A model generated the notes under the pieces. The model did no database searches, was not told where the DNA came from, and saw only the letters and a program-made list of their open reading frames with translations. A DNA stretch of 64,000 nucleotides, taken from an uncultured Eubacteriales bacterium. Lineage in GTDB: Bacteria > Bacillota > Clostridia > Peptostreptococcales > Anaerovoracaceae. The translations under genes and the position numbers were made by a program. The DNA lies in the NCBI GenBank assembly GCA_902775345.1, contig CACYLW010000007.1, forward strand, positions 160,096-224,095, written 5' to 3'. Each line of letters begins with the position of its first letter. The first letter of the stretch is position 1. Below, piece by piece: positions 1 to 64,000 of the stretch.

Positions 1-405
1 GATATCCGTCTGCATGTCATAGAGAAGCTGATCGATATACTCATAGGATCTGTACTTCATGTAGTTTGCATGATTCTCGGCTTCCTTGAGGATGGCATCA
101 GCTCTTCTCTGAGCGTCCTTGTAAATGTTGTTGTTGTTTACAAGGTATTCAACCTGATCCTTGGCCTCGTTGATCATCCTGTTATATTCCTTCTTGGCAT
201 CGCTGATGATGCGGTCTCTCTCCTGATCGAGCCATCTTGCCTGCTGTATGTCGCGAGGCAGGTTTGCGCGTATATCCTCGAGGATCTTAGTTGCTACATC
301 AAGATCGATGATGCCCTTTTCGGAGAAAGGCATTTTGCTTGAAGAAGTGATGAGATCTTCAAGTTCCTCAAGAAGAGACATTAATTTGATGCTGTCGTCG
401 TTCAT
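1..405 (-). CDS. Coiled-coil protein next to coaD (3' end outside window)
   Basis: The reading frame starts with ATG at 405, seven bases after a GGAGG ribosome site, and runs off the left edge after 135 codons. The visible part is soluble and very rich in charged residues. It looks helical from about residue 55 on, with repeated Lys/Glu/Arg and Ala spacing typical of coiled coils, and it has no signal peptide or membrane segment. Proteins of this type, often labelled ATPase or H+-ATPase subunit H-like, commonly follow coaD in Clostridia. That label is weak and no enzymatic motif is visible. The gene lies 48 bp downstream of coaD and is probably in its operon. Function unknown. Confidence 0.7.
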   Translation of the reverse strand, partial: MNDDSIKLMSLLEELEDLITSSSKMPFSEKGIIDLDVATKILEDIRANLPRDIQQARWLDQERDRIISDAKKEYNRMINEAKDQVEYLVNNNNIYKDAQRRADAILKEAENHANYMKYRSYEYIDQLLYDMQTDI

Positions 406-453
406 ATTGATTCCTCCATTTTTATCTTTCAGGAACGGTCATGCCGGTCCGAT

Positions 454-939
454 TTATTTACTGAGTTTTTCCTTTATTCTCTTTTCAACATATTCGGGAA
501 CAAGTCCTTCTATGCTTCCTCCGAGAGAAGCAACTTCCTTTACAATACTTGAACATATGAAAGAATGCTGCGGATCCGTCATCAAGAGTATTGTCTCCGT
601 ATCTCCGGTAAAAAGAAGCGCATTCATCTGCGCCATCTGAAGTTCACTTTCAAAATCCGCCGTATTCCTCAGGCCTCTTACATAAGCCGTAAAACCGTTC
701 GCATTGACATAGTCTGCAATGAGACCGCTGAAAGTCTCGACTTTTACATTCGGAATATGCTTTGTTACTTCCCTGGTTATTTCTACTCTTTCTTCAACAG
801 TAAAAAAACCGGTCTTTCTCGGATTGATAGCAATAGCCACAGTGAGTGAATCATACATCTTTGCAGCTCTCTCTATAATATTGAGATGTCCGTTTGTGAC
901 CGGGTCAAATGAGCCCGCATAAAGAGCTTTTCTTTCCAT
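454..939 (-). CDS. coaD: Phosphopantetheine adenylyltransferase
   Basis: This enzyme transfers AMP from ATP to 4'-phosphopantetheine, the penultimate step of coenzyme A synthesis in the cytosol. The 161-residue length is normal. The nucleotidyltransferase signature GSFDPVTNGH is at residues 9-18, and the second family motif (SSIVKEVA) is near residue 125. I chose ATG at 939 because GTGAGGGAC lies just upstream as a ribosome site; a GTG five codons earlier would put that site inside the gene. It follows rsmD by 28 bp, the classic rsmD-coaD order of Firmicutes. Assignment is secure. Confidence 0.95.
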   Translation of the reverse strand: MERKALYAGSFDPVTNGHLNIIERAAKMYDSLTVAIAINPRKTGFFTVEERVEITREVTKHIPNVKVETFSGLIADYVNANGFTAYVRGLRNTADFESELQMAQMNALLFTGDTETILLMTDPQHSFICSSIVKEVASLGGSIEGLVPEYVEKRIKEKLSK

Positions 940-967
940 CAGTAAGTCCCTCACTTAACTCAATATA

Positions 968-1540
968 TTAGCAAAACGGTTCACGATTATCAACAGAAAA
1001 CAAGTCTACACCTATCGAACCGTACTTCTTTTCTTTGAATTTTTCAAGGTTTCCGTAGGTATCCAATAATTTATTATCGTATAAATGTTCGCATACCACG
1101 ACGCTCCTCTCATCAATCATGCCATATTCCTGCAGTTTCAGCATTGCAGTTACATAAAAGTCGGTTTTTTCATAAGGCGGATCAATGATCACTATATCAA
1201 ACACAGGCTTTTCACGCCTTCCTGATATTTCTGTGAGAGCAGCCTCAAAATCTTTGCCTAATACTACAGCATCCTTTCCGGCTCCGCAGTTTGCGATGTT
1301 GGAAACAAGCACCCGCTGATTCTGTCTGTTCGTCTCTACGAATGTACACCTTGCCGCTCCTCTTGAGAGTGCTTCAAGACCCATTGCCCCGCTTCCGGCA
1401 AAGAGATCCAGAACTTCGGCATCCGGCAGCCACTGCATGATCATGCTGAATACGGCTTCCCTTACCTTCTCGGTAGTAGGTCTGATGCCCCTTGGCACCT
1501 CTATATTTCTGTATTTGTACTTTCCTGATGTGATCTTCAT
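968..1540 (-). CDS. rsmD: 16S rRNA (guanine(966)-N(2))-methyltransferase
   Basis: This is an SAM-dependent methyltransferase that modifies G966 of 16S rRNA in the small subunit. The 190-residue protein has the SAM-binding motif DLFAGSG at residues 45-51 and the catalytic motif DPPY at 120-123, as in RsmD. The N-terminal segment with a basic patch and PTTEKVREAVF (21-31) is also characteristic. It lies between recG (4 bp upstream) and coaD (28 bp downstream), all on the minus strand and probably one transcript. Confidence 0.94.
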   Translation of the reverse strand: MKITSGKYKYRNIEVPRGIRPTTEKVREAVFSMIMQWLPDAEVLDLFAGSGAMGLEALSRGAARCTFVETNRQNQRVLVSNIANCGAGKDAVVLGKDFEAALTEISGRREKPVFDIVIIDPPYEKTDFYVTAMLKLQEYGMIDERSVVVCEHLYDNKLLDTYGNLEKFKEKKYGSIGVDLFSVDNREPFC

Positions 1541-1544
1541 GTTC

Positions 1545-3593
1545 TCAGATAATATTTGAATTGTCGGATGCGCCTGCGCGCATCATCATCCCGTAAGCAT
1601 ATGCAGCATCTGTAAGGCATTTGCCCTCCTGACGCTCTGCCATTATTTTATCTGCATCTTCGATTGCAGCTTCTAGTATATCCGTATACCTCGAAAGCAT
1701 CAATACATCCGATGCTGCTGTGCCTGACTGCATGGTTCCCATAACATCGCCGGGTCCCCTCATCTCATAGTCGGTCTCACTTATCTCAAAGCCGTCGCTT
1801 ATCTCAGCCATGGCTTTTGCCCTCGCGACTGCTGTCTCGGATTTACTGTAGTTGATTACATAGCAATAAGACTGCCTGCTGCTGCGTCCTACCCTGCCTC
1901 TCAGCTGGTGCATCTGAGCAAGGCCGAAGCGTTCGCTGTTTTCTATTATAATAACTGTAGCCTCAGGTATGTCGATGCCTACTTCGATGACGATAGTGGA
2001 TACCAGGATCTGCACGCTGCCATCCTTGAAGGCGTTCATGATCGAGGTTTTTTCCTCGCCGCTCAGGCGTCCGTGCAGCAGAGCAGCCTCATATCCCGGA
2101 AACCTTTCTTTGATTTCCTCAAACAGTTTCTGTACGGACTGCAGGTCTTCGTCATCGTTGTCAATGCTTGGAGCTATTACATATGCGCGGTTTCCTTTCG
2201 CGAGCTCGCTCCTCATTCCGGAATACGCGCGTTCCCTTGTGCTGCTGTCAAGCGCCCGTGTTATTATTCTTTTCCTGTCCCTGGGCATGGATCTGATGAT
2301 GCTGAAATCCATGTCCCCAAACACCGTCGCGGCAAGAGTACGCGGAATAGGCGTCGCGCTCATGACACAGACGTTGACTCCTCTGCCCTTTTTTATAAGG
2401 CTTTTTCTCTGTGCTACTCCGAATCTGTGCTGTTCATCTGTTATTACAAGCGCAAGATCGTTGAATGAAACATCATTCTGTATCAGCGCATGTGTCCCTA
2501 TAAGCACATCTGTTTTACCACTCGCAACGTCATCTATCACCTTGCGTCTGTCAGAAATCTTCATTCCGCTTACAAGAAGGTCGCACCTGATCCCGTACCG
2601 CGAAAGGTCGCTGCTTATGCTCTCGTAATGCTGCTTTGCAAGTATGCTTGTCGGAGCCATCATAGCCGCCTGCATGCCGGAAACGGCACACCTATATATC
2701 GCTGCTTCAGCTACTGCAGTCTTTCCGCATCCGACATCACCCTGAACGAGTCTGTTCATAGGCTTTCTGCTGCTCAGATCTGCCATGATCTCATTTATAC
2801 ATTTGGACTGGCCTTCAGTCAGTTCAAATGGCAGTCCGCCGTAAAATACACTCATGTCCTGTTCAGGCACCGATGAGTCGACTTCCGGGTCCGCCGCACC
2901 GGCTGCATTCATTCTTACCGCAAGCTGGTACATCAGCAGTTTCTCATATATAAGTCTGTATCTTGCTGCTTTATAATGCTGCTCACTCTCAGGGAAATGG
3001 ATGTTCCCGAAAGCGAACTCCGGTCCGCAAAGTTTGCGTTTTTCAACTATGTCTCTTCCTATCCAGTCAGTATCCAGATCCGTGTTATCCAGCGCTTCTT
3101 TTACCCATTTCCTGAGACTTGCATCTGTAAGGCCGGCGGAATGCCTGTAGACCGGGAATATACCTCTGGCATCTCTTTCGCCGCCCGCCTTGCTGAATTC
3201 GGGATTAGTCCATACTCTTGCACCATTCCTGATCCTCATGCGGCCGAAAAGCACATATTCTTCGCCGGTGGTAAGCATCTTTCTGAGATAAGGCATGTTA
3301 AAAAAGACAGCGTAAAAAACACAGCTGTCATCCCTGAGCGTACATTCCGTCATGGAACGTCCGCCCGAGAGTGGCCTCAGCTGCACTTTGATGAGTCTTC
3401 CGCACGTCAGACTGTCCTTCTCAGTGCCGGCATCCATGGCGCGCACCAGATGACGTCTGTCCTTATATTTTACAGGATAATAAGACAGCAGGTCGCCTAT
3501 TGTCTCAATACCTGCTGCTGATAGCTGATCCTTCTTCTTCGGACCTATCCCTTTTAAAGTTGTTATCTCATCACTGAGAGCGTATTTTATCAT
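1545..3593 (-). CDS. recG: ATP-dependent DNA helicase RecG
   Basis: RecG is a double-stranded DNA translocase that remodels stalled forks and Holliday junctions. The 682 residues match the family length. An N-terminal helix-hairpin-helix-like stretch (LKGIGPKKKDQL, residues 13-24) and an OB-fold wedge region precede the SF2 helicase core. The core carries a Walker A motif (GDVGCGKTAV, about 286-295), a DEQH box (about 387) and the C-terminal QLRGRVGRS motif VI. The gene starts 1 bp from the end of asp23 and is followed by rsmD. In many Firmicutes a DAK-type kinase gene (fakA/yloV) sits between asp23 and recG; it is absent here. Confidence 0.95.
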   Translation of the reverse strand: MIKYALSDEITTLKGIGPKKKDQLSAAGIETIGDLLSYYPVKYKDRRHLVRAMDAGTEKDSLTCGRLIKVQLRPLSGGRSMTECTLRDDSCVFYAVFFNMPYLRKMLTTGEEYVLFGRMRIRNGARVWTNPEFSKAGGERDARGIFPVYRHSAGLTDASLRKWVKEALDNTDLDTDWIGRDIVEKRKLCGPEFAFGNIHFPESEQHYKAARYRLIYEKLLMYQLAVRMNAAGAADPEVDSSVPEQDMSVFYGGLPFELTEGQSKCINEIMADLSSRKPMNRLVQGDVGCGKTAVAEAAIYRCAVSGMQAAMMAPTSILAKQHYESISSDLSRYGIRCDLLVSGMKISDRRKVIDDVASGKTDVLIGTHALIQNDVSFNDLALVITDEQHRFGVAQRKSLIKKGRGVNVCVMSATPIPRTLAATVFGDMDFSIIRSMPRDRKRIITRALDSSTRERAYSGMRSELAKGNRAYVIAPSIDNDDEDLQSVQKLFEEIKERFPGYEAALLHGRLSGEEKTSIMNAFKDGSVQILVSTIVIEVGIDIPEATVIIIENSERFGLAQMHQLRGRVGRSSRQSYCYVINYSKSETAVARAKAMAEISDGFEISETDYEMRGPGDVMGTMQSGTAASDVLMLSRYTDILEAAIEDADKIMAERQEGKCLTDAAYAYGMMMRAGASDNSNII

Positions 3594-3594
3594 T

Positions 3595-4005
3595 TCAGTT
3601 ATTGTTTCTGACTATATCAATATTACGCTTGATGATCACACCGTTCTTGTCACCTGATAAACCCCTGACCTTGACACTGATGGTGACCGGCTTCGGAAGC
3701 CTGAGCATTTCGAAGTCCTTTTCAACAGCTTCAAATATCATGTCAGCGGTTTCAGAAATGTTTTTTCCGTTCTTTACAACAATATATATCTTGACCTTCA
3801 CCTGGTCTTTTTTCTCAGAAACCTCGACGGCGTCATAATAATCCGGATCGATTATTGGTGTAGGCTTTTCCTTGATCGGCTTGCCTTTCTTGTTTGAAAG
3901 CATAAGAAAAGTCCCCATGCCCAGCATGTCTTCGATTATCATGCGTTCGATGACGCCCTTATTTACCGCAATGGCACCATAACTGTTTCTGACGATTACT
4001 GACAT
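3595..4005 (-). CDS. Asp23/Gls24 family envelope stress protein
   Basis: This 136-residue cytosolic protein has the Asp23/Gls24 (DUF322) layout: an N-terminal GAIAVNKGVIERM segment, a central insertion with Pro/Lys, then beta strands ending with VTISVKVRGLSG. Family members bind membrane anchors and affect envelope stress, or act next to the fatty-acid kinase FakA. The ribosome site is weak (AAAAGAAC). A terminator for the preceding rpmB transcript lies at 4062-4097, so this gene may start its own transcript in the AT-rich 60 bp before it. recG follows after 1 bp. The exact role here is not deducible. Confidence 0.85.
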   Translation of the reverse strand: MSVIVRNSYGAIAVNKGVIERMIIEDMLGMGTFLMLSNKKGKPIKEKPTPIIDPDYYDAVEVSEKKDQVKVKIYIVVKNGKNISETADMIFEAVEKDFEMLRLPKPVTISVKVRGLSGDKNGVIIKRNIDIVRNNN

Positions 4006-4061
4006 TGTTCTTTTATTCTCTGGGGACCATATCTTTCGTATTGTTATTATTACATTTTTTT

Positions 4062-4097
4062 GAAAAAGAAAAAAGCCTCGAGCAGCATGTGCTCAAG
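4062..4097 (-). terminator. Rho-independent terminator of rpmB
   Basis: On the minus strand an 8-bp stem (CTTGAGCA with TGCTCGAG, one G-U pair) and a 5-nt loop are followed by GCTTTTTTCTTTTT. It lies 26 bp after the rpmB stop codon and before asp23. Confidence 0.85.
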
Positions 4098-4122
4098 ACC
4101 ATCCTCTTAAAATATGCTTCTA

Positions 4123-4326
4123 TCAGACGGCACGGTTGACCTTGCCCGATCTGAGGCAGCTTGTGCATACGGAAGCTTTTCTTACTCTGCCGTTATCATT
4201 GATCCTTACGGTCTGGATATTAGCGTTCCATTTTCTTTTTGTATGGATGTTGGAGTGAGAAACAGTATTTCCCGATCTAGTTATAGTAACACAACCGTTT
4301 TTTCAATGCAAGCACTTTTTTCTCAT
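4123..4326 (-). pseudogene. rpmB: Ribosomal protein L28 gene with in-frame UGA at codon 8
   Basis: From residue 18 on the frame reads as a normal L28: SGNTVSHSN, then basic residues, then the C-terminal CTSCLRSGKVNRAV at the TGA stop (4123-4125). L28 is a large-subunit protein; Clostridial forms bind zinc through two CxxC pairs, and the second (CTSC) is present. Upstream in the same frame is ATG at 4326 with AAGGA nine bases before it, encoding MRKKCLH, then TGA (4303-4305), then KNGC. TGA stands exactly where CxxC needs its second cysteine after C5. Upstream and downstream signals, including the terminator, are intact. The likeliest reading is a TGC or TGT to TGA nonsense change or a base error; recoding is possible but unsupported. 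No ATG, GTG or TTG occurs in frame after the TGA. Confidence 0.75.
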
Positions 4327-4358
4327 TTTTCAATGTCCTTATTAAACCTCATAATTTC

Positions 4359-4387
4359 TTCAAATAAAAGTTGTTTAAGAGTATAAT
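4359..4387 (+). promoter_or_regulatory. Sigma-A type promoter for the PepD-like gene
   Basis: TTCAAA at 4359-4364, a 17-bp spacer, and a perfect TATAAT at 4382-4387, 34 bp before the ATG at 4422. Confidence 0.7.
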
Positions 4388-4421
4388 ATCTAATGAAATA
4401 ATATGTATTTCGGAGTTGGAA

Positions 4422-5903
4422 ATGAGCAAATTATTCAGTAACAATAAATTCAGGATCGCTATCATACTTTTAGCAATAATAATAGTCGCGGGCATATCCT
4501 TCTTTAAATCCAGAAGCACGAAGCTACTGGATAAGGATGTTTACTCCTCCTTCAAAACAGCCATCGATGATATATGCGAATCGGAGAACGGCGGTTTTGC
4601 AGACCAGCGTGAACTGATGGATTTCATCGAGAGCTGGGCTGACGAGAACTCTCTTAAATATAAAGAGGATAAACACGGAAACATTATATTCAACCGGCCC
4701 GCGGTCAAACGCAAAAAGAATGTGACCCCTACCCTTGTCGCAGTAAGCATGAACTATCAGACTGCTTCAGACAATGCGCAGATCCTCGCTTCTGCCGCAG
4801 CCATAGCTCACTCTGATATTGAATCAGGGCGCCGTACGGTAGTCTTTTTCAATGATGATAAGGGCCTTGCCGAAGGATACAAGGGTATCAATAAAAAGTA
4901 TATAGATTCAAAAACCAAGGTTATCTACCTCGATCAGGGTTCCATGACTTATCTTTCGACCGGATCATTCCAGCAAAGGCAGACGGAAATAGTCATACCC
5001 GCCCACCGCGAAAAGAATCCTTGTGATACAGCCGTAAAGATCAATATCAGCGGGATCCGTTCCAACGTCATAGGTCCCGGAATCAATAAGCATCCTGATC
5101 CGATCTCAGCTCTCAGCAGCCTTCTTACTCGTCTTAAAAGCAAATCGACCGACAGCAGGCTTGCTGAATTAAGTGTCGGAAGCAACGGAAGCATGTACCC
5201 TGTTTCGCTGGAAGCAACTATCGTCATAAACTCGTACAACCTGTCGTCTTTTACCGGATATATCGATAAAAGGATCAAAGCCTGGGAAAAATCATACGGT
5301 TCGGATTATGAAGATCTCGTTTTCACATATGAAGTGATCAGTGACGAGGAGTCCCTCCCTCAGAAAGTATATACTGCTGCGACTACCGATAAGATTACAG
5401 GCATTCTTTACACTATACGCAGCGGAGCCTACAGATATACAGAAAACGATTCGATTCCTGACGGTAAAGAACCCGGAGATGCATATGGAATAAATTGTCT
5501 GACGGATATACAGGCAGAAAATGACAGTATAACGATCCCCGTCATCGTACAGGGAGTCAACGATTCCTTTACTGAAAGGATTTTGAATGATAATAAGGTT
5601 GCTGTTGAACTTTACAAATGCACATACAATCAGACAGATAAGATCGAAGCTTTTCTGAACGATAAAGATAAACTGTCCCGCACTTTCAAAAACACATTTG
5701 ATAAAGTCAGTGATGGAGGTGTCGCGGATTCAGAGCTGGCATTCATCACCGATAATTACTTTACTCCGTGTTCATATCTCCAGGCGAAGAACAGCAGCGC
5801 GGATATAATACATATACGTACAAAAGGCTCTTCCGCTTCAGACATAGCAAACACGATACTCTGTTATATCAAGGCAAAAGGCAATACTTCTATCTTTAAA
5901 TAA
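4422..5903 (+). CDS. Membrane-anchored degenerate PepD-like (M20C) protein
   Basis: This 493-residue protein has one N-terminal membrane segment (about residues 10-28). The remaining extracytoplasmic part resembles Xaa-His dipeptidases (PepD, family M20C): a WADENSL...HGNIIFNRPA stretch near 75-100, an SDN motif near 122, a VIYLDQG segment near 170 and an ITGILYTIRSG segment near 330. Key metal ligands are missing. The usual HxDMV reads VSMNYQ, the DEE pair reads NDDKG, and the GGHSG histidine is gone. It is therefore probably not a peptidase but a binding or structural pseudoenzyme. ATG at 4422 follows GGAG. It lies 46 bp before a penicillin-binding protein gene, suggesting a wall-related role by context only. 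Confidence 0.7.
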   Translation: MSKLFSNNKFRIAIILLAIIIVAGISFFKSRSTKLLDKDVYSSFKTAIDDICESENGGFADQRELMDFIESWADENSLKYKEDKHGNIIFNRPAVKRKKNVTPTLVAVSMNYQTASDNAQILASAAAIAHSDIESGRRTVVFFNDDKGLAEGYKGINKKYIDSKTKVIYLDQGSMTYLSTGSFQQRQTEIVIPAHREKNPCDTAVKINISGIRSNVIGPGINKHPDPISALSSLLTRLKSKSTDSRLAELSVGSNGSMYPVSLEATIVINSYNLSSFTGYIDKRIKAWEKSYGSDYEDLVFTYEVISDEESLPQKVYTAATTDKITGILYTIRSGAYRYTENDSIPDGKEPGDAYGINCLTDIQAENDSITIPVIVQGVNDSFTERILNDNKVAVELYKCTYNQTDKIEAFLNDKDKLSRTFKNTFDKVSDGGVADSELAFITDNYFTPCSYLQAKNSSADIIHIRTKGSSASDIANTILCYIKAKGNTSIFK

Positions 5904-5949
5904 TAAATGATATAATAATTAATTGATTATTATATTTAGGAGGAAAATG

Positions 5950-8900
5950 ATGAGATCAGACAGAGATAAGAGAACTGATACAGAACGTGAAATAGACGAT
6001 TTTCTGTCTAAGTTCGAGAACCCTGCTGACGAATTGTCCGCTGATATAAACTCTTATCTGGATGAAGATGAACAGGAAAGAGATGATAATGATAAGAATG
6101 CTGTGATCAATGATCAGGATACTGTAAAGAAGGCACCTGTTCAGACTTTTTCATGGAAAATCATTGATCCTCCTGAAACAGAGACTCTCCCGGAGGTATC
6201 ATTTGACACTTCTGATCAAGCAAATTCTAGTATCGACGATAAAACAATTATCGTTGATGATAAATCTGCGGATCTTCCTGAAGCTTTCTCTGCAGGCAGT
6301 GATACAAGTGACACTCCTGAAGATCCGGAGAATCAGGAAAGCATTTCTCTGATCGATGATCATAACGACAATGCTGAGAGCAAAGACAATACCGGCATTG
6401 CAGATACTGTAGAGAATGCAGATACTGCAGAGAATTCAGAAACTTCAGATATTACAGATACAATAAATATTGCAGACACTGCAGATATTACAGCTACAAT
6501 AAAAATTGCAGACACTGCAGATGCTGCAGGTATTGATTCTGATATGGCCGCTGCAGTTATTGCAGCTGCTGAAAATGCCGGTAACGGCACAGACACGGTT
6601 TCTGCTCATGAAACCGGCGGAAAAAAAGTTAAAGCAGCTAAGAAGGATAAAACAGCTAAAAAAGGCGGTATTAGCCATGCCCTTTTCCTCAAAAAGAACA
6701 AGGACTTCGATCCTTCTCAGGGTGCAACATACGTAAAAGATGGTAAAACCATCAAAAATAAGGAATATAAATTCAGTTTTCTTAAACTTATACGTGATTT
6801 TGTTGTTATAGGCGCTGTTTGTGTTCTGGCAGGACTCATAGTTGCGATCTCAATAATCTCCCAGGCACCTAAATACGATTACAAAGACATCTATTCACAG
6901 ATCGAAACCGCTTCTATCGTATATAACGACGAAGGCAAGCAGATCGACAACATTTTCTATACTGAGAACCGTAAGGTCGTCAAGTACGAAGACATGCCTC
7001 AGGATCTCATCAATGCTTTCGTTGCGATCGAGGATAAGACTTTCTGGAAGCATCATGGTTTTAACTGGACCCGTATGATCGGCGCGGTTCTTTCTTCGCT
7101 TACCGGAAACGGACGCATCAGCGGTACCAGTACCATCACCCAGCAGCTTGCCCGAAACGTATATCTTGCTGACACTAAAAGTGTGCGGAGTATAAAGCGA
7201 AAACTTCTGGAAATGTACTACGCTAACCGTCTGGAGCACTTCCTCAGCAAGGAAGAAATCATAGAAGCATATCTGAACACAATATATCTGGGACACGGAT
7301 GTTACGGTGTCAATGCTGCCGCACGCACATATTTCTCAAAGAGCGTAAAGAAACTCGATCTTGTTGAATGTGCTGCTCTGGCTGCCCTTCCTCAGTCACC
7401 TGATACCTATGCCCTTCTCAAACTCGCAAGCGAGGCTCAGGACGTAGTGGATTCCGAGGTAGTAGCGACCGAACCTGATACCGTTGTCACAAATGATCTT
7501 TCAAGAGAGAGGCGCCAGCTTACGCTCGATCTCATGCTGAGCCAGAATCTGATCGACAAGGAACAGTACGACAAGGCATACGATCTTACTCTTAACGAAT
7601 TCATCAAACCTAACCTGAAGTCTTCAAGCAGTATCTATTCTTACTTCCATGAGTACCTTATCGATACGATCATTGCCGATCTCATGGAACAGAAAGGCAT
7701 GGAATATGAGGATGCTGAACGTACTGTTTATACAAAGGGTCTGCAGATCTATTCCACGGTTGACAGTAACGCGATGGAAGTCATAGCCAAGGAATTCCAG
7801 GATGGCAGCAACTTCCCTTACGTATCTGCTCCGCAGGACGGTGACGGAAACCTGCTCAACAACGATGGTCATATAGCTTTATATAACTACAATAATTTCT
7901 TTGACAGCAAAGGCAACTTCAAACTGAGCGGAGCCGACGGAGATGTAAAAGTCAATGACGACGGCAGCATAACCATCAAAGCTGATCATAAACTTGAGAT
8001 CTATGAAACTGAAGTCAATGGCGAGACCGATTACAGCCTTGAATTCAAGACATACTATTTCTATGACGATGATGATATCCTTTACTCTATTTCCGGAGGA
8101 TATCTCAATATTCCTATGAATTATAAGTCTGCAGACTCTAAGGGAAATGTCACCATAGACAAGGCCTTCTTCGATGATGAGTACTATGAGGGCGCGATCA
8201 AAATCAAGGGAGACGATGTTATACTGACACCTAAGTCTTATACCCTCTCGCCTAAGCAGCGTCAGCCTCAGGCAGCCATGACCATCGTCGGAGTAGGTAC
8301 AGGTGAAGTGAAGGCTATGGTAGGAGGGCGTCAGTTCGGCGGGCAGAAAATGCTCAACAGATCACTCAACCCGCGTCAGCCGGGATCATCGATCAAGCCT
8401 CTCGCTGTATACGGAGCTGCTCTTCAGAAGAGTTATGAGCTTGCAAAAGAAGGTAAAAAATGGGAATTCACTGATTACCATATCGACAGACAGGGAACAA
8501 AGGGCTGGGGAGATTACATTACTGTTCACTCCTCGGTCGAAGACGAAAAAACTAAGATCGAAGGAAAATACTGGCCTAACAACTTCAATAATTCCTTCTC
8601 AGGCAAGAACACTTTCAAGACAGCCATTCAGAAGTCCATCAATACATGCGCTGTAAAACTGATCTTCCAGATAGGAACTGATTTCTCGATCGAACAGCTC
8701 AAAAAATTCGGTCTGACCACTGTTCAGGACGATCTCAGCAAATCCGTAAATGATGCGAACCCTGCTGCACTTGGTCTTGGCGCCATGACGGAAGGCGTTA
8801 CTCCTCTCGAAATGGCTCTTGCGTATGCGTCCTTCCCTGGCGGCGGTAAGGTCAATACACCTATTTGCTATACAAAAGTACTTGACCGTAACGGCGAAGT

Positions 8901-9711
8901 ACTGCTTGAGGGAAAGTCAAAACAGTCCGAAGCAATCAACGAAGGTGTAGCATGGATAATGCAGGAAGTACTGAAATCAGTCGTTGATTATAACGGATAT
9001 ATGTATGTTTCCGGCGTTGAGCCGGGTGGCAAAACCGGAACCACGAACGATCAGTATGATATCTGGTTCGACGGCTTCACCCCTACTTATGCCGCATCCA
9101 TATGGATCGGTACGGATGAAAACGTTGAGATGTCATCCATGTCCACCCCTGCTGCGGCTCTCTGGGGAAAAATCATTGATCAGCTTCCAAAAGCAAAAGA
9201 CGGAAGCTATTCCTCAGCTCCGGATAATGTAATTCAGGTCGGCGGAGAATACTTCACCAAAGGAACCGAAACAGGCCTTACCAGCTGGAGCGCTGAAGAA
9301 CAGGAGAAGAAGGAACGTCAGAAAGCTTACCAGCAGTGGCTGCGTGAAAGAGAAAACCACAAAGTTAAAGTAGTCGATTCAGCTGCTTATGATAAACCGA
9401 TCTACGAAATTCAGAAAGTCCTTGTAAAGGATGCATGGATAGAAGAGGTCCCTGGGAAATTCCATGAAGCTATAACCGAATGGGTTCCGATCCTTGATGA
9501 ATTTGGTAAGGAGACCGGTGAATTTGAAGAGAAAGTTATACAGGAAGAGTACTGGGATCCGCCTACATATATTGAACATCCTGCTAAATATAAGAAAAAG
9601 CGCGTGCAGGTAGGTACGAAACATATAGAAGAAGTATGGCATTACGAATATGAATCCGGCTGGCGTGACGGTGACTTCAGATGGAAAGGAAAATCTTATA
9701 ACGGCGGCTAA
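5950..9711 (+). CDS. Class A penicillin-binding protein (bifunctional, very long)
   Basis: This bifunctional peptidoglycan synthase has 1253 residues. A roughly 280-residue cytosolic N-terminus is acidic, with Ala/Asp/Thr repeats (about 150-200) and then a Lys-rich patch. A membrane helix follows at about 282-307. The GT51 transglycosylase domain shows VAIEDKTFWKHHG (near 358) and TSTITQQLARN. The transpeptidase domain has SSIK (near 813), SIN (near 897) and KTGT (near 1028), so it looks active. The last 115 residues form a charged, Tyr/Trp/Val-rich tail unlike typical PBP1A. The ATG at 5950 is six bases after AGGAGG; ATG at 5947 is an alternative. A terminator follows. The usual family length is 700-900 residues. 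Confidence 0.93.
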   Translation: MRSDRDKRTDTEREIDDFLSKFENPADELSADINSYLDEDEQERDDNDKNAVINDQDTVKKAPVQTFSWKIIDPPETETLPEVSFDTSDQANSSIDDKTIIVDDKSADLPEAFSAGSDTSDTPEDPENQESISLIDDHNDNAESKDNTGIADTVENADTAENSETSDITDTINIADTADITATIKIADTADAAGIDSDMAAAVIAAAENAGNGTDTVSAHETGGKKVKAAKKDKTAKKGGISHALFLKKNKDFDPSQGATYVKDGKTIKNKEYKFSFLKLIRDFVVIGAVCVLAGLIVAISIISQAPKYDYKDIYSQIETASIVYNDEGKQIDNIFYTENRKVVKYEDMPQDLINAFVAIEDKTFWKHHGFNWTRMIGAVLSSLTGNGRISGTSTITQQLARNVYLADTKSVRSIKRKLLEMYYANRLEHFLSKEEIIEAYLNTIYLGHGCYGVNAAARTYFSKSVKKLDLVECAALAALPQSPDTYALLKLASEAQDVVDSEVVATEPDTVVTNDLSRERRQLTLDLMLSQNLIDKEQYDKAYDLTLNEFIKPNLKSSSSIYSYFHEYLIDTIIADLMEQKGMEYEDAERTVYTKGLQIYSTVDSNAMEVIAKEFQDGSNFPYVSAPQDGDGNLLNNDGHIALYNYNNFFDSKGNFKLSGADGDVKVNDDGSITIKADHKLEIYETEVNGETDYSLEFKTYYFYDDDDILYSISGGYLNIPMNYKSADSKGNVTIDKAFFDDEYYEGAIKIKGDDVILTPKSYTLSPKQRQPQAAMTIVGVGTGEVKAMVGGRQFGGQKMLNRSLNPRQPGSSIKPLAVYGAALQKSYELAKEGKKWEFTDYHIDRQGTKGWGDYITVHSSVEDEKTKIEGKYWPNNFNNSFSGKNTFKTAIQKSINTCAVKLIFQIGTDFSIEQLKKFGLTTVQDDLSKSVNDANPAALGLGAMTEGVTPLEMALAYASFPGGGKVNTPICYTKVLDRNGEVLLEGKSKQSEAINEGVAWIMQEVLKSVVDYNGYMYVSGVEPGGKTGTTNDQYDIWFDGFTPTYAASIWIGTDENVEMSSMSTPAAALWGKIIDQLPKAKDGSYSSAPDNVIQVGGEYFTKGTETGLTSWSAEEQEKKERQKAYQQWLRERENHKVKVVDSAAYDKPIYEIQKVLVKDAWIEEVPGKFHEAITEWVPILDEFGKETGEFEEKVIQEEYWDPPTYIEHPAKYKKKRVQVGTKHIEEVWHYEYESGWRDGDFRWKGKSYNGG
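6409..6540 (+). repeat. Degenerate GCAGATACT-type tandem repeats inside the PBP gene
   Basis: Repeated units similar to GCAGATACTGCAGA occur about six times and encode Ala-Asp-Thr-rich peptide in the cytosolic N-terminus of the penicillin-binding protein. Copies are imperfect. Confidence 0.6.
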
Positions 9712-9726
9712 TTATGCGGTCTTTTC

Positions 9727-9758
9727 AGAGGGTGGCAAAAGCCGCCCTCTTCTTTTTC
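9727..9758 (+). terminator. Rho-independent terminator of the PBP gene
   Basis: Stem AGAGGGTGGC/GCCGCCCTCT (10 bp, one G-U pair), loop AAAA, followed by TCTTTTT. Confidence 0.88.
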
Positions 9759-9839
9759 GCTCATCTTTTTTATTCCTGAATATCGAATGACAATTATAAA
9801 AAACTTGGATTGTGAAGATTCTGTGAAGACCTTTTCATA

Positions 9840-9867
9840 TTGACAACACTTTTTTTCATAGTATAAT
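9840..9867 (+). promoter_or_regulatory. Consensus sigma-A promoter for the NSS transporter
   Basis: Perfect TTGACA (9840-9845) and TATAAT (9862-9867) separated by 16 bp, 53 bp before the start codon. It suggests strong constitutive transcription. Confidence 0.85.
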
Positions 9868-9919
9868 TTTTTCTGTAGATTAAGCGTAATAGCTTTTCAT
9901 CTTTTAAGGAGGTATTGTT

Positions 9920-11308
9920 ATGGAACAACAAAGCAAAGGACAGTTTGATTCCAATTTCGGATTCTTAATGGCCTCACTCGGTTCCGCAGTTGGTCTTGGT
10001 AACCTTTGGGGATTCCCTTACAAGATGGGTCTCGGCGGAGGATTTGCATTCCTTCTCCTGTACATGATCCTTCTCATAGTTGTAGGATATCCACTGATCC
10101 TTTCCGAGATCGCTATCGGACGTAAATCACAGAAAGCTGCAATCGAAGCTTATAAGGAGATCCACCCTGGATTTACATTCAACGGTGTTCTCCAGACAGT
10201 AGTACCGTTCTTCCTGATCGCGTTCTACTGCACATTCGGCGGATATGTAATGAAGTACTTCTTCAAGTCCCTCGGAATGTTTGCAGGCAACCAGTTCGAT
10301 CCGGGTGCTACATTTGGTGAAACACTTGTTAACACTTCATCTGTAATCTGGGTTCTGATATTCCTTGCACTCACAGTAATCATCGTACTCGGAGGCGTAT
10401 CCGGCGGTATTGAGAAGTTCTGCAAGGTAGCTATGCCTGCACTCTTCGTAATGCTCGTAATCATCGTAATCAGATCCTGCACACTTAACGGTGCCGGCGA
10501 AGGAATCGCATTCCTGTTCAAGCCTCACTTCGAAGGCCTGTCCTCGGTTGGTGACTTCTTCGAGACTCTGAAGCTCGCTGGTTCGCAGATGTTCTTCTCA
10601 CTCTCGCTTGCTTCCGGATGTCTGATTGCTTACGGTTCATATCTGGATAAGAAGGAAAACCTCGAGAAAGACGCAGTTATCGTTGCTGTCGGCGACACAT
10701 GTGCTGCTCTTCTTGCTGGTCTGGCTATCATGCCTGCTTGCTCCGCATTCGGTATCGACTTCGGTGCAGGCCCTGGACTCCTCTTCGTATCCATGCCTAC
10801 AGTATTCAATGACATGAAGGGTGGTGCGATCTTCGCATTCCTCTTCTGGCTCCTCGTATTCTTCGCTTGCCTCTCATCCTCGATCGGCATGATGGAGGGC
10901 GGTATCTCCGCTATCCTTGACAGCCGCATCAAGGCTGGTAAGTCTGCTAACAGATTCGGAGTCACAATGGTAATGGCAGCATGGGCACTCATCGGTAACA
11001 TGATGACAACACTCGACGGACTTGGTGAAAGAACTACAATGCAGTGGTTCCACCTCTTCGGAATTCCGGATGTACTCGATGTATGGGATGCTGTAGCTGA
11101 AGGTATCCTGATGCCGTTAACAGGTCTCATCATGGCTATCCTCATTGGTTGGGTAGTTCCTCACTACATCGATGACGAAGTTGAGTCGAGCTCGGCATTC
11201 AAGTCGAAAGGCTTCTTCAACTTCTGCATCAAGTGGCTTGGACCTCTCTTCATGGCACTGATCGTCTGGGGACAGATCCAGAGTGTAATCGGACTTACAC
11301 AGGGCTAA
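9920..11308 (+). CDS. Sodium-dependent transporter, NSS/SNF family
   Basis: This is a neurotransmitter:sodium symporter homologue (LeuT fold) of 462 residues, likely an Na+-coupled amino-acid importer in the membrane. Hydrophobic segments alternate through the protein, consistent with 11-12 helices. The unwound TM1 signature is clear: SAVGLGNLWGFPYKMG at residues 22-37. The usual WRFP reads WGFP, so the arginine of the extracellular gate in LeuT-type proteins is replaced by glycine. The substrate cannot be named. AAGGAGG precedes the ATG at good spacing. It has its own promoter and terminator, so it appears monocistronic. Confidence 0.9.
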   Translation: MEQQSKGQFDSNFGFLMASLGSAVGLGNLWGFPYKMGLGGGFAFLLLYMILLIVVGYPLILSEIAIGRKSQKAAIEAYKEIHPGFTFNGVLQTVVPFFLIAFYCTFGGYVMKYFFKSLGMFAGNQFDPGATFGETLVNTSSVIWVLIFLALTVIIVLGGVSGGIEKFCKVAMPALFVMLVIIVIRSCTLNGAGEGIAFLFKPHFEGLSSVGDFFETLKLAGSQMFFSLSLASGCLIAYGSYLDKKENLEKDAVIVAVGDTCAALLAGLAIMPACSAFGIDFGAGPGLLFVSMPTVFNDMKGGAIFAFLFWLLVFFACLSSSIGMMEGGISAILDSRIKAGKSANRFGVTMVMAAWALIGNMMTTLDGLGERTTMQWFHLFGIPDVLDVWDAVAEGILMPLTGLIMAILIGWVVPHYIDDEVESSSAFKSKGFFNFCIKWLGPLFMALIVWGQIQSVIGLTQG

Positions 11309-11322
11309 ACAAAATGCTCTTA

Positions 11323-11352
11323 AAAAATCCCGGCTCCGGCCGGGATTTTTCT
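11323..11352 (+). terminator. Rho-independent terminator of the NSS transporter
   Basis: Stem AAAAATCCCGGC/GCCGGGATTTTT with loop TCCG, followed by CTTTATTTT. Confidence 0.9.
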
Positions 11353-11408
11353 TTATTTTGAAAAAGGTGTATAATACATGTCAGGTATTAAGGAATGGAG
11401 GTAGCGTC

Positions 11409-11912
11409 ATGCTGGCAGATAATTACCCATGGCTTCTTGAGCCAAATCTTCTTACAATGATCATACGCACCCTTCTTGCACTTTTATGTGCAGGTGTAAT
11501 TGGTTATGAAAGAGACGCACACGGTTCGGCTGCCGGTCTGAGAACGCACATACTGGTTTGTATAGGCGCAATGATCGCAATGAGTACCGGCGTTTTTGCC
11601 GCTACGCATTTCAGCGGTGATGTATCACGTATCGGAGCCCAGGTAGTATCCGGCATAGGTTTCCTCGGAGCGGGAACAATAATGGTCAATAGAGGCCATA
11701 TAAAAGGTCTCACTACTGCAGCAGGACTCTGGACTTCAGCCTGCATAGGACTTGCCATCGGTATAGGATTCTATGAGGCAGCGATAGTGGGAACGGTTTC
11801 CGTATTCTTTGTCGAACGTGGTCTTAAAAGTATCAAGAAGAGATTCATGCAGAACCTTGTTGATATCGAAAAGGAACACCGCCGTAAAGAAGAAGATAAT
11901 TATCTCGAGTGA
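11409..11912 (+). CDS. MgtC/SapB family membrane protein
   Basis: This 167-residue integral membrane protein of the MgtC/SapB/SrpB family starts at ATG 11409 behind GGAGG. Four to five hydrophobic segments are visible. The family signature GYERDAHGSAAGLRTHILVC spans about 35-54, followed by a Gly-rich SGIGFLGAGTI helix. MgtC proteins influence Mg2+ starvation response and the membrane F-ATPase in pathogens, but the role in commensal Firmicutes is unclear. The C-terminal 35 residues are charged and cytosolic; the short form lacks the MgtC C-terminal ACT-like domain. A TATAAT at 11370-11375 upstream may be its -10 element. Confidence 0.9.
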   Translation: MLADNYPWLLEPNLLTMIIRTLLALLCAGVIGYERDAHGSAAGLRTHILVCIGAMIAMSTGVFAATHFSGDVSRIGAQVVSGIGFLGAGTIMVNRGHIKGLTTAAGLWTSACIGLAIGIGFYEAAIVGTVSVFFVERGLKSIKKRFMQNLVDIEKEHRRKEEDNYLE

Positions 11913-11957
11913 TCTCCCCTGTTTATCTTATACGTCTGTATCAAATTTCATAATTGC

Positions 11958-11986
11958 TTGCATTAATGTAAATATAAGAATATATT
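11958..11986 (+). promoter_or_regulatory. Promoter for the PDT-ACT protein
   Basis: TTGCAT (11958-11963), 17-bp spacer, TATATT (11981-11986), 44 bp before the GTG start at 12030, in a very AT-rich stretch. Confidence 0.55.
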
Positions 11987-12029
11987 GTTGATTGTAAAAT
12001 AAAATTTTTATTACAAAGGAGTAACTACC

Positions 12030-12614
12030 GTGGGAACAGAATTATTGAATGTTAAACGTATTGCATATTGCGCAGGCATGGATCCTGAAGACTACAAGGC
12101 AGCCAGCTTTATCGCACCTGATGCTGTCCGCGTAGACTGTGCAAACTATGAAAAGACTTATGAAGCCGTAGTATCCGGTGACTGTGATGCCTGTGTGCTT
12201 CCATTTGAGCGCAGCAGAAGCGGAATGGTACCATTTGTCATGGATATGTTTTATAAAGGCGACCTCAGCATAATCAAAGTGTTTAAATGGGAAGCCAACA
12301 ACGAAGTAGCCCGCTATGCTGTTCTTTCCAGAAAAGAGAATGATTCCGCCTGTGAGGAAGGTTCCCGCTTCATGATGATCTTTACCGTCAAGAATGTTCA
12401 GGGTTCGCTCGTTAAGGCAATCAATGCAATCAGCAGCAATGGTTTCAATATCCGTTTCCTTCATACAAGACCTCTCAGCTATGAAGAATGGGGCTACTAC
12501 TTCTATACAGAGTGCGATGGTGATGACAAATCTGCTGAGGGACAGAAGATGCTTGCTGATCTTAACGCAGTATGCGAAACACTTAAGTTTGTCGGACGTT
12601 ACCCATCCAAGTAA
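12030..12614 (+). CDS. Half prephenate dehydratase lobe fused to an ACT domain
   Basis: The GTG start at 12030 lies eight bases after AAAGGAG. Residues 9-88 align with the first lobe of prephenate dehydratase (PDT), including CVLPFERSRSG where PDTs have the VPIENS motif. The second lobe is missing: the chain passes directly to EVARYAVLSR (about 91-100), where PDT has the catalytic TRF motif; here Thr is Ala. Residues about 113-190 are an ACT domain, normally phenylalanine-binding, with a typical RFLHTRPL strand and a GYYFY strand. At 194 residues it is about 90 shorter than PheA. Catalysis is unlikely; an amino-acid sensing role is my inference. Promoter and terminator suggest a monocistronic unit. 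Confidence 0.75.
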   Translation: MGTELLNVKRIAYCAGMDPEDYKAASFIAPDAVRVDCANYEKTYEAVVSGDCDACVLPFERSRSGMVPFVMDMFYKGDLSIIKVFKWEANNEVARYAVLSRKENDSACEEGSRFMMIFTVKNVQGSLVKAINAISSNGFNIRFLHTRPLSYEEWGYYFYTECDGDDKSAEGQKMLADLNAVCETLKFVGRYPSK

Positions 12615-12642
12615 TCCGGACAATCAACACTTCAATCAAACA

Positions 12643-12681
12643 GGCTCTGAGACGCCGTTATTTCGTCTCAGAGCCATTTTT
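12643..12681 (+). terminator. Rho-independent terminator after the PDT-ACT gene
   Basis: A 12-bp perfect stem (GGCTCTGAGACG/CGTCTCAGAGCC) with a 9-nt loop, followed by ATTTTTAT. It may also serve the converging lipid kinase gene, but the T-run on that side is poor. Confidence 0.88.
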
Positions 12682-12703
12682 ATGCCTTGCCTGATATTTT
12701 CTC

Positions 12704-13516
12704 TTACAGTTCAGCCCAGTATTCCCTTACATTAAGGATCGTCTCCCCGTCTATCTGAACCGCGCAAGGTTCTGAAAATCTTACATGTATCTTGTTTCCC
12801 GGAATCACTTTTACCATGTCAGTCAGTTCTACATGCTTACCTTCAAATATAAGCGGAAAATTCTTAAGTGATTTTATCTTTGACTTGCTCATGTAAACTA
12901 TTACAGTCAGCTTATCTGAATTTCTGTCCTGTCCCGGCGCCAGCATCATGCCGCCGCCGCAGTATCTGCCCTTCATGGCCGGTGCCAGCCAACAGTTGTC
13001 AAATTCATATTCCTTTCCGTCTACCTCGATCCAGGCATGGCGCGGCTTAAATGCAAACAGAAGCCCTTTTATCGCAATTGCAGTATAGTTGATCTTCTTG
13101 TTTGGCTTTTTCGCCTTTATCTTGTCCGCTTCTTCACAGCAGTATCCGTCTATGCCGAAACTCATGTTATTTATGTATTTATACTTTTTTCCGTTGACGG
13201 TTGCAGTCGGAAGGTTTTTGAGGTATGGATTCAGAAGGATCTCCTTCCCCGGCTTCTCATTGATGTCGTTCAGAAAGTCGTTCCCCGTTCCGTTCCCGAA
13301 AAGATATACATTATTTTTCAGTTCTGAAGCATCAACATGGTTTATGAGATAGTTGATCGTGCCGTCTCCCCCGATCAGAACTACTTCATCATCATCTTTC
13401 AGCCCCGAGAAGAATTCCTGATAATCTGTTTTTGCAGCATCGATCAGCTCCGCGCCTTCAGGTATGTGCGATTTTATACCGTTATTGGCAAGTGGATTAT
13501 AAAGATAGTATTTCAT
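12704..13516 (-). CDS. Diacylglycerol/lipid kinase family protein
   Basis: This is a 270-residue DAGK-catalytic-domain protein, likely an ATP-dependent lipid kinase at the membrane surface. The nucleotide motif VVLIGGDGTINYLIN is at about 46-60, GNGTGNDF at about 75-82, and SFGIDG near 118. The C-terminal half is the family beta sandwich, with GGGMMLAPGQDRNSD and a final QIDGE motif. Its start codon overlaps the stop of the beta-helix lipoprotein gene upstream (TGATG), so the two are translationally coupled. The lipid substrate (diacylglycerol, undecaprenol or other) cannot be told. Confidence 0.87.
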   Translation of the reverse strand: MKYYLYNPLANNGIKSHIPEGAELIDAAKTDYQEFFSGLKDDDEVVLIGGDGTINYLINHVDASELKNNVYLFGNGTGNDFLNDINEKPGKEILLNPYLKNLPTATVNGKKYKYINNMSFGIDGYCCEEADKIKAKKPNKKINYTAIAIKGLLFAFKPRHAWIEVDGKEYEFDNCWLAPAMKGRYCGGGMMLAPGQDRNSDKLTVIVYMSKSKIKSLKNFPLIFEGKHVELTDMVKVIPGNKIHVRFSEPCAVQIDGETILNVREYWAEL

Positions 13517-14919
13517 CAGATATCCTCCTTGTTTTCATAGAGTTCCATCATGCTGCTGTCAGGTATGAAGCGTGAACCGCAGTTTTCTACCAGCGAGCAG
13601 AAGCCGTCTGCTGCTTCTTCCCTGCCTTTGAATACCTGTCCGTATGCTTCCGTGTTTTCTTCATCATCGATATCAGCCAGTACATTTCCGCTGATATCAT
13701 TGACCATGTCTTCTTTTCTGCAATCTTCACTGAATTCAACGGCTGTTTCTCCGCCGATGATCAGATTTTCACTTATCCGGTTATTTCTGCTGCGCTGGAC
13801 TCCGATCTGAGTGGCATTATCAACAAGAGTGTTATGGTTGAATACACAATCCTCGGTGAAACCGAGGTCCTCATCATAGCCACCGAAGCAGATGCCGGTC
13901 CATCCTGTACAGTCAGCAATCACATTATCATGCACACTGATGCCTGATACACGGAACAGTTCATTATCCTCCGGACTGTGTTCAGTTGCGACTTCAAGTC
14001 CTATGTCGCAGTTGAATATGAAATTATTGAAGATCTCTATGTCCCGTCCGCCGTCTACATAGATCCCGTCAGCGCACAGATCATATTCGCCGTCATCATA
14101 GTACTCGGGATTACCTTCTGCGCTGATATTATATACCACATTATCACGGCATATACCGTTTTTTACCTGATCAGCTTCATACGGATTCTTTCCGCTTTCT
14201 TCATCCGGATGCTTAGCTGTTCCTTCAAAGCCTATCATATCGATACCGATATTATCATTATCGTGAACCCTGTTTTCTGCAATAAGAAATCCGTCAACAT
14301 TGCCGTTAAGGACCACTGATTCGCTTGAGCCGCACTCACAGTCCCAGACCTCGCAGCCTTCAATCGTAAGATCCGTGACAGGTGCAAGATCATTGCACGC
14401 ATAGACAGAGATGCCATGTATTCCGCGTACACCATGGACCTTGCAGCCTCTTATGCTGATGTCCGAAAGAGGCATGTCTCCTGATTCACGCGTGCTCCTG
14501 TAATCGATGCCATGTGTGCCGCCTTCTGTTTCGATGCCTTCTATGGATATATGGCTGACGTCAGTCAGACTTATTGCCTTCTCTTCTACGGCATGAAAAA
14601 CCGCAGACTCACCTTCCGCGGCACGTATTATAGTAGGAGAACCTTCGCTTCCGGAACATTCCGGGCCGAGTGTGACCGGGCCGTACTCTCCTCCATGAAC
14701 AATGATCAAAGAACCCGGTGCTGTTTCAGCTGCCCGGGAAACAGTAGCATACGGTGCACTTTCCGTTCCGTTTCCTGATTCATCGCTTCCTTCTGCCGAA
14801 ACATGCACTTCACTTTGCGCAGCTGGTTCATTCATCTCCAGCTTTTTGCCGCAGGCAGACGTTCCGGAAGCAATCAGGAAAAGCATCAATGATATTACTA
14901 GTACGACAGTCTTTTTCAT
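13516..14919 (-). CDS. Right-handed parallel beta-helix lipoprotein
   Basis: A 467-residue surface lipoprotein. The signal peptide ends in a lipobox (GTSAC, Cys 23). The mature part opens with a DUF1565-like ATVSRAAETAPGSLIIVHGG segment and continues with many short strand repeats containing I-x-I-x-x-N/C patterns (for example SISIRGCKVHG-like and NNFIFNCDIGLEV-like units). This is typical of parallel beta-helix polysaccharide lyases and surface glycan-binding proteins. No catalytic lyase residues can be assigned with certainty. It overlaps the Gfo/Idh gene upstream by 4 bp (ATGA) and the lipid kinase gene downstream by 1 bp, a tight three-gene operon. Confidence 0.85.
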   Translation of the reverse strand: MKKTVVLVISLMLFLIASGTSACGKKLEMNEPAAQSEVHVSAEGSDESGNGTESAPYATVSRAAETAPGSLIIVHGGEYGPVTLGPECSGSEGSPTIIRAAEGESAVFHAVEEKAISLTDVSHISIEGIETEGGTHGIDYRSTRESGDMPLSDISIRGCKVHGVRGIHGISVYACNDLAPVTDLTIEGCEVWDCECGSSESVVLNGNVDGFLIAENRVHDNDNIGIDMIGFEGTAKHPDEESGKNPYEADQVKNGICRDNVVYNISAEGNPEYYDDGEYDLCADGIYVDGGRDIEIFNNFIFNCDIGLEVATEHSPEDNELFRVSGISVHDNVIADCTGWTGICFGGYDEDLGFTEDCVFNHNTLVDNATQIGVQRSRNNRISENLIIGGETAVEFSEDCRKEDMVNDISGNVLADIDDEENTEAYGQVFKGREEAADGFCSLVENCGSRFIPDSSMMELYENKEDI

Positions 14920-15914
14920 TCTTCTTCAGGGTATTTCATGCCCCATGCGCAACGCGCGCGAGTCATAAGTTCCATTACATCGACCGTATAGTCAAGGTGA
15001 AGATCGTTTCGTTCGCTTCTGATTGCGGCTTCAAAATCTTCAAGCTCATACTTAAGAGCATCGGCATTATCGCCTGAGCTGAGTATTCGCACTTCTCCGG
15101 TGACAGCGTCTGTGATCCTGGCCTCCCATGCCCGCGGATACTCCATGATCTCAATATAGGCCTTTTCACAGGAGATCATGGCTCTTTTTGGCTGCTTGGA
15201 ATGCAGAGACAAGGCAACGGTTGCCATCTGTCCTTCATCATTGGAAAGAAGCATCGTTACCTGTTCATCAACACCGGTCGGAGCAAGACGCACATCTGTG
15301 ATCATACGGTCCGGATCGGGTTTCATGAACCAACGGATAAGAGATAGTGCATAGACACCTATATCCAGCATTGCTCCGCCTGCCAGGTCACGGTTGAAGA
15401 AGCGGTTGTTCATGTCATATACCTTGAAACTGCCGAAGTTTAAGGTGATCATATTCACTTTACCGAGTTCCCCGGAATCCATTATGTCCTTCAGTTTCCT
15501 GTACAGCGGCATGTGATAGATGGTCATTGCTTCTCCGATCAGCACATTGTGTTTTTCGGCAAGAGTTACTGCTTCATCCAGCTCAGCACTGTTCAGAGTG
15601 ATCGATTTTTCTACGAGGACGTGCTTTCCTCCCTCGATGGCTTTCCTCATAAACCTGATATGCGTGTTATGAGGAGTCGTAATATAGACAGCATCCACCT
15701 CCGGGTCAGTGAACATCTCGTTGAAATCGGAATAGACTTTTTCTGTGCCATACTTTTCAGCGAAAGAGACCGCCTTGGAATGTGTCCGGTTGCCTACGGC
15801 AAACAGCTTTTTGCCGGACTTCTGAAGAGCCTGAGCCATTTCATTGGCGATGACTCCCGTGCCAAGAACAGCCCATCTGATTTCACGCTGGTTTTCTTTT
15901 AACATCTGTCCCAT
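14916..15914 (-). CDS. Gfo/Idh/MocA family oxidoreductase
   Basis: This is an NAD(P)-dependent sugar or polyol dehydrogenase of 332 residues. The Rossmann motif VLGTGVIANEMAQAL lies near 16-30. VLVEKSITLN (about 96-105) corresponds to the family's EKP motif with Ser for Pro. A GGAMLDIGVYAL segment (about 180-191) carries the catalytic Asp and matches trans-1,2-dihydrobenzene-diol-dehydrogenase-like members. Start ATG 15914 follows GGAGGAGAA. First gene of an operon with the beta-helix lipoprotein and lipid kinase; the combination suggests carbohydrate-linked metabolism, but the substrate is unknown. Confidence 0.88.
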   Translation of the reverse strand: MGQMLKENQREIRWAVLGTGVIANEMAQALQKSGKKLFAVGNRTHSKAVSFAEKYGTEKVYSDFNEMFTDPEVDAVYITTPHNTHIRFMRKAIEGGKHVLVEKSITLNSAELDEAVTLAEKHNVLIGEAMTIYHMPLYRKLKDIMDSGELGKVNMITLNFGSFKVYDMNNRFFNRDLAGGAMLDIGVYALSLIRWFMKPDPDRMITDVRLAPTGVDEQVTMLLSNDEGQMATVALSLHSKQPKRAMISCEKAYIEIMEYPRAWEARITDAVTGEVRILSSGDNADALKYELEDFEAAIRSERNDLHLDYTVDVMELMTRARCAWGMKYPEEE

Positions 15915-15932
15915 TTCTCCTCCGGCCGTTTA

Positions 15933-16379
15933 TCAGAAAAACATATTTGTAATAATGTAGCTTATGACCATGGAAGCGATCAGTGTCGCCAGCTCATTAC
16001 ATCTACGCGCTCTGACCACTTTACTGACATAATACTTTCCGGTCACCTTATGTATCGTGATTTCGATCTCATCCGGGAATGTCATCAGATAATGCGCCCA
16101 CTGATTGTTGGGATCATCACAGAACATCATCGAATGCTTTTTGCCCTGATACTCCCATTCGTATTTCCAGTCTGTAACAAAACGCTTTGATTTTTCATCA
16201 TAAGTAGTTCTGCCCGGAACATAATTAAAATCCGGCTCTGTCACTTTATATGCCTTATATGGCAGCGCCATCGGGTCTTCTTTTATTTTGACTGAGCCGT
16301 TCTGGTGCTTTTCGATCACAAGTATAGCAATTTCTACTGCAGCTGCTATCAGAGTAAAAACGATCAGTTTGATCAGCAT
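15933..16379 (-). CDS. Hypothetical membrane protein, two TM segments
   Basis: Unrecognised 148-residue protein. An N-terminal hydrophobic helix (about residues 4-22) and a C-terminal one (about 129-147) flank a soluble domain of about 100 residues rich in Tyr, Trp and charged residues (DWKYEWEYQGKKH). This soluble part is likely on one face of the membrane. ATG at 16379 follows AAGGAGGAGGG and overlaps the stop of the rlmD-like gene by 7 bp, so it is probably co-translated with it. An upstream in-frame ATG at 16430 would lie deep inside the methyltransferase gene and is less likely. No function can be proposed. Confidence 0.7.
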   Translation of the reverse strand: MLIKLIVFTLIAAAVEIAILVIEKHQNGSVKIKEDPMALPYKAYKVTEPDFNYVPGRTTYDEKSKRFVTDWKYEWEYQGKKHSMMFCDDPNNQWAHYLMTFPDEIEITIHKVTGKYYVSKVVRARRCNELATLIASMVISYIITNMFF

Positions 16380-17614
16380 TCGGCAATGCCCTCCTCCTTG
16401 CCTGTTATTTTCTTCAATAATGTCACACACTCTATATGCTTGGTCATCGGAAAGTTGTCGTAGGCCTTTATAGATCTGATCTCATATCCATTGGCCCGGA
16501 AACTGTCAAGGTTGATGCAGAGAGTCTTCGGATTGCAGCTAACGTACACGATCTCATCGATACCATACTGACACAGCATTGCGACTGCCTTGTCATGGAT
16601 GCCTACGCGCGGCGGGTCCACTACTATCACATCCGGCTTTTCAGGGATCTCGTCAAGTTTCTCCTTTACATCCCCGCATATGTAGTGGCAGTTCGATATG
16701 CCGTTGAGCTCTGTATTTGAGCGCGCGGCTTCAATGGAATCCTCCACGATATCTATCCCGTAGACATCTTTGGCTTTTGAAGCCATGAGCTGTGATATGG
16801 TCCCTGTACCGCAGTAAAGATCATACACTGTCTTGCCGCTTACATCCGGCACTACCTCGAGGACATCGCTGTACAGCCTTTCGACTGCATCTATATTAGT
16901 CTGGAAGAACGCGAACGCCTTTACCCTGAACTTCAGGCCGAGGATCTCCTCATTATAGTAATCGCGACCCCATAAAACCTTGTGGCTTTCATCGATAACT
17001 GCATCTGCAAGACTGTCATTGAAAGTCCTCATTATACCGGTGATCTTCATTTCACCGGTATCCAAACCGAGCAGAGTGTCCCGGAAACCCTCCTCGTCGA
17101 AGAATGCATTGGAGCCGTTTGCCGCGCCGTCGCTGGCTGTCACTATGTTCACAAGAAGCTCATTCGTCCTGACCCCGCATCTCACAACGAGATTGCGCAG
17201 AAGTCCTTCATGCGTTTTGCGGTGGTACGGTCTGTACCCCCTGGAACGGCAAAATTCCAGCGCAGAGCGAAGAACTGTATTGAAAGGTCCCGGAACCAGC
17301 TGGCATTCATCTGTTGTTATTATGGACATCCAGCGGCCTTTATAGTGCATGCCGAGTTCGAGTTCTCCGCCCTTCTCGAGATCGCCGAATGTATACTCCA
17401 TCTTATTTCTGTAGCCGCCGGTGCATATCGCGGGCTCCATGCCGAGATAAACCGACTCGTCGATGTCGTGTTTACCAAGAAGGCGTCTTACAGACTTATC
17501 TTTCTGCCGGTATTGTTCGGCATAGTCCACCCCCTGATATATGCATCCGCCGCAATGTTCCGCTGCCGGACACAGCTTTTCAGTATTCAGTGTCACCGTA
17601 TCTTTTAATTCCAT
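16373..17614 (-). CDS. 23S rRNA (uracil-5-)-methyltransferase, RlmD/RumA-like
   Basis: This is an SAM-dependent m5U methyltransferase of 413 residues. CPAAEHCGGC near residues 15-24 plus a later Cys in TTDECQLV provide the four ligands of the family's iron-sulfur cluster. The SAM motif DLYCGTGTISQLMA is near 265-278. The catalytic motif DPPRVGI is near 335-341, followed by YVSCNP with the nucleophilic cysteine. Start at ATG 17614 is preferred over an in-frame TTG seven codons upstream because all homology begins after it; the ribosome site is weak (AAAGAG). Whether it targets U747/U1939 of 23S rRNA or tRNA cannot be fixed from sequence. Confidence 0.9.
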   Translation of the reverse strand: MELKDTVTLNTEKLCPAAEHCGGCIYQGVDYAEQYRQKDKSVRRLLGKHDIDESVYLGMEPAICTGGYRNKMEYTFGDLEKGGELELGMHYKGRWMSIITTDECQLVPGPFNTVLRSALEFCRSRGYRPYHRKTHEGLLRNLVVRCGVRTNELLVNIVTASDGAANGSNAFFDEEGFRDTLLGLDTGEMKITGIMRTFNDSLADAVIDESHKVLWGRDYYNEEILGLKFRVKAFAFFQTNIDAVERLYSDVLEVVPDVSGKTVYDLYCGTGTISQLMASKAKDVYGIDIVEDSIEAARSNTELNGISNCHYICGDVKEKLDEIPEKPDVIVVDPPRVGIHDKAVAMLCQYGIDEIVYVSCNPKTLCINLDSFRANGYEIRSIKAYDNFPMTKHIECVTLLKKITGKEEGIAEC

Positions 17615-17639
17615 TATTATCTCTTTCTGTCGCAATAGT

Positions 17640-17679
17640 AAAAAGCAGGCGCATGAAAAATTATCTCACGCGCCAGCTG

Positions 17680-17680
<1 letters not shown>
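17640..17680 (-). terminator. Rho-independent terminator after tgt
   Basis: On the minus strand GGCGCGTGA pairs with TCATGCGCC (one G-U pair) around an AT-rich loop, followed by TGCTTTTTAC. It directly follows the tgt stop codon. Confidence 0.8.
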
Positions 17681-18813
<1,133 letters not shown>

Positions 18814-19959
18814 CTATTTTATAAGCATGGCGTCGCCGTAACTGAAGAACCTGTATTTCTCCTTTACTGCTATATCGTAAGCCTTCAGTATCTCATTACG
18901 GTCATAAAGAGCTGAAATAAGCATGAGCAGAGTGGATTTAGGCAGATGGAAGTTGGTGATCAGGGCATCAACTATCTTGAATTCATATCCAGGATAGATG
19001 AAGATGCCCGTAGATGTCTGTCCGGCCTTCACCCTGAACATCCTGGCTGTGGAATTCATGCCTGAAAACGGCTGGAAAGGCATTCCGGCCATGCTCTCCA
19101 GTGTTCTGGTCGAAGTCGTGCCTACGGAGATGATTCGTCCTCCGCGCTCGATCGTTTCATTTATGATCGCAGCGTTCTCTTCGTCTATGGAGCACTCCTC
19201 GAAATGCATCCTGTGGTCTTCTATGTTTTCGACCTTTACAGGTCTGAAAGTGCCTATGCCTACGTGGAGAGTCACATAAGCAATGCGCACGCCCTTCTCA
19301 GCAGCTTTTGCCAGAAGGTCTTTTGTGAAATGGAGTCCGGCAGTCGGAGCCGCGACCGAACCGTCAATACGGCTGTAGACAGTCTGGTACATCTCCTTAT
19401 CGTCATCGTTTGCTGCTCTCGTAATATAAGGCGGAAGCGGCATTGAGCCTATCTCTTCAAGCCGTTCCATGAAGATGCCGTCATACTCAAACTCCACCAG
19501 CCTTGTGCCGTTATCCTTGTCATGTATGTTAAGGATATGCGCCCTGAAGGGCTGTTCGATACCGTTCACAAGAGTATATCCTTCTTCAGGCTTTTCACAT
19601 CCGGCCGGAACCGTATCAGTCTTTCCGGCAAGTATCACGGTATCGCCTTCGTGAAGACGTTTTCCCGGTTTTACCATGCATTCCCATCTGTCGCCTTCTA
19701 TACGCTTGATCAGCAGAAGTTCGATATGGGCGCCTGTTCCCTGCTTAAGTCCGTACATTCTGGCAGGGATGACTCTGGAGTCATTCAGCACCAGGCAGTC
19801 TCCCGGGTTAAGGTATTCAAGAATATCGTAAAAATGACGGTGTTCAACCGTCTTTTCACGTCTGTCGAGGACCATGAGCCTGCATCCGTCTCTCTGTTCG
19901 AGCGGTGACTGGGCTATCAGTTCCTCAGGAAGATAATAATCAAAATCGTCAAGTCTCAT
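18814..19959 (-). CDS. queA: S-adenosylmethionine:tRNA ribosyltransferase-isomerase
   Basis: Builds epoxyqueuosine on tRNA by transferring the ribosyl part of SAM to the 7-deazaguanine base put in by Tgt. The protein reads [20 protein letters not shown] at its start, and has [13 protein letters not shown] (about 57-69), GSMPLPPYI (about 171-179) and [12 protein letters not shown] (about 204-215), all QueA hallmarks. At 381 residues it is about 30-40 longer than usual; the extra segment is near residues 105-140 between the first beta domain strands. It overlaps the ruvB stop by 1 bp. Confidence 0.95.
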
Positions 19960-21023
19960 TATTCGATGTCCATCCGGAGCTGCTCCGTCTCAGGCTCCTT
20001 ATATAAGCCGAGCATCCCCATGTGTTCGTATGCAGCGCGCGATGCTACTCTGCCCTTCTGGGTCCTGTAGATCAGGCCTGCCTGTATAAGGTAAGGTTCA
20101 TTTGCGTCTTCGATCGTGACTCTCTCTTCACCTATGGCCGAAGCGATGGTCTCAATGCCGACCGGGCCTCCGTTGAACCCTTTTATTATCGTTGTAAGTA
20201 TGTCTCTGTCAAGCTTCTCAAGGCCAAGTTCATCTACGCCGAGAGCGTCAAGAGCTTTCATTGTGATATCGATGTCTATATCTCCGTCAGAAATAACGGA
20301 TGAGAAATCCCTCACTCGCTTGATCAGCCTGTTTCCGATACGCGGCGTACCTCTCGAGCGCCTTGCTATCTCGTCAAGGGAATCCTCATCTATCGATGCT
20401 CCCAGAACATTCGCCGTTCTCCTCAAAATTTCCTTTATTTCTGCAGGAGTATAGAATTCAAACTTCTCTACGATGCCGAACCTGTCTCTGAGCGGTCCTG
20501 AAAGGCTTCCGGCACGGGTGGTCGCTCCGATCAGGGTGAACTTTGCGATGTCTATCCTGAGCGATCTGGCGGCAGGACCCTTGCCGATGATTATGTCAAG
20601 AACATAGTCTTCCATAGCGGAATAAAGGACTTCCTCGACCGAACGGTTAAGCCTGTGGATCTCATCAATGAAGAGAACGTCATTATCGTTCAGATTCGTA
20701 AGTATTGCTGCGAGATCGCCGGCTCTCCCTATGGCCGGGCCGGATGTGATCTTTATATCCACGCCCATTTCATTTGCTATGATGCCTGCGAGAGTTGTTT
20801 TGCCGAGTCCCGGAGGTCCGTAGAACAGCACGTGATCAAGAGGCTCGCCTCTCATCTTGGCCGCCTCGATATATATAGACAGATTATCTTTGGCTGCCGT
20901 CTGTCCGCAGTACTCACTCAGATACTGAGGCCTGAGTGTCATTTCGCCAGCCAGCTCGCCGGGTGTTGCTTTAGTCTGTGTTACTCTGTTGTCCATTTGA
21001 TCTGCGTTATCCTCGATATGCAC
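19959..21023 (-). CDS. ruvB: Holliday junction branch migration ATPase RuvB
   Basis: Hexameric AAA+ motor of the RuvAB complex. The 354 residues show the RuvB start [12 protein letters not shown] (about 31-42), Walker [14 protein letters not shown] (about 70-82), Walker B FIDEIHRL, sensor [10 protein letters not shown], and the C-terminal winged-helix with GPVGIETIA. The initiation codon is probably the ATG at 21023; a second ATG nine codons later is possible. Follows ruvA by 15 bp. Confidence 0.96.
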
Positions 21024-21038
21024 TGGTATTTATAAGCT

Positions 21039-21644
21039 TTACAGCAGGAATTTCAGTGATTTCTTCACATACTCTTCTGCGCTGAGGTCATCATCAGGTA
21101 CCGAAGCAACTGCTGATTCCGCTTCTTTCTTGCTGTATCCGAGAGTCGTAAGAGCAATGACAGCTTCGCCTCTCTCTCCGCTGCCCGGAGCGGCTGAAGG
21201 AGCGATTCCTCCGCTGATCTCGGCTCCGTCGAACGGCAGTGCGGATACTTTATCCTTAAGTTCAAGTATTACTCTCTCAGCCGTCTTTTTTCCTACGCCC
21301 GGAGCCATCGCGATGGATGCAGCGTCTCCTGCGGAGATCACTGACTTTATCTGATTAGGAGTGCCCAGTGACATGATCGCAAGACCCGCCTTAGGACCTA
21401 CTCCCTTTACGGTTATGAGCTGCTCAAAAAGAGCGAGCGCATCTGCGTCCGCGAATCCGAACAGAGCCATGCCGTCTTCCTTTACCTGCATGTAAGTGTA
21501 GACGCACACTTCATCCCCTTCACGCGCCGTAAGAAGGCTGCTGGTATCTGAGACATTGACCCTGAAGCCTATCCCGCCCGAGGTCTCAATGATCATTGAA
21601 CCTGATTCGTAATAAAGATATTGTCCCCTGAGAAATCTGATCAT
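21039..21644 (-). CDS. ruvA: Holliday junction binding protein RuvA
   Basis: This DNA-binding subunit guides RuvB at four-way junctions. The 201-residue protein has the N-terminal OB fold (MIRFLRGQYLYYESGSMIIE), a first helix-hairpin-helix with GVGPKAGLAIM (about 79-89) and a second with GVGKKTAERVILELKDK (about 114-130). A flexible Ala/Gly/Ser linker leads to the C-terminal UBA-like domain (VIALTTLGYSKKEAESAV), which binds RuvB. Lies between ruvC and ruvB. Confidence 0.95.
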   Translation of the reverse strand: MIRFLRGQYLYYESGSMIIETSGGIGFRVNVSDTSSLLTAREGDEVCVYTYMQVKEDGMALFGFADADALALFEQLITVKGVGPKAGLAIMSLGTPNQIKSVISAGDAASIAMAPGVGKKTAERVILELKDKVSALPFDGAEISGGIAPSAAPGSGERGEAVIALTTLGYSKKEAESAVASVPDDDLSAEEYVKKSLKFLL

Positions 21645-21675
21645 ATTTCGTTTCCCTTTTATCTATATGAATTGC

Positions 21676-22173
21676 TCAGCGCTTCTGAAAAGCCGCCAGC
21701 CTGCCGCCCGCGTGATGCGCGTGGCATATTGCCGCAGCAAGAGCGTCAGCGGTATCATCCGGCTTCGGCACTTCAGACAGATTGAGTATCATCTTTACCA
21801 TCGTCTGAACCTGCTTTTTATCCGCTCTGCCGTAACCCGTCAGCGATGATTTTATCTGTAGAGGTGTATATTCCGATATCTTTATACCGGATTTTGCGCA
21901 CGCAAGAAGCGCCATGCCCCTTGCTTCACCTACCATGATAGCCGTAGTTGCGTTGGTGTTGTAGAAGAGTTCTTCTATGGACGCTTCATCAGGCTTGTAC
22001 TCCCCGATGATCCGGCTTAACTCATCGTATAAAATCATCAGCCGTTCCTCATTCGGGGTGTGCGCTTCAGTAGTGATTGAACCGTACGCGACAGGCGTAA
22101 ACTTGCTGCCTCTATAGTCTACTATTCCGTAACCCATTATGGCATAGCCAGGGTCAATTCCAAGTATCCTCAT
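21676..22173 (-). CDS. ruvC: Crossover junction endodeoxyribonuclease RuvC
   Basis: This Holliday junction resolvase has an RNase H fold and 165 residues. [12 protein letters not shown] (5-16) carries the first catalytic Asp, [11 protein letters not shown] the catalytic Glu (about 67), and [18 protein letters not shown] the C-terminal Asp pair with His. First gene of the ruvCAB-queA-tgt operon. The 232 bp upstream, shared with divergent argR, contain AT-rich sequence but I could not pick out a clear promoter for this side. Confidence 0.95.
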
Positions 22174-22340
22174 GCATTGGATTTTACCATTTTTACTATA
22201 TATTGTCTATGTTCGTTTTTTGTTCTTTTTTTGCCGGGGACGGCCTGTTCATTGTGCCCTGTATCACAAAACACAGATCGGACGATTCTGTGCTGTATTT
22301 GCCCGATATCCTGCATAATAATCACTTTTTTCTTTATTTA

Positions 22341-22369
22341 TTCATAATAGCGTATTTTTATGCTATAAT
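22341..22369 (+). promoter_or_regulatory. Promoter of argR-recN
   Basis: TTCATA (22341-22346), 17 bp, TATAAT (22364-22369), with an extended -10 TG one base before it. ATTCAT around the -35 element resembles half of an ARG box, so autoregulation by ArgR is possible but not shown. Confidence 0.65.
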
Positions 22370-22405
22370 ACTCGAGTAATTATAATCCGGTAAACGGAGG
22401 CAGAC

Positions 22406-22864
22406 ATGAGACTTTCAAGACAAAACAAGATCCTTGAGATAATCAAGACACATGATGTGGAGACGCAGGATCAGCTCCTCAACCTTCTGCGTGAGGCAGG
22501 CTACAGCGTAACACAGGCTACGGTATCGAGAGACATGCGTGAGCTCCAGCTCGTTAAAGGACAAGGCAAGGACGGCCGATACAGATACACATCCGGCAAT
22601 TACGAGAACCGTCCTATTTCGGACCGCTTTATCAAGATATTCAGAGAGACCATCCTTTCGTATGCCTGTGCCCAGAATCTTATTGTAGTAAAAACGCTCC
22701 CGGGCTGTGCAGGTGCTGCCGGTGAGGCTATCGACACCCTCAGCCTCGAGCACATGGTAGGTTCGGTTTGCGGCGACAACACCATGCTTGTCATCGTGGA
22801 TAAAGAAGAAAACGTTCCGTATATCACAGCTGAATTCGACAGAGTAATGAACTCCAACGAATAG
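22406..22864 (+). CDS. argR: Arginine repressor ArgR/AhrC
   Basis: Arginine-responsive hexameric repressor and activator, 152 residues. The N-terminal winged helix includes TQDQLLNLLREAG and TQATVSRDMREL (about 36-47), the recognition helix. The C-terminal oligomerisation and arginine-binding domain has LPGCAGAAGEAID (about 99-111) and GSVCGDNTMLVI, with the GDNT acidic residue. It lies 5 bp upstream of recN, the standard Firmicutes pairing, and is preceded by GGAGG. Confidence 0.95.
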   Translation: MRLSRQNKILEIIKTHDVETQDQLLNLLREAGYSVTQATVSRDMRELQLVKGQGKDGRYRYTSGNYENRPISDRFIKIFRETILSYACAQNLIVVKTLPGCAGAAGEAIDTLSLEHMVGSVCGDNTMLVIVDKEENVPYITAEFDRVMNSNE

Positions 22865-22869
22865 AACAA

Positions 22870-24504
22870 ATGATAGACCGTATTGAGATAGACAATTTCG
22901 CGACCATAGAGCACCTTTCATTTGATCTGGGTGCCGGTCTTAATGTAATCACAGGTGAAACAGGAGCCGGTAAATCCGTGCTGATCACAGCTATCAGCAC
23001 CGTGCTCGGCGACAGAGCCGACACATCCATGGTGCGGACAGGCTCGGGCAAAGCTTTTATTCAGATCGCAGGTACAAGAAATGATGAAGAAGTCGTGATA
23101 TCACGCGAAATACTTGCCGGCGGCAAATCAGTATCCAAGCTCAATGGCGAGATGGTGACTCTTGGCCAGCTCCGCAGCTTCTGCAGAGACTGGATCGACA
23201 TACACGGGCAGTACGACAATCAGCAGATACTTGATCCTGAAAATCACATACACATAACCGACAGTTATCACAGCGATGTGTTATCACCGGAACTTGAAAA
23301 GCTGCGCACCTGCTATGAAGAGTACAAGGCCGCCCAAAAAGAGTACGAAGATCTTCTGAAAGCCGAAGCAAACGCAGCCCAGCAGCAGGATTACTACAGA
23401 TTCGAATATAAATATATCAGTGACCTGAACCTCTATGCCGGTGAGGACGAGGAACTGCAGAACCGCCTGGAGATGATGAAGAACAGTTCCAGGATCTTTC
23501 AGAGCGTGCGTTCTTCGTACGATATCCTCCAGGGTACCGGATACGAAGGCGGTCCTTCCCTGCTTGACGAACTTAGCCGGGTGGCTTCTGATCTCAGCGA
23601 TATTGGCAATTACAGCGATCAGATCTCTTCCATGGCTTCACAGGCATATGATGCTTATTACTCACTGGACGATATCTCCTCTGGTCTCCGTGAGCTCCTC
23701 TCCTCTCTCAATTTCTCTGAGCAGGACATGGACGAAGTATCCGGCCGTCTTGCAGTGATCGAGGATGCAAAGCGGAAGTACCGTAAATCAGTCGAAGAGA
23801 TCATTGAATTCAGGGACGAGCTCCGGAGCAGGCTCGAGATGATGCAGAACTTCGACAGCGAAAAGAAAAAGCTGGCAGATACTGCGCACAAAAAATATTC
23901 TGCTCTCGAGGTGCAGGCTGAACATGTCAGCGAGCTGAGGCATGTGATCGCTTCGAGACTGGAGTCGGCGATAATAAAGGAACTTAACGACCTTGAATTC
24001 GCAAATTCGGAGTTCAGTATCGACATAAGCAAGCTGGATGAGATCGGACCTCTCGGCTTCGATAAGGTTGAATTCCTTATCTCTACAAATCCCGGGGATC
24101 CTCTCATGCCTCTGACAAAGATCGCTTCAGGTGGTGAGATCTCAAGGATAATGCTCGCCTTCAAGGATATAATCGGAGAGACCGACCGTGTTGAAACAAT
24201 GATTTTTGACGAGATCGATACGGGAATCAGCGGTCATACCGCACTTGTAGTCGGCAGAAAGCTTTCAGGGATAGCAGAGCACAGGCAGATAATATCCGTT
24301 ACGCACCTTCCGCAGATTGCCGCTTATGGAGACAATAATTATCTTATCAGCAAGTCGATCGATAACGAAAAATCATATACAAGCATCGATCACCTTGACG
24401 ATGAATCCAAGGTCCGCATGATCGCAACGCTTTTCAGCGGTTCATCAGACAGCGAAAATGCGCTCGAAGCCGCGCGTGAGCTTATAATATCAGCAGGCAA
24501 ATAA
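22870..24504 (+). CDS. recN: DNA repair protein RecN
   Basis: SMC-like ATPase that acts early in double-strand break repair. The 544 residues have Walker A GETGAGKSVLI (about 31-41), two long coiled-coil regions (about 150-380) rich in Glu/Lys/Leu, and the C-terminal half of the ATPase with ASGGEISRIMLAFK signature (about 419-432) and Walker B MIFDEIDTGISG. Only 5 bp separate it from argR. It ends facing holA; a hairpin between them serves the holA side. Confidence 0.95.
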   Translation: MIDRIEIDNFATIEHLSFDLGAGLNVITGETGAGKSVLITAISTVLGDRADTSMVRTGSGKAFIQIAGTRNDEEVVISREILAGGKSVSKLNGEMVTLGQLRSFCRDWIDIHGQYDNQQILDPENHIHITDSYHSDVLSPELEKLRTCYEEYKAAQKEYEDLLKAEANAAQQQDYYRFEYKYISDLNLYAGEDEELQNRLEMMKNSSRIFQSVRSSYDILQGTGYEGGPSLLDELSRVASDLSDIGNYSDQISSMASQAYDAYYSLDDISSGLRELLSSLNFSEQDMDEVSGRLAVIEDAKRKYRKSVEEIIEFRDELRSRLEMMQNFDSEKKKLADTAHKKYSALEVQAEHVSELRHVIASRLESAIIKELNDLEFANSEFSIDISKLDEIGPLGFDKVEFLISTNPGDPLMPLTKIASGGEISRIMLAFKDIIGETDRVETMIFDEIDTGISGHTALVVGRKLSGIAEHRQIISVTHLPQIAAYGDNNYLISKSIDNEKSYTSIDHLDDESKVRMIATLFSGSSDSENALEAARELIISAGK

Positions 24505-24530
24505 AAAAAGCCTGCCGTCATGGGCAGGCT
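24502..24530 (-). terminator. Terminator of holA, overlapping its last codons
   Basis: On the minus strand AGCCTGCC/GGCAGGCT (8 bp, 6-nt loop) is followed by TTTTTTTATT. The first arm and the loop contain the final codons and TGA stop of holA. Confidence 0.9.
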
Positions 24531-25543
24531 GAGATCGCTATGAGTTCCAGGGCAACATCTTTATCGATGTTGCCTCTTTTTATGTCTCTGTCAGTGTTGT
24601 ATAGTTCTGTGAGTATCTTTCCTATACGTCTTTTGCTGTATCTTCCAGCAGCATTGAAAGCACGTTTGAATCTGAATTCGTTCACTCCGGTCTTCTTTGC
24701 CATCTGGGATATGCTGTAGCCTTTTTCATTGAGTTCAAGTGCGTCATACATGATCTCAAACTGCTTTGTCAGCAGGGCCAGCACCGCCATTGAACCGTCG
24801 TCATCACGTATGATGGCTTCCGCTGTTGCCAGAGCTTTGCCTCTGTCTCCGGCTACAAGCGCGTCGACCAGGCCAAATACGAATCTGTCGCTGTCCCCTA
24901 TCAGTATTTCATCTATCAGCTGGGCGCTTATGGAGTCTCCGCTGCCGGCTCTGACTATCTTGTCAGTATCCTTTTCAAGCTGTGCAAGATCATACAGGCT
25001 GCCTTTATTGTAATAGCCTGTCACATCTATCATATGCTCCAGCTCACGCCTTGCGATCATCTTACCTGCCGTATGCACGCGCTTGGTTATGAATGACTTG
25101 AGGTCGACGCGCTCAAGACGCGCGAATTCATATGCGCCGCATGCCTTCGCAAGTTTCTTTCCATACGCTGTGAGGTCAGGAGAATACCTGCTTTCAAGCA
25201 CGAATATTACCACCGAGGAATCCTGCGGGCCTGATGCAAAGCTCAGGAGTTCGTCAGCGTTTACATCGGCTGACTTTCTGTACAGCGGAAGATAATTGCG
25301 TACCACAACTACCCTCTTTTCGGAGAACATCGAATATGCCCTTGCCTGAGCCATTATATCTGCAGCGGTTATCTGCTCCCCTTCAAGATGTATCAGGTCT
25401 ATGTCCCGGGAGTCTTCGTCAACGTATTCGTTCACGATGCTGTCTACCGCCCAGTTCATTAGAAAGTCTTCCGCTCCGTAAAAAAGCAGAACATCTTTCA
25501 GTATTCCTTTTTTCCTGTCGTTTACGAAATCCTTGTAAGCCAT
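24518..25543 (-). CDS. holA: DNA polymerase III subunit delta
   Basis: Delta subunit of the clamp loader that opens the beta clamp. The 341-residue protein follows the HolA layout: an N-terminal domain with LLFYGAEDFLMNWAVDSI (about 19-36), the AAA-like fold without Walker A, the central SLYDLAQLEKD segment, and a C-terminal helical collar with ELYNTDRDIKRG (about 318-329). Its last codons are part of the terminator. It lies 7 bp after comEC, the same pairing as comEC-yqeN in Bacillus. Confidence 0.93.
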   Translation of the reverse strand: MAYKDFVNDRKKGILKDVLLFYGAEDFLMNWAVDSIVNEYVDEDSRDIDLIHLEGEQITAADIMAQARAYSMFSEKRVVVVRNYLPLYRKSADVNADELLSFASGPQDSSVVIFVLESRYSPDLTAYGKKLAKACGAYEFARLERVDLKSFITKRVHTAGKMIARRELEHMIDVTGYYNKGSLYDLAQLEKDTDKIVRAGSGDSISAQLIDEILIGDSDRFVFGLVDALVAGDRGKALATAEAIIRDDDGSMAVLALLTKQFEIMYDALELNEKGYSISQMAKKTGVNEFRFKRAFNAAGRYSKRRIGKILTELYNTDRDIKRGNIDKDVALELIAISACP

Positions 25544-25549
25544 CGCAGT

Positions 25550-27937
25550 TCACATTATACCACGTTTTTTAAATAAGTCGACGGAGAGCCTGCTGCCGTG
25601 CATGTCGATGCCGACCGCGCCTGACAGATCGGTGCGGAAGACTTTGATCCCTCTTTCTTCAAGACGCTCAAGTGTCTGTTCATGCGGATGCCCATAAAAA
25701 TTATGCAGTCCGCACTGTATAACGGCTATGCTCGGCTTTGCCGCGTCAAGAAAAGCTTCTGAGGAACTTGATTTGCTGCCATGATGCGCGACTTTGAGAA
25801 TATCGCATTTTAACATGTCTGTTCCCTCGTAGTATTCGACCATATCCAGTTCATCTTCTTCAAGAAGATCTCCCGTTACCATTATCTTTATCTCCTTATA
25901 GCGGATCATATAAACCGTATTATGTTCATTCGGATCGTCAGCATCTATCGGTTCATCGCTTGCTTCCGCAGGCCATATCGCTTCTACGCTTACATCATCT
26001 GATATTTCGACTTTTGTATAAGGCTCTATGTAATGGATCTTTGACCGGTCGAACATATTGCCGGCCGCTCCTCTGTAGTCTGCCGGTATGCCGATTGCGC
26101 CGACCGGGAATTCTTCCGATAATTCTTCTATGCCCTTGTAATGATCGGCGTGCAGGTGTGTAACAAGGGCAATATCTACAGCATCGGCGCCGCTGTGGAT
26201 CAGATAGGGCATCAGTATGTTCCTGCCGACGTTATACCCTTCGCTCTTTTCTTCTTCTGAGCTGCCGCAGTCAGGCTGACCGCCTCCGTCTATAAGCGCG
26301 TCATGGTCTTCAGCCCTTATGTGTACACAGTCTCCCTGTCTGACAGAGACAAAGACGATCTCATCATCAGAAATACTGTCATACAGGCAGGCTGACAGCA
26401 TAAGCGCCGGCATGAGAAGCAAAACACCTTGCTTAATAACAGTCCCGTATTCTTTTCTCAGAAGCTTTATCCTCGCCCATTCAGACGACAAGCCGAATAC
26501 AAACATGTAGATCGTAATTATCGCAGCTGCGCCGGGACCTGCTGTCTTAACTGAAAATCCGCCATCAAGGCTAAGGAAATGGTTTGTTTTTATCACCGCG
26601 TATGATATCAGTTCTGCCAGATCGATCCCTGTGGAAGGTACCCTTCCGGCTGCGATCTCTGCCATCAGCAAAAGTATGCAGACAGGTACGAGTACTGAAG
26701 CAAGCAGTATTACAGGAATGTTTATCAGCATCGACAGAGGATTGATCCTGCAGTACGAATACGCTATGACCGGTATGGTTGCGAACTGCACTGCAAACAT
26801 TACGGCAAGGGCCTCACCTGTTACCCTTGATAAGGGACCTGTCAGAAACGCTATTCCGCACAGCGCAAGGAACGAAAGCTGGAAACCTGAAGCGAAAAGC
26901 TGGTATGGCTCGTATGTCAGTATGATCAGTGCTGCAAGACTTATTGATGTAAGCAGATCGGAATGTCTTCTCAGGTGTGACGCCATCAGACTGACAGTCA
27001 GAACGATGCAGGCTCTTGATGTAGAAGGGCTCCACATGGTCATCTCTCCATATAGCAGAATGACCGCTGTTATGATCATCGAGACCGGCAGTGTTCTTTT
27101 ACGCGCCGTAAGAAAACGTAATAAGCTGTAAAGAAAGCCCATATGCAGACCGCTTACAGCCAGAATATGACCTGTGGAATTATTATTGAATTCTTCGAGG
27201 ATATCATCATCTATTCCTGACTTGTCCCCGAAAATAACACCCCGGATGAAACCCTGAGTATCCTCGTCGAATCTGCTGATAAAGTTTTCTCTGGCATCAT
27301 AGAGGAACATCCTGACCTCAGTGCCCGCATATGTTTCCGTACCGGTCACATTCACGATATAGGCTTTGAACCTTACGGTGACCCCCTTGCTCTTCATGTA
27401 TAAGGAATAATCAAAACATCCGGGATCTTCAGCCGCGGGGATCTCTGCATATTCTCCCTTTGCTTCGATCAGAGCACCGGTATATCCATATGCTCCGTAG
27501 CGTTCCAGCGCTTCGGAAGTACGGCAGCCGGCATGTGCGGCAGATCGCGAAGCAGCATCTTCATCCAGTGTGATCAGTATTCTGGAAGGTCCGGTTTCAT
27601 CGCTTTTAACTATGAGCCTGATTTTATCGTCCCTGACCGAAACCGAAGTCACTCTGCCTCTGACGTGATCTTTCTCATATACATATGATAACGACCGGCT
27701 GTATGCGGCAGCTCTGAACGAGAAAATAACAAATCCTGCCAGAAACATCATCGCAAGTATCTTTTTCTGTCTCCTGACCAATGGCTGCTCATCCGCATCC
27801 GTAAAAAAGACTGCGGCAAGGACGGCAGCGCATAAGCCTGCTGCTTCGATTATCCGTGATCTTTCGTAAACAAAAAAGCCGGCTGTGATACCGGCTATAT
27901 AAAGCAAAGTGTACAGTGCGAGTTTTCTTCTTGGCAT
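25550..27937 (-). CDS. comEC: ComEC/Rec2 family DNA uptake channel
   Basis: Membrane channel for transport of single-stranded DNA during natural transformation, 795 residues. The layout is complete: two N-terminal hydrophobic helices, an OB-like extracellular domain, the competence core with GHILAVSGLHMGFLYSLL (about 251-268), several membrane helices, and a C-terminal metallo-beta-lactamase-like domain with THLHADHYKG (near 600) and KVAHHGSKSSSS. The ATG immediately follows a hairpin that buries the ribosome site (27938-27954). dprA and comM in the same window fit a DNA uptake capacity, although late competence pilus genes are not seen here. Confidence 0.93.
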   Translation of the reverse strand: MPRRKLALYTLLYIAGITAGFFVYERSRIIEAAGLCAAVLAAVFFTDADEQPLVRRQKKILAMMFLAGFVIFSFRAAAYSRSLSYVYEKDHVRGRVTSVSVRDDKIRLIVKSDETGPSRILITLDEDAASRSAAHAGCRTSEALERYGAYGYTGALIEAKGEYAEIPAAEDPGCFDYSLYMKSKGVTVRFKAYIVNVTGTETYAGTEVRMFLYDARENFISRFDEDTQGFIRGVIFGDKSGIDDDILEEFNNNSTGHILAVSGLHMGFLYSLLRFLTARKRTLPVSMIITAVILLYGEMTMWSPSTSRACIVLTVSLMASHLRRHSDLLTSISLAALIILTYEPYQLFASGFQLSFLALCGIAFLTGPLSRVTGEALAVMFAVQFATIPVIAYSYCRINPLSMLINIPVILLASVLVPVCILLLMAEIAAGRVPSTGIDLAELISYAVIKTNHFLSLDGGFSVKTAGPGAAAIITIYMFVFGLSSEWARIKLLRKEYGTVIKQGVLLLMPALMLSACLYDSISDDEIVFVSVRQGDCVHIRAEDHDALIDGGGQPDCGSSEEEKSEGYNVGRNILMPYLIHSGADAVDIALVTHLHADHYKGIEELSEEFPVGAIGIPADYRGAAGNMFDRSKIHYIEPYTKVEISDDVSVEAIWPAEASDEPIDADDPNEHNTVYMIRYKEIKIMVTGDLLEEDELDMVEYYEGTDMLKCDILKVAHHGSKSSSSEAFLDAAKPSIAVIQCGLHNFYGHPHEQTLERLEERGIKVFRTDLSGAVGIDMHGSRLSVDLFKKRGIM

Positions 27938-27954
27938 GGCAGGTATCTCCTGCC
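27938..27954 (-). promoter_or_regulatory. Hairpin masking the comEC ribosome binding site
   Basis: On the minus strand GGCAGG AGATA CCTGCC forms a perfect 6-bp stem that contains the AGGAG ribosome site, and the comEC ATG starts at the next base. Such a structure should lower translation unless melted. Confidence 0.6.
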
Positions 27955-28045
27955 GTTAATGATAAAGTATCTTTTTTCTCAAAACTGTACAGTTCTGATG
28001 GTTGGGATTCTGTATGATCTCATTCGATTTTTGAACGGATCCGGA

Positions 28046-28690
28046 TCAGCCTTTGATCGCGGCTATCTCAGCGGTCCTGTCTGCAGCCTTGAATACTGCT
28101 GATCCCGCAACTATCAGATCGACTCCTGCGTCCCTTACGAGGTGAGCGTTTGCCGATCCGACACCACCGTCTACCGAGATAACATAATCAAGGCCGAGTT
28201 CTTCACGCTTTGCCTTGAAGTAAGCGATCTTCGGAAGGCTGCTGTCCATGAATTTCTGGCCGCCGAATCCCGGCTCTACAGACATGACCAGTATCTGGTC
28301 GATGTCTTTCAGATAGTCGTCAAGCACTTCAGGAGCAGTTCCCGGTTTGATGGAAACACCGGCTTTTGCACCGGCAGCCTTGATGTGGCTTAAGGTATGA
28401 GCCAGATCATCACAGGCTTCGTAATGCACTGTTATGAACTCAGTGATCGGAGTGATGAAGTTCTCGATATATCTGTCAGGATCCCAGATCATGAGATGGA
28501 CATCATACGGTGCTGTCGTGATGTCATTCAGGCTTTTCATGACCCCCGCGCCGAAGCTGATGTTCGGTACGAAAGAACCGTCCATAACATCGATATGGAG
28601 GTAATCAATACCTCTTTCGCATATGTCTTTCACATCCTCGCCAAGTCTGGCGAAATCCGCAGCGAGAATCGAAGGTGCTATTTTTGCCAT
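28046..28690 (-). CDS. rpe: Ribulose-phosphate 3-epimerase
   Basis: Interconverts ribulose-5-phosphate and xylulose-5-phosphate in the pentose phosphate pathway. The 214-residue TIM barrel has IAPSILAADFARLGE at the start, HIDVMDGSFVPNIS (about 33-46), DVHLMIWDP (about 64-72), VMSVEPGFGGQKF (about 135-147) and SVDGGVG (about 170-176). Metal ligands His33, Asp35, His66 and Asp172 are all present. It overlaps rsgA by 13 bp, the usual rsgA-rpe arrangement. Confidence 0.95.
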   Translation of the reverse strand: MAKIAPSILAADFARLGEDVKDICERGIDYLHIDVMDGSFVPNISFGAGVMKSLNDITTAPYDVHLMIWDPDRYIENFITPITEFITVHYEACDDLAHTLSHIKAAGAKAGVSIKPGTAPEVLDDYLKDIDQILVMSVEPGFGGQKFMDSSLPKIAYFKAKREELGLDYVISVDGGVGSANAHLVRDAGVDLIVAGSAVFKAADRTAEIAAIKG

Positions 28691-29583
28691 TTCTTTACCT
28701 CCTCGGTCATTGATTTATATGATTCATATCTTGATACGGCTATTCTTCCGTTTTTAAGCGCATCTTTTACGGCGCATTCCGGCTCATTGATGTGCATGCA
28801 GTCCGAATATTTGCAGATGCTGTTTAGATCACGGAATTCCGGAAAAAGATCTCTTACGGCAATGGGCTCCATACCCGGCATGTCCAGGGATGTGAATCCA
28901 GGCGTGTCATAAAGCATCGTTCCGTCAGACATCGGGAAGATCTCGACATGCCTGGTCGTATGCCTTCCCCGTCCGGTCTTGCTGCTTATGCGTCCGGTGG
29001 CAGCCTTGAGCAGCGCCTCTTCGGCTTCAGCGATCCCGGGTTCACCGGCATGGAGCTGATTGGTTATCGTGGACTTTCCGACGCCCGATGGTCCGGCAAG
29101 TGCCACCTTCTTTCCGCCTATGATTCCTCGAAGCTGTCCGATCCCTTCCCCTGATATCGCATTGACACTGACTGCAGGATATAAGGATGAATAAACGGAA
29201 AGCGCTTTATCCACAGCTTCCTTCCCGGCCAGATCCGCCTTTGAAATACATATTACAGGGTCTATGCCTGCCAGTTCACAGCCTGCTATAAGCTTATCTA
29301 TTACAGGATAATTGACATCCGGCTGCACTAACGAAAACACGACCACCAGGATATCCAGATTGGATACCGGTGGTCTTGTCAGATAGTTCTTTCTCTCAAC
29401 AACGCGGTGGATGACGCACTCGCCGTCCTTGTCATTTTCGTCAATATCAAAATCGACGACGTCACCAACGTATATCAGATCCTTATTTCTCTTGAGATTA
29501 CCGCGTGCTTTGCCCATGACGACAGTTTCGCCGTCATAGACGAAGTAGAATCCCCCTATACCTTTGACAACAGTTCCTATCAT
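28678..29583 (-). CDS. rsgA: Small ribosomal subunit biogenesis GTPase RsgA
   Basis: This circularly permuted GTPase checks 30S maturation. In the 301 residues an OB fold comes first, then the permuted G motifs: G4 CISKAD (about 115), G1 GPSGVGKST (about 164-172), G3 DTPGF (about 226). A C-terminal zinc site follows with CKYSDCMHINEPECAV (about 257-272; Cys, Cys, His, Cys ligands). Follows prkC by 15 bp in the conserved prpC-prkC-rsgA-rpe order. Confidence 0.95.
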   Translation of the reverse strand: MIGTVVKGIGGFYFVYDGETVVMGKARGNLKRNKDLIYVGDVVDFDIDENDKDGECVIHRVVERKNYLTRPPVSNLDILVVVFSLVQPDVNYPVIDKLIAGCELAGIDPVICISKADLAGKEAVDKALSVYSSLYPAVSVNAISGEGIGQLRGIIGGKKVALAGPSGVGKSTITNQLHAGEPGIAEAEEALLKAATGRISSKTGRGRHTTRHVEIFPMSDGTMLYDTPGFTSLDMPGMEPIAVRDLFPEFRDLNSICKYSDCMHINEPECAVKDALKNGRIAVSRYESYKSMTEEVKKWQK

Positions 29584-29598
29584 GCGCAGTCCGTTCTG

Positions 29599-31341
29599 TT
29601 AGCCGTTGTCTTTATCTTTGTCTTTATCTTTGCTTTTATCTTTGTCACCATCATCCGTGGTGTCTTCAGGCTCCTCAGGTTCCGGTTCAGGTCCTGAACT
29701 TACCTGCAGGTCGATCGCAGTTCCCTTGTCGAGCTGGGAGTTGGCCTGATACTGCTGATATATGACATATCCCTTACCGATGGATGCATCCCAGTCGTAG
29801 GTGATGTTGCCCACACTGAAGCCTGCTGCTTCTATAGCCTGCTTGGCATCCTGAAGTGACATTCTGGTCACAGAAGGAACAGTGCTCTTTTCGGTTCCTT
29901 TACCATCAGATACTGTGATATCTACCGTACTCTCTTTATCGAGAGTTGAACCTGCTACAGGCTCCTGTTCGAGGACCTTGCCTGCCTTTTCAAAGGAAGT
30001 GATGTATTTTACATTTCCAAGCGCATATCCGTAACTTTTCAGGAAGTTTTCAACGTCTTCTTCCTGCATTCCCAGAACGCTCGGTACCAGACCTTCCTTA
30101 TTGCCCTTTGAGACATTGATCGTGATAGTACCTTCTTTAGGCATCTCGACACCCGGAGCAGGATCCTGCTGACATATCCTGCCCTCCGCATACTCGGATG
30201 AATAGATATCGTTGCCCTTCTTCAGTTTGAAGCCTTCGGCTTCTGCTATGGCCACTGCATCGTCATAAGTTTTGTCGAGCATGTCCGGAGCAGCCTTGGT
30301 TGGTGAGAAAACGCCCATCTTCCATGCTATGTACCCGGCTGCAGCAGCAGCGAGCAGCAGCATGACGACTGTAATGATAGCTACGTTTTTTCTGCGCTTT
30401 TTCTTTCTTTCGCGCTCTCTTGCTTCTACTACTTCCTCAATATCCTTTTCAAGATCCTGTTTGCGCTTGTTGCGTTTTTCGACTACAGTCGTAGATTCAA
30501 ATATCGAATCCGGAGCGATGGCCGTAACAAACGAAACGTTGTCGAGATCCTGGATGAGCTCATCAGCATTCGCATACCTGTTGGTCTGGAACTTGCTGGT
30601 AGCCTTCATTACGATCCTCTCGAGAGCAGGCGGAATGCTTGGTTCCAGTTCTCTCGGAGGTGTGATCTCCTCATTGATGTGCTTGAGGGCTACCGTAACA
30701 GGGTTGTCTCCGTCGAACGGCACCTTGCCGGTGAGCATCTCATACATTACGATACCGAGTGAATAGATATCGGAACGCTCATCAACGTAATTGCCCCTCG
30801 CCTGCTCAGGCGAGAAGTAGTGTACGGAGCCGACGATCTTGCTTCCTGTCGAAAGAGTAGCATCATTTACTGCTCTTGCGATACCGAAGTCAGCCAGCTT
30901 GACCACGCCGTCGGTAGTTACCATTATGTTGTGAGGCTTTACGTCTCTGTGAATTATCTTGTTCTTATGAGCGATCCTCAGAGCGGAAGCTACCTGCTTG
31001 GAAATGTCGATGACCTTGCGGTAATCCATAGGTGCTTCATCCTCGATTATCTTGTTAAGAGTATCGCCCTCAATGAGCTCCATTACTATATAGTTGATGT
31101 TGCCCTCGCGGCCGACATCATAAACGCCCACGATGTTCGGATGAGAAAGGCCCGCAGCAGCCTGCGATTCCCTCTTGAAGTTCTCAACGAACGTCGCGTC
31201 TTTCGTAAACTCCGGTCTTAAGATCTTGACAGCAATAAAGCGGTTAAGGAGCTTATCCTTACCCTTATATACGACAGCCATACCGCCGTCGCCGATCTTC
31301 TCCAGAAGCTCATATCGCCCGGAAAGTATCCTGCTTGCCAT
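29599..31341 (-). CDS. prkC: PASTA-domain serine/threonine kinase
   Basis: This membrane Hanks-type kinase senses muropeptides or lipid II. Residues 1-270 are the kinase domain, with GDGGMAVVYKG (about 17-27), the catalytic loop HRDVKPHNIM (about 135-144) and DFGIA (about 156-160). A juxtamembrane basic segment and one membrane helix (about 318-340) follow. Three PASTA repeats then cover about 350-555, each with a P..G.....A....G motif. The last 25 residues are an Asp/Lys string encoded by a short tandem repeat. 580 residues. It is preceded 2 bp upstream by the partner phosphatase gene, as is usual. Confidence 0.95.
   Translation of the reverse strand: MASRILSGRYELLEKIGDGGMAVVYKGKDKLLNRFIAVKILRPEFTKDATFVENFKRESQAAAGLSHPNIVGVYDVGREGNINYIVMELIEGDTLNKIIEDEAPMDYRKVIDISKQVASALRIAHKNKIIHRDVKPHNIMVTTDGVVKLADFGIARAVNDATLSTGSKIVGSVHYFSPEQARGNYVDERSDIYSLGIVMYEMLTGKVPFDGDNPVTVALKHINEEITPPRELEPSIPPALERIVMKATSKFQTNRYANADELIQDLDNVSFVTAIAPDSIFESTTVVEKRNKRKQDLEKDIEEVVEARERERKKKRRKNVAIITVVMLLLAAAAAGYIAWKMGVFSPTKAAPDMLDKTYDDAVAIAEAEGFKLKKGNDIYSSEYAEGRICQQDPAPGVEMPKEGTITINVSKGNKEGLVPSVLGMQEEDVENFLKSYGYALGNVKYITSFEKAGKVLEQEPVAGSTLDKESTVDITVSDGKGTEKSTVPSVTRMSLQDAKQAIEAAGFSVGNITYDWDASIGKGYVIYQQYQANSQLDKGTAIDLQVSSGPEPEPEEPEDTTDDGDKDKSKDKDKDKDNG
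29605..29645 (-). repeat. Short tandem repeat coding the PrkC Asp/Lys tail
   Basis: TCTTTGTCTTTA-type units repeat about three times (plus-strand reading), giving an alternating Lys-Asp tail outside the cell after the last PASTA domain. Slippage could vary its length between strains. Confidence 0.6.
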
Positions 31342-31343
31342 GC

Positions 31344-32075
31344 TTAATCCTCCAAATCAACGCAGATGACGGAAATATTGTCGTTGCCGCCGTTTTCGTT
31401 TGCCATATAAACCAGGTCCTCTGCGCAGGCCTTCATATCATCGTGTCTGTTGAGCACCGAAAGAATGGTGTCATCATCGACTTCATCATACAGACCGTCG
31501 CTGCAGAGCAGTATGCGGTCTCCTTCCTCGACCGGAACGCTGAAACAGTCAGGCTCATTGTTCGCGTTTGCTCCGATCGCTCTTGTGATCACGTTTTTCC
31601 TTGCGTGAAGATGAGCTTCCTCCTTGGTGATCGCGCCCATCTTTACGAGATCGTTGACATATGTGTGGTCGTCAGTGATCTGCTGTATCATGTCGCCGTG
31701 CGCGAGATATACTCTGCTGTCGCCGACATTCGCAACGTACATTTCGTCGCCTCTTATATATGCAAAAGTAAGAGTTGTAGCCATGCCGCCGTACTGCGGC
31801 TTAGCCTCTGACAGTTTGATGATGAACTGGTTTACGTAGTTTACGGCAGCCCTGAAATATCTGAACACCTCGTCACGTGAACCAAGCCATTCAGGCGGGT
31901 TGTGACGAACGAATTTTTCGAGTGCGTCAAGTGCCGACTGGCTGGCTATTTCGCCTGACCTGTTGCCTCCTACTCCGTCTGCAAGCATGAAGAAGTTGAG
32001 ATCTTCACAGGCTTTTAGTGAGTCTTCATTGGTGGGTCTGCGTCTGCCTCTGTCTGTCAAGTAACCAGTTTTCAT
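31344..32075 (-). CDS. prpC: Stp1/PrpC-type PP2C protein phosphatase
   Basis: Mn2+-dependent Ser/Thr phosphatase that reverses PrkC phosphorylation. The 243 residues have all PPM motifs: GRRRPTNEDS (about 10-19), LADGVGGNRSGEIAS (about 32-46) with metal-binding Asp, NVGDSRVYL (about 117-125), ITDDHT, and LLCSDGLYDEVDD (about 188-200). Located between rsmB (21 bp) and prkC (2 bp). Confidence 0.95.
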   Translation of the reverse strand: MKTGYLTDRGRRRPTNEDSLKACEDLNFFMLADGVGGNRSGEIASQSALDALEKFVRHNPPEWLGSRDEVFRYFRAAVNYVNQFIIKLSEAKPQYGGMATTLTFAYIRGDEMYVANVGDSRVYLAHGDMIQQITDDHTYVNDLVKMGAITKEEAHLHARKNVITRAIGANANNEPDCFSVPVEEGDRILLCSDGLYDEVDDDTILSVLNRHDDMKACAEDLVYMANENGGNDNISVICVDLED

Positions 32076-32096
32076 AATGATCAGTTCTCCGTCCTG

Positions 32097-33362
32097 TCAA
32101 ATTGCATTCTTCTCGATAATACAATAGTAAAATCCTACTTTGCCATTATATGGCATAAGGGTTGTCATTTCAATAATACGTGCCGAAGTGCTTTCTTTGC
32201 TTAATACATGTTTAACAACAGCTTCGTTCTCATTTTTATTGAGAGTACATGTTGAATATTCAAGTCTTCCGCCCGGTTTCAGATAGCGGAGAGCATTGGT
32301 AAGGATGCTCTTCTGAATGTTGATCAGTCCATCGTACTGTGATGGATCCGTGCTCAGTTTGATCTCGGGCTTGCTTGCGATGACACCGAGTCCGGAACAA
32401 GGAACATCTGTAAGGACATAATCAAAAGATTCTTTCAGCGAATCGTCGTACACGGCAGCATCGCGCTCTTCCAGAGCGCATATGCTCACGCCGAGTCTCT
32501 TCATGGCAGCCTGCGTGAGCATCAGCCTGTGTGGATGAACATCACAGGCTGTGATGCTGCCCTCGTTCCCCATCAGCTCCGCCATGTATCCGGTCTTTCC
32601 TCCCGGAGCGGCGCACAAGTCGAGCACCCTGCTTCCTTTCTCCGGTGACAGGGCTTTTACGGCTATCATGGAAGACAGGCTCTGAATCGTGTAGAAGCCC
32701 TGTCTGTACAGTTCACAGCTGACGATGCCGCTCCCCGCCGCGCGGATGGCTTCGCTGTTTTCTTCCGCTTCACGGCCCTCTATTCCGCATTCAGAGAGTT
32801 TCCTTATGACCTCGTCCCTGTCTGCCTTAAGCGTATTTACCCTTAAAAACACCTCTGACGGCTCATTCAGCGCTTCCGCGATGCGGAATGCTTCATCGCC
32901 GTATTGTTCGCTCAGAAGCGAAAATACGTCCTTGCTCATGGAATAGCGGATATGGGGCTCGAGCTTGTCCGGAGCAAAGTTTTCCTTCTGTCTCAGATAA
33001 TTCCTGAGCATGCCGTTCACGAAGCGGTCGCTTCCCTTTGCTACCGTTTTCGCGAGTTCCACGGCTTCGTTCACGGCTGCGTGATCAGGCACACTTCCAA
33101 GTTCATCGATGGCATAAATACCCATGCGCAGGATGATCAGCGGTCTTTGCTTTATACTTTTTATGCCTTTTCCGGCAAGGCTGTCGATCACATGATCTAT
33201 CCTGACAGTGCTCCTTATAACGCCTTTCGCAAACGAGCGAACGAAGCTCTCCCGCAGTCCCTTGCGATGCGAAACAGCTTCGTTGATCGAGATATTGGAA
33301 TATGCGCCGTCGGTATATACGGCTTTAAGCGCCTCAAATACCGCAAGCCAGTCCTTGTTCAT
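32097..33362 (-). CDS. rsmB: 16S rRNA (cytosine(967)-C(5))-methyltransferase
   Basis: This two-domain enzyme has 421 residues. The N-terminal NusB-like helical domain (about 1-135) has DHAAVNEAVELAK (about 97-109), and the SAM-dependent m5C domain follows. The latter shows LDLCAAPGGKTGYMAEL (about 245-261), DVPCSGLGV (about 317-325) with one catalytic Cys, and EYSTCTLNKNENEAVV with the other. In several Firmicutes rlmN follows; here prpC follows directly. Confidence 0.94.
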   Translation of the reverse strand: MNKDWLAVFEALKAVYTDGAYSNISINEAVSHRKGLRESFVRSFAKGVIRSTVRIDHVIDSLAGKGIKSIKQRPLIILRMGIYAIDELGSVPDHAAVNEAVELAKTVAKGSDRFVNGMLRNYLRQKENFAPDKLEPHIRYSMSKDVFSLLSEQYGDEAFRIAEALNEPSEVFLRVNTLKADRDEVIRKLSECGIEGREAEENSEAIRAAGSGIVSCELYRQGFYTIQSLSSMIAVKALSPEKGSRVLDLCAAPGGKTGYMAELMGNEGSITACDVHPHRLMLTQAAMKRLGVSICALEERDAAVYDDSLKESFDYVLTDVPCSGLGVIASKPEIKLSTDPSQYDGLINIQKSILTNALRYLKPGGRLEYSTCTLNKNENEAVVKHVLSKESTSARIIEMTTLMPYNGKVGFYYCIIEKNAI

Positions 33363-33368
33363 CAGGTC

Positions 33369-34073
33369 TTATCTCCTCCTGCCCGCTATCAGGAATACTC
33401 TGAGCAGGCTGGCGACTGCAGTTGCGAGAGCTGCTACATAAGTCATCGCTGCAGCCTTGAGGACTGTCCTCGATCCGATGTAGTCATCTTCATTCACGAG
33501 TCTGAGCTCCCTGAGGTTTGCCAGCGCGCGGTTCGAAGCATTGAATTCCACCGGCAGTGTGATCAGGTGGAAGAAAATAACGAAGAGGAAGCATATTACA
33601 CCAACAAGGTACATCAGGCTTCCGTATGGCGATGCCGCGGACATGACAAGGCCGAAGAAGATCAGCGGCCATGAAACCATCTGAGTCAGGTTGACTACAG
33701 GAACGATGCCGTTTCTGAGAGCGAGCGGTGCGTAATGAGTTGCGTCCTGGATCGCGTGTCCTACCTCGTGGCAGGCAATGCACACCGCGGAAACGGAACG
33801 CGAGCCATATACTTCCCGTGAAAGATTGAGGCTCTTCGTCTTCGGATCGTAGTAATTTACAAGAGAATTTCCGCCGTTGAGGACATTGATGGCAACTCCG
33901 CGAAGTCCGTTTGCGTCCATCATCGCCCTTGCGGCTTCAGCGCCTGTGATACCCGTGCTGACAGGCACCTGCGAGTAAGTCCTGTATGCGTTGTTGATCC
34001 TCGCCTGCGTGATCATTGTCAGGAGGATCGCCGGGATAAGGACGAACCATGAATAGTCATAGTAATAATACAT
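33369..34073 (-). CDS. YugP-like zinc metallopeptidase, membrane bound
   Basis: A 234-residue integral membrane protein of the putative neutral zinc metallopeptidase family (YugP). One hydrophobic helix at the N-terminus is followed by a soluble segment with the zinc motif CHEVGHAIQ (HEVGH, about 106-110), then three or more hydrophobic helices at about 125-170 and 208-228. The signature GITGAEAARAMMDANGL (about 41-57) is typical. Commonly found between fmt and rsmB in Clostridia, as here; its start overlaps the fmt stop by 1 bp. Substrate unknown. Confidence 0.9.
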   Translation of the reverse strand: MYYYYDYSWFVLIPAILLTMITQARINNAYRTYSQVPVSTGITGAEAARAMMDANGLRGVAINVLNGGNSLVNYYDPKTKSLNLSREVYGSRSVSAVCIACHEVGHAIQDATHYAPLALRNGIVPVVNLTQMVSWPLIFFGLVMSAASPYGSLMYLVGVICFLFVIFFHLITLPVEFNASNRALANLRELRLVNEDDYIGSRTVLKAAAMTYVAALATAVASLLRVFLIAGRRR

Positions 34074-35014
34074 TATTTTCCCTCCTCTGCGCCGAATCTG
34101 TCTCCTGCCGAGAGCTTATGCCCTCTCATGAAATCGCCGGCGCTCATACGCTTCTTGCCCTGGAGCTGCTGCTCTAATACCCTGAGCTTGCCGCTCCCGC
34201 AATTTATGAAATAACTTTTCTTATCTGTTCTGCTTACTGTTCCCGGCTCACCGTCGGGTTCTTCATCAATAACTTCCGCCTTGTAAAATTTTACCTGCTG
34301 CCCGTCAAGGTAGCTGTAGCACGCAGGCCATTCAATGAACGCTCTGATCTTACATTCGATGCGTTCCGCCGGCTCATTGAAGTCCGTAAAGCCATCACCC
34401 TTTTTTATCATGCCGGCATATGTGGCTTCGGCATCATTCTGCGCCTCGTATACGGCAGTTCCGTCAGCTATGTGAGGGATCGTTTCAGCAAGGAGTTCCG
34501 CTCCCGCTTCAGCAAGTATCTCCGAAACTTCGGTGAAATCCCTGCCCTTTATATCGCAGGCGCATTTGCTTATCATGTCTCCCGTGTCGAGTCCTTCAGC
34601 CATGCGCATTATTGTGACGCCTGACTCATCAAGGCCCTCCAGTACTGCAGCCTGCATCGGAGAGGCTCCCCTCAGTTTAGGAAGCAGCGAGCCATGCACG
34701 TTCACGCATCCGTACTTCGGTATGTCAAGGACCGACTTGGGAAGTATCTGACCGAAAGCCGCCACGACAATCATGTCGGGAGCGATCTCTCTCAGACGGT
34801 CTATCAGTGCCGGATCCTTTTTGATCCTTACCGGCTGTGCGGTCTCGATCCCGTGCTCAAGCGCCAGCTTCCTGACTTCTGAAAGCACCATTTTGTTGCG
34901 GTTGCCTTTTCTGTCAGGCTGGGTCACTACAAGCGGTATCTCGTATCCCTCATCTATTAATTTCTGAAGCGACCGCGCAGCAAACGCGGGCGTTCCCATG
35001 AAAACTATTCTCAT
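34073..35014 (-). CDS. fmt: Methionyl-tRNA formyltransferase
   Basis: Formylates initiator Met-tRNA using 10-formyltetrahydrofolate. 313 residues. Signature elements are IVFMGTPAFAA (about 3-13), the catalytic NVHGSLLPKLRGASPMQ (Asn, His, about 107-123) and a later Asp (GLDTGDMI, about 143-150), then the C-terminal OB domain. It lies 1 bp after def, the enzyme that later removes the formyl group. Confidence 0.96.
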   Translation of the reverse strand: MRIVFMGTPAFAARSLQKLIDEGYEIPLVVTQPDRKGNRNKMVLSEVRKLALEHGIETAQPVRIKKDPALIDRLREIAPDMIVVAAFGQILPKSVLDIPKYGCVNVHGSLLPKLRGASPMQAAVLEGLDESGVTIMRMAEGLDTGDMISKCACDIKGRDFTEVSEILAEAGAELLAETIPHIADGTAVYEAQNDAEATYAGMIKKGDGFTDFNEPAERIECKIRAFIEWPACYSYLDGQQVKFYKAEVIDEEPDGEPGTVSRTDKKSYFINCGSGKLRVLEQQLQGKKRMSAGDFMRGHKLSAGDRFGAEEGK

Positions 35015-35614
35015 CTATTGATCGCTTCTTTCCTTCTCCCTTTTCTTTTCCCAGATCTCCATGTTGTCTGAGTCATCGTCATCATCATCATCTGCATGGG
35101 CTTCCTGCAGCTCGTGGAGTATTTCGGAATACTCCTCAACAGTCATCATGTCCTTTGCGATGTCTGAATACAGGATGCCATCGAGATGATCATACTCATG
35201 GCAGAAGACTGTTGCTTCAAATCCCTCAAATTCGTATTCATGTTCTATTCCCTGAAGATCAGTACCTTTGATCCTGATCTTATAAGGTCTGTCCACAAGG
35301 CCCATGTATCCCGGTACGGACAGGCATCCCTCGCTTGATTCCTGCGTTCCCTCCTTATAGGTGATCTCAGGGTTTATCATCACATAGATCCTGTCTCTGG
35401 TCTCTTCGTCTTCTGCGTCAACGTGAGGCATCGCGATGAAGAATCTCTTCATGATCCCTACCTGAGGAGCGGCAATACCGACTCCGTCAGCAGCGATCAT
35501 GGTCTCCACCATGTCTGCGCATGCTTCAGCTATGCGCGGTGTGATCTCTTTTACCGGTTTGCATTTTTTTGCGAGTACTTCGTCGCCTCTTATAGTTATG
35601 TTTCTGAGTGCCAT
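35015..35614 (-). CDS. def: Peptide deformylase
   Basis: Fe2+-dependent removal of the N-formyl group from nascent proteins. Motifs are GVGIAAPQVG (about 45-54), EGCLSVPG (about 93-100) with the Cys ligand, and CHEYDHLDG (about 137-145) with both His ligands. The protein is 199 residues; a 35-residue acidic C-terminal tail (AHADDDDDDDSDNME) extends beyond the usual end at about 160. The tail has no recognised function. Located between priA and fmt. Confidence 0.95.
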   Translation of the reverse strand: MALRNITIRGDEVLAKKCKPVKEITPRIAEACADMVETMIAADGVGIAAPQVGIMKRFFIAMPHVDAEDEETRDRIYVMINPEITYKEGTQESSEGCLSVPGYMGLVDRPYKIRIKGTDLQGIEHEYEFEGFEATVFCHEYDHLDGILYSDIAKDMMTVEEYSEILHELQEAHADDDDDDDSDNMEIWEKKREKERSDQ

Positions 35615-35633
35615 AGTTCTTCTTTCCTGTGTA

Positions 35634-37628
35634 TTATATTGACCCGTAAGGGTTTATGTCTATTTCTATGAAGGCCGGGGCTCTGTTTTCAGTCATTCGG
35701 TCGCGGAACGCCATGTATTCACTGACATATCCGGCACGGCTCCCGTGTGGCGCCTTTATCATGAATACGGCTCTTGCCTTTCCGTCACTGCGCTTTTCGT
35801 CAAGTCTCGGCATCATCACCGATGCGCCTTCAGGAGCGGATTTAAGACTTTCAAGCCTGTTTCTGAACGCGTTCGCGTACGCCATCGCTGTTTCTTCGTC
35901 ATCTGCGACAAGCCCGACGGAGATTATATCAGAGTACGGCGGATAATTCATAAATCTTCTGTGAAGAAGTTCAGATCTGTAGAAATCTTCGTAATCCCCC
36001 GCAGCTGCTTCACGAATGACATCACTGTCAGGCTCATATGTCTGGATCAGTACGCTGCTTTCTCCTCCGGTACGTCCGGCACGCCCCGCTACCTGTGTGA
36101 TCAGCTGATAAGTGCGTTCAGACGACCTGTAATCAGGGATGTTAAGGCTGACGTCTGCGTTGATTATGCCGACCAGCCCTACGTTTCTGAAATCCAGGCC
36201 CTTCGCCAGAAGCTGGGTGCCGACCAGTATGTCGGTGCGTCCTTTCTGGAAATCATTGATGACCTTGACCGGATCATCCGCTGCTGATGCCGTATCTATG
36301 TCGAATCTGTCGACTCCGGCATCAGGCCATATGCGGCGCACCTCTTCCTCGACTTTCTCAGTGCCGGCGCCTGCATACCTTATGAAACTGCTTCCGCAGT
36401 CAGGGCACCTTGCGGGAACCGGAAACTTGCGTCCGCAGTAATGGCAGACCGCAGCGTTCACCGACTTGTGATATGTAAGCGAGATCCCGCAGTCCGGACA
36501 TGTCATGATGTATCCGCAGTCAGGGCAAAGCATGCGCGTGGAGAAGCCTCTCCGGTTAAGGAACAGTATGACCTGCTCCCTGCGTGACAGCGCCGCATCT
36601 ATCCTCCGGGCAAGTTCCCTTGATATGACGCTTGTATTACCGGCAGCAGCTTCTTTCCGCATGTCGATTATCTCAAGCTTAGGCATCTCGCTTTCGCCGA
36701 TGCGTTCTTTCATCTCTATGAGCCTGTAAATGCCTTCTTTTGCCCTGAAATACGAGGTGACTCCCGGAGTCGCACTTCCAAGTACCAGAACGGCACCGGA
36801 AAGCGATGCTCTTTTGAAGGCGACATCTACAGTCTCATACTTCGGATTATGATCAGACTTATAAGTGCTTTCATGCTCTTCGTCAATGACGATAACTCCT
36901 ATATCGTCAAGAGGAGCGAAAACCGAAGTCCTGGCTCCAATGACGATCTTTGCCTCTCCTCGTCTTATCCTGAGCCATTCTGAAAGCCTTTCGGACTTCC
37001 TCAGCCTGCTGTGGAGGGTAGCTATCTTATCGCTTCCGAAGCGTTCCCTGAAGCGCTGTGCCACCTGTGAAGCCAGCGCGATCTCGGGAAGAAGTATTAT
37101 TGCAGTCCTTCCCGTCTCAAGCGCCTTAGCGGCGGCCTGCATGTAAACTTCGGTCTTTCCGCTGTTTGTTACGCCCTTTATGAGAAAAGCATTTGCTTCA
37201 TGTTTTCCGATCGAGGCGCAGATCTCAGAGGAAGCAGCCTTCTGTTCCGCGGTAAGTTCGTATCCCGGATCCGACGCTTGGATATCCGATCCGGCTTTCA
37301 GCGCTTTTTCGCGTTTCCCTTCCACCGCAAACATCTTGAGACCGTCTATGTATTTTACACCGTAGCGCCTGCGCATCCACATGGCCGTCTGCACCATCTC
37401 GCTGTTGAGAGAACGCTCAGGCTCATATGAATCTATCTCACGGATCTTTGAGTCCTCAAGGGCGCATGTCACTCCGGTATTTACGCAGTATGCATCGACG
37501 CTTTTCTTCCTTCTCGCGAATGGCACCGTCAGTTTCGCTCCCACACTCACCTCATCCGGCGCTTTGTAGGTGTAGAAGCTGTCTGTATTAACGCTTTTAT
37601 TGTCAATGACTACGTCGATATACTGCAT
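35634..37628 (-). CDS. priA: Replication restart helicase PriA
   Basis: 3'-5' helicase that reloads the replisome at repaired forks. 664 residues; N-terminal DNA-binding domain, Walker A VTNSGKTEVYM (about 155-165), DEEH box (about 252), and a helicase C-terminal domain. Inserted in the latter are the zinc-binding cysteines: CPDCGYIMTCPDCG (about 368-381) and CHYCGRKFPVPARCPDCG (about 396-413). Somewhat shorter than the usual 730 residues because the N-terminal part is compact. First gene of the priA-def-fmt series; coaBC, often adjacent, is not here. Confidence 0.94.
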   Translation of the reverse strand: MQYIDVVIDNKSVNTDSFYTYKAPDEVSVGAKLTVPFARRKKSVDAYCVNTGVTCALEDSKIREIDSYEPERSLNSEMVQTAMWMRRRYGVKYIDGLKMFAVEGKREKALKAGSDIQASDPGYELTAEQKAASSEICASIGKHEANAFLIKGVTNSGKTEVYMQAAAKALETGRTAIILLPEIALASQVAQRFRERFGSDKIATLHSRLRKSERLSEWLRIRRGEAKIVIGARTSVFAPLDDIGVIVIDEEHESTYKSDHNPKYETVDVAFKRASLSGAVLVLGSATPGVTSYFRAKEGIYRLIEMKERIGESEMPKLEIIDMRKEAAAGNTSVISRELARRIDAALSRREQVILFLNRRGFSTRMLCPDCGYIMTCPDCGISLTYHKSVNAAVCHYCGRKFPVPARCPDCGSSFIRYAGAGTEKVEEEVRRIWPDAGVDRFDIDTASAADDPVKVINDFQKGRTDILVGTQLLAKGLDFRNVGLVGIINADVSLNIPDYRSSERTYQLITQVAGRAGRTGGESSVLIQTYEPDSDVIREAAAGDYEDFYRSELLHRRFMNYPPYSDIISVGLVADDEETAMAYANAFRNRLESLKSAPEGASVMMPRLDEKRSDGKARAVFMIKAPHGSRAGYVSEYMAFRDRMTENRAPAFIEIDINPYGSI

Positions 37629-37648
37629 CTATTATGTTCTCAAATTTG

Positions 37649-38659
37649 TTACAGAAGGAATATGTTGTTGGCAGAGCACTCCTCGTACATGTCTTCAGGC
37701 CATACGGATACCTGTACCTCTCCGATATGAGCCTTCTTGAGGAAGTACATGCAGAGTCTGCTCTGTCCTATACCTCCGCCGATAGTGAGCGGAAGCCTGT
37801 TATTGATGATGTCCTGGTGGAACTTAAGCTCTTTTCTGTCTTCCTTGCCGTCCAGTACAAGCTGGCGGAGCATTGCTTCGGAATCGACACGTATGCCCAT
37901 GGAGCTGATCTCGAAAGCATCTTCGAGCACAGGGTTCCAGAGGATGATGTCTCCGTTGAGTTCCCAGTCGTCGTAGTCAGGGGCTCTTCCGTCGTGAGGC
38001 TTGCCTGATCTGAGCTTGCCGCCGATGCGCTTTATGAAGATCGCTCCGAATTCCTCGGCTGCGTAGTGTTCTCTTTCCTTTGAAGTTTTGTCAGGGTACC
38101 AGTTCTCGAGTTCCTGTGAGTCTATGAACTTTATCTTGTCAGGAAGTTCAATGCCGATTTCCGGATAATGATCGTTTACATAGTCTGCGAGGTCCTTAAG
38201 GCACCAGTAGATGACTCTTACAGTGTGCTCGAGGAACTCATCATTTCTCTGATCGACAGTGATGACCTTCTCCCAGTCCCACTGGTCAACATATATCGAG
38301 TGTATGTTGTCGAGTTCTTCGTCACGTCTGATAGCATTCATGTCAGTGTAAAGACCGCGGCCAGGTTCCGCTCCGTATCTTCCGAGCGCCATTCTCTTCC
38401 ATTTCGCAAGCGACTGGACCACTTCAACATTCTGCTCGTCCATGTCCTTGATGGTGAACTCCACTCTTCTCTCATAGCCGTTCAGATTGTCGTTCAGTCC
38501 GGTCTGAGGGATAACAAACAGAGGCGCTGTAACTCTTCCGAGGTTGAGATTGTGCGCAAGCTCTTTCTGGAAGTGATCCTTGATCCTTTTGATTGCTCTC
38601 TGTGTCTCCGTAGGGTCGAGCAGAGGTTTGTAGTCTTTCGGAATGAATAGTTTGCTCAT
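37649..38659 (-). CDS. asnA: Aspartate--ammonia ligase
   Basis: ATP-dependent asparagine synthetase using ammonia, related to class II aspartyl-tRNA synthetases. The 336 residues show QRAIKRIKDHFQ (about 19-30), VEFTIKDMDEQN, the class II motif with GLYTDMNAIRRDEELDN (about 101-117), VYVDQWDWEKVI-like motif (about 120-131) and LTIGGGIGQSRLCMYFL (about 291-307), all typical of AsnA. A short 20-bp gap separates it from priA, so they may share a transcript. Confidence 0.95.
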   Translation of the reverse strand: MSKLFIPKDYKPLLDPTETQRAIKRIKDHFQKELAHNLNLGRVTAPLFVIPQTGLNDNLNGYERRVEFTIKDMDEQNVEVVQSLAKWKRMALGRYGAEPGRGLYTDMNAIRRDEELDNIHSIYVDQWDWEKVITVDQRNDEFLEHTVRVIYWCLKDLADYVNDHYPEIGIELPDKIKFIDSQELENWYPDKTSKEREHYAAEEFGAIFIKRIGGKLRSGKPHDGRAPDYDDWELNGDIILWNPVLEDAFEISSMGIRVDSEAMLRQLVLDGKEDRKELKFHQDIINNRLPLTIGGGIGQSRLCMYFLKKAHIGEVQVSVWPEDMYEECSANNIFLL

Positions 38660-38686
38660 TGTCTTTCTCCTTTGTCTTAGTCCCTG

Positions 38687-39346
38687 TTATTTTTTCGCAG
38701 CGTACCTGGCAAAATCGCATCCGCAGAAGTTCTGTCTGTAAAGCCCGTATTTCTTTGAAAGCTCTACGCTCCTTCCGAATCCGTTCTTCTTCTTGAAGTC
38801 GATATCAAGGAATTTTACCCCTGTTTCTTCTTCAAGCGCCAGCCCGAGCGTTTTTATCTTATTATAGTTTTTGTGCGGACTCACCGACATCGTCGTGGTG
38901 AAGTATTCCATGCCGAGTTCCTTTGCCATTCTGGCTGTTTCGGCAAGTCTCATCGCGAAGCAGAGATCGCAGCGTCTTCCGCCTTCGGGCTCATCAGCCA
39001 GCGGTGAAGCTTTTATTATGAACCTGTCGGGTTCATACGCTCCTTCGACATAGCCCACCGTGTACATATCCCTGTGCTCTGCGTTGAAAGCTTCGAGAAA
39101 ATGCAGCAGGGTGTCGCGCCTCAAGTAGTACTCTTCTCTGTCGGTGATGTTTGGATTATAATAGTACAGGGTCAGAGCATAATCGGCCGCTGTCCTCTCA
39201 ACACATGATGTTGAGCACGGTCCGCAGCACGCATGCATCAGAACCGAAGGCTTTTTAGGCATCAGTCCCACTCCGGAGAGTTCTCCGGATACAAGATTCA
39301 TGTCTTCACAGTTTATCTGCGGCATGCAGCCTGAAGTTTTTTTCAA
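38687..39346 (-). CDS. queH: Epoxyqueuosine reductase QueH
   Basis: This enzyme reduces epoxyqueuosine to queuosine in tRNA, replacing QueG. The 219-residue protein has ACCGPCSTSC near residue 39 and a C-terminal FCGCDFARY, the four-cysteine cofactor site, plus YYYNPNI and RCDLCFAMRL (about 134-143). The start appears to be TTG at 39346 after GGGAAGAG; an ATG eight codons in (39325) is the alternative and would lose nothing essential. With queA and tgt in this window it completes the end of the queuosine pathway. Divergent from the radical SAM gene. Confidence 0.92.
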   Translation of the reverse strand: MKKTSGCMPQINCEDMNLVSGELSGVGLMPKKPSVLMHACCGPCSTSCVERTAADYALTLYYYNPNITDREEYYLRRDTLLHFLEAFNAEHRDMYTVGYVEGAYEPDRFIIKASPLADEPEGGRRCDLCFAMRLAETARMAKELGMEYFTTTMSVSPHKNYNKIKTLGLALEEETGVKFLDIDFKKKNGFGRSVELSKKYGLYRQNFCGCDFARYAAKK

Positions 39347-39376
39347 TGCTCTTCCCTTTCATCTGTATTTCGTTCA

Positions 39377-39394
39377 TTGTTGTACGCAACAATT
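39377..39394. promoter_or_regulatory. 18-bp palindrome between queH and the radical SAM gene
   Basis: ATTGTTG TACG CAACAAT: 7-bp perfect arms, 4-bp centre. It covers the -35 element of the plus-strand promoter and so is a candidate operator. No known regulator is assigned. Confidence 0.5.
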
Positions 39395-39406
39395 CATAAT
39401 ATTGTA
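39378..39406 (+). promoter_or_regulatory. Promoter of the radical SAM gene
   Basis: TTGTTG (39378-39383), 17-bp spacer, TATTGT (39401-39406). Moderate match to sigma-A consensus, 25 bp before the ATG. Confidence 0.5.
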
Positions 39407-39430
39407 TCACAAAAGGAGTTTTCTTGATAC

Positions 39431-40357
39431 ATGCAGGGCGGTGAAAGATATAATTCCATAGGAGATCATCTTAAGTCGGTGTTTGGCTGCAAAACCGTAA
39501 AGCTAAGCATCGATGCCGGTTTCACCTGTCCGAACCGTGACGGAACGGCAGGATACGGCGGATGCGCCTTTTGTTCCGAAGGCGGATCAGGCGAACTTGC
39601 ATCGCACGCTTCATCATCAGTATCAGATTATTCTGCATCGATAAGCGAACAGATAGACCGGCTTTCTGAAAAGTGGCCTGACGCCTGCTATCTCGCATAC
39701 TTCCAGTCGTTTACCAACACATACGCACCTGTCGAAGTATTACGCTCACGTTATTATGCAGCACTCGACGATCCACGCATCAGCGGAATTGCGATAGCTA
39801 CAAGGCCTGACTGCCTCGGAGATGACGTCCTGGATCTGCTTGAAGAGATAAACAGGGACCATTTCATGTGGGTGGAACTTGGCCTTCAGAGCATTCATCC
39901 TGAAACGCTCAGAGCCATGAACACCTGCTACACCTATGAAGACTACAAAACAGCTGCTGAAAGACTTATTTCACGCGGCATACGCGTGGTCACTCATCTC
40001 ATTCTGGGACTTCCCGGCGAAACACAGGACATGATGCTCGATTCAGTCAGGGAAGTATGCCGCCTTCCGGTTTTCGGGCTCAAGCTTCATCTGATGAACA
40101 TAGTAAAAACATCACCTCTTTACAGGGTGATGCCGGATTATGTTCCGTTTGATTCGATAGAAGACTATGTGGACCTGGTTGTGCGCTGCCTTGAATTGAT
40201 CCCTCCTGAAGTGACGATACACCGTCTTACAGGCGATGTGCCGCGTAAGATACTCGTGTCCCCCGAATGGAGCTACCGGAAGCGCACGATACTTAACATG
40301 ATAAACAGTGAACTCAAGAAACGTGATGTATATCAGGGATCTTCACTAAAAAAATAG
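39431..40357 (+). CDS. TIGR01212/YhcC-type radical SAM protein
   Basis: Radical SAM enzyme of 308 residues in the cytosol. The family's cluster motif is at about 30-50: FTCPNRDGTAGYGGCAFC, with three cysteines that ligate the [4Fe-4S] cluster. The domain continues with YFQSFTNTYAPVEVL (about 95-109), IATRPDCL and VELGLQSIHPETL (about 146-158), characteristic of the YhcC group. The reaction catalysed is not established for the family. The AAAGGAG site is 12 bases before the ATG, a rather long spacing, but no other in-frame start exists. The C-terminal part is basic. Confidence 0.9.
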   Translation: MQGGERYNSIGDHLKSVFGCKTVKLSIDAGFTCPNRDGTAGYGGCAFCSEGGSGELASHASSSVSDYSASISEQIDRLSEKWPDACYLAYFQSFTNTYAPVEVLRSRYYAALDDPRISGIAIATRPDCLGDDVLDLLEEINRDHFMWVELGLQSIHPETLRAMNTCYTYEDYKTAAERLISRGIRVVTHLILGLPGETQDMMLDSVREVCRLPVFGLKLHLMNIVKTSPLYRVMPDYVPFDSIEDYVDLVVRCLELIPPEVTIHRLTGDVPRKILVSPEWSYRKRTILNMINSELKKRDVYQGSSLKK

Positions 40358-40385
40358 TCTCCTTATTCAGGAGACTTTTATATTT
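40350..40385. terminator. Bidirectional terminator between converging genes
   Basis: Stem AGTCTCCT/AGGAGACT (8 bp, loop TATTC) has TTTATATTT after it on the plus strand and ATTTTTTTAG after it on the minus strand, so it can stop both the radical SAM and glucosaminidase transcripts. Confidence 0.85.
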
Positions 40386-40391
40386 CAATCA

Positions 40392-41438
40392 TCATGGTAA
40401 CTTCGTTGATGCCGGCATCCCGGTGTAGACCGGTATCTCAAACACCAGGGCTTTTTTTGTCACACCGTACTGGGTATATGATCTCTTCGTTGAAAGAGCT
40501 TCGGTGTACGGAGCCATGATGTTCGTCATGTACTGATGTGTTCCGACCTTCCCTGCTCCGTTCCTGACGTTGAACCTCTGATAATACCCGGTATACTGTC
40601 CCTTCTGTATGTAGTTTCTGGCCAGTTCCTGAGCGCCGCCTCTTACAGACTTTGCAGGAGTAGTCCAGCCCTTTCCGTATGCGTAGACAAGTCCGTTGTA
40701 CATAGGGTTGGTTCCGCCGAAAGCTCCGATGTTGAATGGGTTATATACTTTTTTGCCAAGCACCTTTGTGCCGTTGACAGCGGCTCCGCCGTTTCCGTTC
40801 TCCTGCCTTGCTCTCGAAGCGAGAAATACAGGACTGACGTTGCTTGCCTTGCCGGCAGCTGTAAACACTGATGCCGTGAACCCGTATCCCGGCAGCTTTG
40901 TAGGACTCAGTATCGAGCTTACGACTGATTTCGTCTGATATTTAGGCTTGTACGAAAGATCCTCAAACATGTAGATGCTGTTAGCGTTCAGGAAATTGCG
41001 GGGATCCATGTAGTAAGCCACGACCTTGCTGCTTGCCTTGTACCATCCCTTTTCATATTGTTTGCTCCCGTCCCTGTAAGACGCAGGATATGTGCCTGAT
41101 ACAAGCGACGTGCCTCCTTTTGTCTGTTTTGCAAGAGCTGAAGACCATGCGATGTTCGTCTTGTAAGCAACAAATACCCAGTTTGGATGCTTTTTATGCA
41201 GCGCGAGCAGCTTTTTCCTGTATGATTTAGGAAACCCTTTTGACTTCAGATTCCTGTCGTACTTCTCATCAGCAGAGAGCACAGAAGTGGAATTTGCCGT
41301 ACTGACCTTTGTATCCGCAGCAGATGACATGGCAGAAGCAGTCGTTCCCGTTGAGACGTACGGGAACAGCAGGACCGCTGCACAGAATACTAATGCTGTC
41401 AGACAGATATTCAGTTTTGCTTTATATGTCTTGTTCAC
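40392..41438 (-). CDS. Secreted glucosaminidase-domain protein
   Basis: 348 residues from a GTG start at 41438 that follows GGGACAGG. An upstream ATG at 41495 would prepend 19 residues without a ribosome site. A signal peptide with a hydrophobic core (LNICLTALVFCAAVLLF) ends near Ala-Ser-Ala. The Lys-rich region is followed by YMDPRNFLNANSIYMFE (about 155-171), a motif that precedes GH73 domains. The GH73-like domain has SPVFLASRARQENGNGG (about 208-224) with the putative catalytic Glu, then YNPFNIGAFGG. Likely a peptidoglycan N-acetylglucosaminidase used in growth or separation. No SH3 or other wall-binding repeats are present. Confidence 0.85.
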   Translation of the reverse strand: MNKTYKAKLNICLTALVFCAAVLLFPYVSTGTTASAMSSAADTKVSTANSTSVLSADEKYDRNLKSKGFPKSYRKKLLALHKKHPNWVFVAYKTNIAWSSALAKQTKGGTSLVSGTYPASYRDGSKQYEKGWYKASSKVVAYYMDPRNFLNANSIYMFEDLSYKPKYQTKSVVSSILSPTKLPGYGFTASVFTAAGKASNVSPVFLASRARQENGNGGAAVNGTKVLGKKVYNPFNIGAFGGTNPMYNGLVYAYGKGWTTPAKSVRGGAQELARNYIQKGQYTGYYQRFNVRNGAGKVGTHQYMTNIMAPYTEALSTKRSYTQYGVTKKALVFEIPVYTGMPASTKLP

Positions 41439-41551
41439 TGCCTGTCCCTTTTCGGGTAAGAAAAAACGGATGAAATGACAATGCACTTTTATCATCCGCT
41501 ATATTATAACAATAACTGTCCGGTTTTAGCTAATAATATTGATTATTCACA

Positions 41552-41575
41552 AAGAAAAAGCTCCGCAGGGAGCTA
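41552..41575 (-). terminator. Terminator after the small HTH gene
   Basis: On the minus strand AGCTCC/GGAGCT with loop CTGC is followed by TTTTTC; the stem begins at the stop codon of the HTH gene. Confidence 0.75.
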
Positions 41576-41776
41576 TTTGAAACGGTTCTCATGTATGAAT
41601 ATCTCTTCAATAGGTACATCCAGGAGATATGATATATCCATTGCAAGTTCAAGCGACGGAGTACATCTGCCGTTCTCAATGGAACTGATGGACTGTCTCG
41701 ATACACCAAGCTGCTCCACTAGATAGCTCTGCCCTATCTTTTTCTCTTTTCTGATCTTCGCGAGATTATTCTTCAT
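41573..41776 (-). CDS. XRE-family helix-turn-helix regulator (YozG-like)
   Basis: A 67-residue DNA-binding protein consisting of a single Cro/C1-type HTH: NLAKIRKEKKIGQSYLVEQL, then GVSRQSISSIENGRCTPSLE (about 24-43; recognition helix), then LAMDISYLLDVPIEEIF. This compact form matches the small YozG-like transcriptional regulators of Firmicutes. ATG at 41776 is favoured by family length; no strong ribosome site is seen for it, and longer starts at 41797 or 41836 are possible. The target is unknown; it lies between a wall hydrolase gene and the tRNA operon. Confidence 0.8.
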   Translation of the reverse strand: MKNNLAKIRKEKKIGQSYLVEQLGVSRQSISSIENGRCTPSLELAMDISYLLDVPIEEIFIHENRFK

Positions 41777-41880
41777 ATGTATCCGTGAAGTCTCCATGCC
41801 GAACATTTGTGCAACTATATATCGATATTGTACCACTTAATCATTATGTGTCAAGTATTCTTTACGTTTGAGATCAGTTA

Positions 41881-41915
41881 AAAGAAAAAAGACCCGCCGC
41901 CTGTGCGACAGATCT
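41881..41915 (-). terminator. Terminator of the tRNA operon
   Basis: On the minus strand an 11-bp stem (AGATCTGTCGC/GCGGCGGGTCT, several G-U pairs, loop ACAG) is followed by TTTTTTCTTTT, three bases after the last tRNA. Confidence 0.8.
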
Positions 41916-41918
41916 TCG

Positions 41919-41994
41919 TGGTGCTCAGGCCCGGAATCGAACCAGGGACACGGGGATTTTCAGTCCCCTGCTCTACCTACTGAGCTACCTGAGC
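41919..41994 (-). tRNA. tRNA-Phe (GAA)
   Basis: 76-nt cloverleaf with encoded CCA; acceptor GCTCAGG/CCTGAGC, anticodon loop CTGAAAA. Last gene of the tRNA operon. Confidence 0.95.
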
Positions 41995-41998
41995 AAAA

Positions 41999-42074
41999 TG
42001 GTGGGCCATCTTGGGGTCGAACCAAGGACCGACCGGTTATGAGCCGGTTGCTCTAACCTCTGAGCTAATGGCCC
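41999..42074 (-). tRNA. tRNA-Met or tRNA-Ile2 (CAT anticodon)
   Basis: 76 nt with CCA; acceptor GGGCCAT/ATGGCCC; anticodon loop CTCATAA. It is not an initiator, since the first acceptor pair is G-C. Elongator Met is most likely, but a lysidine-modified Ile2 tRNA has the same anticodon and cannot be excluded. Confidence 0.9.
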
Positions 42075-42093
42075 ATCAAATATATATATAAAG

Positions 42094-42170
42094 TGGTCGG
42101 GGTGGCAGGATTTGAACCCGCGGCCCACTGGTCCCAAACCAGTTGCGCTACCAAACTGCGCTACACCCCG
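42094..42170 (-). tRNA. tRNA-Pro (TGG), copy 2
   Basis: 77 nt with CCA; anticodon loop TTTGGGA. Identical in sequence to the copy at 42190-42266. Confidence 0.95.
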
Positions 42171-42189
42171 GCATACTTTATTAACGTGT

Positions 42190-42266
42190 TGGTCGGGGTG
42201 GCAGGATTTGAACCCGCGGCCCACTGGTCCCAAACCAGTTGCGCTACCAAACTGCGCTACACCCCG
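42190..42266 (-). tRNA. tRNA-Pro (TGG), copy 1
   Basis: 77 nt with CCA; acceptor CGGGGTG/CACCCCG. Identical tandem duplicate of the next gene, 19 bp apart. Confidence 0.95.
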
Positions 42267-42273
42267 ATGAAAT

Positions 42274-42349
42274 TGGCAGGGGCAGTAGGACTTGAACCCA
42301 CGGCACGCGGTTTTGGAGACCGCTGCTCTACCAACTGAGCTATACCCCT
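42274..42349 (-). tRNA. tRNA-Trp (CCA)
   Basis: 76 nt with CCA; acceptor AGGGGTA/TGCCCCT, discriminator G, anticodon loop CTCCAAA. Confidence 0.95.
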
Positions 42350-42356
42350 AAATAGG

Positions 42357-42448
42357 TGGCGGAGAAGATGGGATTCGAACCCATGCTGCCCTTATCGAAC
42401 ACTAACGGTTTAGCAAACCGTCCTCTTCAGCCACTTGAGTACTTCTCC
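42357..42448 (-). tRNA. tRNA-Ser (GCT)
   Basis: 92 nt with CCA and a long variable arm; acceptor GGAGAAG/CTTCTCC, anticodon loop TTGCTAA. Confidence 0.95.
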
Positions 42449-42460
42449 AAATAGGCTTCT

Positions 42461-42549
<89 letters not shown>

Positions 42550-42556
42550 GTTGTGT

Positions 42557-42632
42557 TGGTGACCCATCGGAGATTCGAACTCCGGACACCTTGATTAAAA
42601 GTCAAGTGCTCTGCCGACTGAGCTAATGGGTC
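42557..42632 (-). tRNA. tRNA-Lys (TTT)
   Basis: 76 nt with CCA; acceptor GACCCAT/ATGGGTC, anticodon loop CTTTTAA. Confidence 0.95.
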
Positions 42633-42637
42633 GCATT

Positions 42638-42712
42638 TGGCTGGGGTAGCAGGACTCGAACCTACGAATGACAGAGTCAAAGTCTGTTGCCTTACCGCTT
42701 GGCTATACCCCA
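42638..42712 (-). tRNA. tRNA-Gln (TTG)
   Basis: 75 nt with CCA; acceptor TGGGGTA/TACCCCA, discriminator G, anticodon loop CTTTGAC. Confidence 0.95.
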
Positions 42713-42739
42713 TCAGCACGAGACCGGCAAAAAGAAAAA

Positions 42740-42816
42740 TGGTGAGCCCACAGGGATTCGAACCCCGGACACACGGCTTAGAAGGCCGTTGCTCTATCCA
42801 ACTGAGCTATGGACCC
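42740..42816 (-). tRNA. tRNA-Arg (TCT)
   Basis: 77 nt with CCA; acceptor GGGTCCA/TGGGCTC contains two G-U pairs; anticodon loop CTTCTAA. Confidence 0.95.
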
Positions 42817-42848
42817 ACATAATGCCCAACTTGCCTTTTACAAAAAAT

Positions 42849-42922
42849 TGGAGCGGATGATGAGAATCGAACTCACGCTATCAGCTTGGAAGGCTGAAGT
42901 TCTACCATTGAACTACATCCGC
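42849..42922 (-). tRNA. tRNA-Gly (TCC)
   Basis: 74 nt with CCA; acceptor GCGGATG/CATCCGC, anticodon loop CTTCCAA. Confidence 0.95.
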
Positions 42923-42927
42923 ATAAG

Positions 42928-43002
42928 TGGAGCGGAAGACGAGATTCGAACTCGCGACCCTCGCCTTGGCAAGGCGATGCTCTACCCCTGAGCCACTTCC
43001 GC
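42928..43002 (-). tRNA. tRNA-Gly (GCC)
   Basis: 75 nt with CCA; acceptor GCGGAAG/CTTCCGC, anticodon loop TTGCCAA. Confidence 0.95.
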
Positions 43003-43008
43003 ATATAT

Positions 43009-43093
43009 TGGTCGAGGGGGATGGATTCGAACCATCGAAAGCAGTGCTAACGGATTTACAGTCCGCCCCCTTTGGCCGCTCGGGAACCCCTCG
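43009..43093 (-). tRNA. tRNA-Tyr (GTA)
   Basis: 85 nt with CCA and long variable arm; acceptor CGAGGGG/CCCCTCG, anticodon loop CTGTAAA. Confidence 0.95.
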
Positions 43094-43101
43094 AAAAGTA
43101 T

Positions 43102-43176
43102 TGGAGCTGATGGAGGGAATCGAACCCCCAACCTGCTGATTACAAATCAGCTGCTCTACCGTTGAGCCACATCAGC
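43102..43176 (-). tRNA. tRNA-Thr (TGT)
   Basis: 75 nt with CCA; acceptor GCTGATG/CATCAGC, anticodon loop TTTGTAA. First intact gene of the operon. Confidence 0.95.
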
Positions 43177-43180
43177 GCAT

Positions 43181-43222
43181 TGGCGACCGGGAACGGGTTC
43201 TAACCAGCTGAACTACCCGGCC
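43181..43222 (-). pseudogene. tRNA-Asp remnant lacking the anticodon arm
   Basis: Only 42 nt remain: acceptor GGCCGGG, TAGTTCAGCTGGTTAGAA of the D-arm, then directly CCCG, the acceptor 3' strand CCCGGTC and GCCA. The acceptor strands still pair. D-arm and discriminator G match bacterial tRNA-Asp. The anticodon arm, variable loop and most of the T-arm, about 35 nt, are gone. The junction fits recombination between GGTTAGAA of the D-loop and the GGTTCGAA normally present in the T-loop. It is the first unit after the operon promoter. It cannot function as a tRNA. Confidence 0.85.
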
Positions 43223-43275
43223 CAATAGTATTATGTAATGGTGCTGTGTCTTTGTTTATCTCAAGACGCTTGATT

Positions 43276-43304
43276 ATATTAGCACGATTGCATAGTCGTG
43301 TCAA
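43276..43304 (-). promoter_or_regulatory. Promoter of the tRNA operon
   Basis: Perfect -35 TTGACA (43299-43304 read on minus), 17-bp spacer, -10 TAATAT (43276-43281). The spacer carries an inverted repeat, CACGA...TCGTG (43283-43300), of unknown meaning. Confidence 0.85.
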
Positions 43305-43321
43305 ATACTATTTTTTCTTTT

Positions 43322-43966
43322 TTAAATTCTTTTTTCAGGTGCAATATATCTGCCCAGTGTTACATTCTCGCTCAGCAGCACTGCTTTTCCCGATGTCATG
43401 TCAGAAACGGCTGATTTTAGCCTTTCTGTATCTTCCCTCGGACAGCTGATCACTGCACTGACCGAATCCGTATACTCGATATCTCCCAGGCTGAAGCCTC
43501 TGTCAGATGCGTAATTCGTTATTTTACTCAGATGCGTATAGTCGAATGAATACCTGAGAACAGAGCTTTCCTTTACGTCACACACGCCCGCTGCTTCTAT
43601 GCCCAGCTTTGCCGCATGCGTGTATGCCCTCGCTAATCCGCCTGTGCCGAGTTTTATTCCACCGAAGTATCTGGTTATCACTATTGCCACATTTGTCAGT
43701 CCCCCGGCCGTTATAAGCTTCAGAACAGGCATGCCCGACGTGCCCTGAGGCTCACCGTCGTCACTTGCCCACTGATGTTCGCTCCCTGCCCCGCATACGA
43801 ATGCAGGTACGTTGTGGGTCGCGTCCTTATACTTCTCTTTTATCCCGGCAATGAAAAGCCTCGCCTCCTCCGGCGTTTCCGCCGGGGAGACGTGAGCTAT
43901 GAAGCGCGACTTCTCGATTACATATTCGGCTTCGCCGTATTCATAAACGGATCTGTATAAAAACAT
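43322..43966 (-). CDS. YigZ/IMPACT family protein
   Basis: A 214-residue cytosolic protein of the YigZ (UPF0029/IMPACT) family. The N-terminal domain has KSRFIAHVSPAETPEEARLFI (about 19-39) cut by DATHNVPAFVCG (about 48-59), the SDDGEPQGTSGMPVL stretch (about 68-82) and VIVITRYFGGIKLGTGGLARAY (about 94-115), the family's most conserved part. The C-terminal DUF1949-type domain completes it. Possibly linked to translation control; the bacterial role is not known. It follows hslU by 10 bp and ends just before the tRNA operon promoter. Confidence 0.92.
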   Translation of the reverse strand: MFLYRSVYEYGEAEYVIEKSRFIAHVSPAETPEEARLFIAGIKEKYKDATHNVPAFVCGAGSEHQWASDDGEPQGTSGMPVLKLITAGGLTNVAIVITRYFGGIKLGTGGLARAYTHAAKLGIEAAGVCDVKESSVLRYSFDYTHLSKITNYASDRGFSLGDIEYTDSVSAVISCPREDTERLKSAVSDMTSGKAVLLSENVTLGRYIAPEKRI

Positions 43967-43976
43967 TCAGCCTCTT

Positions 43977-45404
43977 TTACAGGATGTACCTGTCCACATC
44001 GACTTCCTTTATCTTTTCTCCAAGCTTTTCGAGCACGTATTCCCTGTCGATATGAACTTCAGTCATTTCCGGATCAGGCAGATTATACGATACGTCCTCA
44101 AGGAGGATCTCAAGTATGGTGTGGAGCCTTCTGGCACCTATGTTCTCGGTTTCTTCGTTCATGAGATAAGCCAGATTGGCGATCTCATCGATAGCGTCAT
44201 CCGTGAACTCAACACTGACTCCTTCTGTCTCGAGCAGGGCCTTCTGCTGCTTTGTGACAGCATTCTCAGGCACTGTCAGGATCTTCTTGAAGTCCTCTTT
44301 GTCGAGATTGCTGAGTTCTACGTTGATAGGGAATCTTCCCTGGAGTTCCGGAATAAGGTCGCTCGGCTTTGAAACGTGGAACGCTCCGGCGCCGATGAAC
44401 AGCATGTGATCTGTCTTTACAGGGCCGTACTTGGTGTTCACTACGCTGCCTTCCACTATAGGCAGGATGTCTCTCTGAACACCTTCCCTGGATACGTCAG
44501 CACCCGATCTCATGCTGCTTCCCGATGCAATCTTATCGATCTCGTCGATGAAGATGATGCCGTTCTGCTCAGCATTCTGCAGTGCCTCGTCTGTCACCTG
44601 ATCCATGTCGATGAGTTTCTGGGCTTCCTGCTCCCTGAGAATACGTCTGGCATCGCTGACCTTGCATTTCTTTTTCTTTGTCTTTTTAGGCATCATGCTG
44701 TCAAAAATGTTGCCTATCGCTATCATGCCCTCGTTCTGGGTGTCAAGCTGGTTGGTCTTAGGGATGTCGTCGACCTCGATCTCTATGATGTGATCTTCGA
44801 GAAGGCCCGCGTGAAGCTGCTCTCTCACCTGATCTCTTGCCATCTTGATGTCGGCGAATTCCCTGCTGGATTCATACTCTCTCTGCTTATTTTCTTCGTA
44901 TTCCTGCTTCTGGGTCTTGTACCCGAGGTTTCCGAAGATGTTGCCGAGCTGTACGCCGCTGCTGGTCTCACTTTTCGGAGACGGAACTATCGACTTGACG
45001 ATAATATCTTCTGCTATAACATCCGCCATTTCCTTGTTTTCATCCATTCTTTTCTGCTTGCTGAGTCTCATGGATGCCTCGACAAGGTCTCTGATCATGG
45101 AATCCACATCGCGTCCTACGTATCCGACTTCAGTGAACTTTGTGGCTTCGACTTTTACGAACGGTGCGTCCATGAGTTTTGCAAGCCTGCGGGCGATCTC
45201 GGTCTTTCCTACTCCCGTAGGGCCCATCATCAGGATATTTTTAGGAGATATCTCTTCCCTCATCTCCTCAGAAAGAAGGCTTCTTCTGTAGCGGTTTCTC
45301 AGAGCGATTGCCACATATTTCTTTGCCTCATCCTGTCCGATTATGTACTTATCAAGCTCCGCAACTATCTGTTTCGGAGTCATGCTTTTGATGTTGTCTG
45401 CCAT
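43977..45404 (-). CDS. hslU: HslUV ATPase subunit
   Basis: This AAA+ unfoldase feeds substrates to HslV. 475 residues: the N-terminal [22 protein letters not shown] (about 8-29), Walker [12 protein letters not shown] (about 61-71), the pore motif [14 protein letters not shown] (about 93-106), the I domain (about 110-245; acidic and Lys-rich), Walker [11 protein letters not shown] (about 290-299) and the C-terminal [21 protein letters not shown] end, whose last residues dock in HslV. Follows hslV by 9 bp. Confidence 0.95.
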
Positions 45405-45413
45405 GATCTCCTC

Positions 45414-45953
45414 CTAAAGCTTTTCTACCGAAATGTTGTTGTTAGTGTAAACGCAGATGTTTGAAGCGATCTCGAGCGATTTTCTTACTATGGACTCTGC
45501 ATCCAGATCCGTATTCTCAAAAAGCGCCACAGCTGCGGAATACGCGTAGTTTCCGCCCGATCCGATGGCTACTACATCCTTGTCCGGAGAGATGACTTCT
45601 CCGTTACCGGATATAACGAGCAGGTCGTTCTCGTCCGCAACTATCATAAGAGCTTCGAGGCTTCTCATGCCCTTGTCCGATCTCCAGTACTGAGCCAGGT
45701 CTACTGCAGCTCTTTTTAGATTGCCTGCATGCTCTCCGAGCTTGTTTTCAAATTTCTCGGTAAGCGAAAACGCGTCTGCAACAGAGCCCGCAAATCCTGT
45801 GAGCACCTTGTCCTTATATATTTTCTTTACTTTCTTTGCGCCGTTCTTCATGATGGTGGTCTCACCCATCGTTACCTGTCCGTCACCGCCGATGGCGATG
45901 TCTCCGCCCGGTCTTCTGACTGCGCAGATGGTTGTTGCATGAAACTGTATCAT
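45414..45953 (-). CDS. hslV: HslUV peptidase subunit
   Basis: Threonine peptidase of the HslUV complex, 179 residues. The propeptide MIQFHA is followed by TTICAVRR, so Thr7 is the likely catalytic nucleophile after processing. GGDGQVTMG (about 22-30), [12 protein letters not shown] and the C-terminal AIGSGGNYA motif (about 130-138) are typical. Some family members have Ser at this position; here it is Thr. The start overlaps the topA stop (ATGA). Confidence 0.95.
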
Positions 45954-48040
45954 TTCTTTTTCTCCTTATATTTGCATTCAGGGTTGGAGCACTTTACAGT
46001 ACCGTTTTTACCTTTGGACTTGACCAGCATGGATCCGCAGTCCGGGCACATGTCCCCTGTAGGCTTGTCCCAGAACACCACATCACACTCAGGATAGCCG
46101 CTGCATCCGTAGAACAGCTTGCCGGACTTGCGTCCTTTCTTTTCGATGATCTCCTTGCCGCACTTCGGGCATCTGACGCCTGTCGACTTAACGATAGGCT
46201 TGGTATTCTTGCACTCAGGATAGCCCGTACATGCAAGGAATCTGCCGAATCGTCCTTCCTTTATGGCCATCGGCTTGCCGCAGATCTCGCACACCTCATC
46301 AGAAAGCACTACTTCCTTCTCAATGCGCTCCACCTCTCTGTCAGCCACTTTCAGTTCTTCGCTGAAACCCTTGTAGAAATCAGCTATGACGCTCTTCCAG
46401 TTCTTCTCGCCGAGTTCCACGCTGTCGAGGTTGTCTTCCATCTCGCCTGTGAACTTCACATCCACGATATCCGAGAAATATACCTGCAGTATACCTATGA
46501 CATCAAATCCGAGTTTTGTCGGCTCCAGGGCCTTTTTAACGCGTTTGATGTACTTTCTGTTCACAAGCACAGATATGATCGAAGCGTATGTACTTGGTCT
46601 TCCGATGTTTTTCTCTTCCATCTCCTTGACAAGGCTCGCTTCAGTGTACCTTGCCGGCGGCTGGGTGAACTTCTGCTCTTTGATGAGATTTTCGAGGTCG
46701 AGCACCTGACCCTCAGCAAGTTCAGGGATGTTTACTTCACCCTCAGGAGCGGATGTCTTGTAGACTTTCTTCCATCCTTCAAAGGTCATGTGCGATCCGT
46801 TCGCCTTGAACTGATATCTGCCGTTATCGATAAGTACCTGCATTGTATCGAATTCAGCCGCTGCCATGCGCGATGCGACGAATCTCTTCCAGATAAGATC
46901 GTATAATTTGTACTGATCCTGTGTGAGAGAGTCCTTTATCATGGAAGGCTCAAGCGTCACGTCCGACGGCCTGATCGCCTCGTGGGCATCCTGCATGGCC
47001 TTGTTCCTGTTGGAGAAAACATTGTTGCCAACATATCCGGCACCGTACTTTTCACTTATATATGCCGAAGCTGCTGCTACAGCCTGCTCAGAAACCCTTA
47101 CGGAGTCTGTCCTGATGTAAGTGACCAGACCTCTCGCCCCGATGCCCTTGAGGTTCACGCCTTCATACAGCTGCTGAGCAATCTGCATCGTCTTACTGGT
47201 CTGGAACCCCAGCTTTATCGAAGCATCCTGCTGCATGCTGGAAGTAGTGAAAGGCGCGTAAGGCTTTGTCTTTCTTTTGCCCGCCTTTATGGAGCTTACT
47301 TTGTATTCGCCCTTGCCGAGTTCCTCTTCAATGGCATCAGCAGCCTCTTTGTTCTTTACCGAGGCTTTTCTTCCGCCGATTTTGTTGAGCTCAGCTACGA
47401 AGCCATCGCCGAAATCAGCGGCAATTCGCCAGTATTCCTCAGGTATGAAGTCGAGTATCTCGCGCTCTCTGTCGCAGATGATCTTGAGTGCGGCTGACTG
47501 CACACGTCCTGCCGAGAGTCCCCATGCGACCTTTTTCCAGAGCAGCGGGCTTATCTGATATCCGACCAGCCTGTCAAGGACTCTTCTGGCCTGCTGTGCA
47601 TCAACGAGGCCGGTATCGATCGCGCGCGGCTCCTTGATAGCTTCCTGAACGGTCTTATTGTTGATCTCATTGAACATGACGCGGCATTTCGTATCAGGAT
47701 CGATGTCCAGTATGTGCGCGAGATGCCATGAGATGGCTTCTCCTTCGCGGTCAGGGTCGGTTGCCAGCAGGACCTTGGAAGCTGCCGCCGCTTCCTTTTT
47801 TATCTCCTTGATGGTATCGCCCTTCCCCCTGATATTTATGTATTCCGGTTCGAAGTTATCAGCTACATCGACACCGAGCCTGCTCTTCGGAAGATCTCTT
47901 ACATGGCCTACCGATGCGATCACTTTGTATCTTGAACCTAGGTATTTGCTTATTATCTTTGCCTTTGACGGCGACTCTACAACCAGCAGTGTTTTTTTGG
48001 CTTTTGCCGGTGCTTTTGTCGCTTTCTTTGCAGTTGCCAT
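45950..48040 (-). CDS. topA: DNA topoisomerase I
   Basis: Relaxes negative supercoils via a tyrosyl-DNA intermediate. 696 residues. The N-terminal TOPRIM domain has [16 protein letters not shown] (about 20-35) and DPDREGEAI (about 94-102). The active-site tyrosine lies in [15 protein letters not shown] (about 299-313). The C-terminus carries three zinc ribbons with paired CxxC (about 575-690), the last closing with a Lys-rich end. A Lys/Ala-rich extension of about 15 residues precedes TOPRIM. In Bacillus trmFO and xerC separate topA and hslV; here they are directly linked. Confidence 0.95.
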
Positions 48041-48145
48041 TAACTTCTCCTTATTATATATAATGTAGATTTTTTACAATTTGAAACTTTAGCATATTAT
48101 ACATATGTGTTACAAGTGGTTTTTTCTTCACATTTACGGCTAAGT

Positions 48146-49009
48146 TTACCTGCTCAGATATATTCTCCCGGCGTATGATTCGATTACGCCCTTTATTTCC
48201 ATGACTGTTACCAGCGAATTTGCGAGCCCGGGACTGAATCCCGTACCGCTGATTATCTCCTCCATGGTCGCTCCGCTCATCTGCCTTACGACATCAAATA
48301 CTTTCATTTCGTCCGGCTCAAGATCGCAGTTCAGCGAATCGGTTTTCTTCGGCATTGCGCCGATGTCTCTTATCATGTCGTCTATTATGATAAGCGGTAC
48401 AGCTCCGTCTCTTATGAGAAGATTGCAGCCTATGCTGGTCTGGCTGTTTATGTTGCCTGGTACTGCATATACCGTGCGTCCCTGCTCGATCGCGTGCTTC
48501 GCTGTTATAAGAGAGCCGCTGTTCAGTCCTGCTTCCACGACCACCAGCGCTTCAGACAGTCCGCTGATTATCCGGTTTCTTTCCGGAAAGCTCCATTTTG
48601 TACCTGGCTCTCCTGGAGGATATTCGCTTACGACGAGCCCGCCATTATCAAGGCCCCTGCGCATGAGACTGCGGTTCCGCTGCGGTGTCATGCAGTCTAT
48701 CCCGCTGCCCAGCACCCCTATGACCTTTCCGTCAGCTTCAAGCGCTCCCTCATGGGAATACCCGTCTATGCCAAGGGCAAGTCCGGAGGTCACGACTATT
48801 CCGCTTTCCGCAAGTCTCCGGCCTATCATCAGAGCCACGTTCTTTCCGTATACGGTGTTTTTCCTTGCGCCTACTACTCCTATGGATCTCTCATTCAGAA
48901 GATCTGTGTTGCCCGTGCAGTACAGCTGTTTCGGCGGGTCCGGTATCTCACGCAGCCTGGCCGGGTATTCCACCGAATCCATATCTATCCTTACTGTGTC
49001 CATCATCAT
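48146..49009 (-). CDS. dprA: DNA processing protein DprA
   Basis: DprA loads RecA onto incoming single-stranded DNA during transformation. 287 residues from the first of three consecutive ATGs (49009), eight bases after GGAG. The Rossmann-like core shows VGARKNTVYGKN (about 46-57), VVTSGLALGIDGYSHEGAL (about 72-90), VLGSGIDCMTP and FPERNRIISGLSEALVVVEA (about 142-161). The C-terminal winged-helix part has EEIISGTGFSPGLANSLVTV. The N-terminal SAM domain of long DprA proteins is absent. It begins 4 bp after the comM stop. Confidence 0.93.
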   Translation of the reverse strand: MMMDTVRIDMDSVEYPARLREIPDPPKQLYCTGNTDLLNERSIGVVGARKNTVYGKNVALMIGRRLAESGIVVTSGLALGIDGYSHEGALEADGKVIGVLGSGIDCMTPQRNRSLMRRGLDNGGLVVSEYPPGEPGTKWSFPERNRIISGLSEALVVVEAGLNSGSLITAKHAIEQGRTVYAVPGNINSQTSIGCNLLIRDGAVPLIIIDDMIRDIGAMPKKTDSLNCDLEPDEMKVFDVVRQMSGATMEEIISGTGFSPGLANSLVTVMEIKGVIESYAGRIYLSR

Positions 49010-49013
49010 CTGA

Positions 49014-50564
49014 TCACTCCTGCAATCTGTATCCCAGCGCCTCGGCAAGGTGCTCCGTTTTTATGTCTTCGCTTTCATCCAGGTCAGCTATGGTCCTTGC
49101 GACCTTAAGCGTCCTGTTGTATCCCCTTGGTGACATGACGAATGATTTGTACGCTCTGCTCATGAACTTTGTCTCTTCATGCCCCAGCCGGCAGTGCTTT
49201 TCAAGCTCGTGGTCCGGTATATCCGAATTGAAGATACGGCGGCCTCTTTCGCAGGCAAACGCCAGTGCCTTCTCCACCTGATCTCTCATGTCTCTTGTCG
49301 TAAGACCTTTACTTCCTCCTGTGAGTTCACTGTATCCGACCTTTTCCATCGTTATTTTCATATCTATGCGGTCCATTATGGGACCACTCAGCTTGCGCCT
49401 GTATCTCTCAAGGTCAGCCTGTGTACATGTGCACTCCCGGTCCGGATCTCCCAGAAATCCGCACGGACAGGGGTTTGCAGCCATTACCACCTGAAAGTTG
49501 CATGGAAAGGTGAATGCCTCACCTTTTCTGAAATGCGTGATCTGTTTTTCTTCCAGTGGTATGCGAAGCGATTCGATCACTTCCCTTTTGAACTCACATA
49601 TCTCATCAAGAAACAGCACCCCGTTATGTGCCAGTGTTATCTCTCCGGGCACGGGATATGAACCGCCTCCCACCATTCCCGCTTTTCCTATGGTATGATG
49701 CGGAGCCCTGAAAGGCCGTTTATATTTCATGTATATGCTGTCTGAACCACGGCCTGCGACCGATCGCACTATCGCCGTTTCAAGAAGTTCGCGATCGGTC
49801 ATCGCGGGCATCACGCCGCTCATCCTGCCCGCGATCATGGTCTTTCCGCATCCCGGGCTTCCGACCATGAGCAGGCCGTGCCTTCCTGCTGCAGCTATAA
49901 CAACAGCTCTTTTGGCATTCTCCTGCCCCGCTATGTCGGCAAAGTCAGGATCTCCTTCCGGCATGTCATGACCGGCTTGCATTATGTCTCCGGCATTATA
50001 TGGTTTAACTTTGCATACGAGTTCTCCTGATCCGGCTTTTGACGCTGCCTCCTCGGGATCCATGGACAAGAGCATCGCGCATTCCCTCAGACTGGTAACA
50101 GCATAATTATTTCCTCCTGCAACAGACGCCTCGCTCCTGTTTGCCTCCGGCACGATGATACCTTTGAGCCCTATGTCGTTCATGTGCAGTATCATTGGGA
50201 GCGCGCCTTCTACACCCAGTACCCTTCCGTCAAGTGCCAGCTCACCTATTATCCCCCATTTATCGAGCATGCGTGATCTTATGCATCCCTCGCTCGCCAG
50301 TATCCCTGCAGCGATCGGAAGATCGAGACAGCTTGAGTTTTTACGCAGGCTCGCAGGTGTCAGATTCACCGTTATGCGTCCTTTTGGAAACTCATAGCCT
50401 GAATTGATTATCGCGTTCCTTATCCTTTCACGTGATTCCATTACCATGGTAGATGCCAGTCCTGTCATTCCGATGCCCGGCAGGCCTCTCGTTATGTCTG
50501 TTTCTACAAAAACTTCTCTTCCTTCTATTCCCATACAAACTGCTGATCTTGTTCTGCTGTACAT
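49014..50564 (-). CDS. ComM/YifB family Mg-chelatase-like AAA ATPase
   Basis: 516 residues. The N-terminal Lon-like domain has the family start with FVETDITRGLPGIGMTGLAS (about 19-38). The AAA+ module has GSPGCGKTMIAGRM (about 222-235), ERELLE-like motif, PFRAPHHT and LFLDEICEFKREVIESLR (about 304-321). The C-terminal Mg-chelatase helical domain contains SPRGYNRTLKVARTIADL. ComM is a hexameric helicase that helps branch migration in natural transformation in Gram-negatives. Located with dprA and comEC-type genes, that role is plausible here. Confidence 0.92.
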   Translation of the reverse strand: MYSRTRSAVCMGIEGREVFVETDITRGLPGIGMTGLASTMVMESRERIRNAIINSGYEFPKGRITVNLTPASLRKNSSCLDLPIAAGILASEGCIRSRMLDKWGIIGELALDGRVLGVEGALPMILHMNDIGLKGIIVPEANRSEASVAGGNNYAVTSLRECAMLLSMDPEEAASKAGSGELVCKVKPYNAGDIMQAGHDMPEGDPDFADIAGQENAKRAVVIAAAGRHGLLMVGSPGCGKTMIAGRMSGVMPAMTDRELLETAIVRSVAGRGSDSIYMKYKRPFRAPHHTIGKAGMVGGGSYPVPGEITLAHNGVLFLDEICEFKREVIESLRIPLEEKQITHFRKGEAFTFPCNFQVVMAANPCPCGFLGDPDRECTCTQADLERYRRKLSGPIMDRIDMKITMEKVGYSELTGGSKGLTTRDMRDQVEKALAFACERGRRIFNSDIPDHELEKHCRLGHEETKFMSRAYKSFVMSPRGYNRTLKVARTIADLDESEDIKTEHLAEALGYRLQE

Positions 50565-50572
50565 GACTCACC

Positions 50573-50905
50573 TCACATGCAGTTTTCAATCAGCTCGGTC
50601 ATTATTTCATACACATCAAAGGATATTTTGTTCCACTGCATCCTGCGTCCCTGCAGGTATTGCCCCGCCGCTCTTTTTATGTGCTGCTGCTTTGCCGATG
50701 TTACAGACTCGGAAGGATATCCGTACTGATTCCCGTTCCTTGTCTTCACCTCAACAAAATGAAGTACGCCGTCCTTTATTGCGATGATGTCGATCTCTCC
50801 CGCTTTCGTTCTGTAATTCCTTTCGATCACTTTATAGCCTGAATTCGTCAGAAGATCGGCTGCAAAATTCTCCCCTATATCGCCTACGTTTTTTCTGTAT
50901 CTCAT
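50573..50905 (-). CDS. YraN family nuclease-like protein
   Basis: A 110-residue protein with a restriction-endonuclease-like fold. Visible elements are GENFAADLLTNSGYKVIERN (about 10-29), AGEIDIIAIKDG (about 36-47) and FVEVKTRNG (about 51-59); together these give the GEID...EVK metal-binding core. The family is conserved and of unknown function, usually beside comM/dprA as here (8 bp to comM). Start ATG 50905 follows AGGAGG. Confidence 0.92.
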   Translation of the reverse strand: MRYRKNVGDIGENFAADLLTNSGYKVIERNYRTKAGEIDIIAIKDGVLHFVEVKTRNGNQYGYPSESVTSAKQQHIKRAAGQYLQGRRMQWNKISFDVYEIMTELIENCM

Positions 50906-50984
50906 TTTTCAGCACCTCCTTTTTTATTGTGTGATTATGGTAACAACAAGGCCTGAAACTGTCGAACAACAGAAGCACTTAAAA

Positions 50985-51015
50985 CAACAAAAAATGACCT
51001 TTTTCAGGTCATTTT
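50985..51015 (-). terminator. Terminator after the HAD phosphatase gene
   Basis: Perfect 10-bp stem AAAATGACCT/AGGTCATTTT with a 5-nt loop; on the minus strand TTTTTTGTTG follows. It could also act on the plus strand (TTTTC). Confidence 0.8.
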
Positions 51016-51041
51016 CACGGTTTTTTGATTTAGGCCATGAG

Positions 51042-51896
51042 TCAGCGCTTCAGAACGAATTTTTCTATTGCAAGAGCTACTCCGTCATCGTCGTTGCTGG
51101 CCGTTATGTAATCGGCATGATCCTTCAGACCTCCCCATGCATTCGCTACCGCAACGCCGATCCCTGCAAGTTCGAGCATCGCCATATCGTTAGGAGCGTC
51201 GCCGCAGCACATGAGTTCATCCGTGCTGATCCCGAGCCGGTCCGTCAGCCACAGCAGAGCCGTCTTCTTGCTGGTATTAGGCCCGCCGATCTCCAGGTTG
51301 TTTATAAATGAAGAAGTAACATTCGCATTCTCGATCGCGCAGACTTTCGGCTTTGACTCTACCAGGAGTTCAAGCGTCTGAAATATGAGATTAACGTTCT
51401 CCACCTCATGCCTGTGCTCCATCATCAGCGCTGTAACGTCAGGCACCGGTTTTCTGCTCCAGATGACATACTCAGCGTTCCTGTATGGGCATCCGTTCTC
51501 CTTGACGTCATTGTAATATGACTCATCCACATATGCCTTGCCGTTGATGAAGACTTCCATGTCTGCGCCGGTTTCAGCCTTGAGTTCTGCAACCCTTTCA
51601 ACAGCTTGCGGATCAAGAAAATCGCTGTAGATCTGCTCACCGCTGTTCATACGGTTAACATGGGCACCGTTTGAAGTAATGGCATACTCAATACCGGACA
51701 CATCCTTTATATGCTTCGGAAGGGATGCGTAGGAGCGGCCTGTTGACACGACGATATGTACGCCGGCTGCAGCAGCATCCTCAAGCGTACCGACGGTCCG
51801 TACGGAAATACCTCCGGTGCTGTCAAATGTGGTCCCGTCCAGATCGAGCGCAACCATTTTTATCGTCTTTTTTAAAAGATCTGCTTCACTTTTCAT
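51042..51896 (-). CDS. Cof-type HAD-IIB hydrolase
   Basis: A 284-residue haloacid dehalogenase-like phosphatase, type IIB cap. Motif I DLDGTTFDS (about 17-25) has both aspartates, motif II is VVSTGRSY (about 49-56), motif III Lys is near 214, and motif IV GDAPNDMAML (about 238-247) is intact. Likely dephosphorylates small sugar or nucleotide phosphates; the substrate cannot be told. The ATG at 51896 lacks a good ribosome site. An unpaired cysteine in MCCGDAPND is normal for this family. Confidence 0.9.
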   Translation of the reverse strand: MKSEADLLKKTIKMVALDLDGTTFDSTGGISVRTVGTLEDAAAAGVHIVVSTGRSYASLPKHIKDVSGIEYAITSNGAHVNRMNSGEQIYSDFLDPQAVERVAELKAETGADMEVFINGKAYVDESYYNDVKENGCPYRNAEYVIWSRKPVPDVTALMMEHRHEVENVNLIFQTLELLVESKPKVCAIENANVTSSFINNLEIGGPNTSKKTALLWLTDRLGISTDELMCCGDAPNDMAMLELAGIGVAVANAWGGLKDHADYITASNDDDGVALAIEKFVLKR

Positions 51897-51911
51897 AATC
51901 AAAATCAGTAA

Positions 51912-51940
51912 ATAGCCGCACCCTAAAGGATGCGGCTGTT
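51912..51940 (-). terminator. Weak hairpin after rpsA
   Basis: AGCCGCA/TGCGGCT stem with a 10-nt loop; only ATTTACTGATTTT follows on the minus strand, so termination is probably partial. Confidence 0.45.
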
Positions 51941-51972
51941 TGGTTCATATTGATGGAAAAACAGAATATTGA

Positions 51973-53118
51973 TTATTCCTCTTCCTTAGCCTCTTCTGCA
52001 GGAGCTTCTTCTGCTGCAGGTTCTTCTGCAGGGAGAGTAGCCTTGATGCTCAGGCTGATTCTTCTCTTATCAGGATCGATCTCCATGATCTTGACATTGA
52101 CTGTCTCACCAACTTTGAGCTCGTCGAATACGTTCTCGACTCTCTTGTTAGCGATCTCGGAGATGTGTACGAGTCCGTCGAGACCTGCCTCGAGTTCTAC
52201 GAATGCGCCGTAATCCTTGATCTGAACTACCTTGCCCTCGAGAACATCGCCTACCTGATACTTCTCGCCTACGAGTGTCCATGGCTCAGGCTGAGTCTGC
52301 TTGAGGCCCAGGCTGATCTTGCCCTTCTCTTCGTTGAGTGAGAGGATCTTAACATTGATGATGTCACCGATCTTGAGAACTTCTTCAGGATGTTTGAGTT
52401 TGCCCCAGGAGATCTCAGAGATGTGGAGAAGTCCATCGACTCCGCCTATGTCTACGAACGCGCCGTAGTCAGTGAATCTCATTACCTTACCTTCAACAAT
52501 GTCGCCGACATTCAGATTCTCCCAGATCTCAGCTACAGCCTTGCGCTTCTCATCAACCAATATGGCCTTTCTTGAGAATACTGCTCTGTTACGCTTGGTA
52601 TCTACTCTGATAACTCTGACATCGAAAGTCTGACCGAGGAACTCTTCTGCGTTTTCGACGTACCTGTCGGAAAGCTGCGACATAGGAATGAAGCCTGTGA
52701 TCTCCTTGTAAGCTGCGATGACACCGCCGTTCACTGCTCTTGTGAGTGTGACAGTGATGTTCTCTCTGTTTTCCATCGCTGCTTCAAGCTCTGCGTAGTT
52801 CTCTACAGCCACAAGTCTCTTTGTTGAAAGCATGATGCCGCCTTCACCATCATCAGACTTGATGACCTTTGCCTTGATCTCGTCCCCTACCTTGTACAGG
52901 TCTGCGAGAGTCTGGCCCTCTTCCATTGCAACCTCGTCTGACCTTAAGATACCATCCTTCTTGCAGCCCATGTTGACGATGACGGAATCGCTCATTACTT
53001 GATCGACTTTGCCATCAATAATATCGCCAGGCTTTGGTAAACGTAAAGATTTCTCAATGTCATCCATGAAATCCATCATTGGATTCTGTTCCATACTTTT
53101 GTTGACATTTTCGCTCAT
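51973..53118 (-). CDS. rpsA: S1 RNA-binding protein (ribosomal protein S1-like)
   Basis: 381 residues with four S1 domains (approximately 30-100, 115-185, 200-270 and 285-355), the last two best conserved with [17 protein letters not shown] and [17 protein letters not shown]. An acidic Ala/Glu tail ends the protein. In many Clostridia this module is fused behind IspH. Here the frame continues upstream of ATG 53118 into [13 protein letters not shown], the IspH C-terminus, back to 53235, but the IspH frame proper stops earlier. I therefore start at ATG 53118, with AAGGAGG 11 bases upstream inside the old IspH codons. The role is probably mRNA binding in translation. Confidence 0.9.
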
Positions 53119-53176
53119 GTGGGAAATAACCTCCTTGATAATCCACTCGGGCGTCGAAGCGCCCGCTATGCAACCA

Positions 53177-53205
53177 ATTTTAGTATATTTTGTCAACCTA
53201 TTCAA
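53177..53205 (-). promoter_or_regulatory. Possible promoter for rpsA in the ispH scar
   Basis: On the minus strand TTGAAT (53200-53205), 17-bp spacer, TAAAAT (53177-53182). It lies in the AT-rich stretch where IspH codons are missing. It may be coincidental. Confidence 0.4.
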
Positions 53206-53212
53206 CAGTAAA

Positions 53213-53890
53213 TTAGTTGGAGCTGTGTTCGTCACCTATAACTATCATGGCGTCGACCTGAGCAGCAAGCTCCGCACAGCTTTCCTGACGTTCACGTGTT
53301 GCGTTGCATATTGTATTGTGGATATCATAATCTATCCCTGCACTATCAAAGACATTGAGCACGTCCTTCAGCAGCTCCTCCTTGATGGTTGTCTGGCATA
53401 CTATCATCGGTCTGGAGCCTTTTAATGATACGGCTTCGGCCTCAGCCTCAGCCTCATTTCCTATAACATGAGCGCTGTAGCCGCACCAGCCGTTTGTAGC
53501 TTTTACTTCCTGATGCTCCCTGTCACCTATTACTACTACAGGGACACCTTCCTCATGAGCTTTCAGAACAATGTCATGGATCTTTTTAACAAAGACGCAT
53601 GTCGTATCTATGAGGTGTATCCCCTTTGCCGCGGCCTTTTCATAAAATTCCCGGGGTTCTCCGTGAGATCTTACGATGACCGTATCCCCTTCTTCTGCCT
53701 CATCAAGTGACCCGATCATGGTGACACCCATTGATTCAAGTCTCTTTACTACATCCTTGTTGTGGATGAGGTAACCGCATGTAAAAAGCCGGCCCTTGCG
53801 TTCCTTTTTTTCAGCCTCGCTGAAAGCCATGTCTATTGCTCTGTTTACTCCGAAGCAGAATCCTGAATGTCTGGCTCTGATTATTTCCAC
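53213..53890 (-). pseudogene. ispH: IspH (HMBPP reductase), C-terminally truncated by frameshift
   Basis: IspH makes IPP and DMAPP from HMBPP in the MEP pathway using a [4Fe-4S] cluster. The GTG start (53890) follows GGGAG. The three cluster cysteines C12, C98 and C195 are present, as are the conserved His (43, 76), GDREHQE with Glu127, and QTT (166-168). The frame ends at SSN (223-225), where substrate binding by Ser/Asn should continue. About 22 residues that normally follow are missing and the last motif [10 protein letters not shown] is found in another frame (52 bp downstream), in phase with the S1 protein. A single deletion of about 65 nt would explain this. The 225-residue product lacks a conserved substrate-binding serine. 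Confidence 0.8.
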
Positions 53891-53910
53891 TTAAAACTCC
53901 CTTTCCAAAT

Positions 53911-53941
53911 ACATGGCCGGCGGGATATCCGCCGGCCGTGT
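53911..53941. other. GC-rich 13-bp hairpin upstream of ispH
   Basis: ACATGGCCGGCGG GATAT CCGCCGGCCGTGT: 13-bp stem (one G-U pair), 5-nt loop. No U-tract follows on the minus strand, so it is not a standard terminator; it may stabilise or attenuate the transcript between the GGGtGRT gene and ispH. Confidence 0.7.
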
Positions 53942-53987
53942 TGTTTACATCTGATCAGCAGTTGTGATCATTCTTTATTCCAGTAGT

Positions 53988-55007
53988 CTAGAACTTTCCT
54001 GCAGTTGCTGCTTCCTCAACGGAAACTGCCACGGATACAGTCATTCCAACCATAGGGTTGTTTCCTGCTCCGATGAGGCCCATCATCTCTACGTGTGCAG
54101 GTACTGAGGAGGAGCCTGCAAACTGAGCGTCAGAATGCATACGTCCCATTGTATCTGTCATGCCGTATGATGCAGGACCTGCAGCCATGTTGTCAGGATG
54201 CAGTGTACGTCCTGTACCGCCGCCGGAAGCTACTGAGAAGTACTTCTTGCCTGCTTCGAGTCTTTCCTTCTTGTAGGTTCCTGCTACAGGATGCTGGAAT
54301 CTTGTAGGGTTTGTCGAGTTTCCTGTAATGGAAACGTCAACGTTTTCTTTCCACAGAATAGCTACGCCTTCCTGTACGTCATTAGCGCCGTAGCAGTTGA
54401 CCTTTGCTCTTGGGCTTTCAGGGTCCTTGGAATAGCACTTTCTGAATACTTCCTTGAGCTCGCCTGTGAAGTAGTCATACTCTGTCTCAACGTATGTGAA
54501 TCCGTTGATTCTGGAGATGATCTGAGCAGCGTCCTTTCCGAGACCGTTCAGGATGACTCTGAGTGGTTTCTGACGGACTTTGTTAGCCTTGGAAGCGATA
54601 CCGATAGCTCCCTCAGCAGCAGCGAATGACTCGTGACCTGCGAGGAACGCGAAGCACTCTGTGTCCTCTTCAAGGAGCATCTTGCCGAGGTTGCCGTGTC
54701 CGAGACCAACCTTACGGCGGTCAGCTACGGAACCAGGGATGCAGAATGCCTGGAGTCCTTCTCCGATTGCTGCGGCAGCGTCAGCAGCCTTGCGGCAGCC
54801 CTTCTTGATTGCGATTGCAGCGCCTACTGTGTATGCCCACTTTGCGTTTTCGAAGCAGATAGGCTGGATGTTCTCTATCATGTGATATACATCAAGACCT
54901 GCGTCCTTTGTGATCTGTTCTGCCTCTTCGATTGATCCGATACCGTACTCAGCCAGCTTGGAAAGGATCTGTTTTTCTCTTCTTTCGTAAGATTCAAATG
55001 TAATCAT
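53988..55007 (-). CDS. GGGtGRT family protein
   Basis: A 339-residue soluble protein of the uncharacterised GGGtGRT family, named for the SGGGTGRTLHPDN motif (about 262-274). The C-terminal half contains NPTRFQHPVAGTYKKE and VPAHVEMMGLIGAGNNPMVG, all highly family-typical. No known catalytic fold is obvious. These genes regularly sit beside a NifU-like scaffold gene, as here (18 bp upstream), which suggests a joint metal or iron-sulfur linked role; that is inference. Start ATG follows AGGAGG. Confidence 0.88.
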   Translation of the reverse strand: MITFESYERREKQILSKLAEYGIGSIEEAEQITKDAGLDVYHMIENIQPICFENAKWAYTVGAAIAIKKGCRKAADAAAAIGEGLQAFCIPGSVADRRKVGLGHGNLGKMLLEEDTECFAFLAGHESFAAAEGAIGIASKANKVRQKPLRVILNGLGKDAAQIISRINGFTYVETEYDYFTGELKEVFRKCYSKDPESPRAKVNCYGANDVQEGVAILWKENVDVSITGNSTNPTRFQHPVAGTYKKERLEAGKKYFSVASGGGTGRTLHPDNMAAGPASYGMTDTMGRMHSDAQFAGSSSVPAHVEMMGLIGAGNNPMVGMTVSVAVSVEEAATAGKF

Positions 55008-55025
55008 GTCTCTTTCCTCCCTGTA

Positions 55026-55718
55026 TTATTCTTTGCGCGGATCGATCAGTTTAGCAGCATCAGCTACGCGTCCGTACTGTCCGGATGCCTTTTCTAATGC
55101 CTTTGCCGGGTCATCGCCAGCCTTGATGAAGTCCATCATCTTTCCGAAGTTGAGATACTTGTATCCAATGATCTCATCATCCTCATCAAGAGCAAGCTGT
55201 GTGATATAACCTTCTGTAAGGTCGAGGTATCTTGGGCCCTTTTCAAGGGTTCCGTATGTTGTGCCGACCATGGATCTTGTTCCCTTGCCGAGGTCCTCAA
55301 GGCCTGCTCCGATCTGGAGTCCGCCTTCTGAGAAAGCGCTCTGTGAACGTCCGTAAACGATCTGCAGGAAGATCTCTCTCATTGCTGTGTTGATAGCATC
55401 GCATACAAGGTCGGTGTTAAGAGCTTCGAGTACTGTAAGACCCGGAAGGATCTCAGCAGCCATAGCTGCGGAATGTGTCATTCCGGAGCAGCCAAGAGTC
55501 TCAACCAGAGCTTCCTGAATGATACCGTCCTTAACGTTGAGTGAAAGCTTGCAGGCTCCCTGCTGAGGTGCACACCAGCCAACACCGTGAGTGTATCCTG
55601 AAATGTCGGATATCTGCTGTGGCTTTACCCATTTTCCTTCTTCAGGAATCGGTGCAGCGCCATGGTGCACTCCCTGATGTACAGGGCACATGCCTTTCAC
55701 TTCTGCTGAATAAATCAT
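55026..55718 (-). CDS. NifU-like iron-sulfur scaffold-type protein
   Basis: 230 residues. Domain resembles the NifU N-terminal (IscU) fold in GWCAPQQGACKLSLNVKDG (about 48-66) and ETLGCSGMTHSAAMAAE (about 74-90), which supply candidate cluster ligands Cys50, Cys56 and Cys78. MCPVHQGVHHG near the N-terminus adds another Cys and a His cluster. It is longer than IscU (about 130 residues), with a C-terminal extension of unknown function. It always accompanies GGGtGRT proteins in my knowledge of Clostridia and is first in the operon here. Confidence 0.85.
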   Translation of the reverse strand: MIYSAEVKGMCPVHQGVHHGAAPIPEEGKWVKPQQISDISGYTHGVGWCAPQQGACKLSLNVKDGIIQEALVETLGCSGMTHSAAMAAEILPGLTVLEALNTDLVCDAINTAMREIFLQIVYGRSQSAFSEGGLQIGAGLEDLGKGTRSMVGTTYGTLEKGPRYLDLTEGYITQLALDEDDEIIGYKYLNFGKMMDFIKAGDDPAKALEKASGQYGRVADAAKLIDPRKE

Positions 55719-55771
55719 AATAGTTTCCTCCTGATACTCAGTGAAATTGAATTCTAGCTAATTCACATCTT

Positions 55772-55800
55772 ATTTTATCTCATACGCGTAGATTCAACAA
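55772..55800 (-). promoter_or_regulatory. Promoter of the NifU-like/GGGtGRT operon
   Basis: On the minus strand TTGTTG (55795-55800), 17-bp spacer, TAAAAT (55772-55777), 54 bp before the ATG. Confidence 0.6.
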
Positions 55801-55821
55801 GTTTTTGATTAATACAAAGAA

Positions 55822-56109
55822 CTAAACTTCAAAATCGCAGGCTACAGATCCGCTGCGTACTTCATGCATGCGTTTTTTGACCGGCATGTGGACCGGATGT
55901 GTCTGATATGCGTCGAACGCTTCCCTGTTCTCGAACAGGGTCACAAGCGCCAGATCGTATGACCTTTCACTGTGAAGAATATCTGCTCCTGCCTCAAGCT
56001 CGAGCATTCCTTCTATCCTTCCCTTCATGCCGTAGAAATTCTTCACCAGCTGAGGGATCTCGTCCTTGAACTCATCCTTTATTTTGAACATTACGATATG
56101 TCTAATCAT
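55822..56109 (-). CDS. Dabb family (stress-responsive A/B barrel) protein
   Basis: A 95-residue dimeric alpha-beta barrel protein. The start MIRHIVMFKIKDE and the end with HPVHMPVKKRMHEVRSGSVACDFE match the Dabb family. Members include stress proteins and some cyclases, but no catalytic role can be given here. It lies between the NifU-like operon promoter and the Tad locus, in the same orientation, and could be transcribed from the Tad operon 80 bp upstream. Confidence 0.88.
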   Translation of the reverse strand: MIRHIVMFKIKDEFKDEIPQLVKNFYGMKGRIEGMLELEAGADILHSERSYDLALVTLFENREAFDAYQTHPVHMPVKKRMHEVRSGSVACDFEV

Positions 56110-56189
56110 GAATATGACCTCCCCTGACAGTTCACTGTATTACCTGATTGATTATAGATTGTCCGGCACTTTATTTGCAACAGAAGAGG

Positions 56190-56711
56190 TCAGTTCATGT
56201 TGTTTTCAAGCCTCAGTATCGACTTGTCCAGGAACATCCTGAGACGGTTTATGTCTCCCGGCTCCGCTGCAGATCTTATGCGCTCTGCCATTTCCCGTTC
56301 CTCCCTGTTATTTTTATCAAGAATCCTGTCCGCAAAAAGCACTATCTTGTATCTGAAGTCCAGTTTCTTAACGTCAGGGTAATACAGGAGTCTCAGACTA
56401 TCGATATCAACTTTTCCTTCCTTTGCGTAGACCAGCTCCGGTTCAAGAAGATAGCTCTCTGCTTCTATGAGGTGGTCCGATGTATTTTCACTCAGGCTGA
56501 TCAGGTTGCGTATGAGCAGAAGTTTGTCGTATAGATTCATGGCGGAAGCATCCAGCCTGCTGAGCCCTGCAGGTTTGTAACTGAATGAATAATTGCCGCT
56601 GTCTCTTACTATCGACATCCTCACAAAATTCTTGCAGTAATTCTCCGTAAGTATTTCTTCAACATATGCGGGAATCCTGTAGCCTGTCATGTTCTGATTG
56701 ATCCTTAGCAT
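56190..56711 (-). CDS. DUF6382-like protein of the Tad locus
   Basis: A 173-residue soluble protein starting at ATG 56711 behind AAGGAGG. YSFSYKPAGLSRLDASAMNL (about 43-62), RNLISLSENTSDHLIEAESYL, and YPDVKKLDFRYK (about 112-123) resemble the DUF6382 domain that is usually fused in front of an FHA domain in Lachnospiraceae-type Tad loci. The FHA part is absent. Last gene of the Tad cluster, 14 bp after the zinc-motif pseudopilin. The function is unknown. Confidence 0.65.
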   Translation of the reverse strand: MLRINQNMTGYRIPAYVEEILTENYCKNFVRMSIVRDSGNYSFSYKPAGLSRLDASAMNLYDKLLLIRNLISLSENTSDHLIEAESYLLEPELVYAKEGKVDIDSLRLLYYPDVKKLDFRYKIVLFADRILDKNNREEREMAERIRSAAEPGDINRLRMFLDKSILRLENNMN

Positions 56712-56725
56712 GTATCCCTCCTTAT

Positions 56726-57475
56726 CTATCCGCCGCACTTGCTGCAGGCTGTATATCCACGCCTGAGCGCGGTTCCCTTATCTATCTCTATGTAATTCCT
56801 CTGAAGAGACGGGCATCCGGGCAGATGGTAGTCCTCTCCGTCCGACGGGAAGTAATAGATCAGCGCCCCTTCTCCGGCTCTGCTGCTATGGCAGAGCGGG
56901 CACCCCTTATACTTTCTTCTGACCGAACCGGAAAGGACTGCCGAAGTCGATGCTGCTTTCAGAAAAGTGCATCCCTTTGCATGATATTTCTCACCTCTTT
57001 TAGGGAAGATATATACCGCTTCTGCATCATGATCCGCAAACTCCTCAGCCGGCATGCTGCTTTCATCGCGTTCACGGCCCACGTATGCCCTCGTTGCAAG
57101 TGAGAGATCGTAATCAGCTGCGGCTTTTATGCCCAGAGGATTGCTTGTCCTCAGATCCAGCCTGAAGCTGACCAGAAGGAGTTCATCCACACCCCATCTG
57201 CTGCATCTGTATCCGGCTTCTGTCAGTCTGGCGGAATGCACCTGCGAATGGCCTTCTTCGATCTGCTTTCTTATCCTGTAAGGCAAAGCTGCAGACGTGT
57301 CAGCCACTACAGCTTCTGCGGCGCCGCGTCTCAGTTCACTGGACGCAATGAACGTACAGTCCTCTATGCACGCGTACATCAGTATGATCGAACTCATAAC
57401 GAGTATCGCGATAATGAATACTGGAAGTGCTATCGCGGATTCCAGCAGATAACTTCCCCTTTTATTTATAAGCAT
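56726..57475 (-). CDS. TadE-like pseudopilin with two C-terminal zinc-ribbon-like repeats
   Basis: 249 residues. NKRGSYLLESAIALPVFI near the N-terminus is a TadE-type pre-membrane motif and hydrophobic helix (about 11-38). The C-terminal 100 residues hold two related units: YIFPKRGEKYHAKGC...GCPLC (about 158-200) and YYFPSDGEDYHLPGC...YTACSKC (about 210-247). Each has a His-x(3)-Cys and a later CxxC, a pattern that could bind zinc. I know no pseudopilin with such repeats. ATG 57475 is chosen for TTGAAG just upstream; ATG 57487 is also possible. It overlaps the stop of the DUF5702-like gene by 14 bp. Confidence 0.7.
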   Translation of the reverse strand: MLINKRGSYLLESAIALPVFIIAILVMSSIILMYACIEDCTFIASSELRRGAAEAVVADTSAALPYRIRKQIEEGHSQVHSARLTEAGYRCSRWGVDELLLVSFRLDLRTSNPLGIKAAADYDLSLATRAYVGRERDESSMPAEEFADHDAEAVYIFPKRGEKYHAKGCTFLKAASTSAVLSGSVRRKYKGCPLCHSSRAGEGALIYYFPSDGEDYHLPGCPSLQRNYIEIDKGTALRRGYTACSKCGG

Positions 57476-58781
57476 CTTCAAATTCATGGCTTTTGCTGTT
57501 TGCCTCAATGGTGAACCTTACTCCCGTGAAATATTCCATCATGTTGAAATCAGCGTAATATCTGTATTTCATGTTTATCTGGATAAGATCCATTATTCTC
57601 AGAAGTCTTATATTATCGTTCAGCGAGGCTATCATTATCATTAGGTATTCATCGTAGTTCAGGCCGTCACTGAACTGCGTCACAGTACTTAACTTGCCGG
57701 AAAGCCCGGACAGTTCTTCTCCGTTTTCCTCAAGCAGTTTTTTCGATTCGTCATCCAATTTGTCCTTCACTTTATCTGACTCCAGTACGGAAGCTATGTC
57801 TGTCTTCCACTGTCCGGGCGATTTGAGGACCGGCACTCTTCTGTCATGGTAGAGATCTTCAAGATCTTCTTCTGTTTCCAACGCTGCCCAGGCTTCCGCT
57901 ATGAGCAGCTGTGTAGCCAGTCCAAGAGGTCCGGGAGTTATTGACTCCGAAACAGCAACTATCATTTCGACCTTTGCTGGATCTTTATAGATAGCAGCCA
58001 GATTAAGTGCGTTTCTTGCTATAAACAGGGCTGTCCTTACGGCTCTGTAATTGACTTCATCGTCAGTGCTCCCTCTTATTACATATTCCCATTCGTTTAC
58101 CAATAAATGGTCCTTGTCATCTGACTTCGTAACATGATTATCAAAGCACTTTTCGAGAAGCAGCACTTCTGATCCGGCTCCGGCAAGTATTCCGTGCAGT
58201 CCGCTCTCACCTCCCGCAGATTTTGCTCTCTCAGTAAGTTCCTCACCTGACACACTGCCGCCTGTTCCGCGCGAAGGCAGTGTGTCTATTACCACCGGAT
58301 TGTTTATCACACGGCCCTCTTCATCGAAACCTTCGCCTGTATCAAGATCACGGTACTCCCGTCCTCTGCCGTTTATTATTTCAGAGGCTGCATTTACGGT
58401 GAATCCCAGCCTGAGTGCCTTTCTGAAGTTTGCCGGATCACCAAGTTCATATCCCGTCAGATCTGCATTCGCCCCTTTTATGTGTGCCCCAAGTCTTCCC
58501 TGAGTTGAGTATTTCAAATAAGAATTGAGTTTAGCTGTGACCTCATCGTCATTTCCGAAATAGGCCATTATGGAGTAATCATCCAGCAGATGAATGTCAT
58601 ATTCTGACAATACAGCCCTGGTCCAGAGCCTTCCGAACATCTCGCATTCACTGCTCACGACCATTCTTCTGGATACTCCGATGGCTCCGGCGATACACAA
58701 CGCGAATCCTGTAAAAACGATCGCGAGCATGACTGCCGCCGATCCCTTCTTATTCCTAATAGATTCAATCAAGTACCTCAC
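57462..58781 (-). CDS. DUF5702-like membrane protein of the Tad locus
   Basis: 439 residues; begins with NKKGSAAVMLAIVFTGFALC, a TadE/TadG-like pre-helix NKKGS motif and one membrane helix (about 10-36), followed by a large extracytoplasmic alpha/beta domain. GRLWTRAVLSEYDIHLLDDYSIMAYFG (about 47-72; cited in part) matches the DUF5702 family seen in Firmicutes Tad loci. The start is GTG at 58781, overlapping the stop of the upstream pilin-like gene by 17 bp, with a TTG three codons later as an alternative. Probably a minor pilus or assembly component. Confidence 0.75.
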   Translation of the reverse strand: MRYLIESIRNKKGSAAVMLAIVFTGFALCIAGAIGVSRRMVVSSECEMFGRLWTRAVLSEYDIHLLDDYSIMAYFGNDDEVTAKLNSYLKYSTQGRLGAHIKGANADLTGYELGDPANFRKALRLGFTVNAASEIINGRGREYRDLDTGEGFDEEGRVINNPVVIDTLPSRGTGGSVSGEELTERAKSAGGESGLHGILAGAGSEVLLLEKCFDNHVTKSDDKDHLLVNEWEYVIRGSTDDEVNYRAVRTALFIARNALNLAAIYKDPAKVEMIVAVSESITPGPLGLATQLLIAEAWAALETEEDLEDLYHDRRVPVLKSPGQWKTDIASVLESDKVKDKLDDESKKLLEENGEELSGLSGKLSTVTQFSDGLNYDEYLMIMIASLNDNIRLLRIMDLIQINMKYRYYADFNMMEYFTGVRFTIEANSKSHEFEDAYK

Positions 58782-59097
58782 CGCTTCTTACCAGAAAATC
58801 CTCATTTATAAGATATGTTCTTACATCAAGTCTTTTGCTCACATTGCGCCTGAGTACGCCTCCACTGAGCAATGTCAGTTCTTCCTCTGTCTCATAGGTG
58901 CGGATCATCGCCCCGCTGTAAGTGTCCTGTGCCTCCATCGCCTCCCTGTGCGCTTTCACTCCTGATGTCAGGATATCCATATAGAATACGAACAGCCTTA
59001 CCAGGAGCATCGTTGTGATGATAACGACCGGGAGTGAAATCGCAGCCTCCACCATCTGCGAACCCTTTTTATTGTTCAGGTGCCGTATGAATTTCAT
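58765..59097 (-). CDS. TadE-like pseudopilin
   Basis: 110 residues with NKKGSQMVEAAISLPVVIITT (about 9-28 shown in part): the NKKGS turn and TadE helix (about 15-42). The remainder is a short extracellular domain ending RSGEVLD. TadE-type pseudopilins are minor pilins of Tad/Flp pili processed by TadV; a TadV gene is not in the window. It lies 2 bp after the Flp-like pilin gene. Confidence 0.8.
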   Translation of the reverse strand: MKFIRHLNNKKGSQMVEAAISLPVVIITTMLLVRLFVFYMDILTSGVKAHREAMEAQDTYSGAMIRTYETEEELTLLSGGVLRRNVSKRLDVRTYLINEDFLVRSGEVLD

Positions 59098-59099
59098 TT

Positions 59100-59273
59100 C
59101 TAGAAATTTGCCGCATCGAGTTTACCGAATATGCGGTTCACGAAATCCACTATGGACGACTTGAATATGATCCCGACGGCGACGGCGATCGCTACCAGTA
59201 TGGCTACCTGGACCATCTCCATTCCTCTTTTGTTACCTAGCAGAAATGCTATCTTTGTCCCTATCCTCTTCAT
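59100..59273 (-). CDS. Flp-like major pilin subunit
   Basis: A 57-residue prepilin. The leader is positively charged (MKRIGTKIAFLLGNKRG) and ends in Gly before MEMVQVAILVAIAVAVGIIF, with Glu at +2, a type IVb (Flp1-like) prepilin pattern. A short tail follows. ATG 59273 has AGGAG seven bases before it. Located after tadC, where the pilin gene commonly lies in Firmicutes Tad loci. Confidence 0.85.
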   Translation of the reverse strand: MKRIGTKIAFLLGNKRGMEMVQVAILVAIAVAVGIIFKSSIVDFVNRIFGKLDAANF

Positions 59274-59296
59274 CGTATTTCTCCTTTCTTTATTCA

Positions 59297-60286
59297 TCAG
59301 TTCATGTTCAGCATCGCAGGAGCCATCGTTATTACTATCAGCAATACAAGCAGCAGCCCCAGCGGACAAGACATCTTAGTGTCTATAGCCTTTCCGGCTT
59401 CTCTTGCCACTGTCTTTCTCTCGTCCCACAGATACCGGCTCTCACGCTCCAGGCTCTCTACGACATCGCTTCCTCTTTTTTCGTTCTCCGTGAGTATCGA
59501 AGCTATCCTGATAAGCTCCTTTACATCATGCTTTACCGCGTACTCGTTCAATACCTGCGCGGTGCTGATGCGGTGTCCCTCAGTAGCTTCCCTCAGGCCG
59601 GCGAGATCCTTCTCAAATGTGCTGCATGTCGCATTGTTTTCGTATCCGCAGCTTATGGTATCGAAGGCATCGCTCAGTATGAGTCCCGCATTCATCATCA
59701 GATAGAGCTGATTGCAGAATCTCGGAAGACCTCTCATGATCGACTTTCTTTCTTCAGCAGCCGTTTTGTCGCTTTTCAGGGAACTTACGGTCATAAGGAT
59801 CACAAGGCCCATATACATGGCCGGTATTATCATGACGACCGGACCGGCACCGGGATCCGCACCCGTCCATCTGAGGGCAGATCCGTCAGACAACTCTGAC
59901 GGCAGATGTATTTTTTTGCCCCGTGAGTACTCAATGCTGCTTATCATGTTATCTACAGCAGCATCTATCTCTGCCTCGCGCTTCTCAGTTTCATCGATCT
60001 TCACACCACTATGTCCGTCCGGCTGCGCCTGGAATGTCAGGGTCACGTCCCGCGTGGTCTTCCGGTTTCCGTTTTTTATCTCAAGACTCAGATCATATCT
60101 CTCGCTTCTGCTCAGGCTTCTCCTGTTTATACCTATGATGTTTCCGTTTCTGTCGGCGATCAGTGTCCCGCTTTCTTCCGGCCCTTTCACTGCCAGAGCG
60201 AGTATTAAAAGCGCGGTCACCAGGGTAACGGCGTATATCCCCGACATCAGTTTTTTATCTCCGGACAGTTTTCTAAATCTCGACAT
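59297..60286 (-). CDS. TadC-like inner-membrane platform protein
   Basis: 329 residues. One membrane helix near 15-34, then a hydrophilic segment of roughly 115 residues (about 36-150), then membrane helices at about 152-170 and the T2SSF domain (about 175-329) with MRGLPRFCNQLYLMMNAGLILSDAF (partly 188-207). TadC proteins usually have short loops, so the large extracytoplasmic insertion is unusual. Overlaps tadB by 14 bp. Together with TadB it forms the platform for the CpaF ATPase. Confidence 0.82.
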   Translation of the reverse strand: MSRFRKLSGDKKLMSGIYAVTLVTALLILALAVKGPEESGTLIADRNGNIIGINRRSLSRSERYDLSLEIKNGNRKTTRDVTLTFQAQPDGHSGVKIDETEKREAEIDAAVDNMISSIEYSRGKKIHLPSELSDGSALRWTGADPGAGPVVMIIPAMYMGLVILMTVSSLKSDKTAAEERKSIMRGLPRFCNQLYLMMNAGLILSDAFDTISCGYENNATCSTFEKDLAGLREATEGHRISTAQVLNEYAVKHDVKELIRIASILTENEKRGSDVVESLERESRYLWDERKTVAREAGKAIDTKMSCPLGLLLVLLIVITMAPAMLNMN

Positions 60287-61016
60287 TTGTGATCCTCTGT
60301 ATCATCGCGTAAATCCCTATATTAGAAGCCAGCACGGCAGTCATTATGACCCGTCCGGCAGCAGTCTCGTAAAGCGGAGCTATGTAGTCGGGAGCCGTTA
60401 TGTTGAGAAACAGTATTATCAGTGCAGGCATGGCGAAAATCACCAGACCTTCACTTTCCTTTCTTCTGACCAGTTCCTCTATCTCCCTGTCTATGCTCAT
60501 CTTCTCCATGATCACTCCCGCTGCCTTTCCGAGAGCCGTGATGAGGCTTGCGCCTGTCTTCTTGCAGATCGAATACACGGTAACAAAGTCCTTAACGTCT
60601 TCAAGTCCTGACGCATCGGCAAGATCCCGCAGCACGCTCACATCGTTTTCACCTCCCGTTTCCATTCTCTCGTATGCCTTTGCAAGATCTCCCGCGAGTA
60701 TCGATCTTTTGCCATGGATGTTGAGCAGCGACGGTATCGATTCGTGGATCGCGTCCTTCATGGAACGTCCCGCGCCTATGGCTGTTGACGCCATGAAGAG
60801 GAAATCCCTGAATTCCGCCATGTATCTCCGCCGCCTCATTTTGATAATGCTTTCCGTAACGAAACCTTTTATCTTTTTCGTGAACGGTATTATCACTGCC
60901 GCAAACAGTATGTTCCTGTACATCAGATAAGAGATGATGAGGCCTGAAGCTGCAAGGCATCCGCAGAAAACTGCATTCTCCTTTCTGCTGAACTCATATT
61001 TTGACAGTTCCGTCAT
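60273..61016 (-). CDS. TadB-like type II secretion F-domain protein
   Basis: 247 residues: two N-terminal hydrophobic segments (about 16-45), then cytosolic T2SSF-type helices with FMASTAIGAGRSMKDAIHES (about 72-91) and MISIDREIEELVRRKESEG-like sequence, and two C-terminal hydrophobic helices (about 195-245). It follows the ATPase gene by 10 bp and precedes tadC. Part of the Tad pilus inner-membrane platform. Confidence 0.85.
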   Translation of the reverse strand: MTELSKYEFSRKENAVFCGCLAASGLIISYLMYRNILFAAVIIPFTKKIKGFVTESIIKMRRRRYMAEFRDFLFMASTAIGAGRSMKDAIHESIPSLLNIHGKRSILAGDLAKAYERMETGGENDVSVLRDLADASGLEDVKDFVTVYSICKKTGASLITALGKAAGVIMEKMSIDREIEELVRRKESEGLVIFAMPALIILFLNITAPDYIAPLYETAAGRVIMTAVLASNIGIYAMIQRITNVEI

Positions 61017-61026
61017 CGGTCCTTAC

Positions 61027-62280
61027 CTACGCGCTCTTTTTTCCGGTCATCATCGAATCGTAGCCGCATCTTATCAGCCTCTCCCTGTCGATAAGAGCAT
61101 TCCCGGTAGGCACCAGGATCCCGTCCGGTCCTTCTTTATAAAGGTAATTGAGCCTGTAGTCCTTTCCGTCATATCCGTTCATCTCCGCTACCTCCTCGAC
61201 ACAGCGGCGGCCCCTGGAATCACGCCTCAGGTGTACAAAAATATCTATCGCATTCGCTATCTGGTTCCTGACTGAATCTACCGAGACCTGTGAGTCAGTG
61301 AGATACATTGTCTCAAGCCTGTTGAGCATGCCCTTGATCGAATTGCCGTGTCCGGTTGACATGCTGCCGTCGTGGCCGGTATTCATTGCCTGTATCATGT
61401 CGATCACTTCCTTTCCTCTTACCTCTCCGACGATTATCCTGTCGGGTCTCATCCTGAGACTCGTTCTTATTAGCTGCGTCATGTTTACTTCGCCCTTTCC
61501 AATGGAATTGGCAGCCCGGCATTCCATCTGGACCTTGTTCTCTATATGGCTAATGACAAGTTCTGCTGAGTCCTCTATGGTTATCACCCTCTCATCCGGC
61601 CCTATATACGCTGTAAGAGCATTTAAAAAGGTCGTCTTGCCCGATGATGTCCCTCCGCTTATAAATATGTTGTAGCCGCTTCTGACGAGTGCTGCGAGAT
61701 CCTCCGCACATTCTCTTGAGAGGCTCGCGCATCCTACGAGTTCGTCCATCTCAATCTCTTTTTCGCGGAACTTCCTTATCGTCAGGATCGGGCCGTTAAG
61801 CGCGACATTTCTAAGCACTCCGTTGACCCTGAACCCGCTCGGAAGTCTCGCGTCAACTATGGGATTCGCTTCGTTGATCTCTCTGTGAACATCAGAAGCG
61901 AACATTCTTATCATCTCTTCGAGTTCCTCGCACGAGGTGAACGCATCATCCACTCTTACCAGCGCTTTCTCCCTTTCGACATATATCCTCTCCGGTCCGT
62001 TGACCATGATCTCGTTTATGAGAGGATCTTCAAGCAGTCCGGTAAGTATCCCGTATCTTCCGCGCAGTCTCATATACAGACTGTCTATTATCATCACCGT
62101 CTCATGTGAACTCGTTTTCAGCGAGATATCCGAAGTGAAATACTCGTCTTCGCATCTCGTAAGTATTTCATCATCTGTCGGCGGCTTATCGTTCTCGGTT
62201 ATCCACTTTCTTACCGACCTGACTATCCTGTCTATTTCCTTTCCGTATTTCCTTACTGTTGCTGCTCTTGATACCTTCAT
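61027..62280 (-). CDS. CpaF/TadA pilus assembly ATPase
   Basis: Hexameric secretion ATPase, 417 residues. [20 protein letters not shown] (about 80-99), Walker [16 protein letters not shown] (about 205-219), the Asp box TIEDSAEL (about 232-239), the Walker B region [34 protein letters not shown] (about 271-304; shown discontinuously by position) are present. ATG 62280 after GGAACGGAAAGAG is chosen; ATG 62316 lacks a site. It overlaps the end of the TadZ-like gene by 95 bp. Both frames read well, so the overlap seems real. Confidence 0.92.
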
Positions 62281-63181
62281 CTCTTTCCGTTCCGAATATC
62301 CGCTTGACGCATTCATCCATGGTGATTGCGTCCTCAGTTCCGCCCGTCAGTTTTATCCTTATGAGCTTTTCATATGTATCCCCGTCCAGTATCTCTTCTA
62401 TGCCGGTCACTCTCCTGCCTCTCTCAAAGAGAACTATGCGCTCAGACAGTCTCATAATTTTTATGTTTTCTTCCCTGAAACAGCTTGCTGTGTCAGCGAT
62501 TATCGTGTCAAACTTCCTTGAAAGCCCGAAAAGAAGCGTTCTGAGTTCATCTTCATCAAGGTAAGCGACCGGGTTTCTGCCGCTTCTGAGAAGCAGAGAG
62601 GATACTCCGTAACTGTCCGTATAAGTAACGCCATCCATCCCGCTCTCCCTGCCCCGTTGTATTGAGTAAAGGAGTCTTGAAAGACTGTTGCTCCTGAGCG
62701 GATCATTGACTCCATGATCATTGATGTATGAAAGCGGAAGTATAAGTACGCTTCCTCCGTGCGAATAGATTATTTGTCCGGCAAGAGCCCTGCACCTTTC
62801 AGCTGAGTAAGAGTCTGACTCGCAGCAGACGGTTATGAGCCTCGCTGAATGATCGATTCCGGGACCGAGACCGTGCCACAGGTTATATACCCTGGAAAGC
62901 TCGGATATCATCTCAGGTATGCTGCTGAACTTGAAGATCGAGTAACAGTCCTCTCCGGTATCATTTTCTGATGTTGAGATGAACAGCGTCCGTGGTTTTA
63001 GTGCTGATAACACCTTTTTATCCAGCTCAGACGGAGGTATGTCGGTAAGGATCACGCTTCCTGATGCGTCTTTCACATTGTTGTCAAGTACGTTTACTAA
63101 TATATTGTTATCGTTAGACGATAATTTATGCACTAATGCTTCCCTGTATTCCTCATCTCTGATCAGTATCCCCAGTCTCAT
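62186..63181 (-). CDS. TadZ/CpaE-like protein without Walker A
   Basis: 331 residues; first gene of the Tad operon, behind AGGAGG. The N-terminal 110 residues resemble an atypical receiver domain (LGILIRDEEYREALVHKL). The next part has the MinD/ParA-like alpha-beta order, with VLILPLSYI near 147 and FDTIIADTASCF near 226-237. However, where the deviant Walker A (KGGxGKT) belongs it reads CCESDSYSAERC. So the protein probably does not hydrolyse ATP, as reported for some TadZ proteins. TadZ-type proteins localise the secretion machine. The tail is Lys/Arg/Ser-rich. Confidence 0.7.
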   Translation of the reverse strand: MRLGILIRDEEYREALVHKLSSNDNNILVNVLDNNVKDASGSVILTDIPPSELDKKVLSALKPRTLFISTSENDTGEDCYSIFKFSSIPEMISELSRVYNLWHGLGPGIDHSARLITVCCESDSYSAERCRALAGQIIYSHGGSVLILPLSYINDHGVNDPLRSNSLSRLLYSIQRGRESGMDGVTYTDSYGVSSLLLRSGRNPVAYLDEDELRTLLFGLSRKFDTIIADTASCFREENIKIMRLSERIVLFERGRRVTGIEEILDGDTYEKLIRIKLTGGTEDAITMDECVKRIFGTERDEGIKSSNSKEIRKGNRQDSQVGKKVDNRER

Positions 63182-63290
63182 CTCGGCCTCCTGTGACCAT
63201 AACTATAGTGGAAACGGCGCGATAAAACTGTACAGACATTACCGTTGAAAAAATGCTGATTTTAATGGATCTTTTGCTCTTTTGAGGAAA

Positions 63291-63325
63291 TAAAAAAGAG
63301 CTCCGGTACAGTATGTCCGAAGCTC
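63291..63325 (-). terminator. Second terminator downstream of the rRNA operon
   Basis: On the minus strand GAGCTTCGG/CCGGAGCTC (9 bp, one G-U pair) with a 10-nt loop, followed by TTTTTTATTT. No gene lies between it and the terminator at 63424-63462; it probably backs that one up. Confidence 0.75.
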
Positions 63326-63423
63326 CTGATGCTGCGATCACTGCATTTCAGAAGTCTGCAGTAATTATCAGATATTGATGTCACTGTCCGGATCTTTTAT
63401 CCACAGGTGACCTCTCTATCAAC

Positions 63424-63462
63424 AAATGAAAAAGCCTTTCCGCGTTTTTAACGAGGAAGGCT
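63424..63462 (-). terminator. Terminator after tRNA-Leu
   Basis: On the minus strand AGCCTTCC pairs with GGAAAGGCT (one bulge), followed by TTTTTCATTT, six bases after the tRNA-Leu. Confidence 0.75.
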
Positions 63463-63467
63463 CCGTA

Positions 63468-63550
63468 TGGTGCGGACGAAAGGACTCGAACCTTCACGCC
63501 TGAGCACAAGAACCTAAATCTTGCGTGTCTGCCAGTTCCACCACGTCCGC
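63468..63550 (-). tRNA. tRNA-Leu (TAG)
   Basis: 83 nt with CCA; acceptor GCGGACG/CGTCCGC, anticodon loop TTTAGGT, medium variable arm. Downstream of the rRNA operon. Confidence 0.95.
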
Positions 63551-63580
63551 TAAATAAAAAAAGGAATCCTCGGATTCCCT
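63551..63580 (-). terminator. Terminator between tRNA-Glu and tRNA-Leu
   Basis: On the minus strand GGAATC CGAG GATTCC is followed by TTTTTTTATTTA. If efficient it ends the rrn transcript after tRNA-Glu. Confidence 0.75.
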
Positions 63581-63586
63581 TTCTAA

Positions 63587-63661
63587 TGGTGACCCCACCG
63601 GGACTCGAACCCGGGTTACCGCCGTGAAAGGGCGATGTCTTAACCGCTTGACCATGGGGCC
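63587..63661 (-). tRNA. tRNA-Glu (TTC)
   Basis: 75 nt with CCA; acceptor GGCCCCA/TGGGGTC, anticodon loop CTTTCAC. Ten bases after the 5S rRNA gene. Confidence 0.95.
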
Positions 63662-63671
63662 TAAAGAAAAA

Positions 63672-63784
<113 letters not shown>

Positions 63785-63854
63785 AAGTGGCTGAGAGTGC
63801 AGCCTTCACTGTACCCTCAAAATTGAATAACATCACCAAGTTTTCAAAACCATC

Positions 63855-64000
63855 TGGTCAAGTTATCGACCTATTAGTATCAATCAGCTGAACACATTAC
63901 TGTGCTTACACCTTTGACCTATCAACGTGGTAGTCTCCCACGGGTCTTACCATAATGGAGGAAATCTCATCTTGAGGGGGGCTTCGCACTTAGATGCTTT
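63855..64000 (-). rRNA. rrl: 23S ribosomal RNA, 3' end (partial)
   Basis: The sequence read on the minus strand, with AAGCATCTAAGTGCG, CCCCCCTCAAGATGAG and ending GGTCGATAACTTGACCA, is the 3' terminal region of bacterial 23S rRNA. The remainder is outside the window. The 3' end is set by homology to the usual terminal stem and is approximate. Confidence 0.9.

Follow-up and report, generated by a model that had tools for sequence, protein, structure and literature searches.

Fusions of IspH with ribosomal protein S1 are already known, and IspH activity survived truncation of the S1 part, according to the passages of the published study considered here (PMC4746011). The same passages count 447 IspH-S1 "Rosetta stone" proteins and regard the fusion as a single protein. 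The main text of that paper does not contain the words "promoter", "operon" or "start codon", and the parts of PMC6203783 consulted contain nothing on the start of the IspH-S1 gene. A literature search judged by title and opening of the abstract, with most subscription papers outside its scope, gave, among the matches listed, no paper describing a start or promoter of S1 inside these genes. "Rosetta stone" IspH-S1 proteins are read as evidence of linked functions.

Genes nested in frame within a longer gene and translated from an internal start are represented by cheA and infB of E. coli and by C/Nu3 of lambda, and promoters of E. coli rpsA lie inside the upstream gene cmk. As in cheA, infB and C/Nu3, a shorter C-terminal product would start inside a longer frame at the locus described here. 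It differs from these cases and from rpsA/cmk in that two functionally different proteins are involved and in being known from conservation alone.

The closest relatives of the locus in gene content are the IspH-RPS1 fusions, which likewise consist of IspH followed by four S1 domains, in one frame in most siblings of the present genome (model NF000907 and the passages of PMC4746011 mentioned above). In contrast to these, the frame is cut in the present assembly, and S1 here keeps its own start signals. The two frames are reminiscent of the separate neighbouring ispH and S1 genes found at four loci of the same order (L211, L212, L215 and L221), where 388-411 nt separate the ispH stop from the first S1 motif; however, IspH is complete at those loci.

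Organization of the split ispH-S1 locus

The preliminary description of the window (the whole stretch of 64,000 nt that was analysed) held that the IspH frame ends at SSN, residue 225, that the IspH C-terminus lies in a different frame continuous with S1, and that the loss of about 65 nt, a number not divisible by 3, had removed about 22 IspH residues from an IspH-S1 fusion gene. All of these points were confirmed (Table 1). The Pfam LYTB profile is split between the two open reading frames, and a second run gave the same division (1-211 and 235-266, with the latter piece slightly below the cut-off). Thus, the ispH frame covers positions 1-212 of 267 and does not run on to the profile end and the AGASTP motif. 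With the bifunctional IspH/S1 model NF000907 the separate reading frames score 249.6 and 448.1 bits, both below its cut-off of 624 bits. HSSN and GASTP lie 64 nt apart here and 129 nt (43 codons) apart in intact relatives, a difference of exactly 65 nt. The S1 protein downstream of the split contains four S1 domains; its frame is bounded upstream by a TAG at 53236-53238, is open from the GTG at 53235 and shares 23 nt (53235-53213) with the ispH frame. Because of this TAG, the 680-aa open frame given by the profile search for the second LYTB piece was not confirmed. There is no N anywhere in the window, and a genome-wide search found no second copy of the break-region stretch elsewhere in the genome.

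Table 1. Features of the split ispH-S1 locus (positions in the window)
Feature	Position	Strand	Description
ispH, 5' part	53213..53890	(-)	225 aa, GTG start, ends ...GDEHSSN + TAA; LYTB positions 1-212
Junction, 65 nt missing relative to siblings	53214..53215	(-)	
Remaining IspH C-terminus in the S1 frame	53116..53214	(-)	LYTB 234-266
Block shared without mismatch with four sibling species (185-209 nt) and over shorter lengths with five others	53006..53214	(-)	left edge = junction
-35-like TTGAAT of the internal promoter-like site	53200..53205	(-)	
-10-like TAAAAT	53177..53182	(-)	17-nt spacer
Hairpin in the AGASTPE codons	53148..53165	(-)	third positions covary in the family; single-sequence fold not significant
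Shine-Dalgarno AAGGAGG	53130..53136	(-)	11 nt upstream of ATG
S1 protein from its own ATG	51973..53118	(-)	381 aa
Full S1 frame from the first start codon (GTG)	51973..53235	(-)	420 aa, with the IspH C-terminal remnant

Residues 2-225 align with solved IspH sequences and include GFCFGV, RSHG, CQTT, NTICNAT and SSN, which we take to be the cluster cysteines and N-terminal active-site motifs of IspH. Since these residues match the solved sequences nearly throughout, and an intact sibling aligns with them onward through the AGASTP stretch, the lost part belongs to the core of the enzyme and is not a tail.

IspH in related genomes

An IspH match was found in 44 of 47 genomes of the genus, and in most of these a single frame of 656-795 aa encodes both IspH and S1. 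Shorter frames are seen only where a contig ends at or close to the locus, at the N gap of G044, in G037 and in the present genome. The order search found IspH in 118 of 119 genomes, with a match that reaches LYTB 265-267 in 117 of them; the present genome is the exception. Among 80 named loci, one intact frame is seen in all eight loci of named strains and in 64 of 72 MAG loci; of the eight MAG exceptions, five start at a contig edge (one with the deletion of G027), two have N runs and one is the duplication of G037. Groupings of the compared genomes and loci that go beyond record titles and kinship labels are assumed. The preliminary description had left room for a working truncated enzyme, which appears unlikely, as the lost part is kept in the other 117 IspH-bearing genomes of the order search.

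The present genome is 90.5% complete, so that with about 10% possibly missing an absence is no proof. Within this limit, IspH should be needed, since IspG, IspF and the DXR-like enzyme DRL (PF21135; G000:C1:42948-43448, outside the window) are encoded whereas HMG-CoA reductase was not found in the genome. Another IspH copy or a mevalonate route, which the preliminary description had also considered, found no support: the genome-wide profile search gave a single LYTB locus, in two pieces, and neither a second IspH nor the reductase. DXR itself (PF02670) has no match in 16 of the 47 genus genomes, including the present one. The loss of the pathway that this absence might hint at was rejected in view of its occurrence in so many genus genomes and the presence of DRL here. 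The pattern suggests that the enzyme of the second MEP step has been exchanged within a single genus; the search for DRL covered the present genome only. In this genome no dxr is left between the genes read as cdsA and rseP, ahead of ispG.

The remaining ispH is under purifying selection like that of its siblings, and nothing suggests gene loss. Measured against one common set (the present genome and 18 of 20 chosen siblings, L007 and L034 being lost to the motif requirement), the gene has a mean dN/dS of 0.053 in the present genome and of 0.041-0.051 in the nine nearest siblings; the nine more distant ones yielded 0.047-0.104 or no estimate. In these comparisons dS is close to saturated, and the dS means omit pairs for which no finite value was obtained. 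Gene decay is not supported by these values.

Origin of the break

The most plausible explanation, which we hold with fair confidence, is that the organism has an ordinary continuous IspH-S1 gene and that the break is an error of short-read metagenome assembly. Thus, the split is real in the sequence but probably not in the organism. Among the three ways out offered by the preliminary description, this one is best supported, by the position of the junction at the edge of a shared block, by the breaks in siblings and by the intact loci of named strains. To the right of the junction the sequence is identical to that of G029, G017, G037 (second copy) and G018 for 185, 197, 200 and 209 nt, respectively, whereas to the left identity extends over only 0-1 nt, and ispH ahead of the block is 80-82% identical to the genes of these four genomes. 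A near-identical block that follows a diverged ispH makes a fork point for a k-mer graph. The assembly graph would fork at the left edge of the block, near-identical across sister species, and joining its two sides without the intervening 65 nt would break the frame. Five further siblings (G013, G036, G012, G010 and G044) share the block from the same edge for 6-99 nt, the short match of G044 being due to its N run, so the fork argument rests on four species.

Other assemblies are disturbed at or near the same place. In G037, 70 nt are duplicated in tandem; the second copy begins exactly at the first right-side base of the junction and likewise breaks the frame. G027 has a third, different deletion just downstream of the junction position. 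Two contigs of G018 meet at the block with an exact overlap of 141 nt, and contigs of G027 overlap by 99 nt somewhat upstream in ispH; both lengths are near the largest k of common short-read assemblers. In G044 an N run follows directly after the S1 ATG. By hand count, a contig end lies within 300 nt of GASTP in six of the 44 genus genomes with IspH (G012, G013, G018, G027, G036 and G046) versus 1.5 expected (P about 0.003), or in seven of 44 if the N gap of G044 is included (P about 0.0006), an enrichment that was noticed post hoc and is calculated from rounded values of genome size and contig number. According to the consulted part of PMC6785717, one rumen MAG study whose genomes bear RUG names assembled single samples with IDBA-UD and co-assemblies with MEGAHIT at k values of up to 87. 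Against an assembly error it can be held that the contig is 224 kb long, that the window is without N, that the junction is far from the contig end and that a blunt join losing 65 nt is not typical of every assembler. If the error is accepted, conserved blocks common to sister species can produce false gene breaks in metagenome assemblies.

Two sibling assemblies show further irregularities. In G027 (C154; L038 from 255 onward, minus strand) GASTPE is joined directly to a site within the S1 coding region, so that the S1 start signals are lost, and the join carries a short shared word. G013 carries two different IspH-S1 loci, L041 and L042 (on C71 and C75), the second of which matches G009 around GASTP; this suggests mixed species in the bin.

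Rather unlikely, in our estimate, is a real and recent deletion after which S1 survives on its own start signals, while the 225-residue IspH is weak or dead and the cell either has another source of isoprenoids or is a doomed variant. Such a deletion would fit the clean sequence without N, the intact start signals of S1 and the occurrence of separate ispH and S1 genes in the same order. However, IspH is complete in every other matching genome of the order search, the rest of ispH is free of decay, IspG, IspF and DRL are retained without a detected HMG-CoA reductase, and the breakpoint falls exactly at a block edge common to G037. A real cut would amount to a natural experiment in which S1 is shown to need no link to IspH. 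A working split IspH, in which the 225-residue piece pairs with a C-terminal piece made ahead of S1 from an upstream start (GTG 53235, TTG 53205 or TTG 53196), is very improbable: the S1 frame is indeed open from 53235, but about 22 residues are missing from both pieces, the corresponding stretch aligns with solved IspH in the intact sibling, and the arrangement occurs in no other genome of the genus and order searches, G037 being split differently. Least credible of all is a programmed frameshift joining the two frames, which do overlap by 23 nt, as the joined product would still be about 22 IspH residues short and one-frame relatives need no shift (slippery sites were searched for by eye only).

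With an assembly error as the preferred explanation, the break itself is probably not biology, and the nested control region of S1 is the part of the locus worth following.

Putative S1 start signals within the end of ispH

The preliminary description missed the conserved promoter-like site, ribosome-binding site and ATG that S1 possesses at the break. Comparison of sister species, in which this stretch is kept near letter for letter, suggests that the end of ispH serves as a regulatory block for S1. Codon conservation was analysed in 73 distinct intact IspH-S1 genes, taken from 102 that were long enough and free of N among 116 in frame at 133 loci. These genes are related, so their counts are not independent, and the present genome is not among them. 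The highest excess of synonymous codon identity in 12-codon windows starts at the codons AAG GAG GTT ATT, with AAG at 71 of 71 lysines and both GAG and GTT in 73 of 73 genes. The leucine 14 codons ahead of GASTP is encoded by TTG in 73 of 73, a codon that accounts for about 10% of leucine codons in those genes (usage 0.10), and the asparagine seven codons ahead of GASTP, where present, is always AAT (60 of 60). The fixed TTG, AAT and AAG-GAG codons are parts of TTGaaa-17 nt-TAaAAT and AAGGAGGT.

Scored at its fixed place, the promoter-like site has a mean of 9.40 out of 12 and reaches 9 in 63 of the 73 genes, whereas synonymous recoding with the codon usage of each gene gave a mean of 6.45, and the top single-locus mean was 8.16. 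AAGGAGGT is present in 71 of 73 genes, and an in-frame ATG follows GGAGG by 11 nt in all 73. The Shine-Dalgarno sequence and the start codon are conserved beyond coding need, and, in this family only, the same is true of the -35-like and -10-like elements. RNA polymerase would start at the internal site and ribosomes at the internal ATG, which would yield free S1 besides the fusion protein. A search for known regulatory RNA gave three matches, none near the gathering score and none on the block.

The codons for AGASTPE form the hairpin CGGGCG-CTTCGA-CGCCCG, in which the amino acids dictate four of the six pairs and the remaining two fall on third codon positions that are free to vary. These two free pairs form in 72 and 69 of the 73 genes, compared with 57 and 60 in shuffles (z 7.4 and 4.5), and are the strongest of 21 third-position combinations. 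Because the next-best combinations reach z 3.5, 3.0 and 2.5, some of the signal must come from relatedness; among the 43 distinct sequences the free pairs retain z values of 5.9 and 3.7. Outside the family, 53 loci with the motif show an excess at the first pair only (z 3.8 versus 0.3). In the present genome taken alone, neither the fold (z -0.62 and -1.26) nor the promoter-like match (5 sites per 1.1 kb versus 2.0 expected, sd 1.5) is significant, so that conservation and covariation carry both claims. Placed at the 5' end of the putative S1 transcript, the stem could slow its decay or permit control by S1 itself.

Putative start signals beyond the family

In the class, 222 of 293 genomes score above the cut-off of the bifunctional IspH/S1 model. 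We analysed 70 loci from this set, the 30 best and 40 picked from the listed matches; five of the 70 belong to the same family as the present genome. GGAGG occurs within 57 nt after GASTP in 69 of the 70 loci (AGGAGG in 63), followed after 5-11 nt by an in-frame start codon: ATG at 11 nt in 59 loci, ATG at 8 nt in seven, and TTG or GTG at 5 nt in three. Control [KE]E dipeptides at other places in these frames carried AGGAG in 73 of 1050 cases. Inspection by eye of class loci outside the family did not reveal the promoter-like site. The motif left 12 of 30 order-level loci unparsed; of the others, seven are fused and 11 have a separate complete IspH; within the stretch examined, S1 motifs lie downstream in four of these 11 and none were seen in seven.

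From these patterns we favour, by a narrow measure, the view that clostridial IspH-S1 "fusions" are nested genes, in which free S1, perhaps the main ribosomal S1, would be made from a start inside the end of ispH (and in the present family from an internal promoter, with a hairpin at the 5' end, as well), with the long fusion as a minor product. If free S1 is also made, the fusion may be a product of read-through in which S1 retained independent control, and the codons of a metabolic enzyme would carry the regulatory information for a ribosomal protein.

Upstream of the locus, the window contains two genes ahead of ispH (53988-55718, minus strand), one encoding a 339-aa protein without an NCBIfam match that holds GGGTGRT and the other a 230-aa protein with weak NifU/IscU matches only. 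Between ispH and the preceding gene (53915-53937) there is a nine-pair, all-GC hairpin with a poor T tail.
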